This document shows, piece after piece, positions 1-64,000 of a DNA stretch of 64,000 bases; positions within the stretch are counted from its first letter, which is position 1, and the number at the start of each line of letters is the position of its first letter. The notes beneath the pieces are model-generated. The model ran no database searches. It saw only the letters and a program-made list of their open reading frames with translations, and was not told where the DNA came from. The position numbers were made by a program, and so were the translations under genes. This DNA comes from Ignisphaera sp. (lineage in GTDB: Archaea > Thermoproteota > Thermoprotei_A > Sulfolobales > Ignisphaeraceae), in the NCBI GenBank assembly GCA_038735125.1, contig JAVYNU010000003.1, forward strand, positions 62,001 through 126,000, written 5' to 3'.

Positions 1-1
1 T

Positions 2-475
2 GGCGAAGTTGCTACAATTTCTAGAAACTTTGAAAACGCGCTTATATTGAGTTGGCTTAGCGTATCTGGAAACAAGTTGCCTTCAAAAGGCAATATGGTT
101 TTGATATATAATCCACTTCAAAAACAGTTTAAGGAACTTGAAGACACAGCTAAAATCTTTAGCGATATGGGATACAAAACCATTACGATAGAGACTATGC
201 CTGTTAAAAACGCTGACACAACTCCAGAGCCCACAGTCATCGAATATATGATAAACAATAGAATTGACTTGGTAATAACAACTGGCTATGCACCAGAAAA
301 AGACTATAGGATTAGAAGATATGCAACAGATCTAGTCATACCAATCATACTAGACCATAGACTCGGACTAGAATTTGCCAAAAGTCTATCAAAGTTCTCT
401 ATAGACACCAACGACATAAAAGATATGAAGATGTTCTGGAGTAGCATAGAAGACATAACAGTGCCTATCTCGTAA
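2..475 (+). CDS. carB: carbamoyl-phosphate synthase large subunit, 3' fragment
   Basis: The open frame runs in from the left edge (first codons GEVATISRNFENAL) and stops at 475, leaving 157 residues. The pattern GEV-x-x-I-x-R-x-F-E-x-A followed by LPSKG and a compact alpha/beta region with the TTGY element matches the very end of CarB, where the last ATP-grasp half meets the MGS-like regulatory domain. CarB makes carbamoyl phosphate from bicarbonate, ammonia (delivered by CarA) and two ATP for pyrimidine and arginine synthesis in the cytoplasm. A TTG at 47 is only an internal codon. The bulk of the gene lies outside the window, so nothing can be said about its catalytic domains. Confidence 0.85.
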   Translation, partial: GEVATISRNFENALILSWLSVSGNKLPSKGNMVLIYNPLQKQFKELEDTAKIFSDMGYKTITIETMPVKNADTTPEPTVIEYMINNRIDLVITTGYAPEKDYRIRRYATDLVIPIILDHRLGLEFAKSLSKFSIDTNDIKDMKMFWSSIEDITVPIS

Positions 476-510
476 AATAACAAATTTATTGGAGTGTAGG
501 TTAAATACAG

Positions 511-2415
511 TCAATTTCTATTCTTTAGAATATAGCCTCTAATTATATGTTCAAATGCTTTGGCAATATCTAGTAAGAGCATTGCTGCTGCAACAAATGT
601 TATTATCATAAGTATATAGTTGCTGAGATCCCTGATTTCTTTTTCTACACCAGCTAATGCCATGGCATAGTTTACTGGGTATGTAGATAACATGATTAGG
701 GCTAGTATAAGACCTCTTTTAATAATTCTTTGATAAACAGTTGGAGTAATCCATAACTTCTCAACCACCTTATTTTTGAGTGTTGTTAAAATTGTGATAA
801 GCTCTTTCATGAATTTGTAGAATAGATAAACTATTGTAGCTATCTCTATAGATGCTATAAATTCCCATAGAAGAAGGTATGGACTTTTTGCACCAAGCTC
901 AACATAGTCGTTGATTTTAACTAAAGCAGTATCTGTTAAGGGTATCAGAATTGCTAGAAGCAACAGATATAATGCTGTTTCCTCAATCAATACCGCAATT
1001 GGCTTTTCTATATAGGGCTTAATCTGACGTCTACTAGTGAGTAACGCAAACAGCTTTGACCTTGCCTTTGCTTCACTTTTGAAACTGTGTACTATCGACC
1101 TAGCTATGAAGGTCCAGCTCGAAAAAGCTATATACATTAAGCCATATTCATAGGCTTTGAAAATTGTGGCAAGTGCCAGAACAAATATTCTTACATCTCT
1201 TGTTGCCCATGGAAACTGGTTTCTAAGATGAGCCACATACTCTTTATCCTCTATAACATTACTGATATAGCTAATATATATTGAGCCTAGTAGTGACAAG
1301 GCGTATAACAGTACATATACAGTAAGCATTGTGTTGCTTAGCTGGATAGAGCCTTGCATCATCTGATAAAATACTGCAGATAGTAGTAGCACATCAACTA
1401 TTCTATCAAGCAATGTATCTAGCATTGCGCCGAATCTAGATTTAGCATTGTATAAACGAGCGACTTCGCCATCCACACCATCCAGTATAGATGATAGCAA
1501 AGCTAGAAGGGCTCCGACAATACCATGTCCAGCAAACAGCAATATCGATGCTGCAACACCTATGATAAACACTATAACTGTTAATATGTTTGGATGTATG
1601 AAAACCCTAGCTTTATACATACTGATACTTATTGCTGTAGATATCCTCCTGTTGATATACCTTGACACAACACCATCACTATCCTTTACAAGGTTTCTTG
1701 ACAGTATCTTCCAATAGAGTTTCCTAACCCTTTCAACGTCTTCGAGAGTGTCTACATCTTGCCAAAGATAGCCTGAGACATCAACATATCCAACAAGGTT
1801 CTCCTTAACCAAAGCATTGATCATGTCAGACAAAGTTGCTTTTCTACCCTTCTCTAAAACAGTCTTTTCTATATATGGAAAAATGGATTTGGGTATAAAA
1901 AATAGTCCAGCGTCTATCCCGCTATAAGGCGGTATATTTTTACCTGATAAAACAACTGTATTACCATCAACAACTATTTTAAGGCCTTCAACAGCGTCTC
2001 TTCCTCGGATCAGCCTATCTAGGCATATATAGAGCTTTGAGGAGTTTCTAGCCGCCTTAACAAGTTTTCTAATAGTAGCGTATTCATATACATGATCAGA
2101 CATGGAAAGTACGATATCATCTTCTATGCCCATAGACTTCAGACTAGAAATTGCTTGGTAGAGTGTCCAGAGATTTCCATCACCCTCCTTAACATCTACA
2201 ACAAGAACCTTTACGTCATCTCTCTTCAAAAAGAAATGCGAGACCTCTTTTCTTGTAGCAACATATATCTCAGAAATTCCAACATCTTTAAATGCACTTA
2301 CTATATAATCTAGAATAGATACGCCAGGTTCCAGTTCAATCATTGTTTTAGGCATTTCAAGTGTTATGGGATGCAATCTAGTTCCATAGCCAGCTGCAAG
2401 AATTATGCCGATCAT
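511..2415 (-). CDS. bifunctional inositol-1-phosphate cytidylyltransferase / di-myo-inositol-phosphate-phosphate synthase, with extra C-terminal membrane region
   Basis: The N-terminal ~240 residues are a sugar-nucleotidyltransferase domain starting IILAAGYGTRL with the downstream PK. Then comes a CDP-alcohol phosphatidyltransferase domain whose signature D-x2-DG-x2-AR-x8-G-x3-D-x3-D is intact (DGVDGEVAR near residue 312). This fusion is the known enzyme pair that activates inositol-1-phosphate with CTP and joins it to a second inositol-1-phosphate, the route to di-myo-inositol phosphate, a heat-stress solute of hyperthermophiles. The enzyme should sit in the cytoplasmic membrane. About 200 residues with several hydrophobic segments follow the usual end of the family. 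The start is placed at the ATG directly before IGIILAAG; an in-frame start 17 codons upstream adds a non-conserved leader. Confidence 0.85.
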   Translation of the reverse strand: MIGIILAAGYGTRLHPITLEMPKTMIELEPGVSILDYIVSAFKDVGISEIYVATRKEVSHFFLKRDDVKVLVVDVKEGDGNLWTLYQAISSLKSMGIEDDIVLSMSDHVYEYATIRKLVKAARNSSKLYICLDRLIRGRDAVEGLKIVVDGNTVVLSGKNIPPYSGIDAGLFFIPKSIFPYIEKTVLEKGRKATLSDMINALVKENLVGYVDVSGYLWQDVDTLEDVERVRKLYWKILSRNLVKDSDGVVSRYINRRISTAISISMYKARVFIHPNILTVIVFIIGVAASILLFAGHGIVGALLALLSSILDGVDGEVARLYNAKSRFGAMLDTLLDRIVDVLLLSAVFYQMMQGSIQLSNTMLTVYVLLYALSLLGSIYISYISNVIEDKEYVAHLRNQFPWATRDVRIFVLALATIFKAYEYGLMYIAFSSWTFIARSIVHSFKSEAKARSKLFALLTSRRQIKPYIEKPIAVLIEETALYLLLLAILIPLTDTALVKINDYVELGAKSPYLLLWEFIASIEIATIVYLFYKFMKELITILTTLKNKVVEKLWITPTVYQRIIKRGLILALIMLSTYPVNYAMALAGVEKEIRDLSNYILMIITFVAAAMLLLDIAKAFEHIIRGYILKNRN

Positions 2416-2501
2416 TTCCAATCTAGATATATTGTGACTTGACTTAAAATAAATTTTTATGAACATTAAGAGGGGTTGACGCTGTCTTTAAACATGGGTA
2501 T

Positions 2502-2548
2502 GCTTATAAGCCTCATTATAACAATATATAGTCGATTCAGTAGAGGTG
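2502..2548 (+). promoter_or_regulatory. TATA box and ribosome binding site of the thioredoxin-reductase-like gene
   Basis: A TATA-like GCTTATAAGCC lies at 2502-2512. A ribosome binding site GAGGTG lies at 2543-2548, six bases before the GTG start at 2555. The spacing fits a transcript start near 2535. The divergent solute-synthase gene shares this 140-base region, with an A/T-rich TATA-like block at 2445-2458 on the other strand. Confidence 0.55.
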
Positions 2549-2554
2549 TAATCT

Positions 2555-3556
2555 GTGGAAAGAGATTTTGGTGCTGAGGAGAGGGAGATAAACACAGATG
2601 TTTTAGTGATTGGTGGTGGTGTAGCAGGGCTTTCAGCTGCTCTTTACATCGCTAGACAAAACCTGAAGGTAACTGTTGTTGCCCTTGATATCGGCGGCCA
2701 GCTTTCATATGCAAGCATAATAGAGAATTACCCTGGTTTCGATCCAGCCCCAGGCATAGAATTGGTTCTGAAGATACAGCAACAAGCTGTTTCATTTAAT
2801 GCCGAGATCATAATCGATGAGGTTGTCAGTCTGGAGAAGACCAATGGGTTCTTTGTAGCAAGAACAAAGAAAGGCTTAGTCATAAGGTCTATAGCTGTTA
2901 TTGCAGCATGTGGAAAGGCCCCCAGAAAGCTTGGTCTAAGCAACGAAGATTCTTTTGTTGGTAAGGGGCTGAGCTATTGTGTTATCTGTGATGCTCCACT
3001 ATATAAGGGAAAGACTGTTGCATTGGTAAGCTTCGGCGAGAAAGGTGTTGAAAACATTGGGTTGCTTGCACCACTAGCTAAAGAGGTGTATTATATTGTA
3101 CCTTATCAGAACGACCACAGCATAGACTATGCAAAGAAGTTTGGCAATGTAAAGGTCTTTGAGGGTTACACTGTTGAGGAGATAAACGGTGATAAAAAAC
3201 TAGAAAAGGTTGTTATTAGAAGGGGGGTTGAGAAGGTAGAACTATCAGTAGATGCACTATTCGTTGAAATAGGTTTTGAAACAAGAATAGACTTTCTAAA
3301 ACAATATGTAGACACTACAGAAAAAGGCGAAATCACTGTGGATAGCCTAGGGGCAACCAAAACACCTGGTCTCTTCGCTGCAGGAGACATTGCAAGCAAC
3401 ACCCCATATAAGCAAGCTATAATAGCTACTGCCTCAGGGGTTATAGCAGCATTATCTGCGATAAACTATGTTAATATGGTTAAAGGTGTAAAGAAGAAAG
3501 TCACTGTTGACTGGGAAAAGAGGGGTTCAAAACAGTCGAAGAGATTCAGGCTGTGA
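2555..3556 (+). CDS. thioredoxin reductase-like FAD-dependent disulfide oxidoreductase
   Basis: The 333-residue protein has an N-terminal FAD-binding GGGVAGLSAALYIAR motif, the redox dithiol CVIC in YCVICDAP (about residues 144-150) in the position of the usual CATCD, and the C-terminal FAD motif GLFAAGDIA. The family transfers electrons to thioredoxin or related dithiol proteins. The second Rossmann motif, normally GGGxSAxE with a following HRR for NADPH, is replaced by VSFGEKGVEN and lacks the basic cluster, so the electron donor may not be NADPH. No thioredoxin gene is adjacent. The GTG start is supported by GAGGTG just upstream. Naming it TrxB would overstate what is seen. Confidence 0.8.
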   Translation: MERDFGAEEREINTDVLVIGGGVAGLSAALYIARQNLKVTVVALDIGGQLSYASIIENYPGFDPAPGIELVLKIQQQAVSFNAEIIIDEVVSLEKTNGFFVARTKKGLVIRSIAVIAACGKAPRKLGLSNEDSFVGKGLSYCVICDAPLYKGKTVALVSFGEKGVENIGLLAPLAKEVYYIVPYQNDHSIDYAKKFGNVKVFEGYTVEEINGDKKLEKVVIRRGVEKVELSVDALFVEIGFETRIDFLKQYVDTTEKGEITVDSLGATKTPGLFAAGDIASNTPYKQAIIATASGVIAALSAINYVNMVKGVKKKVTVDWEKRGSKQSKRFRL

Positions 3557-3719
3557 ACTTATGCATTTTCGATAAAGAGGATGCTGAGATATATGATTTT
3601 CTTGTCTTAATCTTCTTTCTGTTTATAGAGAATAGTTGTCATGTCAACGTGTATCTAATATAACCTCTGATCATTTTGGATGTGATTAAAAATGTTTATG
3701 GTGTACAATAATATTTTAA

Positions 3720-3730
3720 GCTTTTATTTT
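3720..3730 (+). promoter_or_regulatory. TATA box of leuC-leuD
   Basis: GCTTTTATTTT sits about 36 bases before the ATG at 3761 with no GGTGA-type site between, suggesting a very short or absent leader, which is common for first genes in crenarchaeal operons. Confidence 0.5.
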
Positions 3731-3760
3731 GCGTTCAAAAATACTTTGCTTGGTGCATAG

Positions 3761-5011
3761 ATGGTGGGTAAGACCCTTACAGAAAAAATCTTAGAGAGGG
3801 CGTCGGGAAGAGCAGTATCTCCTGGTGATGTTATAGAGGTTACCGTAGATGTTGTAGCTTTTCATGATCTAACAGGATACCATGTCATAGAGGTTATGGA
3901 AAAAACAGGCAATGTAAAGATACACAATATTGATTCGCTTGTCATAGCTTTTGACCACCTTGTTCCGCCACCAGATGTTAGAAGCGCTGAAATTCAGCAA
4001 AATATAAGGTTGTTTGCTAGGAAACATGGAGTTAAAAACTTTCATGACGTAGGCTTTGGAATTCTTCACCAGGTGTTGATAGAAAAGTATGTTTTACCTG
4101 GACAAGTTGTTATGGCGGCTGATAGCCATACAACAACATCTGGTGCGCTAGGGGCATTTGCCCAAGGCCTTGGGGCAAGCGATATCGCAGCAATTGTCTT
4201 AACTGGTAAAACCTGGCTCACTGTTCCACAACCATTCAAAATAAAGCTTACAGGAGCTCTTAAAGAGTGGCGCACGGGCAAGGAAGTGGCACTGGAGATC
4301 TTGAGGGTTTTTAAAGCAGACTATTTCAATGGCATGTCGATAGAGGTCTTTGTCGACAACCCGCAGAGCTTTCCAATGGATTATAGGGTGACTGTGGCTA
4401 ATATGGGTATAGAGATGAATGCCGATACACTGATGTTTGTACCAGACTCTGTAACCGTGAACTATGTGAAGATGGAAAGAGGCTTTGAACCCAAAACTAT
4501 AACTCCTGATCCAAATGCCGAGTACGTAGATGAGTACACTATAGAACTCGATAAAGTCGATTTCCTTGTAGCCGCCCCACACAGTGTTGATAATGTTAAG
4601 AGTGTTAGAGATGTGTGGGGTACAGAGGTTGACTACGTATTCATAGGTTCATGCACCAATGGTAGACTGTCAGATTTTGAGATAGCTGCAAAGATAATGA
4701 AGGGGAAAAAAGTGAAGTCAAGATGTATAGCCATTCCAGCATCTTGGAACGTGTTTAGAAAGGCTATGGAACTGGGCTACATACAAACCCTTGTGGAAGC
4801 AGGTTGTATAGTAACATATGGAACGTGTGGTCCTTGCATAGGAGGACACTTCGGCATCGCAGCTCCTGGCGAGGTTGTTATTTCGACATCAAATAGGAAC
4901 TTTGTTGGTAGAATGGGTAGTCCTCAAGCAAAAATATATCTCTCAGGCCCTGCTATAGCTGCAGCAACAGCTGTGAGTGGCAAGATTGTTGAACCAGGTG
5001 ATGTGATATGA
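3761..5011 (+). CDS. leuC: 3-isopropylmalate/homoaconitate dehydratase large subunit
   Basis: This 416-residue aconitase-superfamily protein keeps the three iron-sulfur ligands: C298 in GSCTNGR, and C356 and C359 in TCGPCIGG. The HTTT element ([11 protein letters not shown]) is also present. It isomerises 2- and 3-isopropylmalate in leucine synthesis through a 4Fe-4S cluster, working with the small subunit encoded directly downstream; the two genes overlap by four bases (ATGA), which implies translational coupling. Archaeal LeuC and HacA are close relatives, so a homoaconitase or dual-specificity role cannot be excluded. ilvE at 26-27 kb supports an active branched-chain amino acid pathway. 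Confidence 0.88.
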
Positions 5012-5496
5012 TAATCGAGGGAAGGGTTATAAAACTTGGTGATAAGATAGACACAGATGTTATTATACCAGCGAAACATCTGAAATACACTGATCCACAG
5101 TACCTTGCACAACACGTCTTTGAGTCTATAGACCCTGAATTCCATAAGAAAGCCAATGGCGCTATAATAGTTGCTGGTAAGGTATTTGGAATGGGATCTT
5201 CAAGAGAGCAGGCGGCCATAGCCATCAAGGCGGCTGGTGTAAAGGCTGTTGTAGCAGAATCCTTTGCAAGGATATTCTATAGAAATGCCATAAACAATGG
5301 CTTGCCCGTCATCATATGCCCAGGAATATCAAAGGAGGTTAGAGATGGGGACTCTATAAGAATTGATCTAGTGTCTGGCGAGGTTACAATAAACAATTCT
5401 AAGAAGGTTTTATGCAAAGGTTTAAGCGGAATGGCGCTAGAGATACTATTGGCAGGTGGAATTATAGAGTACCTCAAAAAGATTAGAAAGGTTTAG
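5008..5496 (+). CDS. leuD: 3-isopropylmalate/homoaconitate dehydratase small subunit
   Basis: The 162-residue swivel-domain subunit has the start pattern [18 protein letters not shown] and the conserved [10 protein letters not shown] motif. It carries the substrate-recognition loop and pairs with LeuC. In this family a short loop after IIPA discriminates isopropylmalate from homoaconitate; here it reads KHLKYT, with a lysine where either basic or hydrophobic residues occur in relatives, so specificity is not settled by reading. The start overlaps the leuC stop. Confidence 0.87.
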
Positions 5497-5510
5497 AAAT
5501 GCATTAGATA

Positions 5511-5528
5511 TTCTAAAAACACTTTTTT
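5511..5528. terminator. T-rich stop region between convergent leuD and thi4
   Basis: The 38 bases between the convergent genes hold T6 on the plus strand (5523-5528) and T5 on the minus strand (near 5514-5518). Crenarchaeal transcription usually ends at such T-tracts without a hairpin. This is composition evidence only. Confidence 0.35.
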
Positions 5529-5534
5529 GCTATG

Positions 5535-6323
5535 CTACATCGATTTCAGATCTCTAACAATAATTTCAGCCACCTTCTTGCCGGACAGCAACATTGAACT
5601 AAATATTGGTCCCATCCTAGGCAAGCCATATAGCGCTGCTACAGACATCCCTGTTGCATAAAGTCCTGGCAAAACTACACCTGTTTTTTCGACAACAATC
5701 CTCTCCGACAACTCTGAATATGCTGACCTCTCTCCACGTAAAACAATGTTAGATTCGGGTATCTTCTTAGCCACTATCTTAAGAACCTCAGCATCGTGTC
5801 CAGTAGCATCAACTACGGCCTTCGATCTTATGAATAGAGGATCTACATGAAGACCTGATAACACCACTGCACTCCATTGAATTACAACTCCAGTTATCCT
5901 CAGAGGATTCTCCCTATAAATAACATCCTCCACATGCACACCATTAATGATCTTTGCACCAGCATCAATAGCACCAGTAGCTAGCTTAGCCATTAGTTCT
6001 GATGAATCTAAAACATATAGATTCTCTTCTTCATCTTTTTGAAACCTAATATTAAAATCCTTTAGAATTGGAATGGCAGACTCGTCGACAACTATTTTAT
6101 GGAATAGCATGCCTCCACCACCTATACCACCACCAAAGCTAAGCCTCCTCTCTAAGACTATCACCTTGTAGCCCTTATCAGCAATATATTTTGCGGCAAC
6201 CATACCGGATGGGCCTGCACCAACAATCACCACATCAACACTTGTTAACCTAAGCAGATCAAGCATCGTATTCCTTATTATGCTTCTTGATATTCTTTCC
6301 TCAAACGTCTTATCCTCAACCAT
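5535..6323 (-). CDS. thi4: thiamine thiazole synthase, sulfide-dependent type
   Basis: This Thi4-family protein has a [10 protein letters not shown] dinucleotide motif near residue 37, an ERR after the second strand, the glycine-rich [13 protein letters not shown], and a C-terminal [14 protein letters not shown]. Thi4 builds the ADP-thiazole precursor of thiamine from NAD and glycine. In yeast-type enzymes a cysteine donates its own sulfur and the protein turns over once; at the matching place here the sequence is GLHVDP, a histidine (about residue 159), as in archaeal enzymes that use free sulfide catalytically. The ATG at 6323 is preferred over a GTG at 6332 because GGTG lies six bases before it. 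Confidence 0.88.
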
Positions 6324-6452
6324 TGAAAACACCAGTTAGAATACCTCATTTATTCACTATTTAAGGTTTAAACTATTGAGTTTATACACAGCAAGTAAAT
6401 TCTCGTCACAGCTTCTTATAATCAGAGAATAATTAAATGGTAATGTGCTTTT

Positions 6453-6505
6453 AGTCAGAAAACGGAGATTCGTCACCTATTGGCTTGGTCTAGGACTCAT
6501 CATCT
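6453..6505 (-). ncRNA. candidate C/D box guide sRNA
   Basis: Reading on the minus strand: C box ATGATGA (6503-6497), a 20-base stretch, a C'-like GTGACGA, an 11-base guide, then D box CTGA (6458-6455). The C, C' and D spacing is right for an archaeal 2'-O-methylation guide, but the D' box is degenerate. It lies immediately 3' of the stop of the COG2426-like gene on the same strand, so it could be processed from that mRNA. Confidence 0.4.
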
Positions 6506-6508
6506 ATT

Positions 6509-7024
6509 TTATGGTATGAGAAACAATTTTTTAAGTATTGCTAAGCCCAATAAACACGCTATCAGCACTATTGCTGATGCCCCAAGAACCCCTGCTTCTA
6601 TTGATATCAAGGCTTTTTTCCTATTCATTCCTAACAAGAATGCTATGAGCGATGCTGTCCAAGCACCAGTTGCTGGAAGGGGTATAGCAACAAATATTGC
6701 AAGTCCCAACATCTCGTATTTTTCAAAGCTTTTGCTTTTTCTCTCAGCATATTTTATAACCCATGTATATGCCCTTCTGATTTTCTCTGGAACCAATCTA
6801 GAATTTCTTATAAAAGCATCAATGTATTTTAATAGATATAGAACAAATGGAGCCACAAGAAGATTTCCTATGATCGAGGCCGTGACCCCCAGTGCCAGTT
6901 TGCCAAAGTCATTATGAAAGTAAAGGAATGATAGTGATATACCCCCTCTCACCTCAGATATGGGTAGAAAAGACATTATAAATATAATAGCGTATTGGAC
7001 TATTATCACAAGATCCATTTTCAC
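6509..7024 (-). CDS. COG2426-like small multidrug export family membrane protein
   Basis: The 171-residue protein is strongly hydrophobic, with about four to five predicted membrane spans. FLPISEVRGGISLSF and the small-residue-rich IPLPATGAWTASL are hallmarks of the COG2426 / PF06695 membrane family, annotated as putative small multidrug exporters although the substrate is not known. It ends a three-gene minus-strand run with two small soluble proteins (7031-7930); the next gene upstream ends six bases away. Confidence 0.7.
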   Translation of the reverse strand: MKMDLVIIVQYAIIFIMSFLPISEVRGGISLSFLYFHNDFGKLALGVTASIIGNLLVAPFVLYLLKYIDAFIRNSRLVPEKIRRAYTWVIKYAERKSKSFEKYEMLGLAIFVAIPLPATGAWTASLIAFLLGMNRKKALISIEAGVLGASAIVLIACLLGLAILKKLFLIP

Positions 7025-7030
7025 CTATCT

Positions 7031-7552
7031 CTATGAAGTTTTCAGCGGAGACCACGTCCTATCAAAGTATATGTTCTTTGGATATGCAGAAAGTGGTATT
7101 CCAAACACGTAATCTGCTTCTATGAGTTCGAGCTCTTGGGCTGCTACACCAACGCTAAACATTATCCTGTTATCGACGTTCAACATAGACGCTATCTTTG
7201 CAGCTGATCCTATGGCTATGCCAAGGTTAACCAAGCTACACACAGTATCAGCATCTAACGCCCATTTTGATGGTGTTTTCAATCCCATTTTAACATTCTT
7301 ACATCCTATTAGAACCACGGCCACGCTCCTCCTAACATTATTTGCATCTCTGGAGAAGAACTCCCCGTATTCCTTGGCCAGCTCCTCCATTTTCTTAGCT
7401 AGCAACTCAATCTGCTTCTCATCGCTTATAACCTTGACTACGATGTTGTCAACGCCTCTTGCCTTGGGAGCTGTTATGGCGGAGACCGTCATCAGGTTTG
7501 CAACATTTAGTATAGAATTGCGGATCAGGTCCTCATTGATCTCATGTGCCAT
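7031..7552 (-). CDS. DUF2148 ferredoxin-domain-like protein
   Basis: The 173-residue protein has the family pattern: an N-terminal helix, TAPKARGVDNI, then FFSRDANNVRRS and VVLIGCK, and a C-terminal ADYVFGIPLSA. These match DUF2148 (COG4739), conserved in archaea and anaerobes and described as containing a ferredoxin-like domain. Visible cysteines are few (one in GCK, one in TVCSL), so an iron-sulfur cluster cannot be assumed. Function unknown. It sits between the COG2426-like membrane protein and the 120-residue protein with gaps of 6 and 15 bases. Confidence 0.75.
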   Translation of the reverse strand: MAHEINEDLIRNSILNVANLMTVSAITAPKARGVDNIVVKVISDEKQIELLAKKMEELAKEYGEFFSRDANNVRRSVAVVLIGCKNVKMGLKTPSKWALDADTVCSLVNLGIAIGSAAKIASMLNVDNRIMFSVGVAAQELELIEADYVFGIPLSAYPKNIYFDRTWSPLKTS

Positions 7553-7567
7553 AGTTTTGCTACCTTG

Positions 7568-7930
7568 CTATTTCCTACCACTTCTAAATAATTTAATTTT
7601 TATACCATTATCTATACAGAACTTGTATATCTCATCACTAATGCTAATAGCATTGGAGTACAAGACCAATATAGGCTTTGCCTTTATTGTCTTTGCCTTT
7701 TCAACCAAGTTTCTTATTACATCTAAACTTAGTTTTTCCGGCTTATCCACAACTTCTATTGCATAAATACTCTTACCTCCTCTAGCCACAATATGTATTG
7801 GTCCATATCTCGTTGGATGCTTTATCTCTATTGATAGCCCAGCTTCTAAGTACCTCCCTGCAACACTGCCTATAGCACCATATTTTTCCTCAAGTTTTTT
7901 AGCTAAATAAACCTGCTTTGCAGTAGCCAT
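7568..7930 (-). CDS. conserved hypothetical protein with nuclease-like alpha/beta fold
   Basis: Not firmly recognised. The 120-residue, lysine-rich protein has an N-terminal helix (AKQVYLAKKLEEKYG), a glycine-rich ARGGKSIYAIEVVDK and a strand-helix pattern ending in KPILVLYSNAISISDEI. The E-x-K-like arrangement around IEV-x-x-K suggests a shrunken PD-(D/E)xK nuclease or resolvase-like fold, but the full catalytic set is not visible. It is the first gene of a minus-strand three-gene run, with a long AT-rich region upstream. Confidence 0.5.
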   Translation of the reverse strand: MATAKQVYLAKKLEEKYGAIGSVAGRYLEAGLSIEIKHPTRYGPIHIVARGGKSIYAIEVVDKPEKLSLDVIRNLVEKAKTIKAKPILVLYSNAISISDEIYKFCIDNGIKIKLFRSGRK

Positions 7931-8243
7931 TAATTACCACCTATATAGCGAAATATTTTAAACATGGTCTTTAATTCATTATTTGCATATTTAGCCCAAA
8001 ATAAAAAGTTTTTTATATTGTTAATATGCAATACTTTGATTTATCTTCCCAATGTTCACATAAAAAATGGCTGTTTGTCACAATCATCGATTTATATTTT
8101 CTCAGCATTTTTCTAGCTTATATCTGTTCTCATAATGAGCTTATTTATATTCCGTAGAAATAACTTCATGTAAAGAATGACTAAAATTTTCCATAAAATG
8201 CGTATTTAAGGTATCAATCTACTCTCTAGAGACCGGTGATCAT
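7931..8243. promoter_or_regulatory. divergent intergenic region; sufC TATA box and ribosome binding site
   Basis: This very AT-rich 313-base spacer lies between the divergent 120-residue gene and sufC. At its right end GTATTTAAG (8203-8210) is a good TATA box, and GGTGATC (8235-8241) is a near-perfect match to the anti-Shine-Dalgarno end of crenarchaeal 16S rRNA, directly before the ATG at 8244. No ORF, repeat or guide-RNA motif was seen in the remainder. Confidence 0.5.
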
Positions 8244-8951
8244 ATGGATACTGTGTTTAGCATTAGAGGCTTGAACGTGGTATCTGGAGGAAGGCTTGTC
8301 GTTAGAGGTGCTAGTTTAGATGTCTATGAAAATGATGTAGTATTTCTCTTAGGTCCTAATGGTGCGGGGAAAACAACTTTTTTAAGGGCTATCATTGGTT
8401 ATCCTGGATACAGCATATCTTCTGGTAAGATTATTTTCGAAGGTGAAGATTTGACTGACAAGCCAATTGAGTATAGGGTTGCCAAGGGTATTGCAATAGG
8501 TCATCAAATACCTCCAAAGCTCTTAGGCATAAAGGTTTTTGACCTACTATCCTTACTTTGTAAGAAGAATAAATGTGATGTATATGAGATTGCAAGGGAA
8601 ATGTCTATAGAGCATCTACTTTATAGAGAGTTTGGTAAAGGCTTTTCTGGGGGTGAATTAAAAAGAGTTGAGATAGCCACACTTCTTGCACAAAAACCCA
8701 AGATCGCCTTAGTTGATGAGCCTGACACAGGTGTTGATGTGGATTCTATAGAAATTATTGCAAAGGGTTTGAAAAAATTGGTTGAAGAGTCTCCATTTAG
8801 ATCAATTATTATAGTCACCCACTCAGCCTTTATAACAAGATTTATAGAGCCTAGCAGGGTGTGCATAATGATCAATGGAACCGTTTCTACTTGTGGAGAT
8901 GAAAACTTGTTATACAAGGTGATGAAGCATGGATTTAAAGGATTGGCATAG
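8244..8951 (+). CDS. sufC: SufC/SmsC-type ATPase for Fe-S cluster assembly
   Basis: The 235-residue ABC ATPase has Walker A GPNGAGKTT (residues 37-45), a signature FSGGELKRVEIA near residue 137, Walker B ALVDEP followed by DTGVD, and an H-loop in VTHSAF. The DEPDTGVD segment and pairing with a SufB-like gene identify it as the soluble Fe-S assembly ATPase, not a transporter. Its last 23 bases overlap the next gene. It energises conformational changes of the SufB-like scaffold. The strong GGTGATC site suggests good expression. Confidence 0.9.
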   Translation: MDTVFSIRGLNVVSGGRLVVRGASLDVYENDVVFLLGPNGAGKTTFLRAIIGYPGYSISSGKIIFEGEDLTDKPIEYRVAKGIAIGHQIPPKLLGIKVFDLLSLLCKKNKCDVYEIAREMSIEHLLYREFGKGFSGGELKRVEIATLLAQKPKIALVDEPDTGVDVDSIEIIAKGLKKLVEESPFRSIIIVTHSAFITRFIEPSRVCIMINGTVSTCGDENLLYKVMKHGFKGLA

Positions 8952-10131
8952 CAAATTAAGAGAAAAGGCATTAAAGGCACTGGATAAGCCGTCTCCATAT
9001 GGTCTAGACATAGATATATCCCAGTATCTTGAACTTGGGGAAGTTGAAAGTATATCTAAGGGTCTTCTTGATGTATCTAAAGCTGAGGAAGTTGGGGTTA
9101 ACTTAAATGCGAATGCCTTGTACATTCAAGTTGATCAAAGCTACTTTAAGTATTTGAGTAGAATCCCTGGTGTTGAGGTGTATAGGATTGAGGATTTCAT
9201 CGAGCAGAAACCTGATGAGGCAATGGAATTTGCTTGGAGGCTTGTTGACCCATCTACAGATAAATTTACGGCTTTAGCTTATCTTAGAGGTAGGGGAGGG
9301 TATTTCATAAGAGTTAAGAAAGGCAGTAAAGTTGACGAACCTATAATGGCTTGCTTGTATATGAGTTATAAAGGCCTTCAAGCACCGCATAACATTGTTG
9401 TTGTTGAGGACGGTGCTGAAGCAACTGTCTACACCGGTTGCACAATCGCTCCAGAGGTTCTAGGACTTCATGTCGGTATATCAGAGTTCTTTGTTGGTAG
9501 AAAGGCTAAGCTCAGATTTGTGATGGTGCATTCCTGGAATAAAGTTGCTCATGTAAGGCCAAGAACTGTTGTTAGTGTTGATGAAGAGGGGGAGTACATA
9601 TCATACTATGTCAATATATCGAAGGTTAAAACACTTCAGACTTATCCAAAGGTTTATCTCTCAAGTAATGCAAAGGCGTTCTTAGCATCTATTCTACTTG
9701 GCTTGGAGGATTCTGATATAGATGTTGGTAGTGCAGCATATATAGAGGGAGATGGGGCATCGGCAGAACTTGTTTCAAGAGCTATCGCAAGGGATGAGTC
9801 AAAAATTGTTATGAGAGCTCAAATCACTGGTGGGAGAATGGGCAAAGGTCATATTGATTGTAGAGGTCTTATGATGTCAAACAACTCGCTTATACAAACA
9901 GTTCCAGAGCTCATAGCTAAACATCCCGATGTGATCTTAACCCATGAAGCATCTATAGGGAGACTTGCAGAAGATGAGATAAACTATCTTATTAGCAAAG
10001 GTTTTTCTAGGGACGAAGCTATTTCAGCATTGGTGAGGGGATTTGCAACCATAGATATAAGTGACTTGCCTGAAAAGGTAAGGAACTATATAGAAACTAT
10101 AGAAAAGATTGTTTCAGAAAAAGCTCTATAA
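8929..10131 (+). CDS. sufB: SufB/SmsB-type Fe-S cluster scaffold protein
   Basis: The 400-residue protein has the SufB/SufD beta-helix core: HNIVVVEDGAEATVYTGC, then GHIDCRGLMMSNN with the conserved C-terminal HEASIGRLAEDEINYLISKG. It is the platform on which Fe-S clusters are built with SufC. Only one SufB/D-type gene is present and no SufS, SufE or SufU neighbours occur, fitting the minimal two-gene archaeal systems (described as SMS or minimal SUF). The gene starts inside sufC (23-base overlap), so the two proteins are co-translated. Confidence 0.87.
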   Translation: MDLKDWHSKLREKALKALDKPSPYGLDIDISQYLELGEVESISKGLLDVSKAEEVGVNLNANALYIQVDQSYFKYLSRIPGVEVYRIEDFIEQKPDEAMEFAWRLVDPSTDKFTALAYLRGRGGYFIRVKKGSKVDEPIMACLYMSYKGLQAPHNIVVVEDGAEATVYTGCTIAPEVLGLHVGISEFFVGRKAKLRFVMVHSWNKVAHVRPRTVVSVDEEGEYISYYVNISKVKTLQTYPKVYLSSNAKAFLASILLGLEDSDIDVGSAAYIEGDGASAELVSRAIARDESKIVMRAQITGGRMGKGHIDCRGLMMSNNSLIQTVPELIAKHPDVILTHEASIGRLAEDEINYLISKGFSRDEAISALVRGFATIDISDLPEKVRNYIETIEKIVSEKAL

Positions 10132-10251
10132 CATATTCAATTAATTAATTTTATATCCGTTTTATTTAGTAAAAAACTGCTTCACAAAGCTCATGTAGAT
10201 TTATTTTTTAGTTCAATAATTCTATAGATTGACGCTACTGAGGAGTGGGTT

Positions 10252-11514
10252 ATGCCTCTTGGACAACTCGTTATAAGAGAGATCAAAGCAATGATTAAGA
10301 ACCCTGCTTTTATAGCATCGCTAATGTTCATATTCTTCTTTTACGGATTCATTGGAGGGGTTACTAGAGCAGGTATTTCTCAAGCTGTGCAGGAAACAAC
10401 GAGACTAGATGTTGGGGTTGTGACTGAGGAGAATAATCAGTTTGTGGAACTTCTAATAAATAGGCTGAATGCGTCTTTAGGTGGTGGGATTAAGGTTTAC
10501 TCGTCTATTGACCTTGCATTGAACAAGAGTTCGTACGTTATAGTACTTCCAAGAGGTTTCACAGATAATGCAACTGTGGGGAGGCCTGCTATGATATGGG
10601 GCTATGCCAAAATAAATGATTTCTCTCAAATAAGTATACAAGCAAAGACTGGGATCCTTCAAACAATTGCATCAATATTGTCAAAGACTATTACACAAGC
10701 ACTGAGCATTTTAAACAATATTTCAATACCCCAAGAAAGACCTGTTATCATAAACCAAAATATAGTTGCTTTCGGGAAGGTGTTGAGCACACAACAAATA
10801 AATAGCTATATTCAGGTAGTCACAGCACTAATTTTCATTCTGTCTTTTATGATGGGTCTCACAACATCTTCTGCTACTAGCATCACAGCTATAGAGAAGG
10901 TTGAAAAGGCATTTGAAATGCTTCTTTCTCAGCCAATACCAAGAAGAGATATAGTAATTGCAAAAATCATTGGCTCTGTCGTCATGGCTTTTGTAACAGG
11001 TTTTATATATTTCCTAGCAATGTTTTTTATGATAGCCCAAATTTCGCAACCCATAGCTAGTGAACCAAATCTATTTGCAACATCATTTAACTTGACCATC
11101 TTCACATCTGATTTCATAGTTTTCGTAATAATATCACTTATCATAGGATTGATATACAGTGGCGCTATAGGAGTCTTGATAGGCTCTATATCATCTGATG
11201 AGAGGACAGCAGGAGTTTTAGCAATGCCGATAACGCTTCTATATTTCGGATTTGGCATTGCAACTCTATTCATTTCCATACCACTTAATATTACAACATC
11301 AATTTTATACGGCGTTTTAGTCGCACCAATGATATATGTTCTTGCCATAGCAAAACTATCTAACGCAATACAACTTGTGGTAATCTCACTTACATCCTCG
11401 ATAATAACATGCATTGTGATTATTGCTGTAGCAACACACATATTTAACAGCGACATAGTGATAACAGGAATAAGACTTTCATTTACACAAAGAAAAAGAA
11501 GCAATACATACTAG
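10252..11514 (+). CDS. ABC-2 type transporter permease, orphan
   Basis: The 420-residue protein has one N-terminal membrane span (about residues 20-40), a ~150-residue extracytoplasmic region, then about five spans. FEMLLSQPIPRRDIVIAKIIG is the cytoplasmic motif typical of NatB/ABC-2 permeases. Such proteins export small molecules, ions or lipids together with a separate ATPase, but none adjoins; the sufC ATPase upstream belongs to Fe-S assembly. A TATA-like GATTTATTTTT near 10197 and GGAGTG before the ATG support the start and an independent transcript. Confidence 0.75.
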   Translation: MPLGQLVIREIKAMIKNPAFIASLMFIFFFYGFIGGVTRAGISQAVQETTRLDVGVVTEENNQFVELLINRLNASLGGGIKVYSSIDLALNKSSYVIVLPRGFTDNATVGRPAMIWGYAKINDFSQISIQAKTGILQTIASILSKTITQALSILNNISIPQERPVIINQNIVAFGKVLSTQQINSYIQVVTALIFILSFMMGLTTSSATSITAIEKVEKAFEMLLSQPIPRRDIVIAKIIGSVVMAFVTGFIYFLAMFFMIAQISQPIASEPNLFATSFNLTIFTSDFIVFVIISLIIGLIYSGAIGVLIGSISSDERTAGVLAMPITLLYFGFGIATLFISIPLNITTSILYGVLVAPMIYVLAIAKLSNAIQLVVISLTSSIITCIVIIAVATHIFNSDIVITGIRLSFTQRKRSNTY

Positions 11515-11922
11515 AAAATCTCCTAATGAAAATCCAAAAGCTTATAAGGTAATACTGTTTTCACTTAATAAAGACAATGTTGTTTCTATATCCTTTATGA
11601 TGATGAACTTTTCGGGGAGCAATGAAAGATGATGTGGCGGTTACCCATCTGAAGACACCTATCAAGAATTCTCTAAAGCCGAATTAAGAAGATGATCCAT
11701 TTTCCGCACAAAGTAATATGATGTATCCAATAGATGGAGATTGCATTCTGAAAACTAAACTACATTCAATTTATTGTGTATATTGAAAACCTTTTATTTT
11801 TAACCATGTTTTTGATGGTGTAATTGCTCTATTTATATGTGGTAAAAGTATATTTGATAATAATTTTATATATCCTAACTTTTATATTTTAAGAAAGTCG
11901 TATCATCTTGGTTGTCCTATCT
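11515..11922. other. 408-base gene-free stretch containing one guide-RNA candidate
   Basis: Between the ABC-2 permease and the aldolase there is no convincing ORF. The segment holds the C/D box candidate at 11598-11655, and near its right end a TATA-like CTTTTATATTTTA (about 11879-11891) about 35 bases before the aldolase ATG. The bases 11685-11760 contain scattered GATGAT and CTGA words but not in valid spacing. Confidence 0.5.
11598..11655 (+). ncRNA. candidate C/D box guide sRNA
   Basis: Order on the plus strand: C box ATGATGA (11600-11606), a 15-base guide, D'-like ATGA (11622-11625), C' box GATGATG (11628-11634), a 14-base guide, D box CTGA (11649-11652). The total length of about 55 and symmetric halves are those of archaeal box C/D sRNAs that direct 2'-O-methylation with L7Ae, Nop5 and fibrillarin. 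D' differs from consensus at its first base. Targets were not determined. Confidence 0.65.
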
Positions 11923-12534
11923 ATGCCAAGCCTTGTCTATAATGAGGAGAAGATTAAGGAGGATATAGTCAATGTTATGAGAAACTTGTATAGAAGGGGT
12001 TTAGTATCCGCCTTATCTGGTAATGCAAGTATTAGAATTGCTGGAACAAACTATGTCTGGATTACTCCATCAGGAGTGTTCAAAGGCGGTCTTAAAGTAG
12101 ATGATCTTGTTAAGATTGATTTGAATGGGAATGTTGTTGAAGGTTCTAGAAAACCATCAAGTGAGTGGAGGTTTCATGTAGCCATATACAAGGCTAGACC
12201 TGACATAAATGCCGTTATTCATGCTCATAACCCTATAACCGTGGCATACTCAATTGCTGGTCTAAGACTTGATGAGTCTTTGCTTTCTGAGGTTATGATA
12301 TTCATAAAAAGGATTGAATATATTCCTTATGTGGAGCCAGGTACGGAAGCACTTGCAAGACTTGTAGGTGAAAAATCTGCTACTGGCTGTAATGCAATAG
12401 TCCTTGAGAAGCACGGTGTTATTGGCATGGGAAGAGATATATACGAGGCTGAGATGATTGTAGAATCTCTAGAGGATCTAGCATATGCCCAATTTCTATC
12501 TAGGTTAATAAGATTTTTGCATGAGATTCATTGA
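11923..12534 (+). CDS. class II aldolase/adducin family protein
   Basis: The protein is about 203 residues. Zinc ligands of the L-fuculose-phosphate/ribulose-phosphate aldolase family are visible in VIHAHNPITVA (two histidines) and in LEKHGVIGMG; the substrate-side SGNASIRI, WITPSG and PSSEWRFH are also conserved. The family cleaves or epimerises sugar phosphates using a divalent metal; the exact substrate cannot be told. The ATG at 11923 is chosen because the TATA box predicts a transcript start almost at this codon; a TTG five codons upstream has less support. Confidence 0.8.
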   Translation: MPSLVYNEEKIKEDIVNVMRNLYRRGLVSALSGNASIRIAGTNYVWITPSGVFKGGLKVDDLVKIDLNGNVVEGSRKPSSEWRFHVAIYKARPDINAVIHAHNPITVAYSIAGLRLDESLLSEVMIFIKRIEYIPYVEPGTEALARLVGEKSATGCNAIVLEKHGVIGMGRDIYEAEMIVESLEDLAYAQFLSRLIRFLHEIH

Positions 12535-12543
12535 TATCGAAAA

Positions 12544-13428
12544 TTAACTAAACAATATTTTTATCAATTCTTCGAATACACTGTCATACTCTATTTCACT
12601 TGCTCTAGGCCTTAAACTCAAAATATTATCGGGAGGTAGATGTTGAAGAATATTATATGTCCTTAGACCTGCCTCACTAAATCTCTTGATGTTCTCGAAT
12701 ATAATGTTCTTTACCTTCGCAATATCATTGTAAATAGCGACAGCCGTTGGCATAACAATAAAGATTCTCGTTACCTTATCTAGTAATTTGATGTATGGCG
12801 TTAGGGCATCATTAAAAGATTCCACTATGACGAAGTTCTTTCCTTGCAGCAATTTCAATAAACATTTATTAAGATCCTCTTCGACGCTAGCAGATCTCAG
12901 CTTTGCAATAAAGTCTTCAGCGCTTGCATCCTCTGCTTCAACAATAATCGAAAACTCCTCTACAATTCTCTGGATATGGGGCGATAATTTTGCTACATTA
13001 GATCTAAAGATGTAGTGTTTTGATGTGCCATACTCGCAATTGCTATATCTTGCCAATACCATTTGTCTAAACTGGTTACTCAAATCCTCTAGATAGGTAA
13101 TCAGATTTCTATTTAATATGTATCTCGTTGGATCAGGAGGCGCTAACATTATATCAATAGGATTCATAATCTGTGGTTTATCACCTAGTTTTAAATACGA
13201 GGTATATTTAACAACATCTTCGCCCAAAAGCATCTTAGCTCTCATACTATATTGAAAGACCTTGTATTGACTCCATAGATTGTGACCTGCAACAGGTTTG
13301 AAAACTGCTACACCATAACCTTTCTCTAAAATACTCTTGGCTAAACCTATTGCAAACCATGTCTTTCCCGAATCATACGTCAAAAGACCGGAAACAAGTA
13401 TTATATTTACTTTGTCCAATTTTCTCAC
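12544..13428 (-). CDS. predicted P-loop ATPase/GTPase, dethiobiotin-synthase-like fold
   Basis: The 294-residue protein begins with a strand and a P-loop-like SGLLTYDSGKTW (residues ~14-25), followed by an amphipathic helix and VAVFKPVAGHN. This is the layout of DTB-synthetase/MinD-type SIMIBI NTPases. Later VIVESFNDALTP could be the Walker B region. No biotin genes are nearby, so dethiobiotin synthase itself is not claimed. It is divergent from the ATP-cone gene, with promoters overlapping in about 60 bases. Confidence 0.5.
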   Translation of the reverse strand: MRKLDKVNIILVSGLLTYDSGKTWFAIGLAKSILEKGYGVAVFKPVAGHNLWSQYKVFQYSMRAKMLLGEDVVKYTSYLKLGDKPQIMNPIDIMLAPPDPTRYILNRNLITYLEDLSNQFRQMVLARYSNCEYGTSKHYIFRSNVAKLSPHIQRIVEEFSIIVEAEDASAEDFIAKLRSASVEEDLNKCLLKLLQGKNFVIVESFNDALTPYIKLLDKVTRIFIVMPTAVAIYNDIAKVKNIIFENIKRFSEAGLRTYNILQHLPPDNILSLRPRASEIEYDSVFEELIKILFS

Positions 13429-13487
13429 AATGTTTTGAAAAATTTATAATGCTTAAAAATTCTCTAAATATTCACGGGTGGAAAAAA

Positions 13488-13778
13488 TTGGGTATTACAG
13501 TTGTAAAAAGGGATGGATCTAAAGAAGAATTCATACCTGAAAAGATAGTTGTTAGTTGCTTAAAGGCTGGTGCAACAGTAGATGCTGCAAGAAAAATAGC
13601 TAAAATTGTTGAAGCAAAACTATTAGAGCAAAATGTTAATGAGATTAACGCTAGAGATTTGACCAAAATGATTTTAGAATTGCTACGAAGAGAAAATGAG
13701 GAATGGTACAGGAACTGGATAATATTTGACAGAGCTGTTAAGAAGAGGAAAACTGAAGAGGAGCTCGGAAAGCAGTAG
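13488..13778 (+). CDS. stand-alone ATP-cone domain protein
   Basis: From a TTG start at 13488 this 96-residue protein is just one ATP-cone: GITVVKRDGSKEEFIPEKI at the N-terminus, then helices ending in WYRNWIIFDRAVKKRK. ATP-cones sense ATP/dATP in ribonucleotide reductases and NrdR. GGGTGG lies just before the TTG, and a TATA-like AATTTATAA lies about 40 bases upstream, so the longer reading from an upstream ATG is less likely. No reductase gene is adjacent. It may be a nucleotide-sensing regulator, but no DNA-binding domain is visible. Confidence 0.7.
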   Translation: MGITVVKRDGSKEEFIPEKIVVSCLKAGATVDAARKIAKIVEAKLLEQNVNEINARDLTKMILELLRRENEEWYRNWIIFDRAVKKRKTEEELGKQ

Positions 13779-13799
13779 AGCTTTAATGTTGTAACCAAA

Positions 13800-13853
13800 G
13801 CATGATGAAGAAGAGCCGATATGATTGATGATTGCTTTATCCTCAGCTGAACA
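13800..13853 (+). ncRNA. candidate C/D box guide sRNA
   Basis: C box ATGATGA (13802-13808), a 12-base guide, D'-like ATGA (13821-13824), C' TGATGAT (13826-13832), a 14-base guide, D box CTGA (13847-13850). It starts about 20 bases after the ATP-cone stop on the same strand and may be cut from that transcript. D' departs from consensus in one base. Guide targets not determined. Confidence 0.65.
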
Positions 13854-13955
13854 TATGAATATAATAAACCTTATTTTTGTTTCATGAGGCAAATTACCTA
13901 AAAATCCAGAACAACCTTGCTTATACGGACTTCTGATGTAGGTGATACCTTGAGA

Positions 13956-14807
13956 ATGCTTTTTGCAGATGGGCATCTACATACAAATCCTATTAAAGGC
14001 TTAGGTGCTAAAACCATTGCAAAGAAATTCAAAGATGTTAATGGTTGGTTCATGGTTTTGGTTGGTCTATCACCAAAAAATTTAGGTTTTGAAATGAATT
14101 TTGATGGGTATGTGAAAAGCATTGAGGTATTGCTTAAGGAATGTGAAGTTGTTAGGAAGGAGGGATTAAAGGTTGCTTGTCTATCAGGCATACATCCTGC
14201 TGATATAGATGATTTAGTTGTTAGAAATCCAAGAAATGGTGAAAAAATCTTGGACTTGGCACTAAATATACTGAATTACATTGGTAAACTAATCAAAAGT
14301 GGTTTAATAGATGGTATTGGAGAAATTGGGAGACCACATTATAAAACAATTCCAGAATCTTTTATAGCAAATTCAATTATTTTGAAACATGCATTGGATC
14401 TAGCCAGAGATCTAAATTGTTTTGTACATCTTCATCTTGAGCAGGGAGGATACCTAACAGTTTTAGATATTGAAAATACTGTGAAGGAGCACAAGATTAA
14501 CAAGTATAAGATAGTATTTCACCATTCCGACATTCTAACATCAGAAGAGGCTTTAAAAAAAGGCTTTATTTTTACAATTCCTGGAAAATACCAAATACTG
14601 AAAGAAGCATTTAGAAGATTTCCGCCTGATTATATAGTTGAAAGTGATTTCATCGATGATCCAAAAAGACCTGGCGTATCTTCATACCCATGGCAAATCG
14701 TTGAAAACCAGCTGAAGTTATTAAATGAAAATGTTATTGATGAGAATTATCTGTGGAAGCTAAATGTTGATAATATTGCTAAGTTTTATAACGTCTCACC
14801 ACCTTAG
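13956..14807 (+). CDS. TatD-like metal-dependent hydrolase
   Basis: The protein is about 283 residues, beginning MLFADGHLHTNP; the H-x-H is the first metal site of the amidohydrolase fold. Further elements are SGIHPADIDD, DGIGEIGRPHY, FVHLHLEQGG, VFHHSDI and ESDFIDDPKRPG. These fit the TatD DNase/hydrolase group in a divergent archaeal form. The substrate is unknown. GGTGAT lies 9-10 bases before the chosen ATG; a TTG two codons earlier and an ATG at 13917 are alternatives. The neighbouring minus-strand transporter ends 14 bases downstream. Confidence 0.75.
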   Translation: MLFADGHLHTNPIKGLGAKTIAKKFKDVNGWFMVLVGLSPKNLGFEMNFDGYVKSIEVLLKECEVVRKEGLKVACLSGIHPADIDDLVVRNPRNGEKILDLALNILNYIGKLIKSGLIDGIGEIGRPHYKTIPESFIANSIILKHALDLARDLNCFVHLHLEQGGYLTVLDIENTVKEHKINKYKIVFHHSDILTSEEALKKGFIFTIPGKYQILKEAFRRFPPDYIVESDFIDDPKRPGVSSYPWQIVENQLKLLNENVIDENYLWKLNVDNIAKFYNVSPP

Positions 14808-14820
14808 CCTTAGAATAATA

Positions 14821-15987
14821 TTATAATATAAGAGGAATTGCTGTTGCTAAACCAATTATCATTGCTATGAGCAAGAATGTGTGTTGTCCTAAACCTATTG
14901 TAAGGCCTCCAATCAATGAGCCCATAATTGATCCAAGTTCTCTAAATATAAAGTATGTTGATGTTCCATAGCCTGCTTGTGTAGATATATAAATGTTGTA
15001 AAGGGTTATATCTAGTATCATGAAAAGCATTGATGATACTACTATGTATAACAACAGATGTAACACATTTGATATGAGACCAAAGCCTATTGTAAGAGCC
15101 ACTAAGCGCAAAAGAGATACTGTAAATGCGAATACACTACTCGAGAAATCTGCATTCCTTAGTAAGAGGTTTATCAAAGCAGATATTATGGCTGCTATCC
15201 CATATACCTTCCACATATCAGTTACCACAATCTTGGATTTTACAACCAGTGGTACTATGGTGAATATATAATCTCCTACTGCCACGCCCCCTGCTATAGA
15301 AATCAATACTTTTATAGGCGAGATGCTCTCTATACTGTCCCAAAACCTAGCAAATATTTCCACAGCTGTCTTTGGTCTATCTATATATAGCAAAGATGAT
15401 GAGGCTTTTATATAATATCCTATTCTATCCAGTATCTTATTTAATTTGTAGAATCTTCTTTCAAATGCTATGATTAGTGAAGGCATTAAAATAGCTGTTA
15501 TTGCAATACACAATAAAACTGCATAAAATATGTTAATAATAGATGCCACACTAAGTATAGATGCGATGACCAGAGTTGAGCCCCTAGCAATATTGCTTAC
15601 CACCCTGTTATATAATGTCATTCTATTCCATGAATCACTATCAAAACTTTCCAATGTTGTGACGCTTATAGCTAGATTTAAAGAGGCTATTGCAATAGCA
15701 TGCAATATATAGAGGAAGAAGCCTATAACGAAGCTGATGTTATTGAAAAAGTATGTTATGAGAGATACACAAAGCAATGTTATTGTGCAAAGCATTTTAT
15801 TTGATCCGTGATCGGCGAGAATACCTAGAACTTTGTTAGCAATTATGTATGCAATGCTCCACATAGTACTTAGAATACCTAGGTAGATCCCATTAACATT
15901 TAGAGAATATGCTATGTAAATAAATAAAAGGGGATCCAATGCAGACAGCATTCCATATGCAATTATTGATATGATGTGCCATGCCAA
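14821..15987 (-). CDS. MFS-type multispan transporter
   Basis: The 388-residue hydrophobic protein has about 11-12 predicted spans, with a cytoplasmic basic stretch mid-way (ERRFYKLNKILDRIG) dividing two halves as in the major facilitator superfamily. The GILADHGSNKML loop between spans 2 and 3 is the degenerate MFS motif. Substrate not identifiable. It lies downstream of a second MFS-like gene on the same strand (93-base gap). Confidence 0.6.
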   Translation of the reverse strand: MAWHIISIIAYGMLSALDPLLFIYIAYSLNVNGIYLGILSTMWSIAYIIANKVLGILADHGSNKMLCTITLLCVSLITYFFNNISFVIGFFLYILHAIAIASLNLAISVTTLESFDSDSWNRMTLYNRVVSNIARGSTLVIASILSVASIINIFYAVLLCIAITAILMPSLIIAFERRFYKLNKILDRIGYYIKASSSLLYIDRPKTAVEIFARFWDSIESISPIKVLISIAGGVAVGDYIFTIVPLVVKSKIVVTDMWKVYGIAAIISALINLLLRNADFSSSVFAFTVSLLRLVALTIGFGLISNVLHLLLYIVVSSMLFMILDITLYNIYISTQAGYGTSTYFIFRELGSIMGSLIGGLTIGLGQHTFLLIAMIIGLATAIPLIL

Positions 15988-16079
15988 TGTTATGACCCAT
16001 TCTCGTGTTTTCTAGCATTTAATAGTAAAAAAGGTTTTTACACATAAAATAATTCAAAGTAAGTCAAAAGTGACTTATT

Positions 16080-17273
16080 TCAAAGTTCAACTATATTCTT
16101 TCTGGCATAAAAGTATGTGACTAACCTTCCTAAGAAAGATAATACAAATACTGTATTCATCATTACAAAGCTTATTGACGCAACTGAGGCACCAATTTTT
16201 GATGCTATCCCTGCAAAAATGTTTGTTAAAATACCAAGCAGAGAAACCATGAATATTCTATGCTCCTTACCAAGGTATATATTGTAAATACCTGTTATTA
16301 GGTTAAAGGCCGACCAGCTAAAACCTGAAAATACATTTAACGCAATCTGCTTTTCCATAGTCGATGACATCAAGAATAATGCTGGCACAAGTGAAATTGG
16401 AATTATACTGAACATCATTATTCTCTTTCTAGAAATCCTATGCGATATTTTACCTAATACGTAATTCCCTAGAGCATTAGCTAGTGTGCTTGAAATGGTA
16501 TTTAAGGAAATCCAGTTTTCATTGCCTTTAAATACCTTTATTATGTAAAAATTCCATAAGGCATTAGGTAGGTTAACAAAGAATGTGAAGATAGACATGA
16601 ATACTATGTATCCTTTAATGGCGTCGCTATTGAGAAGCTCTTCGAATTCCTTGAATAACACAAAAATAGATAAATTTTTATTTTCCCTTTTGTTCAAGTC
16701 CTTCATGAGACATAAAACCGTTGCTGAAACTATTGCAGTAATAAGAGCTGTGATATATACCATTCTATATGCATAGCGAATGTCACTGAAATTGAATATA
16801 GCAAGAGAAATAGCCAGCGCTAACACAGATGATGCCAGCGTATAGAAATTAACCCTGCCAAAAATCTTAACAGCTTCTTGCATTGGTATCATATCGCCAA
16901 TTGTATCAACATATGCTAGGCCGCCTACAGCCCCTGCAAGTTGTGCAAGTGAAACAAAAAGATATATCAAATTTCCATTGATAACATCAGAAAATCCTGC
17001 TAATGCCCAAAAAAGAAGGTTTGCTGAGGTGAATATCTTCCACACAGTTACTCTTCCAGCTCTAAATTTGTTAACAATGTATGATCCCAAAACATTTCCT
17101 AGAGAAACCATTAACAGATTGAGCAAGGTTATATTTCCTAATCTATTGGCATTGAATCCTAGAGTCTTTATTGCATATGGTTGGTAGTATGTAATGGAAA
17201 TTGTTGTTGAGAAACTGTAGAAGATAGAGTGTATGACCCAAATTTTATAGAATTTAATCCATTTTCTCTCCAA
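16080..17273 (-). CDS. MFS-type multispan transporter
   Basis: The 397-residue protein has about 12 spans; the central loop CLMKDLNKRENKN separates two six-span halves, and ISHRISRKRIMM is a motif-A-like loop in the second half. It is divergent in sequence from the neighbour at 14821-15987 but of the same layout. Substrate unknown. It starts 38 bases downstream of the MscS gene and could belong to that transcript. Confidence 0.6.
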   Translation of the reverse strand: MERKWIKFYKIWVIHSIFYSFSTTISITYYQPYAIKTLGFNANRLGNITLLNLLMVSLGNVLGSYIVNKFRAGRVTVWKIFTSANLLFWALAGFSDVINGNLIYLFVSLAQLAGAVGGLAYVDTIGDMIPMQEAVKIFGRVNFYTLASSVLALAISLAIFNFSDIRYAYRMVYITALITAIVSATVLCLMKDLNKRENKNLSIFVLFKEFEELLNSDAIKGYIVFMSIFTFFVNLPNALWNFYIIKVFKGNENWISLNTISSTLANALGNYVLGKISHRISRKRIMMFSIIPISLVPALFLMSSTMEKQIALNVFSGFSWSAFNLITGIYNIYLGKEHRIFMVSLLGILTNIFAGIASKIGASVASISFVMMNTVFVLSFLGRLVTYFYARKNIVEL

Positions 17274-17311
17274 TTCGAATCCTCACTAATGTTCTTCTTA
17301 TTAATGTTTTT

Positions 17312-18064
17312 CTATGCCTTAATTCTTGCCTCGGGAATTGCTGCTCGAACTTCTTTTTCTAGTAGTGTAACAATCTTTTCTAGTTTCCTATAGTTAATAA
17401 TGCGTATTTCCACTATGAATATAGATGATTCGCCCACGGTTCCAGCATAGTTAATTTCTGGTTCTGTAACCAATTCTTCTTTGATTTTCTCTATTGCTTG
17501 TTTAACAATTTTTTCTGCATATTCAACATTGTATGATGAGGGTATTAGTATTTGAAGCCTTGTTAAAAGTCCTAGCATTGTTAGCCTGTTTGTTACAATA
17601 CTGTTCAATATCTTTGAGTATGGAACAAAGACTTTCTCAGATTTTGCTGTTTCACCCCAGATTCCAAGAGCGCCAAAGTCTAGTACATGAATGTTCTGCC
17701 CTTCTATTTCAATCCAATCACCTCTTCGTATAACACCATGGTATCTCACGTAGATCTCTGCACCAATATTTCTAAGCACGTCATTTAACATAACCACTAT
17801 TGCTATCCCTATTACTAGAAGCAATATAGAGAATATTTGAATCTCTGGAGCAATTATGTTGGCAGCAACTATTGTAGCAACCAAGTATAAGAAAAGCTTT
17901 AGAAACTCAGCAAGGCGGGCAATATACTCTGCTTCAGCTCCTTTAAAGAATATTTGCAGTAACTTGGTTAAGAACCTCGTTAAGGCATAGACTGCTACAA
18001 TTACTATTACTGCTGCAATAATCCTGTAGATTAGTGGCAATAACGCGCTAAATAGTTCGTTCAT
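17312..18064 (-). CDS. MscS-family mechanosensitive channel
   Basis: The 250-residue protein has three N-terminal spans (about residues 8-28, 50-70, 75-95) and then the MscS beta domain: RRGDWIEIEG, GIWGETAKSEKVFVPYSKIL and N-S-I-V-T-N. The C-terminal alpha/beta domain follows. MscS channels open on membrane tension to release solutes during osmotic downshift, plausibly including the di-myo-inositol phosphate whose synthase is in this window. It is the last gene of a tightly packed operon with an RCK protein 7 bases upstream. Confidence 0.85.
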   Translation of the reverse strand: MNELFSALLPLIYRIIAAVIVIVAVYALTRFLTKLLQIFFKGAEAEYIARLAEFLKLFLYLVATIVAANIIAPEIQIFSILLLVIGIAIVVMLNDVLRNIGAEIYVRYHGVIRRGDWIEIEGQNIHVLDFGALGIWGETAKSEKVFVPYSKILNSIVTNRLTMLGLLTRLQILIPSSYNVEYAEKIVKQAIEKIKEELVTEPEINYAGTVGESSIFIVEIRIINYRKLEKIVTLLEKEVRAAIPEARIKA

Positions 18065-18071
18065 GATCTAT

Positions 18072-18806
18072 CTAACCATATTCTCTCAATCTAATTATGT
18101 CTGAGTATCTTCTTGCATAAACTTCTTCGTATTTTCTAAAAAGTTTTTCTATATCTTTCAAAGTTTTTTCGACATTTTCTTCAAAACCTGCCAAAACTAT
18201 ATAGCTACCAGTCTCAAGCACAGAATTGTCAGGCATCTTATTTCCGAATCTACTAAAGCAAAATACTGCAATTCCTGGCTCATATTCCTTAGCTATTTTT
18301 AGAACTTCGCTGACAGGTATATTAAACAAAGCTCTTCTAAGTACTCTGTATGTAGCTATTCTAAATTTAGGTAAAGCGGCTATAGGCGATACCTCAATCC
18401 AAGTATCTGGATACATGAGTGTGTACAGGTTGCTATAAAGAAATTCGTCAACATTTATAATGTATGTCGCACCTTCATTTATTAGAAGATCCCTATTATT
18501 GGTATTATGAAGCAAGGCAATTATTATTGGTATTGCAAACTGTTTTATAGCTTTCAGTATAGACACATTTTTAGAGTCTTCATCTTGCGCAAGTATGGCC
18601 ATATCATATTCCTGCAATTCTTGAATTGTTGAAAGTTGCTCTAGATTATCATTCAAGTATTTGAATTCATATCCATAGTATTTACTCAGAGCCTCTACCT
18701 CTTCATCATAACTTATAACCAGTACCTTAGGCCTTGGTTTGAGCATATAAACTACATTCAGTATGGGTCTTACATATTTCTTGCTTACAGCTATGAATAC
18801 CTTCAA
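18072..18806 (-). CDS. TrkA/RCK-type regulatory protein, degenerate nucleotide site
   Basis: The 244-residue soluble protein has an N-terminal Rossmann-like half (KVFIAVSKK, then KVLVISYDEE, a TrkA_N arrangement) and a C-terminal RCK_C/TrkA-C domain around residues 165-225 (GIAVFCFSRFG, GSYIVLAGFEENVEK). RCK proteins gate potassium channels and other ion pathways on binding NAD(H), ATP or ions. The GxGxxG of the first domain is missing. No potassium channel gene is adjacent; the partner in the operon is an MscS channel, suggesting it could regulate that channel. Confidence 0.65.
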   Translation of the reverse strand: MKVFIAVSKKYVRPILNVVYMLKPRPKVLVISYDEEVEALSKYYGYEFKYLNDNLEQLSTIQELQEYDMAILAQDEDSKNVSILKAIKQFAIPIIIALLHNTNNRDLLINEGATYIINVDEFLYSNLYTLMYPDTWIEVSPIAALPKFRIATYRVLRRALFNIPVSEVLKIAKEYEPGIAVFCFSRFGNKMPDNSVLETGSYIVLAGFEENVEKTLKDIEKLFRKYEEVYARRYSDIIRLREYG

Positions 18807-18807
18807 T

Positions 18808-19515
18808 TTATTGTAAACCCTCTATAAGTTTTTCTCCAAAGTCTTTTTCAACAGCACCATATTTAACAGAAACTTTTATAATACTTCTTGCTAGAGATTT
18901 TATGAATAAATCCTCCATTCCATTAAAGATATCGGGAATTGTATCTATACAATTGTTATTCTCAATTCTAATACTGGATTTATCATTGATTAGGATATTC
19001 AATGCCGCTAAATGCTCGTAACTCCATAGAATATTCTCATTGACGTCAAGATACTTCTTAAGACCAATGATAATGGAATATGATGGAAAGGCCAAATCAT
19101 GTATACCTAAGACGCTTTTTAATATTGGAATGACAACACCATTATATAGCCTATCAAAGTTTTTGGATGAAAGAGGTGCAGACAAAAATATTTTGTATTT
19201 GCCCAACTCTAGGTCTTCAATAGCTCTCTTTATTGTGGATTTATCAACACATTTAGAATCAGCATTCACTAATACCGTTATTGGCTGATGTACAATTTCC
19301 ATGGCTTTTCTTATAGCATAGCCTCTAATAAGAGGCGGATCTATGTAAAATGTAGGCACTTTTTCTATTATTTTAGATTTCGGATGGCCATAAAAAACCA
19401 AGTACTTTTCTGAAAAAATATTATCACTAAATAGCTTCTTCAATTTCTTTATATGTCCTACAGTAAGCCCTATCAAAGACGTGTTCGAGGTTTCGTTTTT
19501 TAATGTTCTCAGCAT
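18808..19515 (-). CDS. unknown protein, possibly GT-A glycosyltransferase-like
   Basis: Not recognised. The 235-residue protein has no membrane segment. PITVLVNADSKCVDKSTIKRAI resembles the strand-DxD-helix region of GT-A nucleotide-sugar transferases, and the preceding RGYAIRKAMEI resembles the helix that follows their GKG; both matches are weak and the DxD is not standard. It is the first gene of the operon with the RCK and MscS genes (one-base gap), so a role linked to membrane or solute homeostasis is an inference from context only. Confidence 0.4.
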   Translation of the reverse strand: MLRTLKNETSNTSLIGLTVGHIKKLKKLFSDNIFSEKYLVFYGHPKSKIIEKVPTFYIDPPLIRGYAIRKAMEIVHQPITVLVNADSKCVDKSTIKRAIEDLELGKYKIFLSAPLSSKNFDRLYNGVVIPILKSVLGIHDLAFPSYSIIIGLKKYLDVNENILWSYEHLAALNILINDKSSIRIENNNCIDTIPDIFNGMEDLFIKSLARSIIKVSVKYGAVEKDFGEKLIEGLQ

Positions 19516-19607
19516 TTAATGCACAACATTAATAACCTGTATAGGGGTATTTGAATCTTTGTAGTCTGTAACCATCTTCTACTAAAGCATGATAGAGGGA
19601 TTAATGT

Positions 19608-20978
19608 ATGGGTTACATCGTACTTACAGAGAGAGATATTGAGGCTCTTGTTAAAGCTGTTAAACTTGGAGAAGTAATTAAGCCAAGTCAGCAAGCGAAA
19701 AGAGATGTCTTTAATGAGTATGGAATTAGTGGAACTTATAAGGATAGAATACTTACAGCGATATATTATGATATTTGGAGGAGAATAGGAATAATAGATA
19801 GAATAGCTTCTGAGATAACAAATATTCCCAACATAGTTATCCTAGATCCGTGGCTACGAGCCGCATTAAGGGTTGCAATAGAGATTCTGGTTTTTGAGAG
19901 ATTTATTAAGGAAGTTAGGTACAAGGATTCTAAAGATATTTTTGTAAAATATTTTAAGAGAAGAATAGCTAAAGTCCTCTCTAACAATACCCATCCTTAT
20001 GTTGGGGCCTATTTTTGGGAGGTTATAGACAAGATAGCTACATACAAATGGACTCCAAAAAGCCTTAGCGAGAAATGGGAGTATAGATATATGATTTCAC
20101 AACTGATAATAAACAAATTACTAGATCTTGTGGGGGTTAATGAGACTAAGAAAATTCTTAAAGAATTCAATAAAGTGTACCCCATAAGCGTCAGAGTAAA
20201 TATCTTGAAAAGCTCTGTAGAGGAGGTTGAAGAGGGGCTTAGAAAAAATGGCATTAAACCAGAAAGAGGCAAGTATGTTCCAACAATTCTCAAGTTTAAA
20301 GGACCCTACGACTTTGATAATTCCAGTCTCTTTAGGGAGGGGAAAATAGTTATTCAGGAGGAGGCCTCGGCAATGGCCTCATTAATACTGAATCCAAAAC
20401 CTGGTGAAACTGTTATTGATTTGTGTGCTGCACCTGGGGGTAAAACAGAGCATATGGGAGAATTAATGAAGAATGAAGGGATCATATATGCTTTTGACAT
20501 AGATGGTTTGAGGATAAAGAGAATGAAAGAACTCCTGGATAGAACTGGAATTAAAAACGTGAAAATTTTTAAGGAAGATGCAAGGAAGGCACCAGATATA
20601 CTAGGTGAAAGAATAGCAGATAAAGTGTTACTCGATGCTCCTTGTTCATCTAGTGGCACAATAATGAAAAATCAGGAGTTAAGATGGAGAATCACCCAAG
20701 ATAAAATAAATGAGTTATCACAACTTCAATTGGAGTTACTAGAAACTGCTATAAAACTTACCAAGAAAGGTGGTCGAATACTCTACACAACATGCTCGCT
20801 TTTCAGGGAAGAAAACGAAGATATTATACAAAAAATACTTATAAAATACCATAATAAACTAAGACTAATTCCTCTTAATGGTCCATTTGATCAAGGATTT
20901 ATTCCAGGAACTATGAGAGCTTGGCCTCATAAGCATGAAACCTACGGATTTTTTTATGCACTTTTAGAGGTGTTGTAA
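19608..20978 (+). CDS. RsmB/NOL1-family RNA m5C methyltransferase
   Basis: The 456-residue protein has a helical NusB-like N-terminal region (~1-150) and a Rossmann methyltransferase domain from about 240: VIDLCAAPGGKTEHMG (SAM site), LLDAPCSSSGTI and YTTCSLFREENE, giving the two catalytic cysteines of m5C methyltransferases. It should methylate a cytosine in rRNA or tRNA; the NusB-like part is typical of RsmB/Fmu. The C-terminal segment after the domain is short and no PUA domain is seen. GAGGGAT precedes the ATG. Confidence 0.85.
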   Translation: MGYIVLTERDIEALVKAVKLGEVIKPSQQAKRDVFNEYGISGTYKDRILTAIYYDIWRRIGIIDRIASEITNIPNIVILDPWLRAALRVAIEILVFERFIKEVRYKDSKDIFVKYFKRRIAKVLSNNTHPYVGAYFWEVIDKIATYKWTPKSLSEKWEYRYMISQLIINKLLDLVGVNETKKILKEFNKVYPISVRVNILKSSVEEVEEGLRKNGIKPERGKYVPTILKFKGPYDFDNSSLFREGKIVIQEEASAMASLILNPKPGETVIDLCAAPGGKTEHMGELMKNEGIIYAFDIDGLRIKRMKELLDRTGIKNVKIFKEDARKAPDILGERIADKVLLDAPCSSSGTIMKNQELRWRITQDKINELSQLQLELLETAIKLTKKGGRILYTTCSLFREENEDIIQKILIKYHNKLRLIPLNGPFDQGFIPGTMRAWPHKHETYGFFYALLEVL

Positions 20979-21126
20979 ATAATTTATACATCATTTCCTC
21001 TCTGATAGACTTCTAAACCCATAACTATGAATTAGTTACATAATTATATTTAATTAAACTTATAAGTATCTTTAGCCAAAACTTCTATCCAACCACAGCG
21101 TCTGCATACCATATGAGGTTATTAAA

Positions 21127-21480
21127 ATGTCCAAATTTAGTAGAATGAGCATTCCAAAAAATGAGGAGGATATTCAGAGAATTAGTGAGGAAATAATGAA
21201 AAGCGAAGGTGCTGAGGAAGAACATGAACATGAAACCATATCTACGGCAAACCTTGATATGATTTCACATCAGTTAGCACATATACAAGAACTTCTTATT
21301 CATGTAATTCAAAGCATAAGGGAACTTAGAGACTCTGTCGACGGTTTAGCTTCTGCTACTAGAAGAAGCTTGAAGACTTTGGGTCTTGTTCAATTCATGA
21401 ATAATGTCAATGATCCAGAGCTACGGTCAAAGATATTGGATCAAGTATTAAAAGAGCTTGGCATAGAGGCAAAGAAATAG
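21127..21480 (+). CDS. conserved hypothetical acidic coiled-coil protein
   Basis: Function not recognised. Of 117 residues, the first ~40 are acidic and low in hydrophobics (NEEDIQRISEEI, GAEEEHEHE). Residues ~45-85 form an amphipathic helix with heptad spacing (DMISHQLAHIQELLIHVIQS) suited to oligomerisation, and the tail is a short helical region. GAGG lies seven bases before the ATG, and a TATA-like CTTATAAGT lies at about 21058. It is convergent with the dCTP-deaminase-like gene 17 bases downstream. Confidence 0.6.
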   Translation: MSKFSRMSIPKNEEDIQRISEEIMKSEGAEEEHEHETISTANLDMISHQLAHIQELLIHVIQSIRELRDSVDGLASATRRSLKTLGLVQFMNNVNDPELRSKILDQVLKELGIEAKK

Positions 21481-21497
21481 CTTTACATTAACATAAA

Positions 21498-21971
21498 CTA
21501 TATGTTCTCTCTTTGATAAACCCCTTTGTAAACAAATTTTGTTTCCTTATCAAGTCTTATGAAAACAAGTTGTGCTATTTGAGCGCCTCTTTCTATATCT
21601 ATCCCATTCGAATTGAATACTGTTAGAAGCCCTTCTCCTCTCCCTTCATAACCAGGATCCCATACAGCTGTATATATTGTTGCACCACTTCTTAGTAGAG
21701 TAGACCTTGGTATTGCAAGAGCTATTGCATTGTTTGGCACCTTCACAATTTCTTTGTATCTGATTTTAAATGCGCCAGGCATTAAATGATATATTCCATT
21801 ATCTATTTCAATTTCTTCAACTTCTGCAAGCTTTCTAGAGTTTTTAGCTAACAATGCCTTTCCTTTGAAAGCGAAAACCTTATCTAAGTGTAATTTAATA
21901 CCACTGCAGTCAATATCTTCTTCTCTAAGGCCGAATAGTGCCATTATAGTTTCTGGTGATAAGACTGTCAT
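21498..21971 (-). CDS. dcd: dCTP deaminase / dUTPase family protein
   Basis: From the ATG at 21971 the protein is 157 residues. IPRSTLLRSGATIYTAVWDPGYEGRG contains the conserved RSS/T-like and WD-GY-G motifs of the trimeric dCTP deaminase/dUTPase fold, and ERGAQIAQLVF is the following conserved strand. The family converts dCTP to dUTP or hydrolyses dUTP, keeping uracil out of DNA and supplying dUMP. The tail YKGVYQREN is the family's C-terminal arm. GGTGAT just before the ATG fixes the start; longer in-frame readings upstream have no conservation. Confidence 0.8.
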   Translation of the reverse strand: MTVLSPETIMALFGLREEDIDCSGIKLHLDKVFAFKGKALLAKNSRKLAEVEEIEIDNGIYHLMPGAFKIRYKEIVKVPNNAIALAIPRSTLLRSGATIYTAVWDPGYEGRGEGLLTVFNSNGIDIERGAQIAQLVFIRLDKETKFVYKGVYQRENI

Positions 21972-22286
21972 GTTTATCACCAATACATATTCAAATAATG
22001 TGATTATAATAGAAATTTCATTTAAAATTGGAGGGCCGTGACCTTTTAATATTAAAGAGCCATTTCTAAAGAAAATAATGATTAACAATGTTTTAGTGCA
22101 GGGTTTTATTATGTGTCTTGGCTATCTACAGACCTATTTAAGATTAAACCAAGTCTATAGACTGTAAAATACAAAGGATATGGACAATACTATTAGTGCT
22201 TGATATCTTATTAATCTTCAAAATCTGGCTCAAATCCTAGAGGTAAGTAAACCATAGCTATTTGACTTTCGGGTTTTTACTTTATA
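21972..22286. other. 315-base gene-free stretch, nothing recognised
   Basis: Apart from the GGTGAT site and AT-rich promoter of the dCTP-deaminase-like gene at its left end, I see no ORF, tRNA, C/D box arrangement or repeat here. AAGTCTATAGACT near 22156 is a short palindrome-like word of unclear meaning. Confidence 0.4.
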
Positions 22287-23486
22287 TCAAGCTTGGGTTT
22301 GCTCTTTGACTAATATTTCTCTAAACATTTTGTATAACCTTTCCAATGCTCTTTTCTTTGTATTAATGTCCAGCTTAGATTCTTGAATGGCATCTTCGAG
22401 AAAGTTTATAGTTTGCTTCATTAAATCTATTTTAACTGGATATGGGATCCCATCTTTTCCTCCATGAGCATAAGAATATATGAAGGGATCAAGAGGGTGG
22501 GTTACAGGATCTTTAAATGACGGTCTTGAATGGTATATCACATCAGCTACTAGGGCTAATGCCCTAATAGTCTCTGGTCCAACTCCTTTTGATAGAAGAA
22601 GTTCCTCAAATGTATGTGGTTTTAACTCATTTAGTTTTTTTAATACGTGTTCTATTCTTGCCATGTTTACTATTGGTCTATAGATCTGTTGCTTAATTTT
22701 CTCTATTTCTATGCTTTGAGTATTTTTAGAATCGTATAGGATTCTATTTGAAAGCCATTGTTCAAGACCTTTATCCCCTCTGATTACCCTATTTACATAT
22801 GCTATTTCTTTTAACAAACTATTGTATGAAGTTGATGATACTACTTCTAGTATCGTTTTTCTGCTTTGCTCAGCTTCACGATCTATTAGATTTAGCGCTA
22901 AACCAATATTGTTGCACGCTATGCCACTATGTGGATCTTTATCAATTCTTATCATTGAATTTCCATGAATATGATATCTCCTAGCAAGTCTTGTATTTGT
23001 GTTCATCCCTTGCTGTATTATTGTCCAAAGACCATTTTCACTTAATACAATGCTGTGTATATAGAGTGTATAGCCATCTTGCAGTGCAACACCATCTATT
23101 TTAGCACCTAGCTTACTAATGGTTTCAATATAATTAGGATTGATACTATCATCAAGCTTCTTTGTCTCATTAATTATATTCCTAGAGTCGGCACCTTTCC
23201 CTCCTAGGACGGCTATTCCAAGATCTTTAAAAGAGTTTGCATCCGCAAAGCTTTTTAGCATATAGATAACAACTGTTGTAGATCCACTACTATCCCAGTC
23301 CATTCCTATAACATTATTAAATGCTTGAAACCAGTAAGGGTCTGAGACTCTTCTGACAATTTCATCAGGTCCAAAAACCTCGTATATGTAACTAAGTATT
23401 GCATGGGATAATCTCTTCATATAGTGTAGAAGATTTGGAGGAACCCTACCATCATGTAAAATGAGTTCTGCAAAACTTGACTCCAT
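22287..23486 (-). CDS. DUF763 family protein
   Basis: The 399-residue protein matches DUF763 (COG1415): AELILHDGRVPPNLLHYMKRL at the N-terminus, GMDWDSSGSTTVV, AVLGGKGADSRN, and a helical C-terminal half containing an HhH-like LLSKGVGPETIRALALV (about residues 300-316). The helix-hairpin-helix suggests contact with nucleic acid. The family is present in many archaea and thermophilic bacteria, and its biochemical role is not known to me. It is divergent from the glycogen-synthase-like gene. Confidence 0.8.
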   Translation of the reverse strand: MESSFAELILHDGRVPPNLLHYMKRLSHAILSYIYEVFGPDEIVRRVSDPYWFQAFNNVIGMDWDSSGSTTVVIYMLKSFADANSFKDLGIAVLGGKGADSRNIINETKKLDDSINPNYIETISKLGAKIDGVALQDGYTLYIHSIVLSENGLWTIIQQGMNTNTRLARRYHIHGNSMIRIDKDPHSGIACNNIGLALNLIDREAEQSRKTILEVVSSTSYNSLLKEIAYVNRVIRGDKGLEQWLSNRILYDSKNTQSIEIEKIKQQIYRPIVNMARIEHVLKKLNELKPHTFEELLLSKGVGPETIRALALVADVIYHSRPSFKDPVTHPLDPFIYSYAHGGKDGIPYPVKIDLMKQTINFLEDAIQESKLDINTKKRALERLYKMFREILVKEQTQA

Positions 23487-23563
23487 AAAGTGCTCCTCAA
23501 ATATATGCTTTATTTAGCTAGGTTTATAATCTTAGAGTGCACTAAAAATACTAGGAAAAACCC

Positions 23564-25180
23564 TTGATTAATGCACCTATAAAAATTAGTAATGTGTGGT
23601 TATTAACATTTGAATTCGATGAACTAGCATCATTAGGTGGCCTAGGGAGAGCTGTAACACTATATGCAAGAACGCTGAAGAAGCTTGGATATAACGTAAC
23701 TGTTTTTATGCCTTCTCACGGCAGGCATCTCTCTACAATGCATAGACAAGCATTTAATATTAAATCAATTGAATGGTTTAAAGTATGCAGATCTAGGAGA
23801 GGTCTTGACGGAAATAGTTATGACTATTGTATTGGTGCTGAGGAAGCCAATGTAAATGGTATTAAAATTATTATGTTCAAAGGCCTTGATGCAACAACTG
23901 GTAGGTTCCTCGATAATTGGTATATATATGCTTATGCTGAGGAAAAAGCATGTTTATTTGCAAAAGGATTGCAACATTGGATAGAGATCACAAATGATGT
24001 GCCTGACCTCATACATGCTAATGACTGGACCTCTGCCTTGGCAGGGACAATGGCTAAAATATTGTATGAGTTGAGAGGTTATGCAATCCCTTTTGTATAT
24101 TCAATACATTTATTGTCTGGAAAATCGTTTCCATGGCACTATGCATCCTGTGAATGGTGTGGCATCCCAGATGTATGTCACAGAATTTGGATTCCAAATA
24201 AACATATCTTCACTTGCACAAGAATATTATGGGATAGTGTAAGAGGTGATGTTGATACTTTTACCTCTATTGAGGCAGACGTTATGGCCACTAACAGTTG
24301 GGGTTATTTAAGAGAACTATTATCAAGATTTGGAAGTTGGTTAGAGGAAAAGTCATTTGTCATTCACAATGTTACTGATTGGAAAGAAGATGAAGTTGCT
24401 AATGATAGTCTAGCCCTTTTTGGAACAAGTAATAGGAAAAGTATTAGAGAAATTGTTGTTAGGGAATGGGCAAATAATCTAAATGTGCCCAAAATAGGGT
24501 ATTTGAATGAAAAATGTAGATACATAATCACTGCAGCAGGCAGGCTAACATCTGCAAAGGGTTTTGACATACTTATAAGGTCACTAGACCATACATCAAA
24601 AGATGCGTGCTTAATTGTGTTTGGGCTACCTGTTGGAGATTCTGGCTACGAACATTACCTATCTATGCTTATTAGTGAGCGGTGGGGAAGAGTCCTACTC
24701 TTTACACAAGCTGTTGATCAAAAAATATTGAAAGCTGTTATATTTGCCTCAAATGCATTTGTTGTTCCATCTAGATATGAGCCCTTTGGTATAGTATCTA
24801 TAGAAGCACAGGCTCTTGGCACACCAGTAATTGTCTCAGAAGTTGGAGGTCTCCCCGAGACTGTCATAGACTTGAAATGGGACTATATAAATGGTACAGG
24901 TGTTGTTGTCGCGCCAGAGGATGCTCATGCCTTTGGAGAAGCTATAGATGATATAACCAAATTTACTGAAGCAATAGATTCAGGTAATAGAAGCGAACTT
25001 GATAAATTGAGGAGTGGCTGGGCTCGCGAGGTAATTAAAAGAAATGCCAACATTAATATTAGATTGAATTGCATTAATTGGATCAATAGAAGTTTTAGAG
25101 AAGACAACTTAGCCAAACTCCTGCAATCATGCTATGAAAAAGCAAGACAATATGCATATTTCAGAGCTGTAACTATATAA
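23564..25180 (+). CDS. glycogen synthase-like glycosyltransferase (GT5/GT4 type)
   Basis: The 538-residue GT-B protein has an N-terminal FDELASLGGLGRAV (the donor-binding K/R-GG-L motif region), a mid-protein domain boundary, and the C-terminal ITAAGRLTSAKGFDILI and VVPSRYEPFGIVSIEAQALG with the E-x7-E catalytic pair. It should elongate an alpha-1,4-glucan from ADP- or UDP-glucose. The first possible start is a TTG at 23564; no strong GGTGA site precedes it. No branching enzyme or glycogen phosphorylase is in this window. Confidence 0.8.
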   Translation: MINAPIKISNVWLLTFEFDELASLGGLGRAVTLYARTLKKLGYNVTVFMPSHGRHLSTMHRQAFNIKSIEWFKVCRSRRGLDGNSYDYCIGAEEANVNGIKIIMFKGLDATTGRFLDNWYIYAYAEEKACLFAKGLQHWIEITNDVPDLIHANDWTSALAGTMAKILYELRGYAIPFVYSIHLLSGKSFPWHYASCEWCGIPDVCHRIWIPNKHIFTCTRILWDSVRGDVDTFTSIEADVMATNSWGYLRELLSRFGSWLEEKSFVIHNVTDWKEDEVANDSLALFGTSNRKSIREIVVREWANNLNVPKIGYLNEKCRYIITAAGRLTSAKGFDILIRSLDHTSKDACLIVFGLPVGDSGYEHYLSMLISERWGRVLLFTQAVDQKILKAVIFASNAFVVPSRYEPFGIVSIEAQALGTPVIVSEVGGLPETVIDLKWDYINGTGVVVAPEDAHAFGEAIDDITKFTEAIDSGNRSELDKLRSGWAREVIKRNANINIRLNCINWINRSFREDNLAKLLQSCYEKARQYAYFRAVTI

Positions 25181-25192
25181 TACAACTATGTT

Positions 25193-26062
25193 CTACAGTA
25201 ATTTTATTGCTTTAAAACCCTTCACCTTATCTACCCAAACAACATATTCAAATCCAGCTTGTTCCAACCTCCTCTTAATACCTTTGATAATACTTATATT
25301 CGAATGCTTTCCTGGTTCACCGGTATAGTGAAATAGCATACCCCCTTTCTTCAAAACTCTATACAATTCCTTGTAAAAGTCTAGACTATAAAGCTCTCCA
25401 GAAATGCTATATCTTGGAGGATCGTGAAATATGGCATCAAATTCTTCATCTGAAAAACTCTTTATAGCTATAGTGGCATCTTCTAATACTATTCTAATTC
25501 TATTGTCTTCAAGACCTTTGGACCAAGGATTCAATGATGCTATATGCAAAACATTTGGATCCTTCTCTATACTGATAACCTCTTTAGCCCCTTTTGAAAC
25601 CTCAACAATACTAGAGTATCCAAGGCCTGTACATATATCTAGAACTCTTTTACCTCTCAAAGAACCCAATGAAGATACTTTCATAATTGTGTCTTTCCAT
25701 GGATTAACATCTACGGTTCTATGCATTTGAATACCGTTTATCTCTAGTGTTGGAGGATCTCTATTCGATAATGGTTTAAGTTTATAGTAATTTCCACTAT
25801 CATATAAATCAATTCTATAAAGCTTTCCACCCAGATACTTGTACACAAAACCGTATTCCATAGATGCAAGCTCATCAAAAGAAATTTCTGTTCCACTGAT
25901 TAAAATAGAGCCGATTGCAACTTTCACAATTCTTATTGTTGTGCCAAGATCTAGAGCAATCCTGAATTCTTTAATACCGTTTTCAATGTTTTTAAGTATG
26001 TTATCCAAATCCCACTTCGTTAAAACTATACCATCAATATATTTATAGTTGTAGAATAACAT
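25193..26062 (-). CDS. predicted SAM-dependent methyltransferase, COG2521-like
   Basis: The 289-residue protein has an N-terminal ~110-residue domain of unknown role and then a Rossmann methyltransferase domain: RVLDICTGLGYSSI (SAM site), ISIEKD, and DAIFHDPPR as motif IV. This matches the archaeal COG2521 'predicted methyltransferase' group, distantly related to spermidine synthases. The DPPR tetrapeptide resembles the catalytic loop of N-methyltransferases acting on nucleic acid amines, but the substrate is not known. Confidence 0.7.
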   Translation of the reverse strand: MLFYNYKYIDGIVLTKWDLDNILKNIENGIKEFRIALDLGTTIRIVKVAIGSILISGTEISFDELASMEYGFVYKYLGGKLYRIDLYDSGNYYKLKPLSNRDPPTLEINGIQMHRTVDVNPWKDTIMKVSSLGSLRGKRVLDICTGLGYSSIVEVSKGAKEVISIEKDPNVLHIASLNPWSKGLEDNRIRIVLEDATIAIKSFSDEEFDAIFHDPPRYSISGELYSLDFYKELYRVLKKGGMLFHYTGEPGKHSNISIIKGIKRRLEQAGFEYVVWVDKVKGFKAIKLL

Positions 26063-26103
26063 AAAAATAGAAACCTATGTAGCTGTATTTTAGAGCAGAT
26101 AAA

Positions 26104-26157
26104 AAGTGATGATGCCTATTGGGGATGAGGTGATGATTAAACGGCGGAATTCTGAGA
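26104..26157 (+). ncRNA. candidate C/D box guide sRNA
   Basis: C box GTGATGA (26106-26112), a 12-base guide, D'-like ATGA (26125-26128), C' GTGATGA (26130-26136), a 15-base guide, D box CTGA (26152-26155). C and C' are both perfect. It lies in the 95-base gap between the methyltransferase and ilvE, antisense to both, ending two bases from the ilvE stop. Confidence 0.65.
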
Positions 26158-27084
26158 TCATAACATCTTTATTTCTGTAACCCACTTTCTATACTTCTCT
26201 ATTTTTCCAAGCACAACATCATTATAGAGTCTAATAATTTTTTCAGTTATGAGCCCTATCTGTCCATCTCCGATGGTCCTGCCATCGATTTCAATTATAG
26301 GTGTTATCTCTGCAGCTGTACCGGTAAAGAAAGCTTCGTCAGCTGTATAGAGTTCTTCTCTTCTAATTCTCCTCTCGACGACTGCTAGACCAAGCTCCTC
26401 TCTAGCTAGTTTGATTACTGTATCCCTTGTTATCCCTTCTAAAATTGCATCATATGTTGGCGGTGTTATCAGTGTTTTATCCTTTACTATGAATATATTT
26501 TCTCCAGACCCTTCCGCAACAAAACCATCTGAATCCAACAAAATTGCCTCATCGTATCCATTCATAGCTGCCTCAAGTGACGCTAGATGATAAAGCAAAT
26601 ACATTCCAGTCACCTTTGCGTATATCGGGAATGAATCTGCAGTTGGTTTTCTCCAGCTGGAGATTGTACATCTAACCCCCGTCTTCTTTAAATATTTGCC
26701 AAATTCAACTGCTATTATAGCAGCATCCACAGGATTTTGAGCCCTTAGACCAAAACTTCCGAGACCTCTAAATACTATTGGCCTTATGTATATATCACTA
26801 GTAAATCCATTCATTTTCACAACATCTATTACAGCCTTAATCAAATCATCTAACTTATATGGTATCTGCATGTGGATGATTTTAGCGGACTTAAATAGCC
26901 TTCTCATATGATCTTCTAATCTAAAAATCTTTATGTAACCAACATCATAATATCCTCTTATCCCCTCGAATACTCCTGTGCCATAGTGAAGTCCGTGGGA
27001 AAATACATGAATTTTCGCATTATCCCATTCAACTATTTTTCCATTGATCCACACATATCTAGGCCATTTCACCTCAACACTCAT
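26158..27084 (-). CDS. ilvE: branched-chain amino acid aminotransferase
   Basis: This class IV PLP aminotransferase has VWINGK and HGLHYGTGVFEGIRGY at the N-terminus, the PLP lysine in YAKVTGMYLLYHLA, LLDSDGFVAEGSGENIF and FFTGTAAEITPI. It catalyses the last step of leucine, isoleucine and valine synthesis with glutamate as donor, complementing leuCD in this window. The start is placed at the ATG before SVEVKW; a GTG four codons upstream (27096) is also in frame. The spacing to the upstream MFS gene is 126 bases, with its own A/T-rich promoter. Confidence 0.88.
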   Translation of the reverse strand: MSVEVKWPRYVWINGKIVEWDNAKIHVFSHGLHYGTGVFEGIRGYYDVGYIKIFRLEDHMRRLFKSAKIIHMQIPYKLDDLIKAVIDVVKMNGFTSDIYIRPIVFRGLGSFGLRAQNPVDAAIIAVEFGKYLKKTGVRCTISSWRKPTADSFPIYAKVTGMYLLYHLASLEAAMNGYDEAILLDSDGFVAEGSGENIFIVKDKTLITPPTYDAILEGITRDTVIKLAREELGLAVVERRIRREELYTADEAFFTGTAAEITPIIEIDGRTIGDGQIGLITEKIIRLYNDVVLGKIEKYRKWVTEIKML

Positions 27085-27221
27085 GTTATCAGCCACAATG
27101 ATTTTTATTACATACTGTTGTGCCTCTGAATAAAAGTTTTTATAATGTATAAACCATTATTATTAATTTTAATATGCTTAAACAAATATATTTCAGCACT
27201 ATAAGATCTCAACTGTAGTAT

Positions 27222-28397
27222 TTATATAATAAGTGTTATTAGCACTATTGAGGCGGCCTGCATTATTACCGTATAAACTGCTGTGACCACTGCTGATATC
27301 TGCAACAAATAAGCGAAAATGAATGCACCAAGAGTCCATGAAACGCCATATATGAGTCCAAAGGTTCCGTAGCCCATGGCTCTTCTTTCTGGAGGTAGAA
27401 TATCTGCTATAGAGGCCCTCATAATTGTTTCAAAGCATCCCATCGTCACACCCCAAAGAGCTGATGACACATATGCCACAGTTCTTATAGGGTTGAACGA
27501 GTTTATCAATAAGGTTAGTGTTGATCCCAATGCTGCTAGAGGAGCTATATAGAGACTTTTGAACTTCAGTTTGTCATAGGTAATGCCTATGGGTACGGCA
27601 ACAATTGCATCAGTCAACATTGCTAATGTATATGCCAGAGCTATTTCAGGGTCTGTAAGTACACCCCAGTACCTCAAATAATATGATACGACCATCCAAT
27701 GAATGTAGCCTAGTGAAAGCATTGTCATGGAGGCTATGTATAGCCAGAATCTCTTTCCCATGCCACTAAAGCTTATCTTAGGTACAGAGACCTCTACTGA
27801 TTTCACTGATGGATAAAGAAGATATGCAACCAATAAAAATAGTATTGATGCTATTCCAGGTACTAAAAGCAACATGAACGCTGTTTTATATCCATAAACA
27901 GCTAATGCAACTGATACTACTACTGGTCCTGCAACAGCTCCTATCTGATCCATTAGCTCATGGATGCCAAACCCCTTGCCCTTACCAATATTTTCTGTGA
28001 CCTCAGCTAATATAACATCTCTTGTAGGTGATCTTAGCCCCTTCCCCACTCTCTCTAGAAGATACAGCAATGTTGCTAATTCCCATGAACTTGTATAAGA
28101 TAGAAGGGGAATTGCTGTAGCAGTTATTACGTACCCAAATATGGTGAAGCCCCAAAAAACGGTTGAAGAAGCAAAAAGCGAAGCTAGAAAACCGCTTACA
28201 AATCGAAGTCCATATCCAATTAAATCGCCTGAGCTAGCAATGGCAGAAGCTATTGCGGTACCACCAAGAGCTTCTATATAAGATCCGCCAACAGATCTGC
28301 CACCTTCATATACCATATCTGCAGTTAATGAAACAAGTCCCAGCAAAATAAATACATAAAGCCATTTCTTATTCTTGTCTTTGCTCATATTATTCAC
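27222..28397 (-). CDS. MFS transporter
   Basis: The 391-residue protein has 12 predicted spans. ERVGKGLRSPTRDVILAEV after span 4 and GIHELMDQIGAVAGPV are strongly typical of a group of prokaryotic MFS permeases annotated as drug/metabolite exporters; ILPPERRAMGYGTFGL is the corresponding second-half motif. Substrate unknown. No linked metabolic operon: a guide RNA and a long AT-rich gap lie upstream and ilvE downstream. Confidence 0.78.
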   Translation of the reverse strand: MNNMSKDKNKKWLYVFILLGLVSLTADMVYEGGRSVGGSYIEALGGTAIASAIASSGDLIGYGLRFVSGFLASLFASSTVFWGFTIFGYVITATAIPLLSYTSSWELATLLYLLERVGKGLRSPTRDVILAEVTENIGKGKGFGIHELMDQIGAVAGPVVVSVALAVYGYKTAFMLLLVPGIASILFLLVAYLLYPSVKSVEVSVPKISFSGMGKRFWLYIASMTMLSLGYIHWMVVSYYLRYWGVLTDPEIALAYTLAMLTDAIVAVPIGITYDKLKFKSLYIAPLAALGSTLTLLINSFNPIRTVAYVSSALWGVTMGCFETIMRASIADILPPERRAMGYGTFGLIYGVSWTLGAFIFAYLLQISAVVTAVYTVIMQAASIVLITLII

Positions 28398-28978
28398 CCA
28401 AATACAATATTATGTTGAATTATTTAAGATTTTAGTCATTTATGTGACTTATTAATAAGTCTTAATGCAATCATAAAAATTGTTTAAGACGTGGGCAAGC
28501 ATCTTGCAAAATTAGTTTAAAGTAAGACGTGAACAATACCATCCTTACATTGGATTCCGAAATTGTAAGGTATTATAAATAGAGGTAAAGCAGTTGATAT
28601 CATCATTTATGAGGATACATGAAAATATAAATTACTTTGTGAACTTCCTTTAGATTGAATAATTAAACTCTAAATAATATGTAGAAGATCAGACCTGGCT
28701 GTGATGACCCGTCGAGCATCTGAATGATGATGTGGTGGTCCTAAACTGATCGTGTGTTCATTCAATCTATTGCTTGTACAACAAAAATTGTGTAGTATCT
28801 AGATATTTATTTAAGACAACTAAATATCATAAATTTAACATATTGATTATAAAATCTTATAATCTCTATAGCAAAATAGGTTATCTATGTGCTACCCTAT
28901 CGAATAATAGCTAGTACAATGGGACTATATGTGGTGAGGCAAGATCCCTAGTATGTACATACTTTGAGATGGGTCTAA
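28398..28978. other. 581-base intergenic region with one guide RNA and a palindrome
   Basis: No protein gene is visible. It contains the C/D box sRNA at 28699-28752 and a 7-bp inverted repeat, CCTTACA (28543-28549) and TGTAAGG (28564-28570), separated by 14 bases and followed by a TATA-like TATAAATAG. The words TAAGACGTG occur twice (about 28485 and 28523). The final 180 bases are very AT-rich and carry the promoter of the translin-like gene. Confidence 0.5.
28699..28752 (+). ncRNA. C/D box guide sRNA
   Basis: All four boxes are consensus: C GTGATGA (28701-28707), a 12-base guide CCCGTCGAGCAT, D' CTGA (28720-28723), C' ATGATGA (28724-28730), a 15-base segment, D CTGA (28746-28749). The two-guide layout and length match archaeal methylation guide RNAs bound by L7Ae, Nop5 and fibrillarin. 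The methylated base should pair with the fifth nucleotide before each D or D' box. Targets were not searched. Confidence 0.85.
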
Positions 28979-29611
28979 ATGAGCAGTGAAAATGAGGTTT
29001 ATGTGATAGGTGATGTAAAAACTTATTTAGAGATGCTTAGTAGTGCCAAGGAAAATGCCATAAAGCTTAGCAGGGATATTTTGGTTTATTGTAGACGTTT
29101 AATAACAAGTTGCTTGTATGACAATTGCAACCCTGAATATGCTAAGAAGCTTAAAGAATCATTTTCAATGTTTAGAGAGCAGATTATACAACACCCTGAA
29201 CTGCTTCATTCTAATTTCTATATTTCAATAGAGTCAGAATATGTTGAAGCTATAATATTTTATCACATTATTGTAGAAAACAAATTCAAAATGTTTAATG
29301 AGCTAAACATAGTGCATCCAGCGTCTTACATTCTAGGACTTCTCGATGTTATTGGCGAGCTAAAGAGATACTCTCTTGAACTTGTTGAGAAGGGAAAACA
29401 CGATGAGAGTCTAAAGATCTTCAAACTTGCTGAGAAAATTTTCAATGAAATCTCTGAATTAAGCCATGTAGAAAATGTTGTTCCAGGTCTAAAGAGGAAA
29501 ATTGATGTGTATAGAAAAGTCTTGGATGATTGGAGAGAGCTGCTAATAGATCTCTTATCTAGAATTAAATTAGTTAGAACCATAGAGTCTATAAGGATGT
29601 TAACAGGCTAG
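28979..29611 (+). CDS. translin family protein
   Basis: The 210-residue, all-helical protein fits the archaeal translin group (COG2178): an N-terminal segment with regularly spaced basic residues (KENAIKLSRDILVYCRR), the central HPASYILGLLDVIGELKR motif with its E near the nuclease site of TRAX-type subunits, and the tail LRKxD-like LKRKIDVYRKVLDDWR. Translins form octameric RNA/DNA-binding cages, and TRAX-like members are ribonucleases. It is flanked on both sides by C/D box sRNA genes and by an RNA methyltransferase gene, a context suggesting RNA metabolism. Confidence 0.8.
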   Translation: MSSENEVYVIGDVKTYLEMLSSAKENAIKLSRDILVYCRRLITSCLYDNCNPEYAKKLKESFSMFREQIIQHPELLHSNFYISIESEYVEAIIFYHIIVENKFKMFNELNIVHPASYILGLLDVIGELKRYSLELVEKGKHDESLKIFKLAEKIFNEISELSHVENVVPGLKRKIDVYRKVLDDWRELLIDLLSRIKLVRTIESIRMLTG

Positions 29612-29624
29612 TAATAATGTGTTT

Positions 29625-29679
29625 TGGTGATGACAGCTAGATAATCTGATTTTGTGATGAACGGTTTCTGGTCTGATAG
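29625..29679 (+). ncRNA. C/D box guide sRNA
   Basis: A textbook symmetric molecule: C GTGATGA (29627-29633), a 12-base guide, D' CTGA (29646-29649), four-base spacer, C' GTGATGA (29654-29660), the 12-base guide ACGGTTTCTGGT, D CTGA (29673-29676). It begins 16 bases after the translin stop on the same strand, so it may be released from a shared transcript. Targets not determined. Confidence 0.88.
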
Positions 29680-29841
29680 ATACTCATTTAGCTATATGAT
29701 CCTACATGTTTATAGTACTCCCTATACTTCAAAAGCTCTCTAAACACATAATATCCTCTATTTTTGCATGTATTGCATCTAACGGGTAGCTGCACAGAAA
29801 TGATGTAAATAGCCTAAAACTTGTTTTAGCAACTTCAACAG

Positions 29842-30714
29842 ATGATTGCTATGAATGATTTGATGAAGCCTTTGAGGACACCTCCTTTAATGACATTTTC
29901 AATTCCATCATCATTAATAAGTGATGCATTTGATGATAGAGAGAAGGCTAGGAAAATAGGTTACATTGGGAGAGCAGCTGCAATATTTAGAATTGAAGAG
30001 ATTATGATATATGTAGACGATTCTAAAGACAAAGCTGAATACATAAACGCTTTATTACAATATCTAGAAACCCCACCCTACTTGAGAAAGAAACTAATTA
30101 GAATTAATCCTAAGTTGAAATTTGCAGGCATTTTACCACCCCTCAAAAGCGCTCATCACGTACCAGAGTCATTTGGATCAAATATTAGGGAAGGTGTTGT
30201 CATATCATCTAATGGCATAAAAAGCGTTATTGATGTTGGATTAAAGAAACATGTTATTGTATATACGCATTTGCCGATAGGAAAGCGTGTAACTGTTGCA
30301 CTGAAGAAGGAGTTTAACAATAATTATATTGGTGCTCTTGTAGATAAGGATAACATTGAACTTTACTGGGGATTTGCAACAAAGCTTTTTGAAGATATAA
30401 GAGATCTTTTGCAATTTCTCAAAAGCCATGGATATCTAATAATATGTGCATCGAAAAAAGGGAAGATGATATATAATATTGAAAACATTCTTAGCGAAGA
30501 ACTGAAAATGTATAGCAAACTCAATGTAGTATTTGGGGGGCCGAAACTGGACGTAGATGAAATAGCGCAAAAAAGTGGTATAAACATAGACGATTATTGC
30601 AACCATATAGTCAATTTTGTTCCACGCCAAGGTGTTGAAAGCATAAGAACAGAAGAAGCTATACTAATAGTGCTTGCCATACTCAACTACTTAAAAGAAA
30701 AACCTAAAACATAA
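29842..30714 (+). CDS. SPOUT-class RNA methyltransferase (DUF171/MTH1-like)
   Basis: The 290-residue protein begins TFSIPSSLISDAFDDREKARKIGYIGRAAAIFRIEEI, characteristic of the archaeal/eukaryotic COG2106 (PF02598) SPOUT family, which has an alpha/beta knot broken by an inserted OB-like domain (about residues 110-170). The C-terminal VVFGGPKLDVDEIA and NFVPRQGVESIRTEEAI form the SAM-binding knot. Members are RNA methyltransferases with substrates not established here. Two possible starts (ATG at 29842 and three codons on) lie close together. Confidence 0.8.
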   Translation: MIAMNDLMKPLRTPPLMTFSIPSSLISDAFDDREKARKIGYIGRAAAIFRIEEIMIYVDDSKDKAEYINALLQYLETPPYLRKKLIRINPKLKFAGILPPLKSAHHVPESFGSNIREGVVISSNGIKSVIDVGLKKHVIVYTHLPIGKRVTVALKKEFNNNYIGALVDKDNIELYWGFATKLFEDIRDLLQFLKSHGYLIICASKKGKMIYNIENILSEELKMYSKLNVVFGGPKLDVDEIAQKSGINIDDYCNHIVNFVPRQGVESIRTEEAILIVLAILNYLKEKPKT

Positions 30715-30757
30715 AATACTGGGTTAATCGAGTAAATGCTTAGAAGAAACTAGTTCG

Positions 30758-30811
30758 CCATGATGATTCCGGCAGATTCTGACCGATGATGCAACTTTCA
30801 TGGGCTGAAAC
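30758..30811 (+). ncRNA. C/D box guide sRNA
   Basis: C ATGATGA (30760-30766), a 12-base guide TTCCGGCAGATT, D' CTGA (30779-30782), C' GATGATG (30785-30791), a 13-base guide, D CTGA (30805-30808). All boxes are good, and it sits about 45 bases after the SPOUT methyltransferase stop. It is the third guide RNA in a 2.1 kb stretch on this strand. Confidence 0.85.
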
Positions 30812-30814
30812 CAT

Positions 30815-30870
30815 ATTCAGTCGGTTGATCTTCTATCATCAATCAAATAAGATCACCTCCATCATCATCC
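30815..30870 (-). ncRNA. candidate C/D box guide sRNA, tail-to-tail with the previous one
   Basis: On the minus strand: C ATGATGA (30868-30862), a 16-base guide, weak D' near 30845, C' TGATGAT (30841-30835), a 14-base guide, D CTGA (30820-30817). The C' to D half is good; the D' box is not consensus, and the first guide is long. It ends within about 10 bases of the plus-strand sRNA end. Confidence 0.4.
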
Positions 30871-30981
30871 AGCCACCAAAATCTTGCAGATCGTGTACAG
30901 CATTTAACACATTAAATAATGAGAACAAAACTTTATAAAGCTAAAAATTATATAGAGCTTGACTGGCTGACTGGCGAAAAA

Positions 30982-31067
30982 CCCGCCGTAGCTCAGCGGC
31001 AGAGCGCCCGGCTGTAGTGAGGCGGGCGGATACCGGGTGGTCGGGGGTTCAAGTCCCCCCGGCGGGA
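30982..31067 (+). tRNA. tRNA-Tyr (GUA) with a 14-base intron
   Basis: The acceptor stem CCCGCCG/CGGCGGG closes with C1-G72, the archaeal identity pair for TyrRS, and A73. The D arm is TAGCTCAGCGGCAGAGCG. The T arm is GGGGG-TTCAAGT-CCCCC. The anticodon stem CCCGG/CCGGG encloses an oversized loop with anticodon GTA (31014-31016), explained by an intron at the canonical position after base 37. CCA is not encoded. The flanking DNA is AT-rich, so the GC-rich gene stands out sharply. Confidence 0.93.
31018..31031 (+). other. tRNA-Tyr intron with bulge-helix-bulge splice sites
   Basis: Fourteen bases (TGAGGCGGGCGGAT) follow base 37. The exon CTGT (bases 32-35) can pair with intron GCGG to form the four-base central helix, leaving bulges AG|T and AT|A exactly at the two cut sites. 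The inner helix is essentially absent, the loop being only seven bases. The splicing endonuclease would remove it; RtcB, encoded at 49.6 kb, would join the halves. Confidence 0.85.
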
Positions 31068-31223
31068 CTAAAATCATTAAATGTTGTGGATATGTAATTC
31101 TATGTAAAATCCTCACAATAGTTGCCATAGCATCACAATATTCCTGTAGTAGTGTAGTAAAGTAAATAAAGAGGATTATGTGTTTAAAATAAAAAAGAGA
31201 TAAAACTCTGTTTAGTATGTAGA

Positions 31224-32558
31224 TTAACTAACTATTCTAATATTGTTTCCATTGGGAGCAAATATAATTCCTTGTTGTATAGCCTGATAAGTCTTACTGA
31301 TTTGTAGAGTCGCTGGCGGTAAATTGCTTTCAACTTTGACTTTTACTGTATTATATGGCTCAAATGCACATATAGTCCCCTCACTATTACCTATAGTTAT
31401 AATTGCATTGGTACTCGATGTTATTTCTACTTGTGATGATGCATAACTGAAATAAGCACCCTCTACATCGCTTCTGATAGTACATCGATTACCGAGGGAT
31501 GTGAATTGTTTGTTTGATTTGTTTGTAATCCAGTCATCCCTATCTGCATAGGCACCTAAATTGGCTGCTATTTTAATGTCGACTATCCTTATCTTTGAAG
31601 GCCAATCACTCCATTCAGGTATATTGTCGCTGATGTGTAGCTTAAGCGAAACTCTGGTTATTTCTCCTCCTGCATAATAATAAAATTCAATTTGATTGGG
31701 AAAAGAGTATTCTATTGATGCCACATAGTGCACAGCTTTTCCATCAAACCAAAAAGACTCTTCTCCAGCATCCATATGTGCATACACATATGTATATCCA
31801 CAGCCATAGGCTGGGCCTACACCACAAACATTATTAATTGTCCAACCAGATGTGTGTACCACCTCCAGCTCTAGTAAAGGTGGAGTGATATTGGGTTTGA
31901 ACCACGACTTTGTATCTAGTATTGGCAATTGTTCACTGCTTTTTTGAATAGCAAAAGTAGTTGAAGCGTCTGCATAGAAGATTATGTAGCTTTTGTTGGC
32001 ATCCCATATATACGCTTGTATTTCTTTTCCTGTTTCAGATTCTATGATTTTATAACCACTTGAATTTCCAAGAATATTTTTTGGTATGGCGTACCAATAA
32101 CCTTTTTCTACATTTAATGTTAGTTGAGGAGATTTTGAAACAGGACTGCAGAAGAGGTTCAAGTTGTTTGTGTATATGCAGACCTTATCCACATTTGGAT
32201 ATTTAGTTAGATTGATGTTTAGCGTTGTAGAGCTGCCCACAGGCACTATTATGCTAGATATGTTTAGGTGATGAGCCATAGAGTTGTTGTATAGAATGAT
32301 AAGACCCTTTATCACCGAGGTTCCACTCCATTTGTTCACCACAAATAGTTTATATCCATCACCTTCGTATTGAAGGTCTATATATAAATTCTCTTTAGAA
32401 GATTTCATATCATTAATTATTTCATAACCTAGCTGTACAATATATGTGCCCCACTCAGATGCTAATATCGTGAATAAAACCATTATAATGATCATTATAA
32501 TTGCTGAAACATATTCTCCTTGCGCCCTTGCAAGCATATCTTTCTCACCCATAGTCAA
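31224..32558 (-). CDS. large pilin-like surface protein (class III signal peptide)
   Basis: The 444-residue protein starts with a short basic leader ending ARAQG, then a hydrophobic stretch EYVSAIIMIIIMVLFTILA, the arrangement cut by archaeal prepilin peptidase (after G). The remaining ~400 residues are beta-rich, with several Asn-x-Ser/Thr sites and six or so cysteines, as expected for an exposed S-layer or pilus-tip domain. It is the last gene of a four-gene operon with two smaller pilin-like proteins and a PilC/TadC-like protein, overlapping the previous gene by 14 bases. It could be an adhesin or minor pilin; binding partner unknown. Confidence 0.6.
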   Translation of the reverse strand: MTMGEKDMLARAQGEYVSAIIMIIIMVLFTILASEWGTYIVQLGYEIINDMKSSKENLYIDLQYEGDGYKLFVVNKWSGTSVIKGLIILYNNSMAHHLNISSIIVPVGSSTTLNINLTKYPNVDKVCIYTNNLNLFCSPVSKSPQLTLNVEKGYWYAIPKNILGNSSGYKIIESETGKEIQAYIWDANKSYIIFYADASTTFAIQKSSEQLPILDTKSWFKPNITPPLLELEVVHTSGWTINNVCGVGPAYGCGYTYVYAHMDAGEESFWFDGKAVHYVASIEYSFPNQIEFYYYAGGEITRVSLKLHISDNIPEWSDWPSKIRIVDIKIAANLGAYADRDDWITNKSNKQFTSLGNRCTIRSDVEGAYFSYASSQVEITSSTNAIITIGNSEGTICAFEPYNTVKVKVESNLPPATLQISKTYQAIQQGIIFAPNGNNIRIVS

Positions 32559-32982
32559 TAACTACATGAATTTTTCCATTAAATGAACTGACCGCATTCT
32601 CTATAGATATAACTTCTCCATAAACAATCTTGTCTCGAAAATACTTACAAAGTCCAGATGACTCACATGGTATTGGCATAACAGTATTCGGCTCTACAAC
32701 AAACTTGTAGATGCTTCCATTGGCTAGACTCAGTCTAATGGTGATTGGATTGCCCAACGGATTCAAAGCTATGCACAAATATCCATTAGCTGTAACTAGA
32801 AAACATCTAATCTTTAACTCTATTCTCTTGCTGATAAATGGATTGGATATGTCATACATTGTGTTAAGATTTAGAAAAACAGCAACACCTATCACCATAC
32901 TTATTGAAAGAATAATTAACAGCCCAACAAATCCTGATATAGCTTTACGTAAATGCATATAAAAAGATGTTGTTTTGTACAT
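32545..32982 (-). CDS. pilin-like protein
   Basis: The 145-residue protein has a leader HLRKAISG followed by FVGLLIILSISMVIGVAVFL, fitting the archaeal type IV pilin signal with processing after the glycine. The mature part is a small beta domain with three cysteines. It lies between the main pilin-like gene and the large surface protein. Start uncertain: an ATG closer to the leader (MHLRK) is possible. Confidence 0.6.
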   Translation of the reverse strand: MYKTTSFYMHLRKAISGFVGLLIILSISMVIGVAVFLNLNTMYDISNPFISKRIELKIRCFLVTANGYLCIALNPLGNPITIRLSLANGSIYKFVVEPNTVMPIPCESSGLCKYFRDKIVYGEVISIENAVSSFNGKIHVVIDYG

Positions 32983-33010
32983 TACTCAAACACCTATCTC
33001 ATCTCATATG

Positions 33011-33544
33011 CTAATATATGTACCCTGTGGCAGAGCTCGTCGAAACGCTTTTGTCAACAAATGTTGCAACAACCGTTACAATAACCTTATCGCCTATAAC
33101 AATAGAAGAACTTGTAGATCTTAGCTGGAGAGCAAGAGATATTTCCTGTCCTGGAGCTACAGAAACAGGGCATGCCACTACGTTAATATTATTATAGCAT
33201 ATCTCATTCCCAATTCTGTTTATAGGTAATAGAGTGAAGCTCGCATTTTTCGAAGAACTGATGTAAATAGTTACGTTGCTGATATCCTTTGTACCTAGGT
33301 TCTTTATATTGACTGTTGCAACAGCCACTTTATTATCTACTGAATTTATATTGAAACTTGTTATCGCAATTCTTTGTTGTTGCTGTAATGAGTTGAAGTA
33401 TCCAGGAGCTAGTGTAAATAGTGCCATACCAATTGCTATGGTTATTACAATGCCAAGTACTATCGCCAGTAATTCGCTAATACCTTTATTCATCCGACTT
33501 TTCATCTGACCCCTGGATTTAGATACAAGTTTATAAAATGTCAT
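33011..33544 (-). CDS. archaeal type IV pilin
   Basis: The leader MKSRMNKG is followed by ISELLAIVLGIVITIAIGMALF, a classic class III signal peptide with cleavage after G and the hydrophobic assembly helix. The mature body (about 140 residues) is a beta domain rich in Ser, Thr and Val with few charges. Homologues assemble into adhesion pili or archaella. The upstream ATG at 33544 overlaps the stop of the FlaJ/PilC-like gene by four bases; a shorter start at 33505 would give a more usual leader. Confidence 0.75.
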   Translation of the reverse strand: MTFYKLVSKSRGQMKSRMNKGISELLAIVLGIVITIAIGMALFTLAPGYFNSLQQQQRIAITSFNINSVDNKVAVATVNIKNLGTKDISNVTIYISSSKNASFTLLPINRIGNEICYNNINVVACPVSVAPGQEISLALQLRSTSSSIVIGDKVIVTVVATFVDKSVSTSSATGYIY

Positions 33545-35304
33545 AGGAGTGAAATTATGAGTAAGGCAAGTAGAGCTAGTGGTATGCTTCTTACAGTATC
33601 TATTATTGGAAATCCGCTTCTAATAATTGAGGATACTAGTGAGTATCCAATTAAAGATACTACAATTATAAGCGCTATAGCGCTACTTGGCAATGATGTT
33701 ATAGCTACAAATTGAAGAATATTTGAAGCAAATAGCGTGTGTAGTGTTCTCCATATCCACAAGATTATGGCTAGATTGGCTATAGCAAAGAATTCAAATA
33801 TGTACGAGGCTTTCTTAATATTGCCTTCATATGCTTTATATCTGTACAAATACTCATATACTGTTTGTATCGCTTCCTCATTACCCCCACCACTCTCATA
33901 CATTATCCCTAGCAATAACAACACAAAATTGAATTGAAATGAAGGTGATGGGGCAACCGCTATTGCTTCATCAAAACCATGTCCAGATTCAACTATCGAA
34001 TTTATATGCTTTAAAAGCTTAGCTGTTTTTGTGCTAATTGATGTACTATTCGCTGTAATATTCAATGCTCTGGGAATTTCGTAGCCATGTTTCTTAAGCT
34101 CTGCTGTTGTTTTTAGAATTTCTAGAGAGTCTCTATCAAGGGTTTCTATTTCCTTTAACTGCTTATTCACATTTATACTTGCTATAGATGCTATGATCCA
34201 TCCCAAGACAATGCCTTGACTACCAATAGATATAAACAATAGTGATGATACAACAACTAATATAATTAGTGGGGTTAGCAACATCCTACCACTAACTCTA
34301 TTTAACGATTTTGGCCTAGTAACATAAGCTATTGCACATAACAATGGCGTTGCCAAAATCACTGTCACTATAGCTATTCTCCAACTTATGATAGGTATTG
34401 CAACCACCAATGTTGGCAATAAGACAAATACTGCAATAGCTATTTGAAGAATTATGAACGTCACTTTTTCAGAATATATCTTTATTTCCCACTCCCACTT
34501 AATCAACTCCTCACTTAATACCGTTTTTAACCATGCTACAACATCTCCGCCTTCTCTAAGCCTCATAGCATATCCCAATAATACTCTCCTAAGCTTCTCG
34601 CTAGGTGTTATCTTGGCTCTTTGAATAATTGCTTCAACATAGGATTGAAAATATACCAAAGCATCTCTTTTAATAATACTCAATTCTCTCGAAATATATC
34701 GTAGAAGATTGGATCCAGAGATCTTTTTCACGAGAAAATCGATTCCACTTCCAACATATTCTGCAACAAGAAGCAAAATCATAAACCACTTTAATTCTGC
34801 ATCAACAGAACTACTATGATGTTTAACATCAATCACAGGTTTTGCCAAAATGAATACAAACATTATTAGCGGTATGAAAGATGCTATAGACAATATAGGA
34901 ATTTTATAAATTATTGATAGTACCACCATGAAAAGAGATGTTGATATCACTACAAAGAGAATGTTTATCCCTATCCTTATTTTACCCTCATCCAATGAAG
35001 CAAGACTCATAATAGAATATCTCCTATATAAATTAGCTATATTCTTCGCCACATCGCCAGACCAGGAAATTAGTGCCGGCACACCGAAAAGTGTCATAAT
35101 ATATGAGCAAAGAAGCGAAAATTTTAGTGCATTGCTTATAAACTCGCTAATTGAGTTGACCTTGACTAAATCTGTGTTAAATACTAGTAATATCGTTTCA
35201 GAAACCAGAACAGCTAATGATATTGCAAGACCAATAAAATATTCTATACAAAGTTTGCTATCTCTAAATGATCTCAAAATAAATTCCCTAATCATTGAAA
35301 GCAT
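33541..35304 (-). CDS. type II/IV secretion system F (PilC/TadC/FlaJ-like) membrane protein
   Basis: The 587-residue protein has two T2SSF domains: cytoplasmic helical parts containing YAMRLREGGDVVAWLKTVL and LKHINSIVESGHGFDEAIAV, each followed by membrane spans; total about 8-9 spans. This is the membrane platform that passes pilins from the membrane to the fibre with a PilT/GspE-type ATPase. The ATPase gene normally next to it is absent from this operon. First gene of the pilus cassette; no GGTGA site, so probably a leaderless message. Confidence 0.75.
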   Translation of the reverse strand: MLSMIREFILRSFRDSKLCIEYFIGLAISLAVLVSETILLVFNTDLVKVNSISEFISNALKFSLLCSYIMTLFGVPALISWSGDVAKNIANLYRRYSIMSLASLDEGKIRIGINILFVVISTSLFMVVLSIIYKIPILSIASFIPLIMFVFILAKPVIDVKHHSSSVDAELKWFMILLLVAEYVGSGIDFLVKKISGSNLLRYISRELSIIKRDALVYFQSYVEAIIQRAKITPSEKLRRVLLGYAMRLREGGDVVAWLKTVLSEELIKWEWEIKIYSEKVTFIILQIAIAVFVLLPTLVVAIPIISWRIAIVTVILATPLLCAIAYVTRPKSLNRVSGRMLLTPLIILVVVSSLLFISIGSQGIVLGWIIASIASINVNKQLKEIETLDRDSLEILKTTAELKKHGYEIPRALNITANSTSISTKTAKLLKHINSIVESGHGFDEAIAVAPSPSFQFNFVLLLLGIMYESGGGNEEAIQTVYEYLYRYKAYEGNIKKASYIFEFFAIANLAIILWIWRTLHTLFASNILQFVAITSLPSSAIALIIVVSLIGYSLVSSIIRSGFPIIDTVRSIPLALLALLIISLL

Positions 35305-35569
35305 ATTTAAAAGGTACTTAAAGAAATTGCTTAAGAGCTTCGCTTCATGAATTTTTATCTTCTTAACTTCAATATATTAATGGAAAAAGACCTTCTTTGA
35401 AGCTACATACAAATATCTAGTCTATTCTATAAAGATTCGTGTACTTCATCTGTATTTCAAGGCAAAGATTAATCTTACGATTTTCTCGGAAAGACTTGGG
35501 AGAAAACCTTTAAGAGGTCCTGCTTCATCAACTCTTTCTTAGTCTCTCAACATCAAAATTAAAGTTATT

Positions 35570-35657
35570 TGGCGCCGGGGGCGGGATTTGAACCCGCGCG
35601 GGGATATACCCCACTGGCTCTCAAGGCCAGCCCCTTAGACCGCTCGGGCACCCCGGC
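35570..35657 (-). tRNA. tRNA-Ser (UGA)
   Basis: On the minus strand: acceptor GCCGGGG/CCCCGGC, G73, and an encoded CCA (35572-35570). The long variable arm TGGGGTATATCCCC is diagnostic of class II tRNA. The anticodon loop CTTGAGA gives anticodon TGA. The T arm is GCGGG-TTCAAAT-CCCGC. No intron. It lies between the pilus cassette and the last gene of the ribosomal-protein cluster. Confidence 0.95.
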
Positions 35658-35729
35658 GCATTAATGTTTGTTGACGTGTCCAATTTTATTTTTCTAGCTG
35701 TTTTGTTTTTAATTGTTTATGAAAATTGT

Positions 35730-36338
35730 TTATAATTTTAATTTTCGTGCAAGTAGCACTTTGTAGCCTTTTTTTGAGGCTCTTATCTCTACTTTGCTGA
35801 ATGTCTGTCTCATTAATTTCTCAATTTTTTCGGCGCCTTTTCTTGCAACTATTTGCAGTGTTCCTCCTGCATTTAGATGTTTTGGCGCTTCTACTATTAT
35901 CCTCTCTACGACATCTGAGCCTGTTGCAAAAGGTGGGTTGCTGTATATTGCATCAAAAACCATGTTTGCTACTGGTTCATATAAATTACCATGGAGAATT
36001 ATGATAGAGTTTGTATCTAGTTTGTTTCTGATAACATTCCTTCTTGCTAGTCTCACCGTCTCTTCATTTATATCTACCATATAAATCTTTAGTTTTGGGT
36101 TTAGCTTAGCTATGGTAATCCCTATTACACCATAACCACACCCCATATCGAGTACCATACCTTCTTCAGGTACTTCAGCATATTCTAGGAGAAGTTTTGT
36201 GCCATCATCAATTCTCTTATACGAGAATATGCCGGAAACAACCTCAAATTCTACTGTAACTCCCCTAATAACATCTGATATTAGTGCATAGCCACCTCTT
36301 CTCTTTACTTTTCTTGAATAATAGTGAGAGCCTGTCAT
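35730..36338 (-). CDS. RsmC-like class I SAM-dependent methyltransferase
   Basis: The protein is about 202 residues. It has VLDMGCGYGVIGI (SAM motif I), KIYMVDINEETVRLARRN, and YSNPPFATGSD, the NPPF motif of N-methyltransferases acting on nucleic acid or protein amines. The size matches the small single-domain archaeal relatives of RsmC (COG2813). The start at 36338 overlaps the cbf5 stop as ATGA; a longer frame begins at 36368. It is translationally coupled to cbf5, suggesting an RNA substrate. Confidence 0.8.
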   Translation of the reverse strand: MTGSHYYSRKVKRRGGYALISDVIRGVTVEFEVVSGIFSYKRIDDGTKLLLEYAEVPEEGMVLDMGCGYGVIGITIAKLNPKLKIYMVDINEETVRLARRNVIRNKLDTNSIIILHGNLYEPVANMVFDAIYSNPPFATGSDVVERIIVEAPKHLNAGGTLQIVARKGAEKIEKLMRQTFSKVEIRASKKGYKVLLARKLKL

Positions 36339-37428
36339 GATCCCTCTACTTTCTTGGGTTTCTTCCACATAGGTGGGTACATATTTGGTTGCATAACAAC
36401 ACGTTCGATATTTGCCACAATACCCTTCTCACTTTTTATAATCTCGTCTAAATCCATGACACTTTTGCCAATAGCTATAAGCTCTCCCTTCAATGTGAAT
36501 ATAGCTACTCTATCACTTTTTTTCACATCATTCGATAAAGCAACTACACCAGGTGCTGCAAGCTGAGCACCATGTGTTATAGCGCCAACGGCAGAATCTT
36601 TTACTATAATCCTTGGCAAGTGAGCAACTATAAATTCTCCTGGTAGAACAATCTTTCGGATGAGGGTCTCATCTCCATATTTACGATGAAGGTAGAGAGC
36701 TTCGCTAACCTCATGCATGGTTACAACAGGTAGATCTTCCCTTATATGAGCGACAGCTGTTCTTCTCAACTCCCTCATATGAGCTTCAACACCAAGCAGA
36801 AGGCCTATATCATGACAAAGCTTCCTTATATAGGTTCCAGACTCGCATCTAACTTTAAATAAGACATGTTTTCCGTCCTCAACCTCCAGAACTTCTATCG
36901 AGTATATCTCCTTAATTCTCAAAGTTCTTTTAACAGATGATCTTAGAGGTGGTCTTTGATATATCTTGCCAATAAACATGTTCATGACCTCCATAAGCCT
37001 ATCTGCTTCAACCTTATCGTGAAGCTCCATCAAAGCTACATACTCTTTGTAGGAATGCATAAGCAATCCTATGACTCTGGTGGCATTCTCTAGCGCTATT
37101 GGAAGTACTCCTGTAACCTTTGGGTCTCCCCGCCCAAACCCTAGATGGGTTTGGGCCCTAGGGTACCCCCATGCCCAGCTTTGGAGATGTTAAACATTTT
37201 CTTAATCCATGCTACAATTTCGTGACTTGTTGGACCAGGAGGTTTATCTAGCGGAATAAATCCATAATCTATATATACATCAATAGGTCTTTCAAGTGGA
37301 TGGAAACCATATTTAGGATCTGTTTCAGCTTCTGATTTAATTATATAGTTACGCGTCTTACCTGCTATTTCATCTAGTCTCTTTAAAAAATTGAGGCCTT
37401 TTTCATTTTCTATATTCATAACTCCCAC
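36335..37428 (-). CDS. cbf5: tRNA/rRNA pseudouridine synthase Cbf5 (spliced, two exons)
   Basis: Exon 1 is 37428-37158 and exon 2 is 37125-36335; removing the 32-base intron restores GTLDPKVTGVLPIALENATRV, the TruB/Cbf5 active-site motif, and gives a 353-residue protein. The catalytic Asp codon is itself split (G|AC). Exon 2 also carries CESGTYIRKL and a C-terminal PUA domain with GELIAIGKS. Cbf5 is the catalytic subunit of H/ACA guide RNPs with Nop10, Gar1 and L7Ae; Nop10 is at 52.6 kb here. An intron at this codon has been described in other crenarchaea. Unspliced, the frame ends at 37141. Confidence 0.93.
37126..37157 (-). other. bulge-helix-bulge intron in cbf5 mRNA
   Basis: The 32-base intron contains a ten-base-pair hairpin (GCCCAAACCC paired with GGGTTTGGGC). 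Exon CCCT pairs with intron GGGG to form the central helix, with bulges AG|G and AG|A at the cut sites. The outer exon-exon helix (GGG with CCC) is imperfect. The length is 2 mod 3, exactly what is needed to connect the two reading frames. This is a substrate for the tRNA splicing endonuclease and RtcB. Confidence 0.92.
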
Positions 37429-37496
37429 ACAATTTCTTATCCTTAACTAGAAATATTTCTTTACTAGAAACATGAAGTATTCTATGCTGCAGAAGA

Positions 37497-37799
37497 CTAT
37501 CTCTTGAGCAGTGTTGGCGCTAACCTTACCTTTACCTTCTCTTTCATAAACTCTATAAGCCCTGCTTGTTCTAGGGCCTTAGCAACCTCTTCATCAGATG
37601 CTCCCCTTTGTATCTCAATTTTTTTGTCAAGCACCTCTATATGGTTTATATTGCATCTCCTTCTTTTTATACCAGAAACCTGCTTCGGCCCTGTTATAAG
37701 TACATAGTTTTCATCTATTATATCTACTATCACACACTTTCTACCGGCTTCTCTACCAGCAATTTTTACGCATATTCTTCCGATTTCTATTGCTGGCAC
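37497..37799 (-). CDS. rpl14e: ribosomal protein L14e (eL14)
   Basis: The 100-residue KOW-type SH3-like protein has [25 protein letters not shown] at its N-terminus, the typical eL14 fold, and [21 protein letters not shown]. It belongs to the large subunit. It lies between cmk and cbf5, the standard crenarchaeal order. The start ATG is followed by PAIEIGR as in relatives. Confidence 0.93.
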
Positions 37800-37854
37800 G
37801 CCCCAACACCTTGTTTTTTACTGTGGTATATCTTTAATTAGAAAGGTTTTTAAG

Positions 37855-38412
37855 CTATTTTTTAGTGTTTTTAAATACAATTTCAAGTGCTTTGTCTATA
37901 ATCTCAACAATTTCTTCGGGAGCAAATCTTTCGCTATTAATCACCAGGTCGAAGTCTGTATAATCACTGATGTCAATGTTGTAAAGTTTTAGAAACCTGT
38001 TCTTCTCTATCTCTTCTCTTAACTTGGTTTCTCTCAGAACCTCCTCAATTGGTTTTCCATCTCTTTCAGCGAGTCTTCGAACCCTAACATCGAAGCTTGC
38101 AACTATTGCTATTCTTAGATCTGCGAGTCCTTTCAGCAACCAAGGAGATGCATGCCCATCTATAACTACATTACCTTTTCTAGCCTCTTCCTTTGCAATA
38201 GAATCTAGCATTAAGTCTATAGATGGGTCTTTAGCCGCGATCTCAGTTAACTGTACAAGAGAGAGCCCACGCTCGCTAGCAATGCGCCTAAAAATTTGTC
38301 CTATTGAAATGTGTCTTAAACCACGTTTCTGAGCAACTAACTTTGCAATTGTTGTCTTGCCACTACCTGGGGGCCCACCTATTGCTATAACAATTTTCTT
38401 ATTTTGTGACAG
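37855..38412 (-). CDS. cmk: cytidylate (CMP) kinase, apparently with a non-standard start codon
   Basis: The reading frame includes a P-loop GGPPGSGKTTIAK and HISIGQIFRRIA, then VVIDGHASPWLL and ERDGKPIEEVL: an archaeal Cmk phosphorylating CMP/dCMP with ATP. No ATG, GTG or TTG occurs between the in-frame TGA at 38421-38419 and the P-loop; the first ATG (38217-38211 area) would delete the P-loop. The best start is CTG at 38412, six bases after GGTGA (38423-38419) inside the overlapping L34e gene, giving 185 residues. ATT at 38394 is an alternative. The function is secure, the start is inferred. Confidence 0.85.
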   Translation of the reverse strand: MSQNKKIVIAIGGPPGSGKTTIAKLVAQKRGLRHISIGQIFRRIASERGLSLVQLTEIAAKDPSIDLMLDSIAKEEARKGNVVIDGHASPWLLKGLADLRIAIVASFDVRVRRLAERDGKPIEEVLRETKLREEIEKNRFLKLYNIDISDYTDFDLVINSERFAPEEIVEIIDKALEIVFKNTKK

Positions 38413-38674
38413 ATTCTCTCACCACAATCTTTAGAGCCTCTCTTAAACAATTGGCGCATAGAACTCCTCCAAACATTCTCTGAGGCCTTTTTAATGTCTT
38501 CGGCAATTTCCTTCTTAGATCATCTTTTATCGGAACCCCATTCAGTATAGCGCCACATCTGGCACATTTCATTGGGGTATTCTTCCTTCTCTCATAGTGT
38601 ACAACTGTTTTTCCGCCTGGTGTCTTTCTATGCATTCTCTTATAGGATCTTGACCTAAGAGCGGGCCTTGTCAT
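38399..38674 (-). CDS. rpl34e: ribosomal protein L34e (eL34)
   Basis: The 91-residue protein has an N-terminal basic TRPALRSRSYKRMHRKTPGG, then a zinc ribbon with CARCG and CANC. It is part of the large subunit. Its 3' end overlaps the start of cmk and contains the presumed cmk ribosome binding site within the Val-Arg codons. Confidence 0.95.
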   Translation of the reverse strand: MTRPALRSRSYKRMHRKTPGGKTVVHYERRKNTPMKCARCGAILNGVPIKDDLRRKLPKTLKRPQRMFGGVLCANCLREALKIVVRESVTK

Positions 38675-38789
38675 ATATTGAAAACACCAACTATTATCAT
38701 TGCTACTATATGCAAAGTGTATCTATGTCCACACTTATAAGCTTTAAATGATGGGCCTATTTATTATTTATCGTCTAAAAGCATTTAGC

Positions 38790-39239
38790 CTAGTATTGAC
38801 CAAGATACCTCTTTGCATAGTAGTCATATAGAGGTAGATATAGTAAGAATACTAAGAAATGTATCCACACAATCGATATGTTACATGCATTTTCTGCTGG
38901 AAACGCTATTGGAATAGGAGCTAGACAAGCACTATTAATTCTAATCAAATCAATATAGCTCCCAAAAAGAATTATTGATATTAATGAATATGAAACAAGT
39001 GCTATGATATAGAAAGTAAATGGTATTATAAATTGAAACATTGATAACTTAAAGATGCTCCCCCTAACCTTCTTTACTTGCGATGAGGCAACAATATATT
39101 TTTTTCTGCTTATGTAAGCCTTTCTAACTGTTCTCTCTATCATAGCACTTTGCTTTACAACATTATATCGCTTGACAATATTTATTGTACCATAAAGAGC
39201 TAAGGTATTTACTGTAAAGCTTATTGCAAGTGCTAACAT
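38790..39239 (-). CDS. DUF106 / EMC3-type membrane insertase (Ylp1-like)
   Basis: The 149-residue protein has three membrane spans (about residues 3-22, 68-90, 122-140) and a positively charged cytoplasmic segment between spans 1 and 2 (RKAYISRKKYIVASSQVKKVRG). This is the archaeal Oxa1/YidC-related group linked to eukaryotic EMC3 and TMCO1, which helps insert membrane proteins. Its position just downstream of secY is the usual one, but an adenylate kinase gene often found between them is missing. Confidence 0.8.
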   Translation of the reverse strand: MLALAISFTVNTLALYGTINIVKRYNVVKQSAMIERTVRKAYISRKKYIVASSQVKKVRGSIFKLSMFQFIIPFTFYIIALVSYSLISIILFGSYIDLIRINSACLAPIPIAFPAENACNISIVWIHFLVFLLYLPLYDYYAKRYLGQY

Positions 39240-39257
39240 AACTATAGTTTTCAGACT

Positions 39258-40637
39258 CTATTCACCTATTAATCTTCTAAGCATTGGATACATCTCAAGC
39301 GTTCTCTCATACATCAATATTTGGTAATAGTTATAGACTATTCCTACTGCAAGCAACAATCCTGTTCCAGTACCATAACTGCCAAATATATCGCCAACAA
39401 GTGATATAACGGCAACAGCTATTGAGCTGAATACTGCAAGTGGATATATGTACCTCGCTAGATATGATGCCAATACCCTCGGGTTTCTCCTCATACCTGG
39501 TATGTCAAGCCCAGACTTTATTAGATTCTCAGCCTGTGCCTCTGGATTGAGACCAGCTATCTCAACCCACAGTAAACCAAATAGAATACACATAGCCATA
39601 AACATTATTGTATATGTTATGGACTGCCATGGTCTTATTATGAATGTATATAACGTAGGTGGTGAAAGATAAGCCCGAATAGCGTTGACAGTATCAGCTC
39701 CAATATAGTTTTGAAGCAAGTTCAAGAAGAGTACTATATCTGATATTAATATACCTGTAAGCAAAACAGGAATGTTAGTTACATAAAGAAGTTGCAAAGG
39801 AACCTTGGTTTTTATACCTCCGTATCTGCTCACAACAATTGGTATATTTATTCTCGCAGCATTAAGATAAGATAGTGCTGCTATTAGGGATATAGATGTT
39901 ACAAGACCAACAATTGTTGGATATCCTGCTGCAAGCCTATCTATAAAGATATACCAAAAGTTTAATGCACCATTCCTAATACTGGTTATTACAAATGGTA
40001 TTAGCCCATATATTTCCCCCCCAGACTGAAGAGGATAAGGCGTGAAAAGATCACTGAAGAACCTCCATGCAACACCTATTAAAATGAAGAGGCTTACACC
40101 ACTGCCAAGCCCCCAACCTTTCTGCACAGCCTCATCAAGCATTATAATCACTATTCCACCCCATAAGAGCTGCGCTACAACAGCAACCTTGATCCATATG
40201 GGGACAGCTTGGGGAATATACCAGTAAACCCCACTTACCACAAAACCTGTTGCCTCTACAATGGCAAGTATTATTCCAAGACCTTTAGAGGCTAATGTAA
40301 AGTTCTTCCTAGCCTCAGGATCATTTAAGTCTAGGTCTAATATCTTTGCACCAACAAGTATCTGCAGAATCAAACCAGCTGTAACTATAGGACCAATTCC
40401 GAGCTGTGCAAAGGTTCCAGACTGCATAGCCAAAATAATACTTATGATTGGAGATATTGCTCCTCTGCCCGCTGTTTGAATGCCGTAAAGCTTTGTTGAA
40501 GCTAGCATAACATATGCTATCGCCACCAGCGCTGTAAATAAGAGCCTCTTCCCCAGAGAGACTTTTCTAGCAGGTCTTGGAGCAGATGGTATTACAAGCC
40601 CTATCTTTGCTAATGCCTCAATTATTCCCAACATCAT
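39258..40637 (-). CDS. secY: protein translocase subunit SecY
   Basis: The 459-residue protein has ten spans: YGIQTAGRGAISPII near the plug, GIGPIVTAGLILQILVG, the cytoplasmic loop SRYGGIKTKVPLQLLYVTNIPVLL, and LNPEAQAENLIKSGLDIPGMRRNP in loop 8/9. It forms the protein-conducting channel with SecE and Sec61-beta. It follows L15 (82-base gap) as in most archaea. Start ATG at 40637 or the next codon. Confidence 0.96.
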   Translation of the reverse strand: MMLGIIEALAKIGLVIPSAPRPARKVSLGKRLLFTALVAIAYVMLASTKLYGIQTAGRGAISPIISIILAMQSGTFAQLGIGPIVTAGLILQILVGAKILDLDLNDPEARKNFTLASKGLGIILAIVEATGFVVSGVYWYIPQAVPIWIKVAVVAQLLWGGIVIIMLDEAVQKGWGLGSGVSLFILIGVAWRFFSDLFTPYPLQSGGEIYGLIPFVITSIRNGALNFWYIFIDRLAAGYPTIVGLVTSISLIAALSYLNAARINIPIVVSRYGGIKTKVPLQLLYVTNIPVLLTGILISDIVLFLNLLQNYIGADTVNAIRAYLSPPTLYTFIIRPWQSITYTIMFMAMCILFGLLWVEIAGLNPEAQAENLIKSGLDIPGMRRNPRVLASYLARYIYPLAVFSSIAVAVISLVGDIFGSYGTGTGLLLAVGIVYNYYQILMYERTLEMYPMLRRLIGE

Positions 40638-40719
40638 ACACCCATCATAATGGACAAGGATTAATTGGTTTGAATCTTAAAGATTTGTAAATCAGTTCAG
40701 AAAATATATTCTTCACACT

Positions 40720-41163
<444 letters not shown>

Positions 41164-41164
41164 T

Positions 41165-41653
41165 TTACATCATCCTTAACAACAAATCATTTATCTCCTT
41201 GCCTCTATATCCCAGTTCACCACCATCTTTATAAGGTTTTTTGATACTCCCTTTGAATCCTTTTGATGGTGGATGCAACCTAAATATTGGTTTTATCCCA
41301 TAGTTTTCTAGTTTATGGTAAAGCACTTTATTTTCAAATATCGCTTTTGCTAACACATCTATATTTTCAAACCCTAGAACCTTCTTAACATATTCATCAG
41401 TTAGTGGCTTGTTTCCGACTATTCTCCCCCTAGTTTTAAGCAATTGAGTTAAAACAGAGAGATCTATTTCTCCCCATGTTATCCAATCCTTAACCTTTTC
41501 TAACATCCCCTCGATCTCCGGGGTGGCAGGGTATATAACGCAGTGGAACTTTCTTGTAAGCCTTAAAAGCCTAAGTGTATATTCCACATCTTTTGGAGTT
41601 CCCACGGTTCCTCTTAGCCTTATTATTGCATATAGCTTCGTATTTACTCCCAT
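41165..41653 (-). CDS. rpl30: ribosomal protein L30 (uL30)
   Basis: 162 residues. [26 protein letters not shown] at the N-terminus is the ferredoxin-like L30 domain; the archaeal C-terminal extension runs to [19 protein letters not shown]. It overlaps S5 by ten bases, so translation is probably coupled. Confidence 0.95.
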
Positions 41654-42279
41654 GCTTTCTTACCCCAGTCAACTGGTGTCACAAATCTATTAGTATTCTT
41701 AAGAGCATTGTACACAGCTTTAGCAAAGTTTATGGTTGTTCTTGTCTCGCCTTTGGTGAACGTCCATACATCTCTTAATCCAGCTAAGCGCAAAATTGTT
41801 TTAGCCACCTCTCCCGCAACTATTCCTACACCAAGTGGTGCAGGGATCAGCGTTATTTCTACGCTACCAGACTTTCCATTAACTCTAAATGGAACTGAAT
41901 GTGGTTCGTTACAGCTACACTCCCAACTTCCACAACCTCTTCTAACAGGGATTATGTTTAACTTAGCATCTATGGTCGCTTTTTCTATTGCTGTTCTCAG
42001 CTGCTTTGCCTTCCCTATACCTAGACCGACGTATCCATTCTCATTACCAATGGCAACAGCAGCTCTAAACCTTGAAATCCTACCTGCATCAGTCATTTTT
42101 TGTACCAACACAACATCTAAAATCTCCTGTTTCAAATTGGGAAGAAGAATATCAATAATTTCAGGCTCCATTATTACTGCATTTAAAGCAAATATTTGAT
42201 CTATTGATGTAATCTTACCTTCCTTAACCATCCAACCAAGTCTTGTTCTAGGGGTCCACTCCTCAATATTTATGCTCAT
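41644..42279 (-). CDS. rps5: ribosomal protein S5 (uS5)
   Basis: 211 residues. It has the double-stranded RNA-binding S5 domain ([23 protein letters not shown]) and the C-terminal domain [19 protein letters not shown]-like segment (here [19 protein letters not shown]). Archaeal inserts include a small cysteine cluster [13 protein letters not shown]. It is needed for decoding accuracy and head folding of the small subunit. GAGGTGG precedes the ATG. Confidence 0.95.
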
Positions 42280-42298
42280 AGCTGCTGAACCACCTCCT

Positions 42299-42952
42299 TC
42301 AAATACCTCTCTTCATCAGATTATCAATTATATTTGCAATATTTTTGTTTTCTGATATGGACGAATAAACATTTAGTATCACATTTCTTACATGTTCAAA
42401 GTGCTCCACAAGATTTCTTGGATCAAATCCTGTTCTAAGCAACGCTGAAAATTGTCTATTAAACTTTTCTGGGTCTTTTTCACTTAGCGTCTTAGCATAC
42501 TCAGCTATGGTAACTCCTCTCAACCTATCATCACCTGGCAACATCTCTTGATCTACAGGAACCTTTACACCACCATCGATAACGCCTTTTATTACAGCAA
42601 ATATTTTCGATCCTTTAACTGGTCTATGAAGACCTATATCGGCAATAGCTTCTTTAATTCCTAGTTTACTCGCTCTTAAACCAGCTAGGAGCCCTACAAG
42701 ATATGCTGCTGGCGTGTTCTTTGTTCCACCTCTCCATCCAAATAATTTTACAAGTTCCCTGCTATGAGCAGATACTATTACATAATCTCCCATCGGCGTC
42801 AGATAAACAAACTGAACACTTATATATTTGTTAGTCTTTCTAATCATTAAAACTATATGCTTATTTCTGGCAAGCTTATATCTTTTATGGTAGTTTGTCT
42901 TTCCTTCTCTTCTTCTCTTTTTAGGAACTTTGTAATTTGATCCATGAGCCAA
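42299..42952 (-). CDS. rpl18: ribosomal protein L18 (uL18)
   Basis: From a TTG start it reads [24 protein letters not shown], the family's exact N-terminus, 217 residues in all, with [15 protein letters not shown] and the L18 core binding 5S rRNA. The ribosome binding site GGTGA is formed by the last codon and stop of L19e (AGG TGA), five bases before the TTG. A GTG at 42961 is in frame but coincides with that site. Confidence 0.93.
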
Positions 42953-42957
42953 TTTAT

Positions 42958-43416
42958 TCACCTAAAGTTTTGAGGTAACATATTCTGATCTCTCATATAC
43001 CTTTTTAGAGAGGCTAAGCTGTCAAATGCTCCTCCTTTTGCTTTTCTGTATAACAATCTATATGTCTTCTTGTCTATTACCCCATTATCTCTGAGCCATT
43101 TAAGATATCTCCTGATTTTTCTGATCTTATTTATCCATAACCTTTTAGGATCTGCTCTTGCTCCTTTAGTACCCTTTCTCTTTCCTTGTCCTCTATGTCT
43201 TCCCTCCTTCCTTTCCCCATGAAACTCTCGCCATCTTCCCTTTGAATTACTCTTTGCATACTCAGCATATATAACACCATCTTTTATCAACCTCCTTATC
43301 TCCTCCTTTGTTACTGCACCCTCTATCCTATCAATAGCTGAAATGTCGAACTTTATTCTAGATTCGCCTACACCTAATATCTCAGCTGCCAACCTTTTTT
43401 GATAGCTTAAATCCAT
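42958..43416 (-). CDS. rpl19e: ribosomal protein L19e (eL19)
   Basis: From the ATG at 43416 the protein starts MDLSYQKRLAAEILGVGESRI, the family N-terminus, with the basic middle KGRWREFHGERKEGRHRGQGKRKG. It ends ...NFR-stop, the AGG TGA serving as the L18 site. Its own site is again AGG TGA, from the end of L32e, eight bases upstream. A GTG four codons earlier is less likely. Confidence 0.93.
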   Translation of the reverse strand: MDLSYQKRLAAEILGVGESRIKFDISAIDRIEGAVTKEEIRRLIKDGVIYAEYAKSNSKGRWREFHGERKEGRHRGQGKRKGTKGARADPKRLWINKIRKIRRYLKWLRDNGVIDKKTYRLLYRKAKGGAFDSLASLKRYMRDQNMLPQNFR

Positions 43417-43424
43417 TAATAATC

Positions 43425-43856
43425 TCACCTTTCATTAGCTACCTTTAAGCCTCTTGATTTAGCTAGTTTGATTAGCTCTAGTCTCTTTTTGAGACCTACA
43501 CTTGAGGCTATATAAACTATATGTTTTGATGGTTCAAGTTTATTCAGATCTTCCACGTTTGTAACTACCACCGGTTTTAACCCACTAGGGTGAAGGTTCT
43601 TAATTTCGCTTGGTGTACCATAACCTATGGATGCTTTGGGTGGATAACCTTTTAGTTCTAGTCTAACTGGATTGTCCTTTCCCCTAGGCTTTTTCCACTT
43701 TAAGTTATTTTCAAACTTTGCGAACTTCCACCATAACCATCTAAGAAACTCTGGTTTTCTCATCCTCATTTTCATTAACAATATCTTTCTTTTCTTTCTC
43801 AAACTTTTCAGCATCTTCATTCTTTTTGTCAGCATCTCCTTATAATCAACACTCAT
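43425..43856 (-). CDS. rpl32e: ribosomal protein L32e (eL32)
   Basis: 143 residues. KKPEFLRWLWWKFAKFENNLKWKKPRGKDN-type centre (here RKPEFLRWLWWKFAKFEN) and VRLELKGYPPKASIGYGTPSE are the eL32 hallmarks; LKPVVVTNVEDLNKL follows. The start ATG overlaps the L6 stop (ATGA). It ends with Arg-stop, AGG TGA. Confidence 0.95.
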   Translation of the reverse strand: MSVDYKEMLTKRMKMLKSLRKKRKILLMKMRMRKPEFLRWLWWKFAKFENNLKWKKPRGKDNPVRLELKGYPPKASIGYGTPSEIKNLHPSGLKPVVVTNVEDLNKLEPSKHIVYIASSVGLKKRLELIKLAKSRGLKVANER

Positions 43857-44410
43857 TCTGCCACACCTTTTTCATAAATATATATACCGTCAACAAATAT
43901 TCTTCTATCTTTATCCTTAACCTTAGCAGCAATCTCTATATTTGCAGCTGTTTGTGAGACCTTCTCCACATCTATCCCCTCAACAATTATATCTTTACCG
44001 TCAACCCTAACCTTAACACCTTCTAATATCTTTGCCTTCCTAGGGGCTCTTTCACCAAGAAAATTCTCGATAATTACATTATCACCAGAGACCTTAACAG
44101 TGACAGGAAAGTGTGAAGATACAACCTTGAGTTTGTATCTCCAACCTTTTGTTACACCGATTATCATATTATTTATATGAGAAGAAATTGTGTACATCAA
44201 TGCTTTTGTCCTGCTATTAGCAAAAAAAGTTTCTAGAACTATTTTACCGCTCTCTACTTTGATGTCAATGTTTTTCGCATAACTAAAATCTCTTACAAGC
44301 TCTCCTTTAGGTCCCTTAACCCTCACTACTTTGTTGTTTATCTCTACCTCAACACCACTTGGAATATCTATTTGATCAACTAAATGTACAGCCCTAGCCA
44401 ATTCTACCAC
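43853..44410 (-). CDS. rpl6: ribosomal protein L6 (uL6)
   Basis: 185 residues in two repeated L6 domains: IPSGVEVEINNKVVRVKGPKGEL and, in the second half, FPVTVKVSGDNVIIENFLGE with RKAKIL. It lies near the factor-binding centre of the large subunit. GTG start at 44410, two bases after S8; an in-frame TTG three codons on is possible. Confidence 0.95.
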   Translation of the reverse strand: MVELARAVHLVDQIDIPSGVEVEINNKVVRVKGPKGELVRDFSYAKNIDIKVESGKIVLETFFANSRTKALMYTISSHINNMIIGVTKGWRYKLKVVSSHFPVTVKVSGDNVIIENFLGERAPRKAKILEGVKVRVDGKDIIVEGIDVEKVSQTAANIEIAAKVKDKDRRIFVDGIYIYEKGVAE

Positions 44411-44412
44411 CG

Positions 44413-44814
44413 TTAATAGACATAAGCTATTAGAATCCCACCTATTTTCTTTTCTATAGCCTCTCTATGAGAAAGAACTCCCTGGTTTGTTGATAGAATT
44501 AATATTCCGATATCTTTTGAAGGCAAATACCTTCTTATGTAATGGGGCATTTGCAATAGATCTCTATATGACACGGCAATTCTAGGCTTTACAGCGCCTG
44601 CCTTGTTTATCCTACCCATTAGCTGAACTAGTATCTTTCCCCATCTACCGTCATCTATGTATTCAAATTCTCCAACATAACCATATTTTTGCATAACTCT
44701 TAAAACCCTTATTATAAGTTTTGAAGCCGGCCATATCAATGCCTCCGATTTCCTTCTAACCTCAGCATTTGTAATTGTTGCAAGCGCATTTGAGAGAGTA
44801 TCTAGCATTGTCAC
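44413..44814 (-). CDS. rps8: ribosomal protein S8 (uS8)
   Basis: 133 residues. [20 protein letters not shown] at the N-terminus and the C-terminal [21 protein letters not shown] are diagnostic. It binds the central domain of 16S rRNA. GTG at 44814 is six bases after GGTGA; an ATG two codons on would be twelve bases away. Confidence 0.95.
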
Positions 44815-44826
44815 AGATATTCACCT

Positions 44827-44991
44827 TCAGTTGTACTTTCTAAATCCCATTATTATAGCTACTTCTCTAAAACATTGCCTACAGAGATACATACCATATT
44901 TCTGTATTACAGCATCCCTGTTACCACATCTTCTGCACACTTGCGCTCCCCGCCCATATTTTCTTTCTGTAGGTGGTCTATATTTACCCAT
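44827..44991 (-). CDS. rps14: ribosomal protein S14 (uS14), zinc-binding form
   Basis: A short gene of 54 residues: MGKYRPPTERKYGRGAQVC, then CRRCGNRD and YLCRQCFREVA, giving the four zinc cysteines (CxxC...CxxC), and ending GFRKYN. It fits exactly between L5 and S8, its normal place in archaeal spc-type operons. It is easily overlooked because of its size. Confidence 0.95.
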   Translation of the reverse strand: MGKYRPPTERKYGRGAQVCRRCGNRDAVIQKYGMYLCRQCFREVAIIMGFRKYN

Positions 44992-45003
44992 TTAACCCAC
45001 CTC

Positions 45004-45633
45004 TCAACCAACAATACGAACTCCAAATAAAATTTCTAGTAGAAGTATGCTCTCTTCTTTCTTCACCCTATGTCTTCGTGGTATTGATGATACTCTTCTT
45101 CTACGCCTCCTCATAACTCTGAAGCCAGGCCTTTCAAAAGTAAGTGCAACATCCATTCCAAATATACCTATCTCTGGATCGTATCTTACGCCAGGTAGCA
45201 ACAAATGCTCTTTAATTCCAAATGAGACATTGCCATATTCATCAAAAGAAGATAACTTAAGCGTATTGTTAACAGCGTAAAGAGCTCTCCTAAGAAATTC
45301 TAAAGCATTTTGCCCACGAAGTGTAACTACAGCAGCTATGGGTTGTTTTCTACTAATACCAAACTCTCTAATAGTCTTCCTTGCCCTGCGTATAGAGGGT
45401 TCTTGGCCCGTTAATTGCTCAAGTAATTTCACAGCCTTTTCAAGTCTCTCTGAAGCTCCTCCAACACCAATATTTACAGTTACCTTAGCTATTCTTGGTA
45501 TGATCATGGGCTTTTCTCTCCACATCTTCAGTATAGAGTTAACAGTTTCTTGGCTTAAAATGGAACTTGAATGCGTCTCCGGTATTGAAGATATTGTTAT
45601 ACATCCATTTTTTATGATTGCCACAGATGACAT
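45004..45633 (-). CDS. rpl5: ribosomal protein L5 (uL5)
   Basis: The core starts MWREKPMIIPRIAKVTVNIGVGGASERLEKA and continues with RRARKTIREFGISRKQPIAA and LPGVRYDPEIGIFGMDVAL; it binds 5S rRNA. About 35 additional residues precede the usual start; the ATG at 45633 is favoured by GGTGA eight bases upstream, right after the S4e stop. The N-terminal extension is not conserved as far as I can judge. Confidence 0.93.
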   Translation of the reverse strand: MSSVAIIKNGCITISSIPETHSSSILSQETVNSILKMWREKPMIIPRIAKVTVNIGVGGASERLEKAVKLLEQLTGQEPSIRRARKTIREFGISRKQPIAAVVTLRGQNALEFLRRALYAVNNTLKLSSFDEYGNVSFGIKEHLLLPGVRYDPEIGIFGMDVALTFERPGFRVMRRRRRRVSSIPRRHRVKKEESILLLEILFGVRIVG

Positions 45634-45646
45634 TGATCTGCTCACC

Positions 45647-46408
45647 CTATATCCCTGCTACAGTTACTAATGGCTTATCCTCACCTATGACTAGTATATA
45701 GTCCAAAATTGTTTGAAATCTATGACCTTGTAAATCCTCAAGCATTACAATAGATCTTCTTTTTTTGAGACCTGGTCTAATGTCCATGTTTACTATTCTT
45801 CCTATTCTTCCGACATTTCTGCCATCTATTACTACAGCAATTTTACCAATATCTAATTTTATATGCTGCAATATATTCTGCGATGGAACTTCTATCAATA
45901 GAGAATCAAGAGTCGATATATTAGATGCCTCAACGGGCTTTGTAGGATCTTTAACTTTGATTTGCACATTCCTTCCGTCCATTAAATTTAATTGTAAGTC
46001 TCCTCCATTCACAGTGGTCTTATTCTCTATTCTGACTATTTTTAAAAATCTCTCTTCCTTAGGAATATTGACATACCAAAGATGCTTTACTGGGTATGGA
46101 ACAAATCGTGCATAGAAGTCTATATCAGGTATTGAAATGGTGTCCATGATGCCAACTGGAAACTTATAGTCTCTTCGAATTACTCCATCAATATACACCT
46201 TTCCATCAAATATTATTCTCTTAGCCTCTCTCGCAGTCTCAGCCAAACCAAGAACATCCCTTATGACAATCAACAAAGGCATGCTTCTGTCAATTGGATG
46301 GGGACCTGGTAAAGGTTTTACAACCCATTTATACTCCTTTCTAAGAATAGGCCAGAACCAAGGAGCTGCTAATCTTTTTAAGTGTTTTGATCCTCCCATT
46401 CTAGCCAT
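45647..46408 (-). CDS. rps4e: ribosomal protein S4e (eS4)
   Basis: From the ATG at 46408 it reads MARMGGSKHLKRLAAPWFWP, the canonical start, with an S4-type RNA-binding domain (LGLAETAREAKRIIFDGKVYIDG) followed by KOW and SH3-like regions. 253 residues, small subunit. GGTGA lies just upstream; an in-frame GTG or ATG three codons earlier is less likely. Confidence 0.95.
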   Translation of the reverse strand: MARMGGSKHLKRLAAPWFWPILRKEYKWVVKPLPGPHPIDRSMPLLIVIRDVLGLAETAREAKRIIFDGKVYIDGVIRRDYKFPVGIMDTISIPDIDFYARFVPYPVKHLWYVNIPKEERFLKIVRIENKTTVNGGDLQLNLMDGRNVQIKVKDPTKPVEASNISTLDSLLIEVPSQNILQHIKLDIGKIAVVIDGRNVGRIGRIVNMDIRPGLKKRRSIVMLEDLQGHRFQTILDYILVIGEDKPLVTVAGI

Positions 46409-46421
46409 AAACGTCACCTAG

Positions 46422-46862
46422 CTAGGCTTTTCCAATAAGCTTTTTCTGATCCTCATTAAGAGGCTTTGCTTTTCCAATCTTAACGAGTTCCTCTCTACTC
46501 TTCTGCCTTCTCTCAATTATTTTCCTCCTTATCTCATCAACTTCGCCAAGTTTCACAATAACTACTTTTGATGGATGTATGGGATAGTAGACGTCAGTTC
46601 CGTCCGCCTTCTTTATAGTTACACCCTCTACATATATCCTACTCCTTTTTAAGTCAACGTTAACAACTTTACCTTCGTGACCTTTCCAATCACCTCTAAT
46701 TATTCTAACAACATCGCCGTTCCTAACATATAATCTTTTAATCCCTAACTCTCTCCTCAGATCCTCGGATAGCGATGCAGTGAGCAACCTCCATCTCAAG
46801 TGGAGAGGTAGGTTAAATAATCTTTTTCTCTGCTTCCTTGGCTGTACGGTTTTGAGTTCCAT
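46422..46862 (-). CDS. rpl24: ribosomal protein L24 (uL24)
   Basis: The KOW motif [26 protein letters not shown] is preceded by the archaeal extension [22 protein letters not shown]-terminal basic tail. The start is placed at [13 protein letters not shown] as in relatives; in-frame ATGs lie at 46871 and 46886, so the exact start is uncertain. It initiates large-subunit assembly. Confidence 0.93.
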
Positions 46863-46878
46863 GCTCCTCATACCCCTA

Positions 46879-47304
46879 TCATACAACTATCGTTGCCATA
46901 TTTGCTATCTGAGGCCATCTTTCAATGGCTTCTCTAGCCACAGGACCTCTTATCTCTTTCCCTTTTGGCGTTCCATCGGGGTTCACCAACACACATGCAT
47001 TATCTTCAAATGCTATCCATGTACCATCAGGTCTCCTATAGGGCTTTTTCTGCCTTATAACTATGGCCCGTGTAATTTGTCCTCTTAACTCGGGATTTCC
47101 TTTCTTAATAGTTGCTATAACCATGTCACCAACGGTTGCAAAAGGTACTCTCCTAAGCCTAGTCTTTATCCCTACAACTCCTACCACCATAACTTCTCTA
47201 GCTCCACTATTGTCTGCCACTACCAGCCTTGTTCCATTAATTATGCCGGCAACTCTTCTTCTTCTTGGAAAAGCTGCACCCGTCTTTGCCCTCTTCGCTG
47301 CCAT
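46879..47304 (-). CDS. rpl14: ribosomal protein L14 (uL14)
   Basis: 141 residues. [21 protein letters not shown] and [32 protein letters not shown] are the L14 beta-barrel signatures; [28 protein letters not shown] ends the domain. It contacts 16S rRNA in an intersubunit bridge. The ATG follows GGTGATTAATTC. Confidence 0.96.
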
Positions 47305-47307
47305 GAA

Positions 47308-47679
47308 TTAATCACCTACCTTTGTTTTGCCGATGATACCTAACACGACAAAAGATACACTTTTTGCCAGAGGTCTTGTCTCGCCTATAATCACTATATC
47401 ACCTTCTTTAGCTGAGATACATGGGGGATTATGAGCATGTATTCTGCTTCTTCTTCTCTCATATCTCTTAAACTTCCTTACCCAAACCACATACTCTCTC
47501 TCAACAACCACAGTGTTTTGCATTCTTGATTTTATAACCTTCCCAATAAGCATCAATCCTCTGACCTTGACATTGCCATGCCAAGGACATTTTTTATCGT
47601 TGCATATCCTTTCAGGGGGTTTTAGCCCAGGGTACACAATACCTATGTTCCTGGTCTGTGCATTTTGCTGTACAGACAT
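47308..47679 (-). CDS. rps17: ribosomal protein S17 (uS17)
   Basis: 123 residues. An OB fold with GKVIKSRMQNTVVVEREYVVWVRKFKRYERRRSRIHAH and GDIVIIGETRPLAKSVSF; an archaeal N-terminal extension contains CNDKKCPWHG, a possible zinc-like Cys/His pair. Three bases from L14. Motifs are quoted in part only where short: RPLAKSVSFVV. Confidence 0.94.
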   Translation of the reverse strand: MSVQQNAQTRNIGIVYPGLKPPERICNDKKCPWHGNVKVRGLMLIGKVIKSRMQNTVVVEREYVVWVRKFKRYERRRSRIHAHNPPCISAKEGDIVIIGETRPLAKSVSFVVLGIIGKTKVGD

Positions 47680-47709
47680 TCCATCTCACTACTCTTCTTA
47701 GACATTATC

Positions 47710-47997
47710 TTATCGTCTAGCCAACTTTTTAAGTCTATCCTCAGGCCTTCCAACTATTTGACTGCCATCGATATAAGCTTTTGCACCGTTTTCCGGTATG
47801 GTGAATACAAATATCCCTCCATTCTTCATTACCGTCACAATTTTTCTATGGTTAGCATCGGCTATTCGAAGTGTGTTCATGGTCTCATCAATGATAACTC
47901 CTTTTACACCAATTAATGATGGGTCAATATGGGATATAACCTCAACCTGTAAACCTATCAGCTCGTGATATGCTATGTTCTTATCTGTTCTATGCAT
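47710..47997 (-). CDS. rnp1: ribonuclease P protein component 1 (Rpp29/Pop4)
   Basis: The small SH3/Sm-like protein has NIAYHELIGLQVEVI, GVKGVIIDETMNTLRI and IPENGAKAYIDGSQIVGRPEDRLKK, matching archaeal Rpp29, a protein subunit that supports the RNase P ribozyme in 5' tRNA processing. The ATG at 47997 overlaps the end of L29 by eight bases and is preceded by GGTGA; a longer reading from 48024 would overlap 35 bases. Confidence 0.9.
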   Translation of the reverse strand: MHRTDKNIAYHELIGLQVEVISHIDPSLIGVKGVIIDETMNTLRIADANHRKIVTVMKNGGIFVFTIPENGAKAYIDGSQIVGRPEDRLKKLARR

Positions 47998-48211
47998 GGC
48001 TCTCTTCACCCTTGGATTCCTCATTAATTATGGTTAATATTCTTGCAATGTTCTTTTTCACAATTCTTATTCTTGCTACATTAGTTAAGGTTCCTGTTTT
48101 AGCCTGTGTCAATAGCCTTGCAAGTTCTAATTTCAACTCATTCAAAAGCTTTAGTCTCTCTTCCATACTCATAGATCTTATCTCTTCAGCTTTGAGTGGT
48201 CTATCACTCAT
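47990..48211 (-). CDS. rpl29: ribosomal protein L29 (uL29)
   Basis: 73 residues: two long helices with LKAEEIRSMSMEERLKLLNELKLELARLL and IRIVKKNIARILTIINE. Located at the exit tunnel. GGTGA precedes the ATG. The translation initiation factor gene sui1, found after L29 in some crenarchaea, is not present here. Confidence 0.93.
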   Translation of the reverse strand: MSDRPLKAEEIRSMSMEERLKLLNELKLELARLLTQAKTGTLTNVARIRIVKKNIARILTIINEESKGEESHA

Positions 48212-48237
48212 AGTTTATTCACCTAGTCCTTTTCTGT

Positions 48238-48849
48238 CTATCCCCCTATTTGAGGTGTGCCAACGATTTCAACGTGATCAGAAGTAATGCCAGGCTTTGA
48301 TATTACAACCTCAACACCATACATGCCAGGCTTCAGCAATACATGGGCAATAGCTCTATCGACAAGTTTAAGGCTTTGTTCTCCCGATTTATACACCTTT
48401 CCTGCTTTTAGCTTCTCATAGCGTGCTCTTTCGGCAACAAGTTTACCGCTAATAACTATTTCACAACCTAATGCACCAGCTGCCATAACCCTTCTGAGTG
48501 CTATGAAACCTGCTCTCCTAAAGTGAATGCCTCTTTCTAGTGCAAGTGCAATATTGAAAGCCACAACCCTTGCGTTAAGATCTGGGTTCTCAACTTCAAC
48601 CACCGTTATTTGTGGGTTTTCAATTCCAAAAAGCTTCTCCAATACAGTCTGAATTGTTTTTAATGTTTGGCCTTTACGCCCAATTATAAGGCCTGGTCTC
48701 AGAGCATATATTATGACCCTTGTGCCAAGTGGGGTTCTAATGATGTCAACACCTGCATATCCAGCTCTCCAGAATTTGCTTGCTAGATATTCGTCTACAG
48801 CAACCTTCTTTATGCCTTGTTCAATAAAATATCTCTTTATATTTACCAT
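48238..48849 (-). CDS. rps3: ribosomal protein S3 (uS3)
   Basis: 203 residues. The KH domain YALRPGLIIGRKGQTLKTI is clear, and the C-terminal domain has GVDIIRTPLGTRVI-type start and KPGMYGVEVVISKPG. It is part of the mRNA entry tunnel of the small subunit. Six bases from L22. Confidence 0.96.
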   Translation of the reverse strand: MVNIKRYFIEQGIKKVAVDEYLASKFWRAGYAGVDIIRTPLGTRVIIYALRPGLIIGRKGQTLKTIQTVLEKLFGIENPQITVVEVENPDLNARVVAFNIALALERGIHFRRAGFIALRRVMAAGALGCEIVISGKLVAERARYEKLKAGKVYKSGEQSLKLVDRAIAHVLLKPGMYGVEVVISKPGITSDHVEIVGTPQIGG

Positions 48850-48855
48850 AGCAAT

Positions 48856-49338
48856 TCACACCTCTGCTACAATTACCTCAACGCTTGTATGGGTTCTAAA
48901 CCAGGGGGTAGCCCTTCCAAAAGCTCTCGGCATCCACTTTTTAAGATAGTAGCTTTTATGAGCAGCAATATGAACTATTCTCAGTCTATCAGCGTTAAGA
49001 CCCTTATTAACAGCATTATTCTCTACATTTTCTAATAGTTTTAGAATATTTTTAACAACTTTTATAGGATATCTGCCCACAGGACTTTTAAATCTACCCC
49101 ACCTTCTCGCCAATCCACGCTTATGAGCTATACTAAGCTTATACCTAGTGTACGGTATTGGTTCCTTCAACTCTATAACTTTTCTAAGCAAATCCTTTGC
49201 TTCAGACAACATCATACCTCTAATAACCTTACATACTTCGTAAGCTTCCTTAAACGACATTGGCACATCTCTTACAACAGCTCTAGCTGTTTTTGTCTCA
49301 TCTATACCCTCAAGTTTTGGATATCGCCAATGCCCCAT
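48856..49338 (-). CDS. rpl22: ribosomal protein L22 (uL22), first gene of the cluster
   Basis: 160 residues. MGHWRYPKLEG at the N-terminus, then SFKEAYEVCKVIRGMML, and the loop PRAFGRATPWFRTHTSVEV lining the exit tunnel. It starts the minus-strand cluster; the genes normally upstream in archaea (L3, L4, L23, L2, S19) are not here, and rtcB diverges instead. GGTG lies nine bases before the ATG. Confidence 0.96.
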   Translation of the reverse strand: MGHWRYPKLEGIDETKTARAVVRDVPMSFKEAYEVCKVIRGMMLSEAKDLLRKVIELKEPIPYTRYKLSIAHKRGLARRWGRFKSPVGRYPIKVVKNILKLLENVENNAVNKGLNADRLRIVHIAAHKSYYLKKWMPRAFGRATPWFRTHTSVEVIVAEV

Positions 49339-49621
49339 CTATCTATGCACCATGCTTAACCCAGGATTATATCGATGTGCACCTCAAAACTAAATATACT
49401 TTAGCATATATCGAGTATATAGTGGCTTAATTAAAGAGAAATAAAAGCTTTATTGAACACCCAAAACCAAGCAGATAAAACCATCGCTAAATTAATCTTA
49501 AATTAGATTTGGATTGACTGCCTTTATAGCTAAGCATATTACGAAACCTGAAAACATGACTCAATATCTTAAGCTTATTAGCCAAAATAATATTACTTAG
49601 GTTAGTTGGTGAATAAAGACT
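49339..49621. promoter_or_regulatory. divergent promoter region, ribosomal cluster / rtcB
   Basis: 283 AT-rich bases without an ORF. Several TATA-like words occur on the minus strand within 140 bases of rpl22 (AGTATATTTAG near 49392-49402 and CTTTTATTTCTC near 49436-49447), and on the plus strand TTAAGCTTATTA near 49571 together with GGTGA about ten bases before the rtcB ATG. Which elements are active cannot be told. Confidence 0.4.
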
Positions 49622-51070
49622 ATGGTCACTAATTTAAAACGTATTAGTGATGTAATTTGGATGATTTCAAAAGAATACAAGAGATGTATGAAAGTTCCTG
49701 CAATTATATATGCTGATGATTTTTTGTTGAACAAGATGAAGGAAGATGCAACACTAGAACAAGCAGCAAATGTATCTTGCCTCCCAGGTATTGTGGGAGC
49801 TAGCTATACTCTTCCTGATGGCCACCAAGGCTATGGATTTCCCATAGGTGGTGTAGCAGGTTTTGATATAGAGAACGGTGTTATAAGTCCAGGTGGCGTG
49901 GGCTACGATATTAACTGTGGTGTAAGAGTCTTAAGAACAGATCTCACAGTCAAGGATGTGAAACCGAGGCTTCGCGAATTAGTTGAATTAGTGTTTAGAA
50001 ATATTCCAAGCGGTGTTGGAGCAACAGGCAAAATTAGATTGACTGAAACAGAGCTTAATAATGTGCTTGAAGAGGGAGCTCAATGGGCACTTAGACAAGG
50101 ATATGCAACCGAATATGACATAGAACACACAGAGTCTAGAGGAAAAATAGAGGGGGCTAACGCAACAAAGGTAAGCAGAAGAGCTAAGGAGCGAGGAGCA
50201 CCACAGCTGGGCACCCTTGGCAGTGGAAACCACTTTCTAGAGATTCAAGTTGTTGACAGAATATATCTTCCAGACGTAGCAAAAAAGATAGGGATATTCG
50301 AAGAGGGGCAAATAACGATAATGGTTCATACGGGTTCGAGGGGTCTTGGACATCAGGTTGCAAGTGATTATCTAATGATTATGGAGAGGGCTATGAAGAG
50401 ATATGGAATAGAGGTGCCTGATCGAGAGCTTGCAGCAGTTCCCTTCAACAGCCCCGAGGGCCAAGACTACTTTGCTGCTATGGCAGCTGCAGCAAACTAT
50501 GCATGGGCCAATAGGCAGTTAATAACTCATTGGGCTAGGGAATCCTTTGCAAAAGCCTTTGGCGTTGCAGACTATGAGAAACTCGGTATAAAGATAATTT
50601 ATGATGTTGCCCATAATATTGCAAAGATAGAGGAACACGAATTTGAAGGAAGAAAAATCAAGCTGATAGTGCATAGAAAAGGAGCTACAAGAGCATTTCC
50701 ACCACAGCACCCTGAAATACCAGCAGACCATAGAGAATTCGGACAAATAGTGCTGATTCCTGGCAGCATGGGAACTGCAAGCTATATCACAATACCAAAT
50801 ACTGGGGCAAAAGACTCGTGGTGGTCAGCACCTCATGGAGCTGGAAGATGGATGAGTAGAGCGGCTGCAATAAGAGCCAAGTCCCCAAGAGAAGTCGTTG
50901 AAATGCTGGAGAAGAGGGGAATCCTTGTAAGAGCTGCCACTATGAGAGAGCTATCTGAAGAAACTCCAGAGGCTTACAAAGATGTTGATAGAGTTGTAGA
51001 TGTTGCTACAAAAGCTAATTTGGTAAAGCCCGTTGTAAGAATGGTTCCAATAGCGGTTGTAAAAGGTTAA
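49622..51070 (+). CDS. rtcB: RNA-splicing ligase RtcB
   Basis: The 482-residue protein carries all RtcB hallmarks: LPDGHQGYGFPIGGVAGFD, the metal cysteine in GGVGYDINCGVRV, LGSGNHFLEIQ, MVHTGSRGLGHQV, and the guanylylated histidine in APHGAGRWMSR. It joins 2',3'-cyclic-phosphate and 5'-OH ends, the final step after cutting tRNA and mRNA introns at bulge-helix-bulge sites. This window holds two such introns (tRNA-Tyr and cbf5). Length is normal and no intein or insertion is present. Confidence 0.96.
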   Translation: MVTNLKRISDVIWMISKEYKRCMKVPAIIYADDFLLNKMKEDATLEQAANVSCLPGIVGASYTLPDGHQGYGFPIGGVAGFDIENGVISPGGVGYDINCGVRVLRTDLTVKDVKPRLRELVELVFRNIPSGVGATGKIRLTETELNNVLEEGAQWALRQGYATEYDIEHTESRGKIEGANATKVSRRAKERGAPQLGTLGSGNHFLEIQVVDRIYLPDVAKKIGIFEEGQITIMVHTGSRGLGHQVASDYLMIMERAMKRYGIEVPDRELAAVPFNSPEGQDYFAAMAAAANYAWANRQLITHWARESFAKAFGVADYEKLGIKIIYDVAHNIAKIEEHEFEGRKIKLIVHRKGATRAFPPQHPEIPADHREFGQIVLIPGSMGTASYITIPNTGAKDSWWSAPHGAGRWMSRAAAIRAKSPREVVEMLEKRGILVRAATMRELSEETPEAYKDVDRVVDVATKANLVKPVVRMVPIAVVKG

Positions 51071-51084
51071 TTAAGACATTATTG

Positions 51085-51163
51085 TGGCCCCCGCAGAGAC
51101 CCCGTATGCATATTCGCCAACGGCTCATTAATCATACGGGTCGGCCGTTTCGGGGGCCGGATA
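51085..51163 (+). ncRNA. candidate structured RNA downstream of rtcB, H/ACA-like
   Basis: A GC-rich island in AT-rich DNA folds into a lower stem GGCCCCCG/CGGGGGCC (51086-51093 with 51151-51158) and an upper stem CCCGTATG/CATACGGG (51101-51108 with 51133-51140), separated by an internal loop of 7 and 10 bases. The top holds a small GCC-AAC-GGC hairpin, and ATAAC follows the lower stem. The stem-pocket-stem plan resembles an archaeal H/ACA pseudouridylation guide, but the spacing to the ANA box is too long and no K-turn was identified. It is not a tRNA. It lies 15 bases after the rtcB stop. Confidence 0.5.
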
Positions 51164-51263
51164 ACTATTTAAATAATATGTATTATAAACCTTAGGCTAG
51201 TTCACAGCTATTTCAAATTAAATTTATATACCTCTACACATTCTATTTCTATGGTAATGTACA

Positions 51264-51944
51264 ATGCCTAAAATACCTGTAAAACTAGTAGAGTGGAACG
51301 AAATTGTAGAGTGGAGCTGGGGTCTAGCAAAAAAGATTGAAAATGATGGTTATGTCCCTGAGATAATAATTGCAATTTCACGTGGTGGTTATGTCCCAGC
51401 GAGGCTTTTATGCGATTTTCTAGGCGTTGAAAATTTGGTGTCGATACAATCTCAGCACTGGACTGAAGCAGCAAAGAAGGGTGAAAGAGCTATTATAAAG
51501 TTTGAATATGTAATAGATCTTTCTAATATGAACGCATTACTTGTTGATGATATTATTGATACAGGAGAGTCTGTCATACTTGCTAAGGAATATATCCTGA
51601 AAAAATGGAGGCCCAGGGATCTACGAACTGCAGCACTTCAATGGATATCATCAGTAGCTAAAATAAAGCCTGACTATTACTACATGGAAGTGAAGGAGTG
51701 GTATTGGTTCCAATACCCATGGACAAGACTAGAGGATGTTACACAATTCATTAAAAGAATCTTAGAGTCAACATATAACGAGAAAAAGAAAAGCTCGTGG
51801 AACATTGATGAGATTATTGAAGCGTTTAGAGAATGGTATGGAATAGAGGTAGATAGGAGGTATATTGATGATGCGATAAACATGCTCAAGAAGAAAGGTA
51901 TTGTGAAAAAGGTAAACAACGAGCTTATATTCCTACCCCAGTAA
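51264..51944 (+). CDS. phosphoribosyltransferase with C-terminal winged-helix domain
   Basis: The 226-residue protein has IIIAISRGGYVPARLL and the PRPP motif LLVDDIIDTGES near residues 93-104, giving a type I phosphoribosyltransferase of the xanthine/guanine/hypoxanthine group. Residues ~165-226 (IIEAFREWYGIEVDRRYIDDAINMLKKKG) form a winged-helix-like tail. It probably salvages a purine base; the tail could regulate or oligomerise. The ATG follows a TATA-like TTTATAT by about 40 bases. Confidence 0.75.
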   Translation: MPKIPVKLVEWNEIVEWSWGLAKKIENDGYVPEIIIAISRGGYVPARLLCDFLGVENLVSIQSQHWTEAAKKGERAIIKFEYVIDLSNMNALLVDDIIDTGESVILAKEYILKKWRPRDLRTAALQWISSVAKIKPDYYYMEVKEWYWFQYPWTRLEDVTQFIKRILESTYNEKKKSSWNIDEIIEAFREWYGIEVDRRYIDDAINMLKKKGIVKKVNNELIFLPQ

Positions 51945-51972
51945 AACTTTGTAATACGAAAGGAATATTTCA

Positions 51973-52581
51973 ATGCTTTCAACATGCAACCAACAATTAG
52001 ATGCTATCTTATTCTCTAGACCATCTAAAACTATTGTGTATGGTGTTGCAGGCAGTGGAAAGACGAATTTCCTATTAAACATACTTAAATGTTCAAAAAT
52101 GAATAATAAAAATATTGTTTATATATCAACTGAAGATCCTGTATTTATGAATAGAGCCATCGAGCTAGGTCTCGAATCAAATAATTTTTATTTTGCATCT
52201 GCTCTAAGTCAAGAGCACTTAATTTCATTGATTCTTGAGAGTATACAATTTAATATAGTTATGATAATTATAGATAGCATTAACCACTTGTATAGAGTTG
52301 AATCTGAACGAAATAGTGCATCCAAACTCTTTGTCGACATCCTTGTACTACTGGATTCGTTGAATAAAAAAGGAATCACAGTTGTTGCAAGTGCGCAGGT
52401 TAAACTTGTAGAAAACATTATTGCAGGTTATGAGTACCTCGATATCTGGGCTGATAAAATAATTGAAATAAGAGTGCTTCCAAATAAGACGAGAACCATA
52501 AGAATTATAAAACCAGCTATTTCTCATGAAATGTCATTTGTTATAACAAGCAAAGGGGTAAAATGGCTCCACAAAACTTAG
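51973..52581 (+). CDS. RecA-superfamily ATPase (RadB/KaiC-like)
   Basis: The 202-residue protein has Walker A GVAGSGKT (residues 24-31), Walker B VMIIIDSINHL, and the VVASAQVKLV segment (L2-like end). No N-terminal DNA-binding domain, so it resembles the short RadB or KaiC-like paralogs of RadA, which assist recombination or signalling. It follows the phosphoribosyltransferase gene by 28 bases on the same strand. Confidence 0.7.
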   Translation: MLSTCNQQLDAILFSRPSKTIVYGVAGSGKTNFLLNILKCSKMNNKNIVYISTEDPVFMNRAIELGLESNNFYFASALSQEHLISLILESIQFNIVMIIIDSINHLYRVESERNSASKLFVDILVLLDSLNKKGITVVASAQVKLVENIIAGYEYLDIWADKIIEIRVLPNKTRTIRIIKPAISHEMSFVITSKGVKWLHKT

Positions 52582-52605
52582 TTCCTAAGCAAACTCAAAG
52601 TTATT

Positions 52606-52821
52606 CTATTTATCGCTAGAATTCGAAGACCCTCCCTTCGCTGTTTTCACATCCTTACTTAACAGATCTGGATATTTGCTCAATAATCTGTATTCAACAT
52701 ATTTATCTTCTGGCGAAAACCTTGGAGGATGAGGTATAATAGTTTTATTACCACATTTTGGACATATTTCCTTTAAGGTGTATGTTTTACAATTTGGGCA
52801 TTTCCTTATTCTCCATCTCAT
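52606..52821 (-). CDS. nop10: H/ACA RNP protein Nop10
   Basis: 71 residues with zinc ribbon [20 protein letters not shown] followed by [15 protein letters not shown], the standard Nop10 sequence that contacts Cbf5. The C-terminal tail is longer and serine-rich. It is five bases from aIF2-alpha, a pairing conserved in archaea; its partner Cbf5 is encoded at 36.3-37.4 kb. Confidence 0.96.
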
Positions 52822-52826
52822 TAACC

Positions 52827-53645
52827 TTATCCTTTTTGCAATTCTTCTCTTTCAAAACTATATGAATCTATTTCCAGATCCTTTGAAAGTTTTTCAATGA
52901 GTTCTGATATCTTAGTAAAGGCATCTTCAGCTGATCTATATTCGTGCGCCTCAATTTCAATTCTGTATTTTGGGGCTCCTATAGTATATATATCTATTTT
53001 AATGTTGGAACCTGCAAAGGCATTTTTTACCTCTGTTAATATATTCTTTATTCTATCGATGCCATCTGGTTTATAAGATACTATTTTTGCAATACCCCTA
53101 ATCTTCACAGTTTTTATTACAATATGCTTTTTAGCCTCCTCATAAACTGCCTTAGCCCAAGATTCTTCAATTCCCATTTCCCTTAACTTTTCAGGTCCTT
53201 TCATTACAACCTCTTCTAGTATAGACAACGGATCTATACTTTTTTCGAATTTCGACCAGACTTTTGAATATGCTTCATCAAGTGTTTTTGACATGTTTTT
53301 AGCAACTAATTCTATTATTTTTTGGGCTTTCTGCAATCTTTTCCATCTTAGCATTTTAATCTTTTTCTCTCCTTCCATCACCCTCTTTAATGAGATGTCT
53401 ACTTCTATCTTTGTAGGCTTCTTTTCTACTCTAATTACCTTGCCTACAACAACTTGTTTTTCTTTCAAAATCTCTCTGATATCTTTAACGTACTTTGTGC
53501 TTATCTCACTCCATGGAATAAAGGCTTCAAGATTTTCATACTCTAGCAGATCAGCGTAAGCCCCATAATCAAATACTTTCTTTACTTGGGCCACAACTAG
53601 CTCTCCTACCTCTGGCACACCTTTTCTTCTAAAAGGCAAGCTCAT
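52827..53645 (-). CDS. eif2a: translation initiation factor aIF2 subunit alpha
   Basis: 272 residues: S1 domain [24 protein letters not shown], central helical domain, then [20 protein letters not shown] in the C-terminal domain that binds the gamma subunit. It delivers initiator tRNA as part of the aIF2 trimer. It lies in the conserved L44e-S27e-aIF2a-Nop10 array. Confidence 0.95.
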
Positions 53646-53713
53646 AAAGGTTCTGCCCTCTTTATAATGAAAATATATTACATGTGGCTATACAAAAACA
53701 TTTTGTGCTTGGA

Positions 53714-53917
53714 TTATCCTAAAATCCTGACTATCTCAGCATTAACCAATTTAGCTTTTCCTCCAGTAGGCTGAACTATCACTGAGCCACATACTAGGCA
53801 TCTTACAGGAAAAGTTGCATGATCAAACACTGGTTGTTCGTTTCCACAAACATTACACTTTACTCTTATAAATTTACTCCGTGGTTCTGGAATTAGAATC
53901 CTCCTTTTTTTGGCCAT
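53714..53917 (-). CDS. rps27e: ribosomal protein S27e (eS27)
   Basis: 67 residues with two zinc-ligand pairs, [14 protein letters not shown] and [17 protein letters not shown], the full eS27 pattern. It is nine bases from L44e. A 68-base AT-rich gap separates it from aIF2-alpha. Confidence 0.96.
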
Positions 53918-53926
53918 GCGGTACCC

Positions 53927-54253
53927 TCACCCATGCTTCTCAGCTAGCTCTGCTCTTTTTAGTCTTATACCTTCTCTATGTATTGTGTATCCACATTTAG
54001 AACACTTAAGCTTTAGCACAACTTTTTTCGTGACCTTGGCGAATCGCTTTTGTTCCGGCTTTCTCTTTGAGCCATATCCTTCTTGCTTTCTAAGATACCT
54101 TCTTTGCCCCTGTGCCAATGTTCTTCTTTTACCATGCTTGTATATAGCAACACTATGTTCTGTGTGTGTCTTGCACTTCGGACAATATGTTATTATAACT
54201 TTTGGTATTTTCACTGTAATCACATCAACCCAGTTGTTTCTTCTATTACCCAT
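53927..54253 (-). CDS. rpl44e: ribosomal protein L44e (eL42)
   Basis: Zinc motifs [13 protein letters not shown] and [10 protein letters not shown], and the E-site motif [24 protein letters not shown] (quoted in part: GYGSKRKP) identify eL42. Families begin near KIPKVI; the annotated start gives an extra 13 residues, and a GTG at 54214 is the likely true start. Confidence 0.93.
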
Positions 54254-54280
54254 TTTTTGCAGGATTTATAAGCAATGTTG

Positions 54281-54772
54281 TTAGAATAAGTCAATTACTT
54301 TCACAAAACCAAGTATTGAAAGAAGTACAGCCTCACCTATAGGTAGAGGTATTATGTAACCCGGTAACGCTAGCGAAAATCTGATTTGACACGGTTTTAA
54401 TATTTTGCATAATACAGCCCCATCTGATAACAATAATGTGTTTTGCAAGATGTTATTAAAGCTATCTAGAGTTTCTTTCAACTTCTTTAAGAAAGAACCA
54501 AAAATGTCTGTATCTATCTGCAAATCACCTCCTACAGCATTAGTTACGGCCAATAAAGATGCTGTGGACAATATCATTGACACGTTTTTATCAAATTCAA
54601 TACACAGATCTTTTAATTCTGCATATTGATTTTCATTGCACCATATCTTCATATCTAAAGTCAGTTTATTTATCGTTTCAAAAATGGCATAAATATCCTT
54701 AGAACTTATCTTCTCATTATTTAATATAGCATCAAAAATCTTTTTGATTTTCTCATATAATTCTGAGTACAT
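54281..54772 (-). CDS. probable GINS complex subunit (Gins51/Gins15)
   Basis: The 163-residue protein has a helical first ~110 residues and a C-terminal beta-rich ~50 (FSLALPGYIIPLPIGEAVLL) matching the A-then-B domain order of archaeal Gins51. Sequence identity by eye is weak. The context is strong: it follows primase small subunit (PriS) by seven bases and precedes L44e, as gins15 does beside priS in Sulfolobus. GINS links Cdc45/RecJ and MCM at the fork. If wrong, it is a crenarchaeal hypothetical protein of the replication cluster. Confidence 0.55.
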   Translation of the reverse strand: MYSELYEKIKKIFDAILNNEKISSKDIYAIFETINKLTLDMKIWCNENQYAELKDLCIEFDKNVSMILSTASLLAVTNAVGGDLQIDTDIFGSFLKKLKETLDSFNNILQNTLLLSDGAVLCKILKPCQIRFSLALPGYIIPLPIGEAVLLSILGFVKVIDLF

Positions 54773-54779
54773 AGCTCAG

Positions 54780-55976
54780 CTATCGCCTTATTGACACAAG
54801 TTCTGCTACATTTTTAAATACGAGATACGAGGCATATGGGTACTCCGTAACTATGATATCCCCTTTTCTTGCTTTAAATTCTCTATCTATTATTCTTAAT
54901 TGAGGTAAATCCACTAATACCCGTAACTGAAGTAGCTCACTACCACTACTAATTGAAACATTATACGAATCCAGCTCAAACTCAGATACATTTCTAATCA
55001 AAAAAGCTTTCCAGCCTGTCTTTCCATTTACACTATTTGGAGCTCTAACAAGATGTGAAATATCTATGGTAACTTTAGAATCTATTGGAATATATAATTC
55101 ATTAAGTATTTCCTCAATCCACTTTGATATAATTTCTGATACTTGTACTAGTTTAGAATAATCAATTTTTTCGCTATAGCCCATTAAAAAACTTTTTATG
55201 TTCTCGTCAGAAACCCTTTTCAATAGGTGTAATGCTATTCTTCTTCTTAAACCACCATCAGTAGCTCTTGGTAATATATATCCTAGCTCTTTTCGCTCTC
55301 TAGCACTACCCATATACATATTTACAACATATTTTCTATCAAAATCATTTAGCGTTATATATGAAACTATTTCTCTTCTCGCTTCTGAGTCCATTCTATC
55401 GAATGGCTGAGACAACTCAACAATTAGGTGGAATCCTCTATTTCCAGAAAAACTCGCTTTATAAGTTAAAAATCCAAAATCATTCTCAATAATGTCTATA
55501 AGCTTAAGCAGATAGCTATGTGCTTTTTCAACGCAAGTCCTGTCCACATGCTCAAATTTTTTAAGTTCTAGATGGCAATATGGACATTCTTTTTCATCAC
55601 TTTTTGCTATATATCCACACCTAGGGCAGAATCTAAAATCTATAACATACTTACTGCAATCCGGAATATCGTTTGAATCTATATCGAATACTAAGTCACT
55701 ACCAATCCATCCTTTTTCAGACATTTCATTATTACCTGGGTAGAGGTATTTTGCTGATGAATAATATAGATGACGGGGAACATTTACTAATATGTATTCT
55801 CTAAGTTGCGTTGACGAGTCAAATGATAAATGACGAACATAGTAATCTGCATCAAAAGGCTGTAAAGCAATCTCCCTGAATGGAAGGTCTTGGGGGAGTT
55901 CTAGAGAAGCCATCCTATAGTATTCTCTAATTTTTTCCTTAAAAAAATCCAGTACCACACCTCTTCTTTGACTCAA
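54780..55976 (-). CDS. priS: DNA primase small (catalytic) subunit PriS
   Basis: The 398-residue protein has the catalytic aspartates D98 and D100 in SDLVFDIDSND, a zinc knuckle of C107, C117, C120, C131 and C134 in the following stretch (four of these coordinating), GNRGFHLIVEL, and the third catalytic region near residue 300 (DIDSKVTIDISHLVR). It makes RNA/DNA primers with PriL. The neighbours are PCNA (30 bases upstream) and the GINS candidate. Confidence 0.95.
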   Translation of the reverse strand: MSQRRGVVLDFFKEKIREYYRMASLELPQDLPFREIALQPFDADYYVRHLSFDSSTQLREYILVNVPRHLYYSSAKYLYPGNNEMSEKGWIGSDLVFDIDSNDIPDCSKYVIDFRFCPRCGYIAKSDEKECPYCHLELKKFEHVDRTCVEKAHSYLLKLIDIIENDFGFLTYKASFSGNRGFHLIVELSQPFDRMDSEARREIVSYITLNDFDRKYVVNMYMGSARERKELGYILPRATDGGLRRRIALHLLKRVSDENIKSFLMGYSEKIDYSKLVQVSEIISKWIEEILNELYIPIDSKVTIDISHLVRAPNSVNGKTGWKAFLIRNVSEFELDSYNVSISSGSELLQLRVLVDLPQLRIIDREFKARKGDIIVTEYPYASYLVFKNVAELVSIRR

Positions 55977-56006
55977 TTAACATCACGTTTTTGTTTTATT
56001 ACATTA

Positions 56007-56819
56007 TTACTCCATTCTTGGAGCAATGAAAACCTTTAATATGGCTCCTCCAATCATGTCTAAATCTATCTCGCAAGGTATTTCAGGTGCTAATTTAATT
56101 GTAGTAGTTTCTGCAAGCTTCGTTAACTGTGTCAATGTTGAGATATATTCCATGGAATATGAATTAACAAATTCTTCAACATCTTCAGCTATTTGATAAT
56201 CTATCAAAGTACCCGTAGACACATTAAATAGGAATTCTACCTCACCAAGCTCTGTAGAAGCCATTAATGCTAGACCATCTTTTAATGCTTTGATCTTCGC
56301 TACCTCACCCATATCCTCCAGTATTGATAAAGCCACTGAGAGTGCTGGGCCAAGGATTTTAGCAACAACTTTGAATTCTAGAGATAGTTCAGGTATTTCC
56401 TCATATGATGACGATATAAGTGGTAATATAAAGGTTCTTTGTGTGCCACCTTTAGAAATGAGAGAAAGGCTTAGTCTACTACCATCGCTATATAGCGCAA
56501 GCTTATCTGATTTAGATGCTCTTCTAAGTATTTTCGAAACACCCTCTAGATTTAGAAACAATACCTCATCTTTTTCAACGACATATTCTTCAAAGGCGGT
56601 GGGAGGAATGCTGAAATCCACAAGCATTACCCGACTTGGATCCATAGCCCTTATTCTAACACCCTCATTAGGACTGACCTTCATACCTACAACCTCTAAA
56701 TAGTCTGCAAGTGTTCTTAAAACATACCTCCAAATCCTAGCATCTCCAAACACAAATCTAATGGTTGTAGCGCTACTCAATTTTTCCACCAATAATAAAG
56801 CTGAATACTTTTTAGACAA
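56007..56819 (-). CDS. pcn: PCNA sliding clamp, paralog A
   Basis: 270 residues with two clamp folds: VGMKVSPNEGVRIRAMDPSRVMLVDFSIP in the first half, and a second domain ending LAPEIPCEIDLDMIGGAILKVFIAP. Crenarchaeal PCNAs assemble as heterotrimers; this and the copy at 57210 are likely two of three. It tethers polymerase, FEN1 and ligase to DNA. It lies 35 bases downstream of the AbrB-like gene. Confidence 0.94.
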   Translation of the reverse strand: MSKKYSALLLVEKLSSATTIRFVFGDARIWRYVLRTLADYLEVVGMKVSPNEGVRIRAMDPSRVMLVDFSIPPTAFEEYVVEKDEVLFLNLEGVSKILRRASKSDKLALYSDGSRLSLSLISKGGTQRTFILPLISSSYEEIPELSLEFKVVAKILGPALSVALSILEDMGEVAKIKALKDGLALMASTELGEVEFLFNVSTGTLIDYQIAEDVEEFVNSYSMEYISTLTQLTKLAETTTIKLAPEIPCEIDLDMIGGAILKVFIAPRME

Positions 56820-56853
56820 AATATAAATGATGCGCTTAAATGAGCGCCTTGAG

Positions 56854-57213
56854 TTATAGGCATTTTAAACCCTTTGTCTTTCCTAATTCAAGAGCTTTTT
56901 TATTGAGCACAATTTTGCATTTATACTCTCCATGTTCTTCATCTATACGTCTACAAGTAATAGCTATCAAATCATTTCCTATATCTGATATGATGTCTAA
57001 CATGTTCTTTAAAGGGTTTACAGCTATACATATAACTGGGTTGTTGGATCCAGGACCTAGTATTTCAATTTTTTGCGTATCCTCATCAAATAATAGAATT
57101 AGCTTATCCCCTTCTTCAATATCTAGCAGTAGTCTTAAAGTGGATGGTATTGTTATCCTACCCTTTGAATCAACCTTTACAACATCAGCGTGCATCAAGT
57201 CACCGTTGTTCAT
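56854..57213 (-). CDS. AbrB/SpoVT-type DNA-binding protein between two PCNA genes
   Basis: The 119-residue protein has a swapped-hairpin AbrB domain (residues ~8-50): VVKVDSKGRITIPSTLRLLLDIEEGDKLILLFD. The rest (about 65 residues) is an unrecognised, compact alpha/beta region with a cysteine in ICIAV and another in TCRRID. It overlaps the upstream PCNA stop by four bases (ATGA) and sits 35 bases before the downstream PCNA. It may be an autoregulator of the replication operon, by inference from position alone. Confidence 0.7.
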   Translation of the reverse strand: MNNGDLMHADVVKVDSKGRITIPSTLRLLLDIEEGDKLILLFDEDTQKIEILGPGSNNPVICIAVNPLKNMLDIISDIGNDLIAITCRRIDEEHGEYKCKIVLNKKALELGKTKGLKCL

Positions 57214-57971
57214 GCTCTGGGCGCTATCCAGACCTCTACCCTGCCTCCACCAGTTATCTCAAAAGCTATCTTCAAAGGCTTGTCTGCCCCAAATGCAATA
57301 CTGCATTCCTCTGCAAGAGTAAGAAGCTTTGCAACAGCCTTTAAATGTTCAACACTATACCTAGCAATACTGCTACCCACTGAAGATTCTAGGTATGTTA
57401 ATGGTTGAAACTGTTTTAATATAGTTTCATATGACCCTAGATCACCATGAGCTGTAACTTTTATCCCATTTAGCTCTGACGAATATATAAACGAGGCCTC
57501 CTCACCCAAAATACTGATATCCTTTATAACGGATATTAGCTCATCTGCTGGAAGGTTTGCTGACACTTCAAGTTCTACATTCAATGATCCTATTCTCTCG
57601 AAATTAATCTCAGATAGAGGAACTGCATATTCTCTTTCTAAATTACTTCTAACGTTAAAAACCTTAACCTTTAGTTCTCTACCACCGGCCATATACTCAA
57701 ACGATACCTTATCCCTTTTTGTAGCCCTTCTTAGCGATTTGACAAACTCATCTCTATCAGCAATAATTTTTATCTCTTCACTAACGCTATACTCTTCAAA
57801 TGCTGATGACGGAATTGAAAATATGATCATGGATACCTTATCGGGTGAAAGCGCCTCAATCGAGAACTGGTCTAATGATACCACAATCGGTATTTGATCA
57901 ACAATGCCTTTCAAAGCTTGCGCCACATTCTTTATTACCGCTCCAACAGGATATGTAATTCTTGCACTCAT
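57210..57971 (-). CDS. pcn: PCNA sliding clamp, paralog B
   Basis: 253 residues: IVVSLDQFSIEALSPDKVSMIIFSIPSSAFEEYSV-type interdomain region, and a C-terminal ADKPLKIAFEITGGGRVEVWIAP. It diverges clearly from the copy at 56007. GAGGT precedes the ATG by six bases. It heads the replication cluster, divergent from the gene at 58048. Confidence 0.94.
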   Translation of the reverse strand: MSARITYPVGAVIKNVAQALKGIVDQIPIVVSLDQFSIEALSPDKVSMIIFSIPSSAFEEYSVSEEIKIIADRDEFVKSLRRATKRDKVSFEYMAGGRELKVKVFNVRSNLEREYAVPLSEINFERIGSLNVELEVSANLPADELISVIKDISILGEEASFIYSSELNGIKVTAHGDLGSYETILKQFQPLTYLESSVGSSIARYSVEHLKAVAKLLTLAEECSIAFGADKPLKIAFEITGGGRVEVWIAPRA

Positions 57972-58007
57972 GGTGCTACCTCAAACAAAAATTTTACCTT
58001 TTCAAAT

Positions 58008-58016
58008 CTATAAAAT
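58008..58016 (+). promoter_or_regulatory. TATA box of the 122-residue hypothetical gene
   Basis: CTATAAAAT lies 32-40 bases before the ATG at 58048, which is only 76 bases from the divergent PCNA start. The spacing predicts a transcript start near 58041, so a leader of under ten bases. Confidence 0.55.
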
Positions 58017-58047
58017 TATCGGCCTAAAATCTCTAAGGCGATTACAT

Positions 58048-58416
58048 ATGAAAATCAGGGTCTTTACAATACTTGGCGGATATACAGCATTAGAGATTGA
58101 TGCAAATAAAGCACCAGAGTTGCTTAATAAACTTAGAGATGTGCTTGGTAAAGGAGGAGAAGATGTAGAGGATACTATAAGAATGATACAACACTTTGAC
58201 ACCTTCTACAATGTTATGCAAAAAAAGTTTAAAGATTTCCTAACACCTAAAAAAAATGTTAGCGAACTATTGAAAGGAAATGTACTAGTAGACAAAATAA
58301 AGCTTGTTAAAAAAGACAATAGCAAAACAATTGTAATAGTTTTTGATAGATCTATAAGCAGAGAAATGATTAAAAATGCCTTAAATAACCTTGGCTATGA
58401 ATACGACGAATACTGA
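58048..58416 (+). CDS. conserved hypothetical protein
   Basis: 122 residues from the ATG at 58048 (reading MKIRVFTILGGYTALEIDA). Alpha/beta pattern, lysine-rich, with LKGNVLVDKIKLVKK and a C-terminal FDRSISREMIKNALNNLGYEYDEY of the kind seen in small helical interaction tails. No motif recognised. It diverges from PCNA B with a shared 76-base promoter region; expression may be coordinated with replication genes. Confidence 0.65.
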   Translation: MKIRVFTILGGYTALEIDANKAPELLNKLRDVLGKGGEDVEDTIRMIQHFDTFYNVMQKKFKDFLTPKKNVSELLKGNVLVDKIKLVKKDNSKTIVIVFDRSISREMIKNALNNLGYEYDEY

Positions 58417-58579
58417 ACTTTGCATACTTTTAACTCTGTAGCTACAAAATGTACAACAAATTCCAACACTGTTTATGCCTCCATAACCAAAAAATAAATG
58501 TATAAGATCTTATATCATATGCTCATTATACCTATTATCTTGATTAAAGACTTTTAGTATAGTTAAGCAGATGATTCAC

Positions 58580-58858
58580 CTATTCTTTTCTTTTTCTTCT
58601 ACCCCGCTTCTTAGTGGTCTCGACTTGCATTTGAGGTTGCTGGATAATTGCATCTATAATCTTTTTTGCATCCTCAAATGTGATCTCTCCCTTAACTAGC
58701 CTATCCCATGTTTCTGAACGAAGAATGAACATCTCTAGTTCTTGAGGTGAAAAAGCTACGTATTCTACCTCTTCACTTTCGGCATATATTTCGCTAGACT
58801 CTTCTTCGAGAGCTTCTCTTCCTTCCTGAGTTTCTGACGAAATTATTTCTTCTTCCAT
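58580..58858 (-). CDS. rpo13: RNA polymerase subunit Rpo13
   Basis: 92 residues: an acidic N-terminal tail (about 35 residues rich in E and S), a short helix-turn-helix core FILRSETWDRLVKGEITFEDAKKII, and a basic tail TKKRGRRKRKE. This charge layout and core match Rpo13, the crenarchaeal-specific subunit located near downstream DNA in the polymerase cleft. GAGGGTG lies just before the ATG. Its neighbours on the same strand are the Ced-like genes, 138 bases upstream. Confidence 0.8.
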   Translation of the reverse strand: MEEEIISSETQEGREALEEESSEIYAESEEVEYVAFSPQELEMFILRSETWDRLVKGEITFEDAKKIIDAIIQQPQMQVETTKKRGRRKRKE

Positions 58859-58996
58859 TTATACACCCTCATTAAGAGGTGACAAACTTATTCAAACATT
58901 TACATGTTAAAAGCTTTTATAGCAAAACTCTATATGAATAGTTAAGAGAGTTATAGAGCTAATCAATTTTGCGTTATATATTTACGCATTTTTATT

Positions 58997-59188
58997 CTAA
59001 GCTGTGCTACACTGCCTCAATATGATGAATAATGTAACTGAGGCAAGAATGACTATAACTATGAAAACATTTAGAATATCTGATGCTAACAATTTGGCTT
59101 CAATTGTTAATGCAAATAGGGTAAGCATAGCTAAGATGTTGAATATTAGTATTCTTCTTGATAAACTACTTTCGACACAGATTTTCAT
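58997..59188 (-). CDS. two-span small membrane protein, CedA2-like candidate
   Basis: 63 residues with two hydrophobic spans (about residues 13-33 and 38-58) and a short basic start. It overlaps the end of the polytopic gene upstream by four bases (ATGA). In the Sulfolobus Ced DNA-import system CedA has two small two-span partners, CedA1 and CedA2; this is the position and size expected of CedA2. The assignment is by context and topology. Confidence 0.5.
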   Translation of the reverse strand: MKICVESSLSRRILIFNILAMLTLFALTIEAKLLASDILNVFIVIVILASVTLFIILRQCSTA

Positions 59189-60564
59189 AGTACTACCCTC
59201 AGCCTAGCTGTTCCACCTATTGCCTTGGCCAGCCCTATTGAAATCGAAATAAGCAATGACATATACAAAGCTGCACCAATAATATCCACATATATGACAC
59301 GAATCAGCTCATCAAAGATTCCAGGAAGATTATTATAATTCATGATCCTAGATTGAGCAATATAAATATAGCTTTCACTTGGTTCAAGCTTTTCATACGC
59401 ACTCTGTTCTAAGTTTATCACTACCTTATGTAATCCCTCAGGAATATTTATCACATATGTCTTTCCAAATAAATCAAACCAATTCCACTTATACTTGATA
59501 TATCTATCTACATCCTCAATGGCCTCTGAATCTATATTCAATGACTTTATGTTATAGGCATCAACTATAGAAATATACAAATCGAATTTTTGGTGAGAAA
59601 CAAAATAAACCTCTACATAGTTTTCAGTAAAAATAGTTACATTTACATGATCTGGAAATGGTGCAACATGTAAAGCTACACCCTTTCTATAATCTATTAA
59701 TCCTAGAACCCTTAAATTCAGTCTACATAAAAATGGTACAGAACCTTGACTTGAACTTCTGCATAGGCTAAATATTGAAACATTAGTTATATTTGTGTAG
59801 AACATGTGACCACATACATCAAAATATATAGTTACATTCCCTCTATAATCAGTTAATATTGCGTAAACACCAGAATATGTTGGTAGTGGTGCGATGTATT
59901 CACCATTATATTCTAAGCCTATGAAGCCTTGTGAAATAACATGGTCATCCATGTTAACTATAGAGCCATATACAATAAAATCACCTGGATTAGAAGATGC
60001 GGGAAATATTAATGTCTTAACAAACTGTAGGTATAGTGGTAGAGCAGAATTAAATACTAATGCAAATGCTATGAGAAAAGCTCCTGCTCCTCGAGCTACT
60101 CTAAATGGTATTGCCATTAGAGCTAAGCCCAATGACAATAGAACCCAAAAAGAATATTTAACAAAAACTGATAGGCTATACATAACTAATAACGTATAGA
60201 GCGAGGCCGTAATGCTATTGATGACCATTGAAATAAGCCTGGCCATCCCTGATAAAAACATTGTCTTAGCCAATAAATCTCTGAAGAGACCCAGCGTAAG
60301 CAAAACATATACTCTACCAACAATAGTTGCCTTTATGTACGATAAGAAGAAATCCCAATCTCCACCCAATACACTTTGGATAATACTAGCCAGCGCTGTT
60401 ATTGAGGACAAACTAAACAGCAGCACCATTACATAAAGGGCGTCTGCAATTAGCCTTGGGGCCCATCGTTTCAAACCAGTTAGGGGTATAGGAAGGGCAT
60501 AAATAAGCACACCAATATAAAATGTCAGAATTGATAAATAGTAAGCTACTAGCAACAGGTACAA
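59185..60564 (-). CDS. CedA-like polytopic membrane protein of DNA import
   Basis: 459 residues: about six to seven spans in the first 205 residues, then a ~210-residue extracytoplasmic beta-rich region with Asn glycosylation sites, and a last span at about 425-450. The early segment PIPLTGLKRWAPRLIADALY resembles the APIPMGRVRKIGQGLIEDAVW of the neighbouring 90-residue protein, as expected for CedA and CedA1, relatives of bacterial conjugation VirB6/VirB2-type components. Ced takes up DNA between crenarchaeal cells. TTG start, with GGGGT five bases upstream. Confidence 0.6.
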   Translation of the reverse strand: MYLLLVAYYLSILTFYIGVLIYALPIPLTGLKRWAPRLIADALYVMVLLFSLSSITALASIIQSVLGGDWDFFLSYIKATIVGRVYVLLTLGLFRDLLAKTMFLSGMARLISMVINSITASLYTLLVMYSLSVFVKYSFWVLLSLGLALMAIPFRVARGAGAFLIAFALVFNSALPLYLQFVKTLIFPASSNPGDFIVYGSIVNMDDHVISQGFIGLEYNGEYIAPLPTYSGVYAILTDYRGNVTIYFDVCGHMFYTNITNVSIFSLCRSSSQGSVPFLCRLNLRVLGLIDYRKGVALHVAPFPDHVNVTIFTENYVEVYFVSHQKFDLYISIVDAYNIKSLNIDSEAIEDVDRYIKYKWNWFDLFGKTYVINIPEGLHKVVINLEQSAYEKLEPSESYIYIAQSRIMNYNNLPGIFDELIRVIYVDIIGAALYMSLLISISIGLAKAIGGTARLRVVL

Positions 60565-60616
60565 CGCATACCCCTACGTTTCTAGCTGAATACATTAAAA
60601 TGGCTCCAAAAATAAT

Positions 60617-60889
60617 TCATGGAAGCTGAGGTGATGGTGGAGGAGGAAGAGCGTTGCCTATATAAGACGCTATATACGTTATAAGCCAGAATATTGTTGT
60701 TCCTACTGCTACCCAAAACGCGCCCCATACAGCATCCTCAATAAGCCCCTGTCCAATTTTTCTGACTCTTCCCATGGGTATCGGAGCTCCTTTTATTGCC
60801 CATCCTATTAACCATGTAAGGAAAAATAAAAGCCAAGCTACCACAACGGTTTTGCTAATCAAATCTTTTATCAATGTTATAATGTCCAT
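60617..60889 (-). CDS. CedA1-like pilin/membrane protein
   Basis: 90 residues with two spans (about 14-34 and 54-78) joined by a polar, basic loop APIPMGRVRKIGQ, and a proline-rich tail PPPPSPQLP. Recent structural work describes CedA1 as the pilin of the Aeropyrum/Sulfolobus DNA-import pili with this two-helix plan. It is 52 bases upstream of the CedA-like gene. The assignment is by pattern, not by alignment. Confidence 0.62.
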   Translation of the reverse strand: MDIITLIKDLISKTVVVAWLLFFLTWLIGWAIKGAPIPMGRVRKIGQGLIEDAVWGAFWVAVGTTIFWLITYIASYIGNALPPPPSPQLP

Positions 60890-60946
60890 TTCTTATCCCG
60901 CTATATTTAGAAACCTTATAAAATGTTTCTTGAGAACTAATATGAG

Positions 60947-63841
60947 TCAATCCCAATACTTCCTTGTTCTTAAAAACCTCTCCTCATATTCCAAGATATT
61001 CTGTATAAGCGTATTCATGTCAAAAGCTTTTGATAACACTTTTTTCGAATTTTCAATCCCAATCCCAATACCTTGTAATGCTATTAAGAAGGCTAGGCCA
61101 TATTCCATTAACATGTTGGCTATCTCAGCAGATTTTTCAAGTACCTTTCGTTCTTCAATATTCAGTTTATCTAATTCAGCAACATTTCTAGCCTTAGAGA
61201 TCGCTTTTCTCAACACATTTACTTCATCATCATTCTCCACAACTGTTATAGCTTTAGAACCGCAAAAAGGACATGAGATGGGGCATTTAAAAGGGTTATC
61301 AGTTTTACATATGTTATCTAGATGTGCATTAATGTTAATTTCAAATAATTTGTTGCATATCATACAAAACGCTTTGACACTTTTGTTTAGAAGCCTTCGC
61401 TTTGCAAGTTCTAATATTAACTCTTTTGATAATGCAGAGCTTCTAATTATGTACCTTAATGAGCCAAGTTGCGTGATTTCCTGTAAAAAAGGAGATGGCT
61501 TTTTGACAACAATTATCCTAATTTTCAAGCCTCTTTTCATTGAGTCTATAAACTTTCCAACCTCTTCAATATCGATTTTCTCTACAAGTAATTCTCTAAC
61601 AGTTTCATTAACAAGAATTGGCGTTGCCATTAGACTACTAACTATTCTTTTTATTTCCTTGATATCACTGTTCTTTGATATTATCCCCATCTTTCTTGCA
61701 ACATTGATAAGATTTCTCTTGAATATAGAGGTTTTTTTCAGCTCTTCAACTATAAAATCCCTTATTAAACCCTTTTCATGAATATCAAGAAGTGTGCTCA
61801 AAACTCTTTTAACGTCATTGACATTAATAGGCGAATCTATGAGCACTACAGTACCAAGTTGATGTGATTTATATGTATTCCCTATTCTCAGATATTCTCT
61901 TAGGATTTTTGATATAAGTATCGAGAAAGCTTCTGAAGCTTTCGAGCCTAAGCATGTATAGATGGCTAGAAGAGTTTTGTTTTCATTAGGTATTCTCAGA
62001 AGTTCTATTGTAAGAACCCTATCATTTGGATAAACTTTGCAGATAGCTTCTCTATTTGCTAATAGGAATTCTTTAAGATCTTTGTCTACATTATATAAGC
62101 TTAAAAGATGTTCTATACAGCTAGGTTCATTACATGTACAGAAACGTCTAAGAAAAGAACAAACTTCTCTCGAGACCTTTCTATCAACTGGAATATTCTC
62201 TCCAACCCACCTAGGTAGTACAATCTCTGCAAGTTCTGTATATGGAGCTAGCCAAACAGTTTTCTCATCAAACTCTACACTGATAACTTTCCAAGGCCTG
62301 CCAGCCAACACTATAATGTCGCCCTCATTGCATGTTGCTATAAAATCTTCGTCTAATGATGCCACAACTTTGTGATCTATTATTGACTTTGCTAAATACC
62401 GTGTAGTATCTGGTATCATGTTGGTTGTAACATAGTATATGTAGCCCCTCTTCGTACTCTGGCAACGCATTGAATTACCATTGTCAGTGCATTTCACAAG
62501 ACCAATTTCATTTAGAAACGATATAATTTCCTCTATATTATCCAGTGTTATATCCTCAAAGAGTGGTGATTTCTTAACAAGTCTGAAAAAATCGTCTATA
62601 TCAATTGAATCTCTTTCTATAGCCATACCCACAAACTGGTGGGCCAAAACATCCAAGCTGTTGAAATGCATTTCTATACGTTCTAGATCCCCCCTTTGAA
62701 GCCTCTTCGCAATAATAAGAGATTCTACAATTTCTGAAATTATTGGTGGATTAAGTATTATCCCTTTAGATATGCCCTCTTCTCTATGCCCTGCACGACC
62801 AACACGTTGCATAAGCTTAGTAACTTGCCTGGGCGACAGATATTGTATCACATAGTCTACTGTTCCAATGTCTATTCCTAGTTCGAGACTTGATGTTGCA
62901 ACAACAAGTTTTAGGGAACCACTCTTAAAATTCTTCTCTACATATTCTCTTTCAATCCTAGATAACGATCCATGATGCAACCCAACAACATTTTCACTGA
63001 GTTTCTTATTCATTCTAAGCATAAATCCTAGTTCTTCTGCAGCTGTCCTAGTATTTGTGAAAACCAATACTTGTCTATAGAGAGCTGAGTCGGCAACCTC
63101 AGCAATTTTATCAACTACTTTTTCTGTACTGAAGATCCCACCTTGGTAGCTCTTATCTGTTAGCCCAACTGTTACATCATAAATCTTTTGTGTTTTCGAT
63201 AAAGCGACATCGAAAGATCTATGTGAAAAGATGATGTTGCCGATGTAATTTACATCAAACTCATTTATTGAGGCTGACAAGGCTATTCTTCTAATATGTC
63301 TACTTAGCATCTCATCTAATCTCTCAAGAGATAGGAAAAGTTCTACACCTCTTTCATCATTTATTATCTCTTGTAGTTCATCAACAATAACTGCGTAAAG
63401 ATTTGCTAAATGTTTCTTCAAATCATTTTTTATAAGCAATATTTGAAAGCTTTCTGGTGTGGTGAGAAGAATATTTGGAGGATTCTTCATAATTCTTTTT
63501 CTAATTCCATATGATGTATCGCCATGCCACACATCTACGCTACATCCAAATACTGCACAAATATTTTCTAATCTCGATTTAATATCCCTATTCAAGGCTC
63601 TTAACGGTGTAATATAGATCATTGCAATAGATGAATTTCCATTCAAAAAACCTTTTCTAGATAGTTTAACTAGGAGAGGCACTATAACGGCTTCTGTTTT
63701 TCCTGATCCCGTAGGGGCAACCACTATTAAATCTCTGTCGTGTTCCATAATTTTGGAAAAAGTTTTTCTTTGAATATCTGTTGGATATGCAAAGCCTACT
63801 TGCGAAAACCAATAAAGCACATCCTCCACATTGTTTTTCAT
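60947..63841 (-). CDS. Lhr-type superfamily 2 helicase with C-terminal zinc motif
   Basis: 964 residues. Helicase motifs: VVAPTGSGKTEAV (I), TPLRALNRD (Ia), LLTTPES, VDELQEIINDERG (II, DELQ in place of DEVH), ALSAS (III), VATSSLELGIDIGTVDYVIQ (V) and QRVGRAGHR (VI). This is the Lhr family, which unwinds DNA and RNA:DNA hybrids in repair. The C-terminal half is mostly helical and carries cysteine pairs C826/C829 and C857/C860, fitting a zinc-binding site. It lies 57 bases upstream of the CedA1-like gene on the same strand. Confidence 0.85.
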   Translation of the reverse strand: MKNNVEDVLYWFSQVGFAYPTDIQRKTFSKIMEHDRDLIVVAPTGSGKTEAVIVPLLVKLSRKGFLNGNSSIAMIYITPLRALNRDIKSRLENICAVFGCSVDVWHGDTSYGIRKRIMKNPPNILLTTPESFQILLIKNDLKKHLANLYAVIVDELQEIINDERGVELFLSLERLDEMLSRHIRRIALSASINEFDVNYIGNIIFSHRSFDVALSKTQKIYDVTVGLTDKSYQGGIFSTEKVVDKIAEVADSALYRQVLVFTNTRTAAEELGFMLRMNKKLSENVVGLHHGSLSRIEREYVEKNFKSGSLKLVVATSSLELGIDIGTVDYVIQYLSPRQVTKLMQRVGRAGHREEGISKGIILNPPIISEIVESLIIAKRLQRGDLERIEMHFNSLDVLAHQFVGMAIERDSIDIDDFFRLVKKSPLFEDITLDNIEEIISFLNEIGLVKCTDNGNSMRCQSTKRGYIYYVTTNMIPDTTRYLAKSIIDHKVVASLDEDFIATCNEGDIIVLAGRPWKVISVEFDEKTVWLAPYTELAEIVLPRWVGENIPVDRKVSREVCSFLRRFCTCNEPSCIEHLLSLYNVDKDLKEFLLANREAICKVYPNDRVLTIELLRIPNENKTLLAIYTCLGSKASEAFSILISKILREYLRIGNTYKSHQLGTVVLIDSPINVNDVKRVLSTLLDIHEKGLIRDFIVEELKKTSIFKRNLINVARKMGIISKNSDIKEIKRIVSSLMATPILVNETVRELLVEKIDIEEVGKFIDSMKRGLKIRIIVVKKPSPFLQEITQLGSLRYIIRSSALSKELILELAKRRLLNKSVKAFCMICNKLFEININAHLDNICKTDNPFKCPISCPFCGSKAITVVENDDEVNVLRKAISKARNVAELDKLNIEERKVLEKSAEIANMLMEYGLAFLIALQGIGIGIENSKKVLSKAFDMNTLIQNILEYEERFLRTRKYWD

Positions 63842-63935
63842 ATTTATTGAAACCTTGGTTATATACTATATTTTTGTTCTGCAAACAGCATATATATTTT
63901 TGGTTAAAGCTTTAATAGTTGCTGAGTGTTGTATC

Positions 63936-64000
63936 ATGAGAGAAGGGAATAATTCTAAACTCACATATTTTCATGTATACACAACAATTCTAGGTGTTGT
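63936..64000 (+). CDS. start of an unidentified gene (truncated by window edge)
   Basis: An open frame begins at ATG 63936 (MREGNNSKLTYFHVYTTILGVV) and runs off the edge after 21 full codons. The hydrophobic segment YTTILGVV could begin a membrane span. A TATA-like AAGCTTTAATAG lies about 25 bases upstream. The product cannot be named from this length; the next kilobases would show whether it is linked to the Ced-like genes, for example the CedB ATPase. Confidence 0.5.
   Translation, partial: MREGNNSKLTYFHVYTTILGV

Follow-up and report, generated by a model that had tools for sequence, protein, structure and literature searches.

A compact, GC-rich hairpin starts 12 bases past the rtcB stop codon in the window (the whole 64-kb stretch of DNA analyzed here), next to a phosphoribosyltransferase-domain gene (PF00156). 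The window also encodes two proteins of the H/ACA RNA machinery: Nop10 (PF04135; 52606-52821, minus strand), 1.5 kb from the hairpin, and Cbf5, whose N-terminal domain is matched at about 37213-37356 (G000:C3:99213-99356). The element, 51083-51158 with its ACA box included, has a GC content of 0.618 vs. 0.364 across the window, and a 76-base scan of the 64 kb finds a GC content this high in just three places: the element and two tRNA genes. GC-rich islands in hyperthermophiles usually correspond to structured RNA. A sequence-only reading had reported a very GC-rich, two-stem island in AT-rich DNA here, and the hairpin is found where that reading placed it.

Read 5' to 3' on the minus strand, the element runs GGCCCCCG, AAACGGCCGA, CCCGUAUG, AUUAAUGA-GCC-GUU-GGC-GA-AUAUG, CAUACGGG, GUCUCUG, CGGGGGCC, and ACA. 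Its predicted features follow, with residue counts taken from the 17 rows of alignment A6:

51182-51189, minus strand: TATA-like box TTTATAAT, at 24-31 bases upstream of the lower stem's first base
51083-51158, minus strand: putative box H/ACA sRNA core, 76 nt from the first lower-stem base to the ACA box (model R2: 88.6 bits, positions 1-73 of 73)
51151-51158, minus strand: lower stem, 5' strand GGCCCCCG, pairs with 51086-51093
51142-51150, minus strand: pocket, 5' guide side AAACGGCCG, G-C-C/U core kept in 17/17, guide reading GGCC, CGCC, or GGCU within the family
51134-51140, minus strand: upper stem, 5' strand CCCGUAU, pairs with 51101-51107
51132-51133, minus strand: pocket-side kink-turn, 5' strand, G51133 and A51132 (1n), A in 17/17
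51114-51127, minus strand: apical U-GA / GCC-GUU-GGC / GA mini-stem, second kink-turn-like motif, preceded by A51128
51109-51111, minus strand: pocket-side kink-turn, 3' strand AUG (L2, L3, G1b), U and G in 17/17, A in 16/17
51101-51107, minus strand: upper stem, 3' strand AUACGGG, pairs with 51134-51140
51094-51099, minus strand: 3' guide UCUCUG, UCUC invariant in 17/17
51086-51093, minus strand: lower stem, 3' strand CGGGGGCC, pairs with 51151-51158
51083-51085, minus strand: ACA box immediately 3' to the lower stem, ANA in 17/17 (ACA 13, AUA 4)

Both stems are well supported in A6. The lower stem shows two-sided changes in five of its eight pairs with 95.6% of cells paired, and the upper stem in six of seven pairs with 98.3% of cells paired. 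A51141 lies opposite G51100 and may form an extra non-canonical pair closing the upper stem (the column reads G.U in 9 rows, A.G in 7 and A.A in 1, n = 17). The second layer above the seven-pair upper stem consists of a 5' A facing a G, with a U before that G, all three in 17/17 rows; we read this A and G as the 1n.1b pair of a kink-turn and the U as its L3, assigned by position and by the known consensus. The 2n.2b pair varies, being G.A in two rows and A.A, A.C, A.U, A.G, or G-C in the others. Counted together, the seven pairs and the two kink-turn pairs give a 9-layer GA stem, or a 10-layer one if the non-canonical closing pair is included, and the ANA box lies 15 nt from the last Watson-Crick upper pair (14 nt from the non-canonical pair), gapless in 17/17 rows. 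The apical motif reads AUGA in 16/17 rows and GUGA in 1/17, and the middle pair of its mini-stem is C-G in 17/17. Within 51109-51133, and in the relatives, two kink-turn-like motifs of opposite sense stand back to back, separated by hardly any stem.

The two stems are identical on either strand, so that the strand required a separate decision. The 306 cells of the A6 pair columns include 274 Watson-Crick pairs, 16 that read as G-U on the minus strand, and 4 A-C combinations, the equivalent of G-U on the plus strand; 290 cells pair on the minus strand vs. 278 on the plus strand. The minus strand alone has an ACA box behind its lower stem, and it alone carries the G and A of the kink-turn; the plus strand has no ACA-type box after the stem. 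Because G-U cells outnumber A-C cells 16 to 4 and the ANA box is kept in 17/17 rows, the functional strand is the minus strand; a plus-strand reading was rejected on the wobble balance, the ANA box, and the kink-turn residues. The sequence-only reading, which described the element on the plus strand (51085-51163), was thus correct as to place but not as to strand (51158-51083, minus). Once the correct strand is read, the element is a clean example of a GC-rich island marking a structured RNA in an AT-rich genome.

Folding energy by itself is only moderately unusual for the element's composition. The minus strand has a z-score of -3.28, with 1 of 200 dinucleotide-preserving shuffles as stable, and the plus strand (-33 kcal/mol) a z-score of -1.87, with 9 of 200 as stable. 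What places the element above chance is its conservation in relatives with compensatory changes, rather than its fold energy. A protein search with rtcB returned nine loci, and the element follows rtcB in three of them (L004, L005, and L012); it is absent downstream of rtcB in L006-L010, and L011 has only a short match at chance level. A DNA search found the element in 10 of the 18 family genomes. Covariance model R1 was built from eight rows aligned in register (A4), and the remaining rows were added by way of it (A5, A6). It recovered a single copy in each of 17 of the 18 family genomes and had no match in the order's 129 other genomes (147 genomes searched); the family genome with no R1 match, G001, is 81% complete. 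Model R2, made from 17 sequences, returned the same 17 copies and one weak match among 229 genomes of the class, and in the window the core is its sole match at E up to 10. The weak match, in another family (L099; 24.4 bits, E 0.066), falls within an open frame of 396 aa, with no rtcB or phosphoribosyltransferase gene alongside, and was set aside as chance. A repeated or mobile element is ruled out by the single copy per genome.

Standard pairs occupy 94.8% of the 306 cells in A6, and 12 of the 18 pairs show two-sided changes, counts that are favored by an alignment made with the model and therefore leaning to the structure. None of 500 shuffles, which ignore relatedness, matched the paired share, the number of doubly changed pairs, or the covariation score, while the count of further pair types was not above the shuffles (391 of 500 as high). 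When the structure is slid by 1-3 columns, pairing falls to 30-57%. The sequence-only reading had proposed a covariance search across relatives, and had named a lack of sequence or structural conservation there, together with the lack of a stable RNA, as grounds against it; conservation was found in all but one of the family genomes.

The sequence contains several features by which H/ACA RNAs are recognized, namely two stems and a pocket, an ANA box at the proper spacing, a kink-turn in the upper stem, and a GA stem of about 10 layers. According to PMC4652768, the pocket-closing upper pair lies 14-16 nt from the ANA box (14-15 nt in productive folds), and the GA stem has 10 layers in 14 of 15 productive folds, within a cited range of 8-11. 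We conclude with high confidence that the element is a free-standing minus-strand gene whose product, roughly 76-80 nt long, is a single-hairpin box H/ACA sRNA that would act as a pseudouridine guide. The best guess of the sequence-only reading, an H/ACA-like guide RNA, is thereby borne out on the minus strand by the ACA box, the kink-turn residues, and the tolerated G-U pairs.

Like the canonical archaeal H/ACA sRNAs, as represented by the Pyrococcus abyssi Pab set and Pyrobaculum sR201/sR202 (PMC4652768), the element has one hairpin, an 8-bp lower stem, a pocket, an upper-stem kink-turn, an ANA box 14-15 nt from the closing pair, and, if its non-canonical closing pair is counted, a 10-layer GA stem. 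Unlike them, it carries other guide sequences, AUA in 4/17 rows, and a second apical kink-turn-like motif, and it is confined to one family in the searches made. The H/ACA-like sR203-sR210 of Pyrobaculum are likewise crenarchaeal and share an upper hairpin with a kink-turn, but lack a lower stem (PMC4652768), of which the element has eight pairs. Judged from these sequence comparisons, the RNA is a well-supported, family-specific addition to the archaeal box H/ACA sRNAs and is of an ordinary kind. The set of crenarchaeal H/ACA guides characterized so far is small, and the 17-genome model allows annotation of this one across the family.

By analogy with known H/ACA RNPs, the RNA would be transcribed from its own minus-strand gene, L7Ae would bind the upper-stem kink-turn, and Cbf5, with Nop10 and Gar1, would hold the lower stem and ACA box. 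A target RNA would then base-pair with both sides of the pocket and leave a single uridine between them unpaired, for Cbf5 to isomerise to pseudouridine. The back-to-back kink-turn-like motifs are possibly two L7Ae sites.

The conserved guide allows a pseudouridine site to be predicted directly, and the prediction can be tested. Energy scans covered every U in the organism's own 16S and 23S rRNAs, using the guides of the window and of its relatives in several registers. The best mean scores fell to 16S U852, 23S U311, and 23S U1227 (own numbering throughout), and the scan as a whole was not above shuffles (best -15.1, shuffle median -14.3, with at least 12 of 60 dinucleotide shuffles scoring better). 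The rules given in PMC4652768 include a two-base spacer and a 5' duplex at least as stable as -6 kcal/mol with at most one wobble, and a wobble or mismatch at n-1 or n+2 is treated there as an anomaly. By these rules, 16S U852 is anomalous, requiring an n-1 mismatch or wobble in addition to several other wobbles; 23S U1227 has an n-1 wobble plus two wobbles; and 23S U311 has, for most guides, a G.U wobble at n+2, itself an anomaly. RGRGA precedes a target U at six sites in the organism's own rRNAs. On visual inspection, pairing extends to the 5' guide at just one of them, 23S U311 (AGGAGA-U-G-UGGU). Among the sites considered, 23S U311 appears to be the best fit to the published pairing rules (PMC4652768), and we advance it, tentatively, as the leading candidate target.

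A pattern assembled from the conserved guide positions, GGRGAUNUGGY, was searched in three full 23S and four 16S sequences, having been written after U311 had already surfaced in the scans. It matches 23S U311 in the window genome and in G011, matches with one mismatch in G010, and has no match in the four 16S sequences. Shuffles of the organism's own rRNA contain the pattern in 38 of 1000 cases, an optimistic figure given that the pattern postdates the site. At U311, the 5'-guide side pairs poorly in G010, and the 3'-guide duplex has two wobbles in G011. Family rRNA was recovered as 16S in 4 of the 18 genomes and as near full-length 23S in 3 of the 18.

We take U311 to lie in domain I of the 23S rRNA. 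A fuller hypothesis, that an RNA with two back-to-back kink-turns binds two L7Ae and directs pseudouridylation in this domain near U311, is unlikely to hold in all its parts. If it were true, the pseudouridine would lie away from the peptidyl-transferase center and helix 69, the known archaeal sites according to PMC7991803.

An explanation that we likewise judge improbable, while giving it some weight, keeps the H/ACA architecture but has the RNA act on a non-ribosomal target such as a tRNA or mRNA, or serve mainly in assembly or regulation. Such a role agrees with the failure of any rRNA site to stand out by energy and with the proposal of extra-ribosomal H/ACA targets in PMC4652768. The guide-derived pattern also occurs at 30 sites in the genome, of which just one lies in the 23S gene, vs. 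38 sites for the reversed pattern used as a control; against this, the one rRNA site that the pattern fits is in the 23S rRNA, in two of the three full sequences, with a single mismatch in the third. A scan of tRNA loci used a looser, six-base motif on whole loci, not tRNA bodies alone, for 30 of 46 tRNAs, and carries little weight against a tRNA target.

Far less probable is that the element is some other type of conserved structured RNA with a likeness to H/ACA RNAs. The two back-to-back apical kink-turn-like motifs and the unusually constant, GC-rich lower stem would suit such an RNA, but it would not readily account for an ANA box at fixed spacing in 17/17 rows or for an upper stem of the known length.

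The gene neighborhood bears on the reading of the element as a free-standing box H/ACA sRNA gene. The RNA adjoins a phosphoribosyltransferase-domain gene in 14 of 16 relatives' loci, whereas rtcB is found no farther than about 1.5 kb away in 8 of 16, all belonging to the window's own genus, and is not adjacent in the six genomes of other genera. At one locus (L036, 1501-1572), the RNA is inverted relative to both the rtcB and phosphoribosyltransferase genes and lies on the same strand as rtcB. Because the phosphoribosyltransferase link is kept, the rtcB link is not, and the RNA is inverted at L036, the RNA is best seen as a free-standing gene outside the rtcB transcript. A plus-strand terminator or 3' element of rtcB, of which a regulatory 3' element had been the second idea of the sequence-only reading, is largely refuted: it would account for the start so close behind the rtcB stop codon and for the folding of the plus strand, but not for the absence of a nearby rtcB at half of the relatives' loci, the retention of the RNA's own structural strand when it lies on the rtcB strand at L036, the excess of wobbles on the minus strand, or the weak plus-strand z-score.

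The TATA-like box sits where an archaeal promoter for the minus-strand RNA would be. Across 17 upstream regions, the peak of the TATA-like score starts at -31, and 10 of 2000 row-shift permutations reach a peak as high; a clear box is missing in some rows (e.g., L023 and L033). The cbf5 gene of the window (36335-37428, minus strand) is split into two frames around GHGGTL / DPKVTGVLP, and the frame break fits the known crenarchaeal cbf5 pre-mRNA intron described in PMC2738675.

Known RNA families were also compared with the element. A tRNA search and Rfam rule out a tRNA, as the sequence-only reading had maintained. The Rfam scan that it had suggested (release 15) gave no match to the element at the curated threshold, and in ten relatives no archaeal H/ACA family was matched at the element. 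The best near miss by E-value is itself an H/ACA RNA, HgcG/Pab40 (RF00064). It aligns to the minus strand, stem to stem and ACA to ACA (17.8 bits, E 0.0063), but falls far short of the threshold of 77, differs in its pocket sequence, and has a longer model (276 positions). The H/ACA guide Pab21, located at the 5' end of the snoR9 transcript (PMC4652768) and included in Rfam snoR9 (RF00065), gives a weak minus-strand match of 10.3 bits that, at E 7.2 and a threshold of 90, is not evidence of membership. A literature search, conducted largely without subscription papers, brought up no publication dealing with H/ACA RNAs from this archaeal group; earlier genome screens cited in PMC4652768 may already include the RNA.

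Two minor observations concern the relatives. The 16S match of G011 (L042) spans 1695 bases vs. 1503-1509 in three relatives, and its inserts look like introns. In other genera, one spot 3' of the phosphoribosyltransferase gene gives sub-threshold matches to Rfam archaeal C/D box families and is possibly a C/D sRNA gene, at these positions:

L034, 2344-2400, plus strand: C/D-like sub-threshold match
L031, 1890-1945, plus strand: C/D-like sub-threshold match
L027, 652-709, minus strand: C/D-like sub-threshold match

Follow-up and report, generated by a model that had tools for sequence, protein, structure and literature searches.

Three genes read from the minus strand, cedA1, cedA and a short gene for a two-span membrane protein, adjoin the gene of an Lhr-type helicase in the stretch of DNA of the hot-spring archaeon Ignisphaera sp. 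analysed here (contig JAVYNU010000003.1 of assembly GCA_038735125.1), which has 64,000 nt and is referred to below as the window, coordinates being window positions unless a contig is named (Table 1). The genes are tightly packed, with 52 nt between cedA1 and cedA, an overlap of 4 nt between the end of cedA and the start of the 63-aa gene, and just 57 nt between cedA1 and the end of the helicase gene, which lies upstream. Given that a TATA-like element (TTTTATAAG) precedes cedA1, and that similar elements occur at about the same distance before cedA1 in many Ignisphaeraceae loci, the sequence suggests that cedA1 has a putative near-leaderless promoter of its own, despite the proximity of the helicase gene.

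Table 1. Features of the Ced locus in the window, and the separate cedB genes
Feature	Position	Strand	Description
Lhr-type superfamily-2 helicase	60947..63841	(-)	964 aa; DEAD, Helicase_C, DEAD_assoc, WH_Lhr
TATA-like element TTTTATAAG	60915..60923	(-)	some 30 nt upstream of the cedA1 start codon (ATG); read directly from the sequence
cedA1	60617..60889	(-)	VirB2-like pilin, 90 aa, ATG start
cedA	59185..60564	(-)	VirB6-like channel/platform protein with a probably extracytoplasmic insert, 459 aa, TTG start
CedA region, probably extracytoplasmic	59290..60006	(-)	residues 187-425; delimited by aligning 77 long forms with 30 short ones
Predicted beta-domain 1	59701..59988	(-)	residues 193-288; transthyretin/CnaB-like
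Predicted beta-domain 2	59398..59700	(-)	residues 289-389; beta-sandwich with conserved Trp362
Two-span gene, positional CedA2 counterpart	58997..59188	(-)	63 aa, ATG start
Split CedB	L120:13759-14385 and 14429-15487 (G000:C3 155759-157487)		N-terminal-domain gene and ATPase gene

The three open reading frames had been proposed at the same positions in the original prediction, together with the helicase beside them and a layout in which a polytopic protein is flanked by two two-span proteins, all of which agrees with the present results (hydropathy gives two spans in each small protein and six strong spans in CedA). Compared with the closest relative (G131, L045; one species pair), the dN/dS ratios are 0.04 for CedA1, 0.11 for CedA and 0.26 for the 63-aa protein, so all three ORFs evolve as proteins. 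Just past the operon, positions 58580-58858 hold a 92-aa ORF that matches the RNA polymerase subunit Rpo13 marginally below the cut-off (24.4 bits, cut-off 25), and two ORFs that resemble PCNA sliding-clamp subunits by eye (56007-56819 and 57210-57971) have a primase-like ORF beside them (54780-55976).

Identity of the genes and the third gene of the operon

CedA1 is the one component that exceeds its NCBIfam equivalog cut-off, matching NF041797 with 105.8 bits (E 8.7e-31; curated cut-off 100), and its residues 2-79 align with the CedA1 pilus of Aeropyrum pernix (8dfu; PMC9905601) with E 1.9e-23. The protein encoded directly beside it is a CedA homologue that matches NF041796 with E 2.7e-37, in two stretches split by an insert, and the homology is clear, though the score of 129 bits is far below the equivalog cut-off of 330. 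As CedB and CedD also score below their cut-offs, the names CedA, CedB and CedD rest on homology, synteny and fold. The adjacency of cedA1 and cedA is kept throughout the loci examined.

CedA also weakly matches the CedA1 model, and according to the passages of PMC9905601 on these components the N-terminus of CedA is homologous to CedA1. The PIP pattern that had been seen in both the small and the large protein is real; it reflects this published likeness and shows up here in the cross-hits between the models. Pfam gave nothing usable for CedA, its insert, the 63-aa protein or the 208-aa protein described below; matches to Sensor_TM1 and PufX were below the cut-off and were set aside as ordinary hits of transmembrane segments. 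The original prediction had set two tests beforehand, profile matches to Ced components and a CedB in the genome, and both were found. Given the profile matches of CedA1 and CedA, and CedB and CedD elsewhere in the genome, the Ced-type DNA-exchange locus that had been proposed is almost certainly a Ced operon.

The expected set of CedA1, CedA and CedA2 holds for its first two members, by profile, and for the third only by position and two-span architecture, given that the 63-aa protein has no CedA2-family match in its sequence and that NF041798 (CedA2) matches nothing anywhere in the genome. A two-span gene nevertheless follows cedA in 44 of the 73 loci with a long CedA, versus 1.3% of random positions, and in all 30 Sulfolobaceae loci (family f9), where it occupies the CedA2 position and encodes 47-62 aa. 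By family, it is found in 11/12 loci of f1 (f1/g1 standing for Ignisphaera), 11/14 of Desulfurococcaceae (f4), 8/9 of the Zestosphaera-type genomes (f7), 11/11 of Pyrodictiaceae (f8), 2/2 of f13 and the single loci of f11 and f14. No two-span gene was found after cedA in the loci of Acidilobaceae (f3, which includes the Aeropyrum-type genomes; 0/15), the AG1 group (f2; 0/4), f5 (0/2) or f6 (0/3), and the first of these counts agrees with A. pernix, reported in the relevant passages of PMC11868833 to lack CedA2.

Three of the positional counterparts, which belong to f4 and f7, reach E values of 1e-4 to 4e-4 with the CedA2 profile of Sulfolobaceae, a level that none of 100 column-shuffled profiles equalled. 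A profile search over the whole set was rejected as a proof of CedA2 homology, since its AUC of 0.926 over hydrophobic decoys was exceeded by that of the reversed profile (0.944), which points to composition only, and homology is therefore not claimed for the window protein. It may be, then, that the 63-aa ORF is unrelated to CedA2 and is an independent small membrane protein that came to lie there by chance, as the genome without any CedA2-family match and a non-Sulfolobaceae set no closer to CedA2 than to its reversal would have it; this is rather doubtful, however, in view of the frequency of such genes after cedA in long-form loci and of the three f4/f7 matches. According to the passages of PMC9905601, conservation of CedA2 ends with Sulfolobales, so that CedA2 is not strictly defining; this statement should be qualified, given that a positional counterpart is common.

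Split CedB, CedD and the adjoining Lhr helicase

The genome contains five matches to the HerA superfamily, among them HerA itself (L035, adjoining NurA), CedD (L037, E 2.2e-64 over residues 198-525, below cut-off) and a protein with the CedB ATPase domain (L039, E 1.3e-39). A further HerA-family protein (L038:976-2643) is not a good fit to CedB, CedD or HerA. The search for CedB elsewhere in the genome and to the right of position 64000, as had been recommended, thus located it as two adjacent genes that lie some 30 kb beyond the right end of the window. The 208-aa product of the first gene matches the N-terminal domain of intact CedB with an hhalign probability of 99.2% (E 3e-19; reversed control 1.3%).

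In most families CedB is encoded by one ORF of roughly 450-640 aa, and the two-gene form is found in 16 genomes of Ignisphaeraceae and 4 of the AG1 group, with N-terminal proteins of about 190-210 aa (one shorter call) and ATPases of about 280-400 aa. A frameshift or assembly error was discarded as the origin of the split, as the same two ORFs recur in all of these genomes. In one Ignisphaeraceae species (G136), whose sister species have the split form, a 628-aa ORF (L236:2874-4760) matches the CedB ATPase profile and is either an unsplit CedB or a HerA-type protein.

The split cedB of the genome studied is preceded by a 760-aa ORF (L120:11495-13777) that overlaps its start, and 15 of the 16 loci of Ignisphaeraceae have a gene of about 725-830 aa whose end overlaps, or almost overlaps, the CedB N-terminal gene that follows. 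The 760-aa ORF, which has no Pfam match and no matching solved structure in the PDB, is possibly a new Ced-linked component. In eight other families a cedB-like gene directly follows cedA or the two-span gene, as seen in 35 of 35 loci with enough flanking sequence (f3, f4, f5, f8, f10, f11, f13 and f14).

The upstream neighbour of cedA1 is an Lhr-type helicase in 13 of 13 loci of f1, as well as in nine of Desulfurococcaceae, eight of Pyrodictiaceae and one of f5. A second Lhr in the genome, 30% identical to the one adjoining the Ced genes, provides a yardstick: the Pyrodictiaceae neighbours score 464-484 bits against the window Lhr, compared with 281 for this paralogue, whereas the Desulfurococcaceae neighbours score no higher than the paralogue and merely group with those of Pyrodictiaceae in a quick unrooted tree. 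An Lhr subfamily linked specifically to Ced is therefore likely in f1 and Pyrodictiaceae and possible in Desulfurococcaceae. Such an Lhr may be functionally linked to Ced and take part in processing the transferred DNA. Among the open-access papers searched, two alone deal with the Ced components at length (PMC9905601 and PMC11868833), and their passages mention neither Lhr, Ignisphaera nor a split CedB, and the two-span gene after cedA in most families and the Lhr before cedA1 in several are likewise absent from them.

The insert and membrane part of CedA

Of the 229 genomes of the class, 179 yielded a CedA, and its alignment has too few conserved stretches to serve as a query, for which CedA1 was used instead. 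The original prediction regarded the protein as unusually large, which the distribution contradicts: its 459 aa are the norm of the class, where the long form measures 444-534 aa (n=77 genes, 13 families), and it is the Sulfolobaceae that are short (252-329 aa by longest-start reading, n=30 genes), together with two species of Ignisphaeraceae. CedA exceeds the equivalog cut-off in f9 alone and falls below it in every other family; f9 is read as Sulfolobaceae because S. acidocaldarius is the sole control genome above this cut-off. Given that every family except f9 has the long form, including f12-f14 from outside the order of Ignisphaera, the long CedA looks ancestral and the Sulfolobales form reduced. 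In the two Ignisphaeraceae species the insert is cleanly absent (G134: L048:4635-5480 and L129, 281 aa; G135: L202:4155-5135 and L130, 326 aa by longest start), and a third species of their genus (G136) has kept it, so that, on sequence comparison, this absence is a second, recent loss that is independent of Sulfolobaceae.

The insert is located between the last two membrane helices, where Sulfolobaceae CedA has about 30 residues in place of residues 187-425. An extracytoplasmic beta region of about 210 residues had been foreseen here, and AlphaFold2 (70 homologues, mean pLDDT 90.5) predicts it with high confidence at residues 190-390 or so, mostly above 90 within the insert, as two beta-sandwiches (residues 196-257 with 279-293, and 296-387). 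The evidence for its location is indirect: because N-glycosylation sequons (270 in the insert vs 19 in the rest, composition leading one to expect 135 and 43) and cysteines (197 vs 26) are in excess, the insert probably lies outside the cell. The K/R-rich PIP and PFR loops of CedA would fit an inside location by the positive-inside rule. The insert does not occur a second time elsewhere in this genome, and the passages of PMC9905601 and PMC11868833 on CedA describe the protein merely as six or seven transmembrane segments.

Beta-domain 1 resembles CnaB, usher C-terminal and carboxypeptidase TTL domains (VIA-align Z about 5-6.7), its top matches being carboxypeptidase M (6.7), CnaB2 (6.3) and the PapC usher (6.2), and 5 of 42 homologues match CarboxypepD_reg (best E 1.7e-6), the CedA of the window itself not being one of them. 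Beta-domain 2 has weak matches to generic beta-sandwich folds only, with a Trp at the position of Trp362 in 94% of the long forms. The structural matches of the insert reach Z 7.5, within the range in which unrelated beta-sandwiches score too.

Within Ignisphaera the identity of the insert averages 39%, close to that of the middle transmembrane segment (40%), and both are below the remaining core. The dN/dS ratios are 0.10 for the insert vs 0.11 for the core in a close pair of genomes; in a pair further apart, whose synonymous sites approach saturation, they are 0.26 vs 0.15. In the close pair, as far as sequence comparison goes, purifying selection acts on the insert as it does on the core, which, together with its identity, points to a structural part under constraint and not to a receptor that changes fast; a hypervariable receptor finds no support for the same reasons. 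The original prediction had seen in the region a possible receptor for DNA or partner cells, a role that the beta-rich fold and the very probable outside location would allow but that this constraint does not favour.

The main rival of the collar proposed below is a recognition module, in which the outside domains attach to S-layer glycans or DNA and select mating partners, and in lineages without Ups pili would fill the role that these pili have in Sulfolobaceae, which lost the domains. The short CedA does coincide with the Sulfolobaceae, where Ups pili have been reported (these pili being absent outside Sulfolobales according to the passages of PMC11868833); domain 1 is similar to domains that occur widely among pilins and adhesins (CnaB, usher, FbaB) and weakly matches the thread filament protein of Sulfolobus (E 0.013); and the insert has many sequons. 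On the other hand, Sulfolobaceae represent one evolutionary event, a common beta-sandwich fold is uninformative on ligands, and the conservation described above shows no sign of rapid diversification, all of which makes the recognition module an unlikely explanation.

As for the membrane part, the fold search with full-length CedA was swamped by the beta domains, and VirB6 surfaced only when a naturally short CedA (L048; pLDDT 89) was modelled. The VirB6 protein TrwI of R388 (7o3v, 8rt9, 8rtd; 8% sequence identity) then ranked first both by Foldseek (weak, E 0.3-1) and by VIA-align (Z 8.2-9.2, best 154 residues at 4.2 A, in a range where helical bundles up to Z of about 13 may be chance), and the N-terminus of the model matched the CedA1 pilin (Z 7.7). 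The fold scores are modest, yet it is the homologues one would expect that rank first. Legionella DotA, from the Dot/Icm system (9ngy), is, like CedA, a polytopic membrane channel with a large extracytoplasmic part, and its match is at background level (Z 6.5, 232 residues, 7.1 A). The VirB6 of R388 is a membrane helical protein and is not known to have the two beta-sandwiches that CedA carries between its last two membrane helices. The passages of PMC9905601 on these families report that CedA1, CedA and CedB are homologous to VirB2, VirB6 and VirB4, and that TedA, a relative, shows HHpred homology to VirB6.

A probable chromosomal Ced machine and its meaning

The closest known system is the Ced of Sulfolobales (CedA, CedA1, CedA2, CedB and CedD), with which Ignisphaera shares the gene order of CedA1, CedA and a two-span protein, a CedA1 above the cut-off and homologues of CedA, CedB and CedD, and from which it differs in the additional outside region of about 200 residues in CedA, the two-gene CedB, the two-span protein without a CedA2 sequence match, and scores below the cut-off for all components except CedA1. 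The Aeropyrum-type relative (L104) has a long CedA too (521 aa), and Acidilobaceae, unlike Ignisphaera, have no two-span gene after cedA and have the cedB-like gene adjacent. The Ted system of Thermoproteales (TedA, TedB and TedC) belongs to the same class of domesticated type IV secretion systems and has no recognisable sequence similarity to Ced, according to the passages of PMC9905601 that deal with it.

The reading preferred here, which is held with considerable confidence, is that of a chromosomal Ced machine, a domesticated type IV secretion or conjugation system, in which a collar at the base of the pilus is the favoured role for the insert of CedA. CedA1 would polymerise into a lipid-bound pilus of the conjugative type, CedA, as a VirB6-like protein, would form the membrane pore and the base for pilus growth, the motor would consist of the split CedB (N-terminal-domain and ATPase-domain proteins) plus CedD, and the 63-aa two-span protein would be an accessory subunit of the CedA2 type. 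The outside region of CedA, with its two probably glycosylated beta-sandwiches, would surround the base of the pilus as an extracellular collar that steadies pore, pilus and S-layer and that was lost in Sulfolobaceae. The collar role itself is put forward tentatively, and the two Ignisphaeraceae species that manage without the insert argue against its being essential everywhere. DNA import by the Ced of Ignisphaera is inferred by homology to the system of Sulfolobales, where the function was tested genetically (PMC11868833), the pilus structure being from A. pernix (PMC9905601); the passages of these papers on Ced contain no DNA-transfer experiment in Ignisphaera.

It is very improbable that the operon is instead a T4SS-like exporter or the conjugation system of a mobile element and not a host DNA importer. 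The homologies to VirB2, VirB6 and VirB4 (PMC9905601) would suit such a system, and in Sa. islandicus CedA1 and CedE are involved in export (PMC11868833), but the neighbours of the operon are housekeeping genes, including the PCNA-like, primase-like and Rpo13-like ORFs (assigned partly by eye), and the presence of a single copy per genome in almost every family of the class is what one sees with a chromosomal system. A more elaborate scenario, in which an ancestral docking or recognition collar of two beta-sandwiches was lost in Sulfolobaceae as Ups took over cell-cell recognition, CedB in Ignisphaeraceae works as two proteins and an Lhr linked to cedA1 processes the transferred strand, is regarded as improbable in its entirety.

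The operon is genuine and ordinary in kind, with variant features that are masked in the model organisms. Most of the knowledge on Ced comes from Sulfolobales, where CedA turns out to be reduced, and models of pilus anchoring or partner choice must account for the external part of the commoner form. The split CedB suggests that the motor and the N-terminal domain are able to function as two chains, a point of relevance to the published proposal of a joint replacement of VirB4 by CedB and CedD, and the linkage of Lhr offers a candidate for the DNA-processing step of Ced. For structural work, the insert-less CedA of the two Ignisphaeraceae species provides natural deletion controls, and the naturally split CedB a ready-made one.
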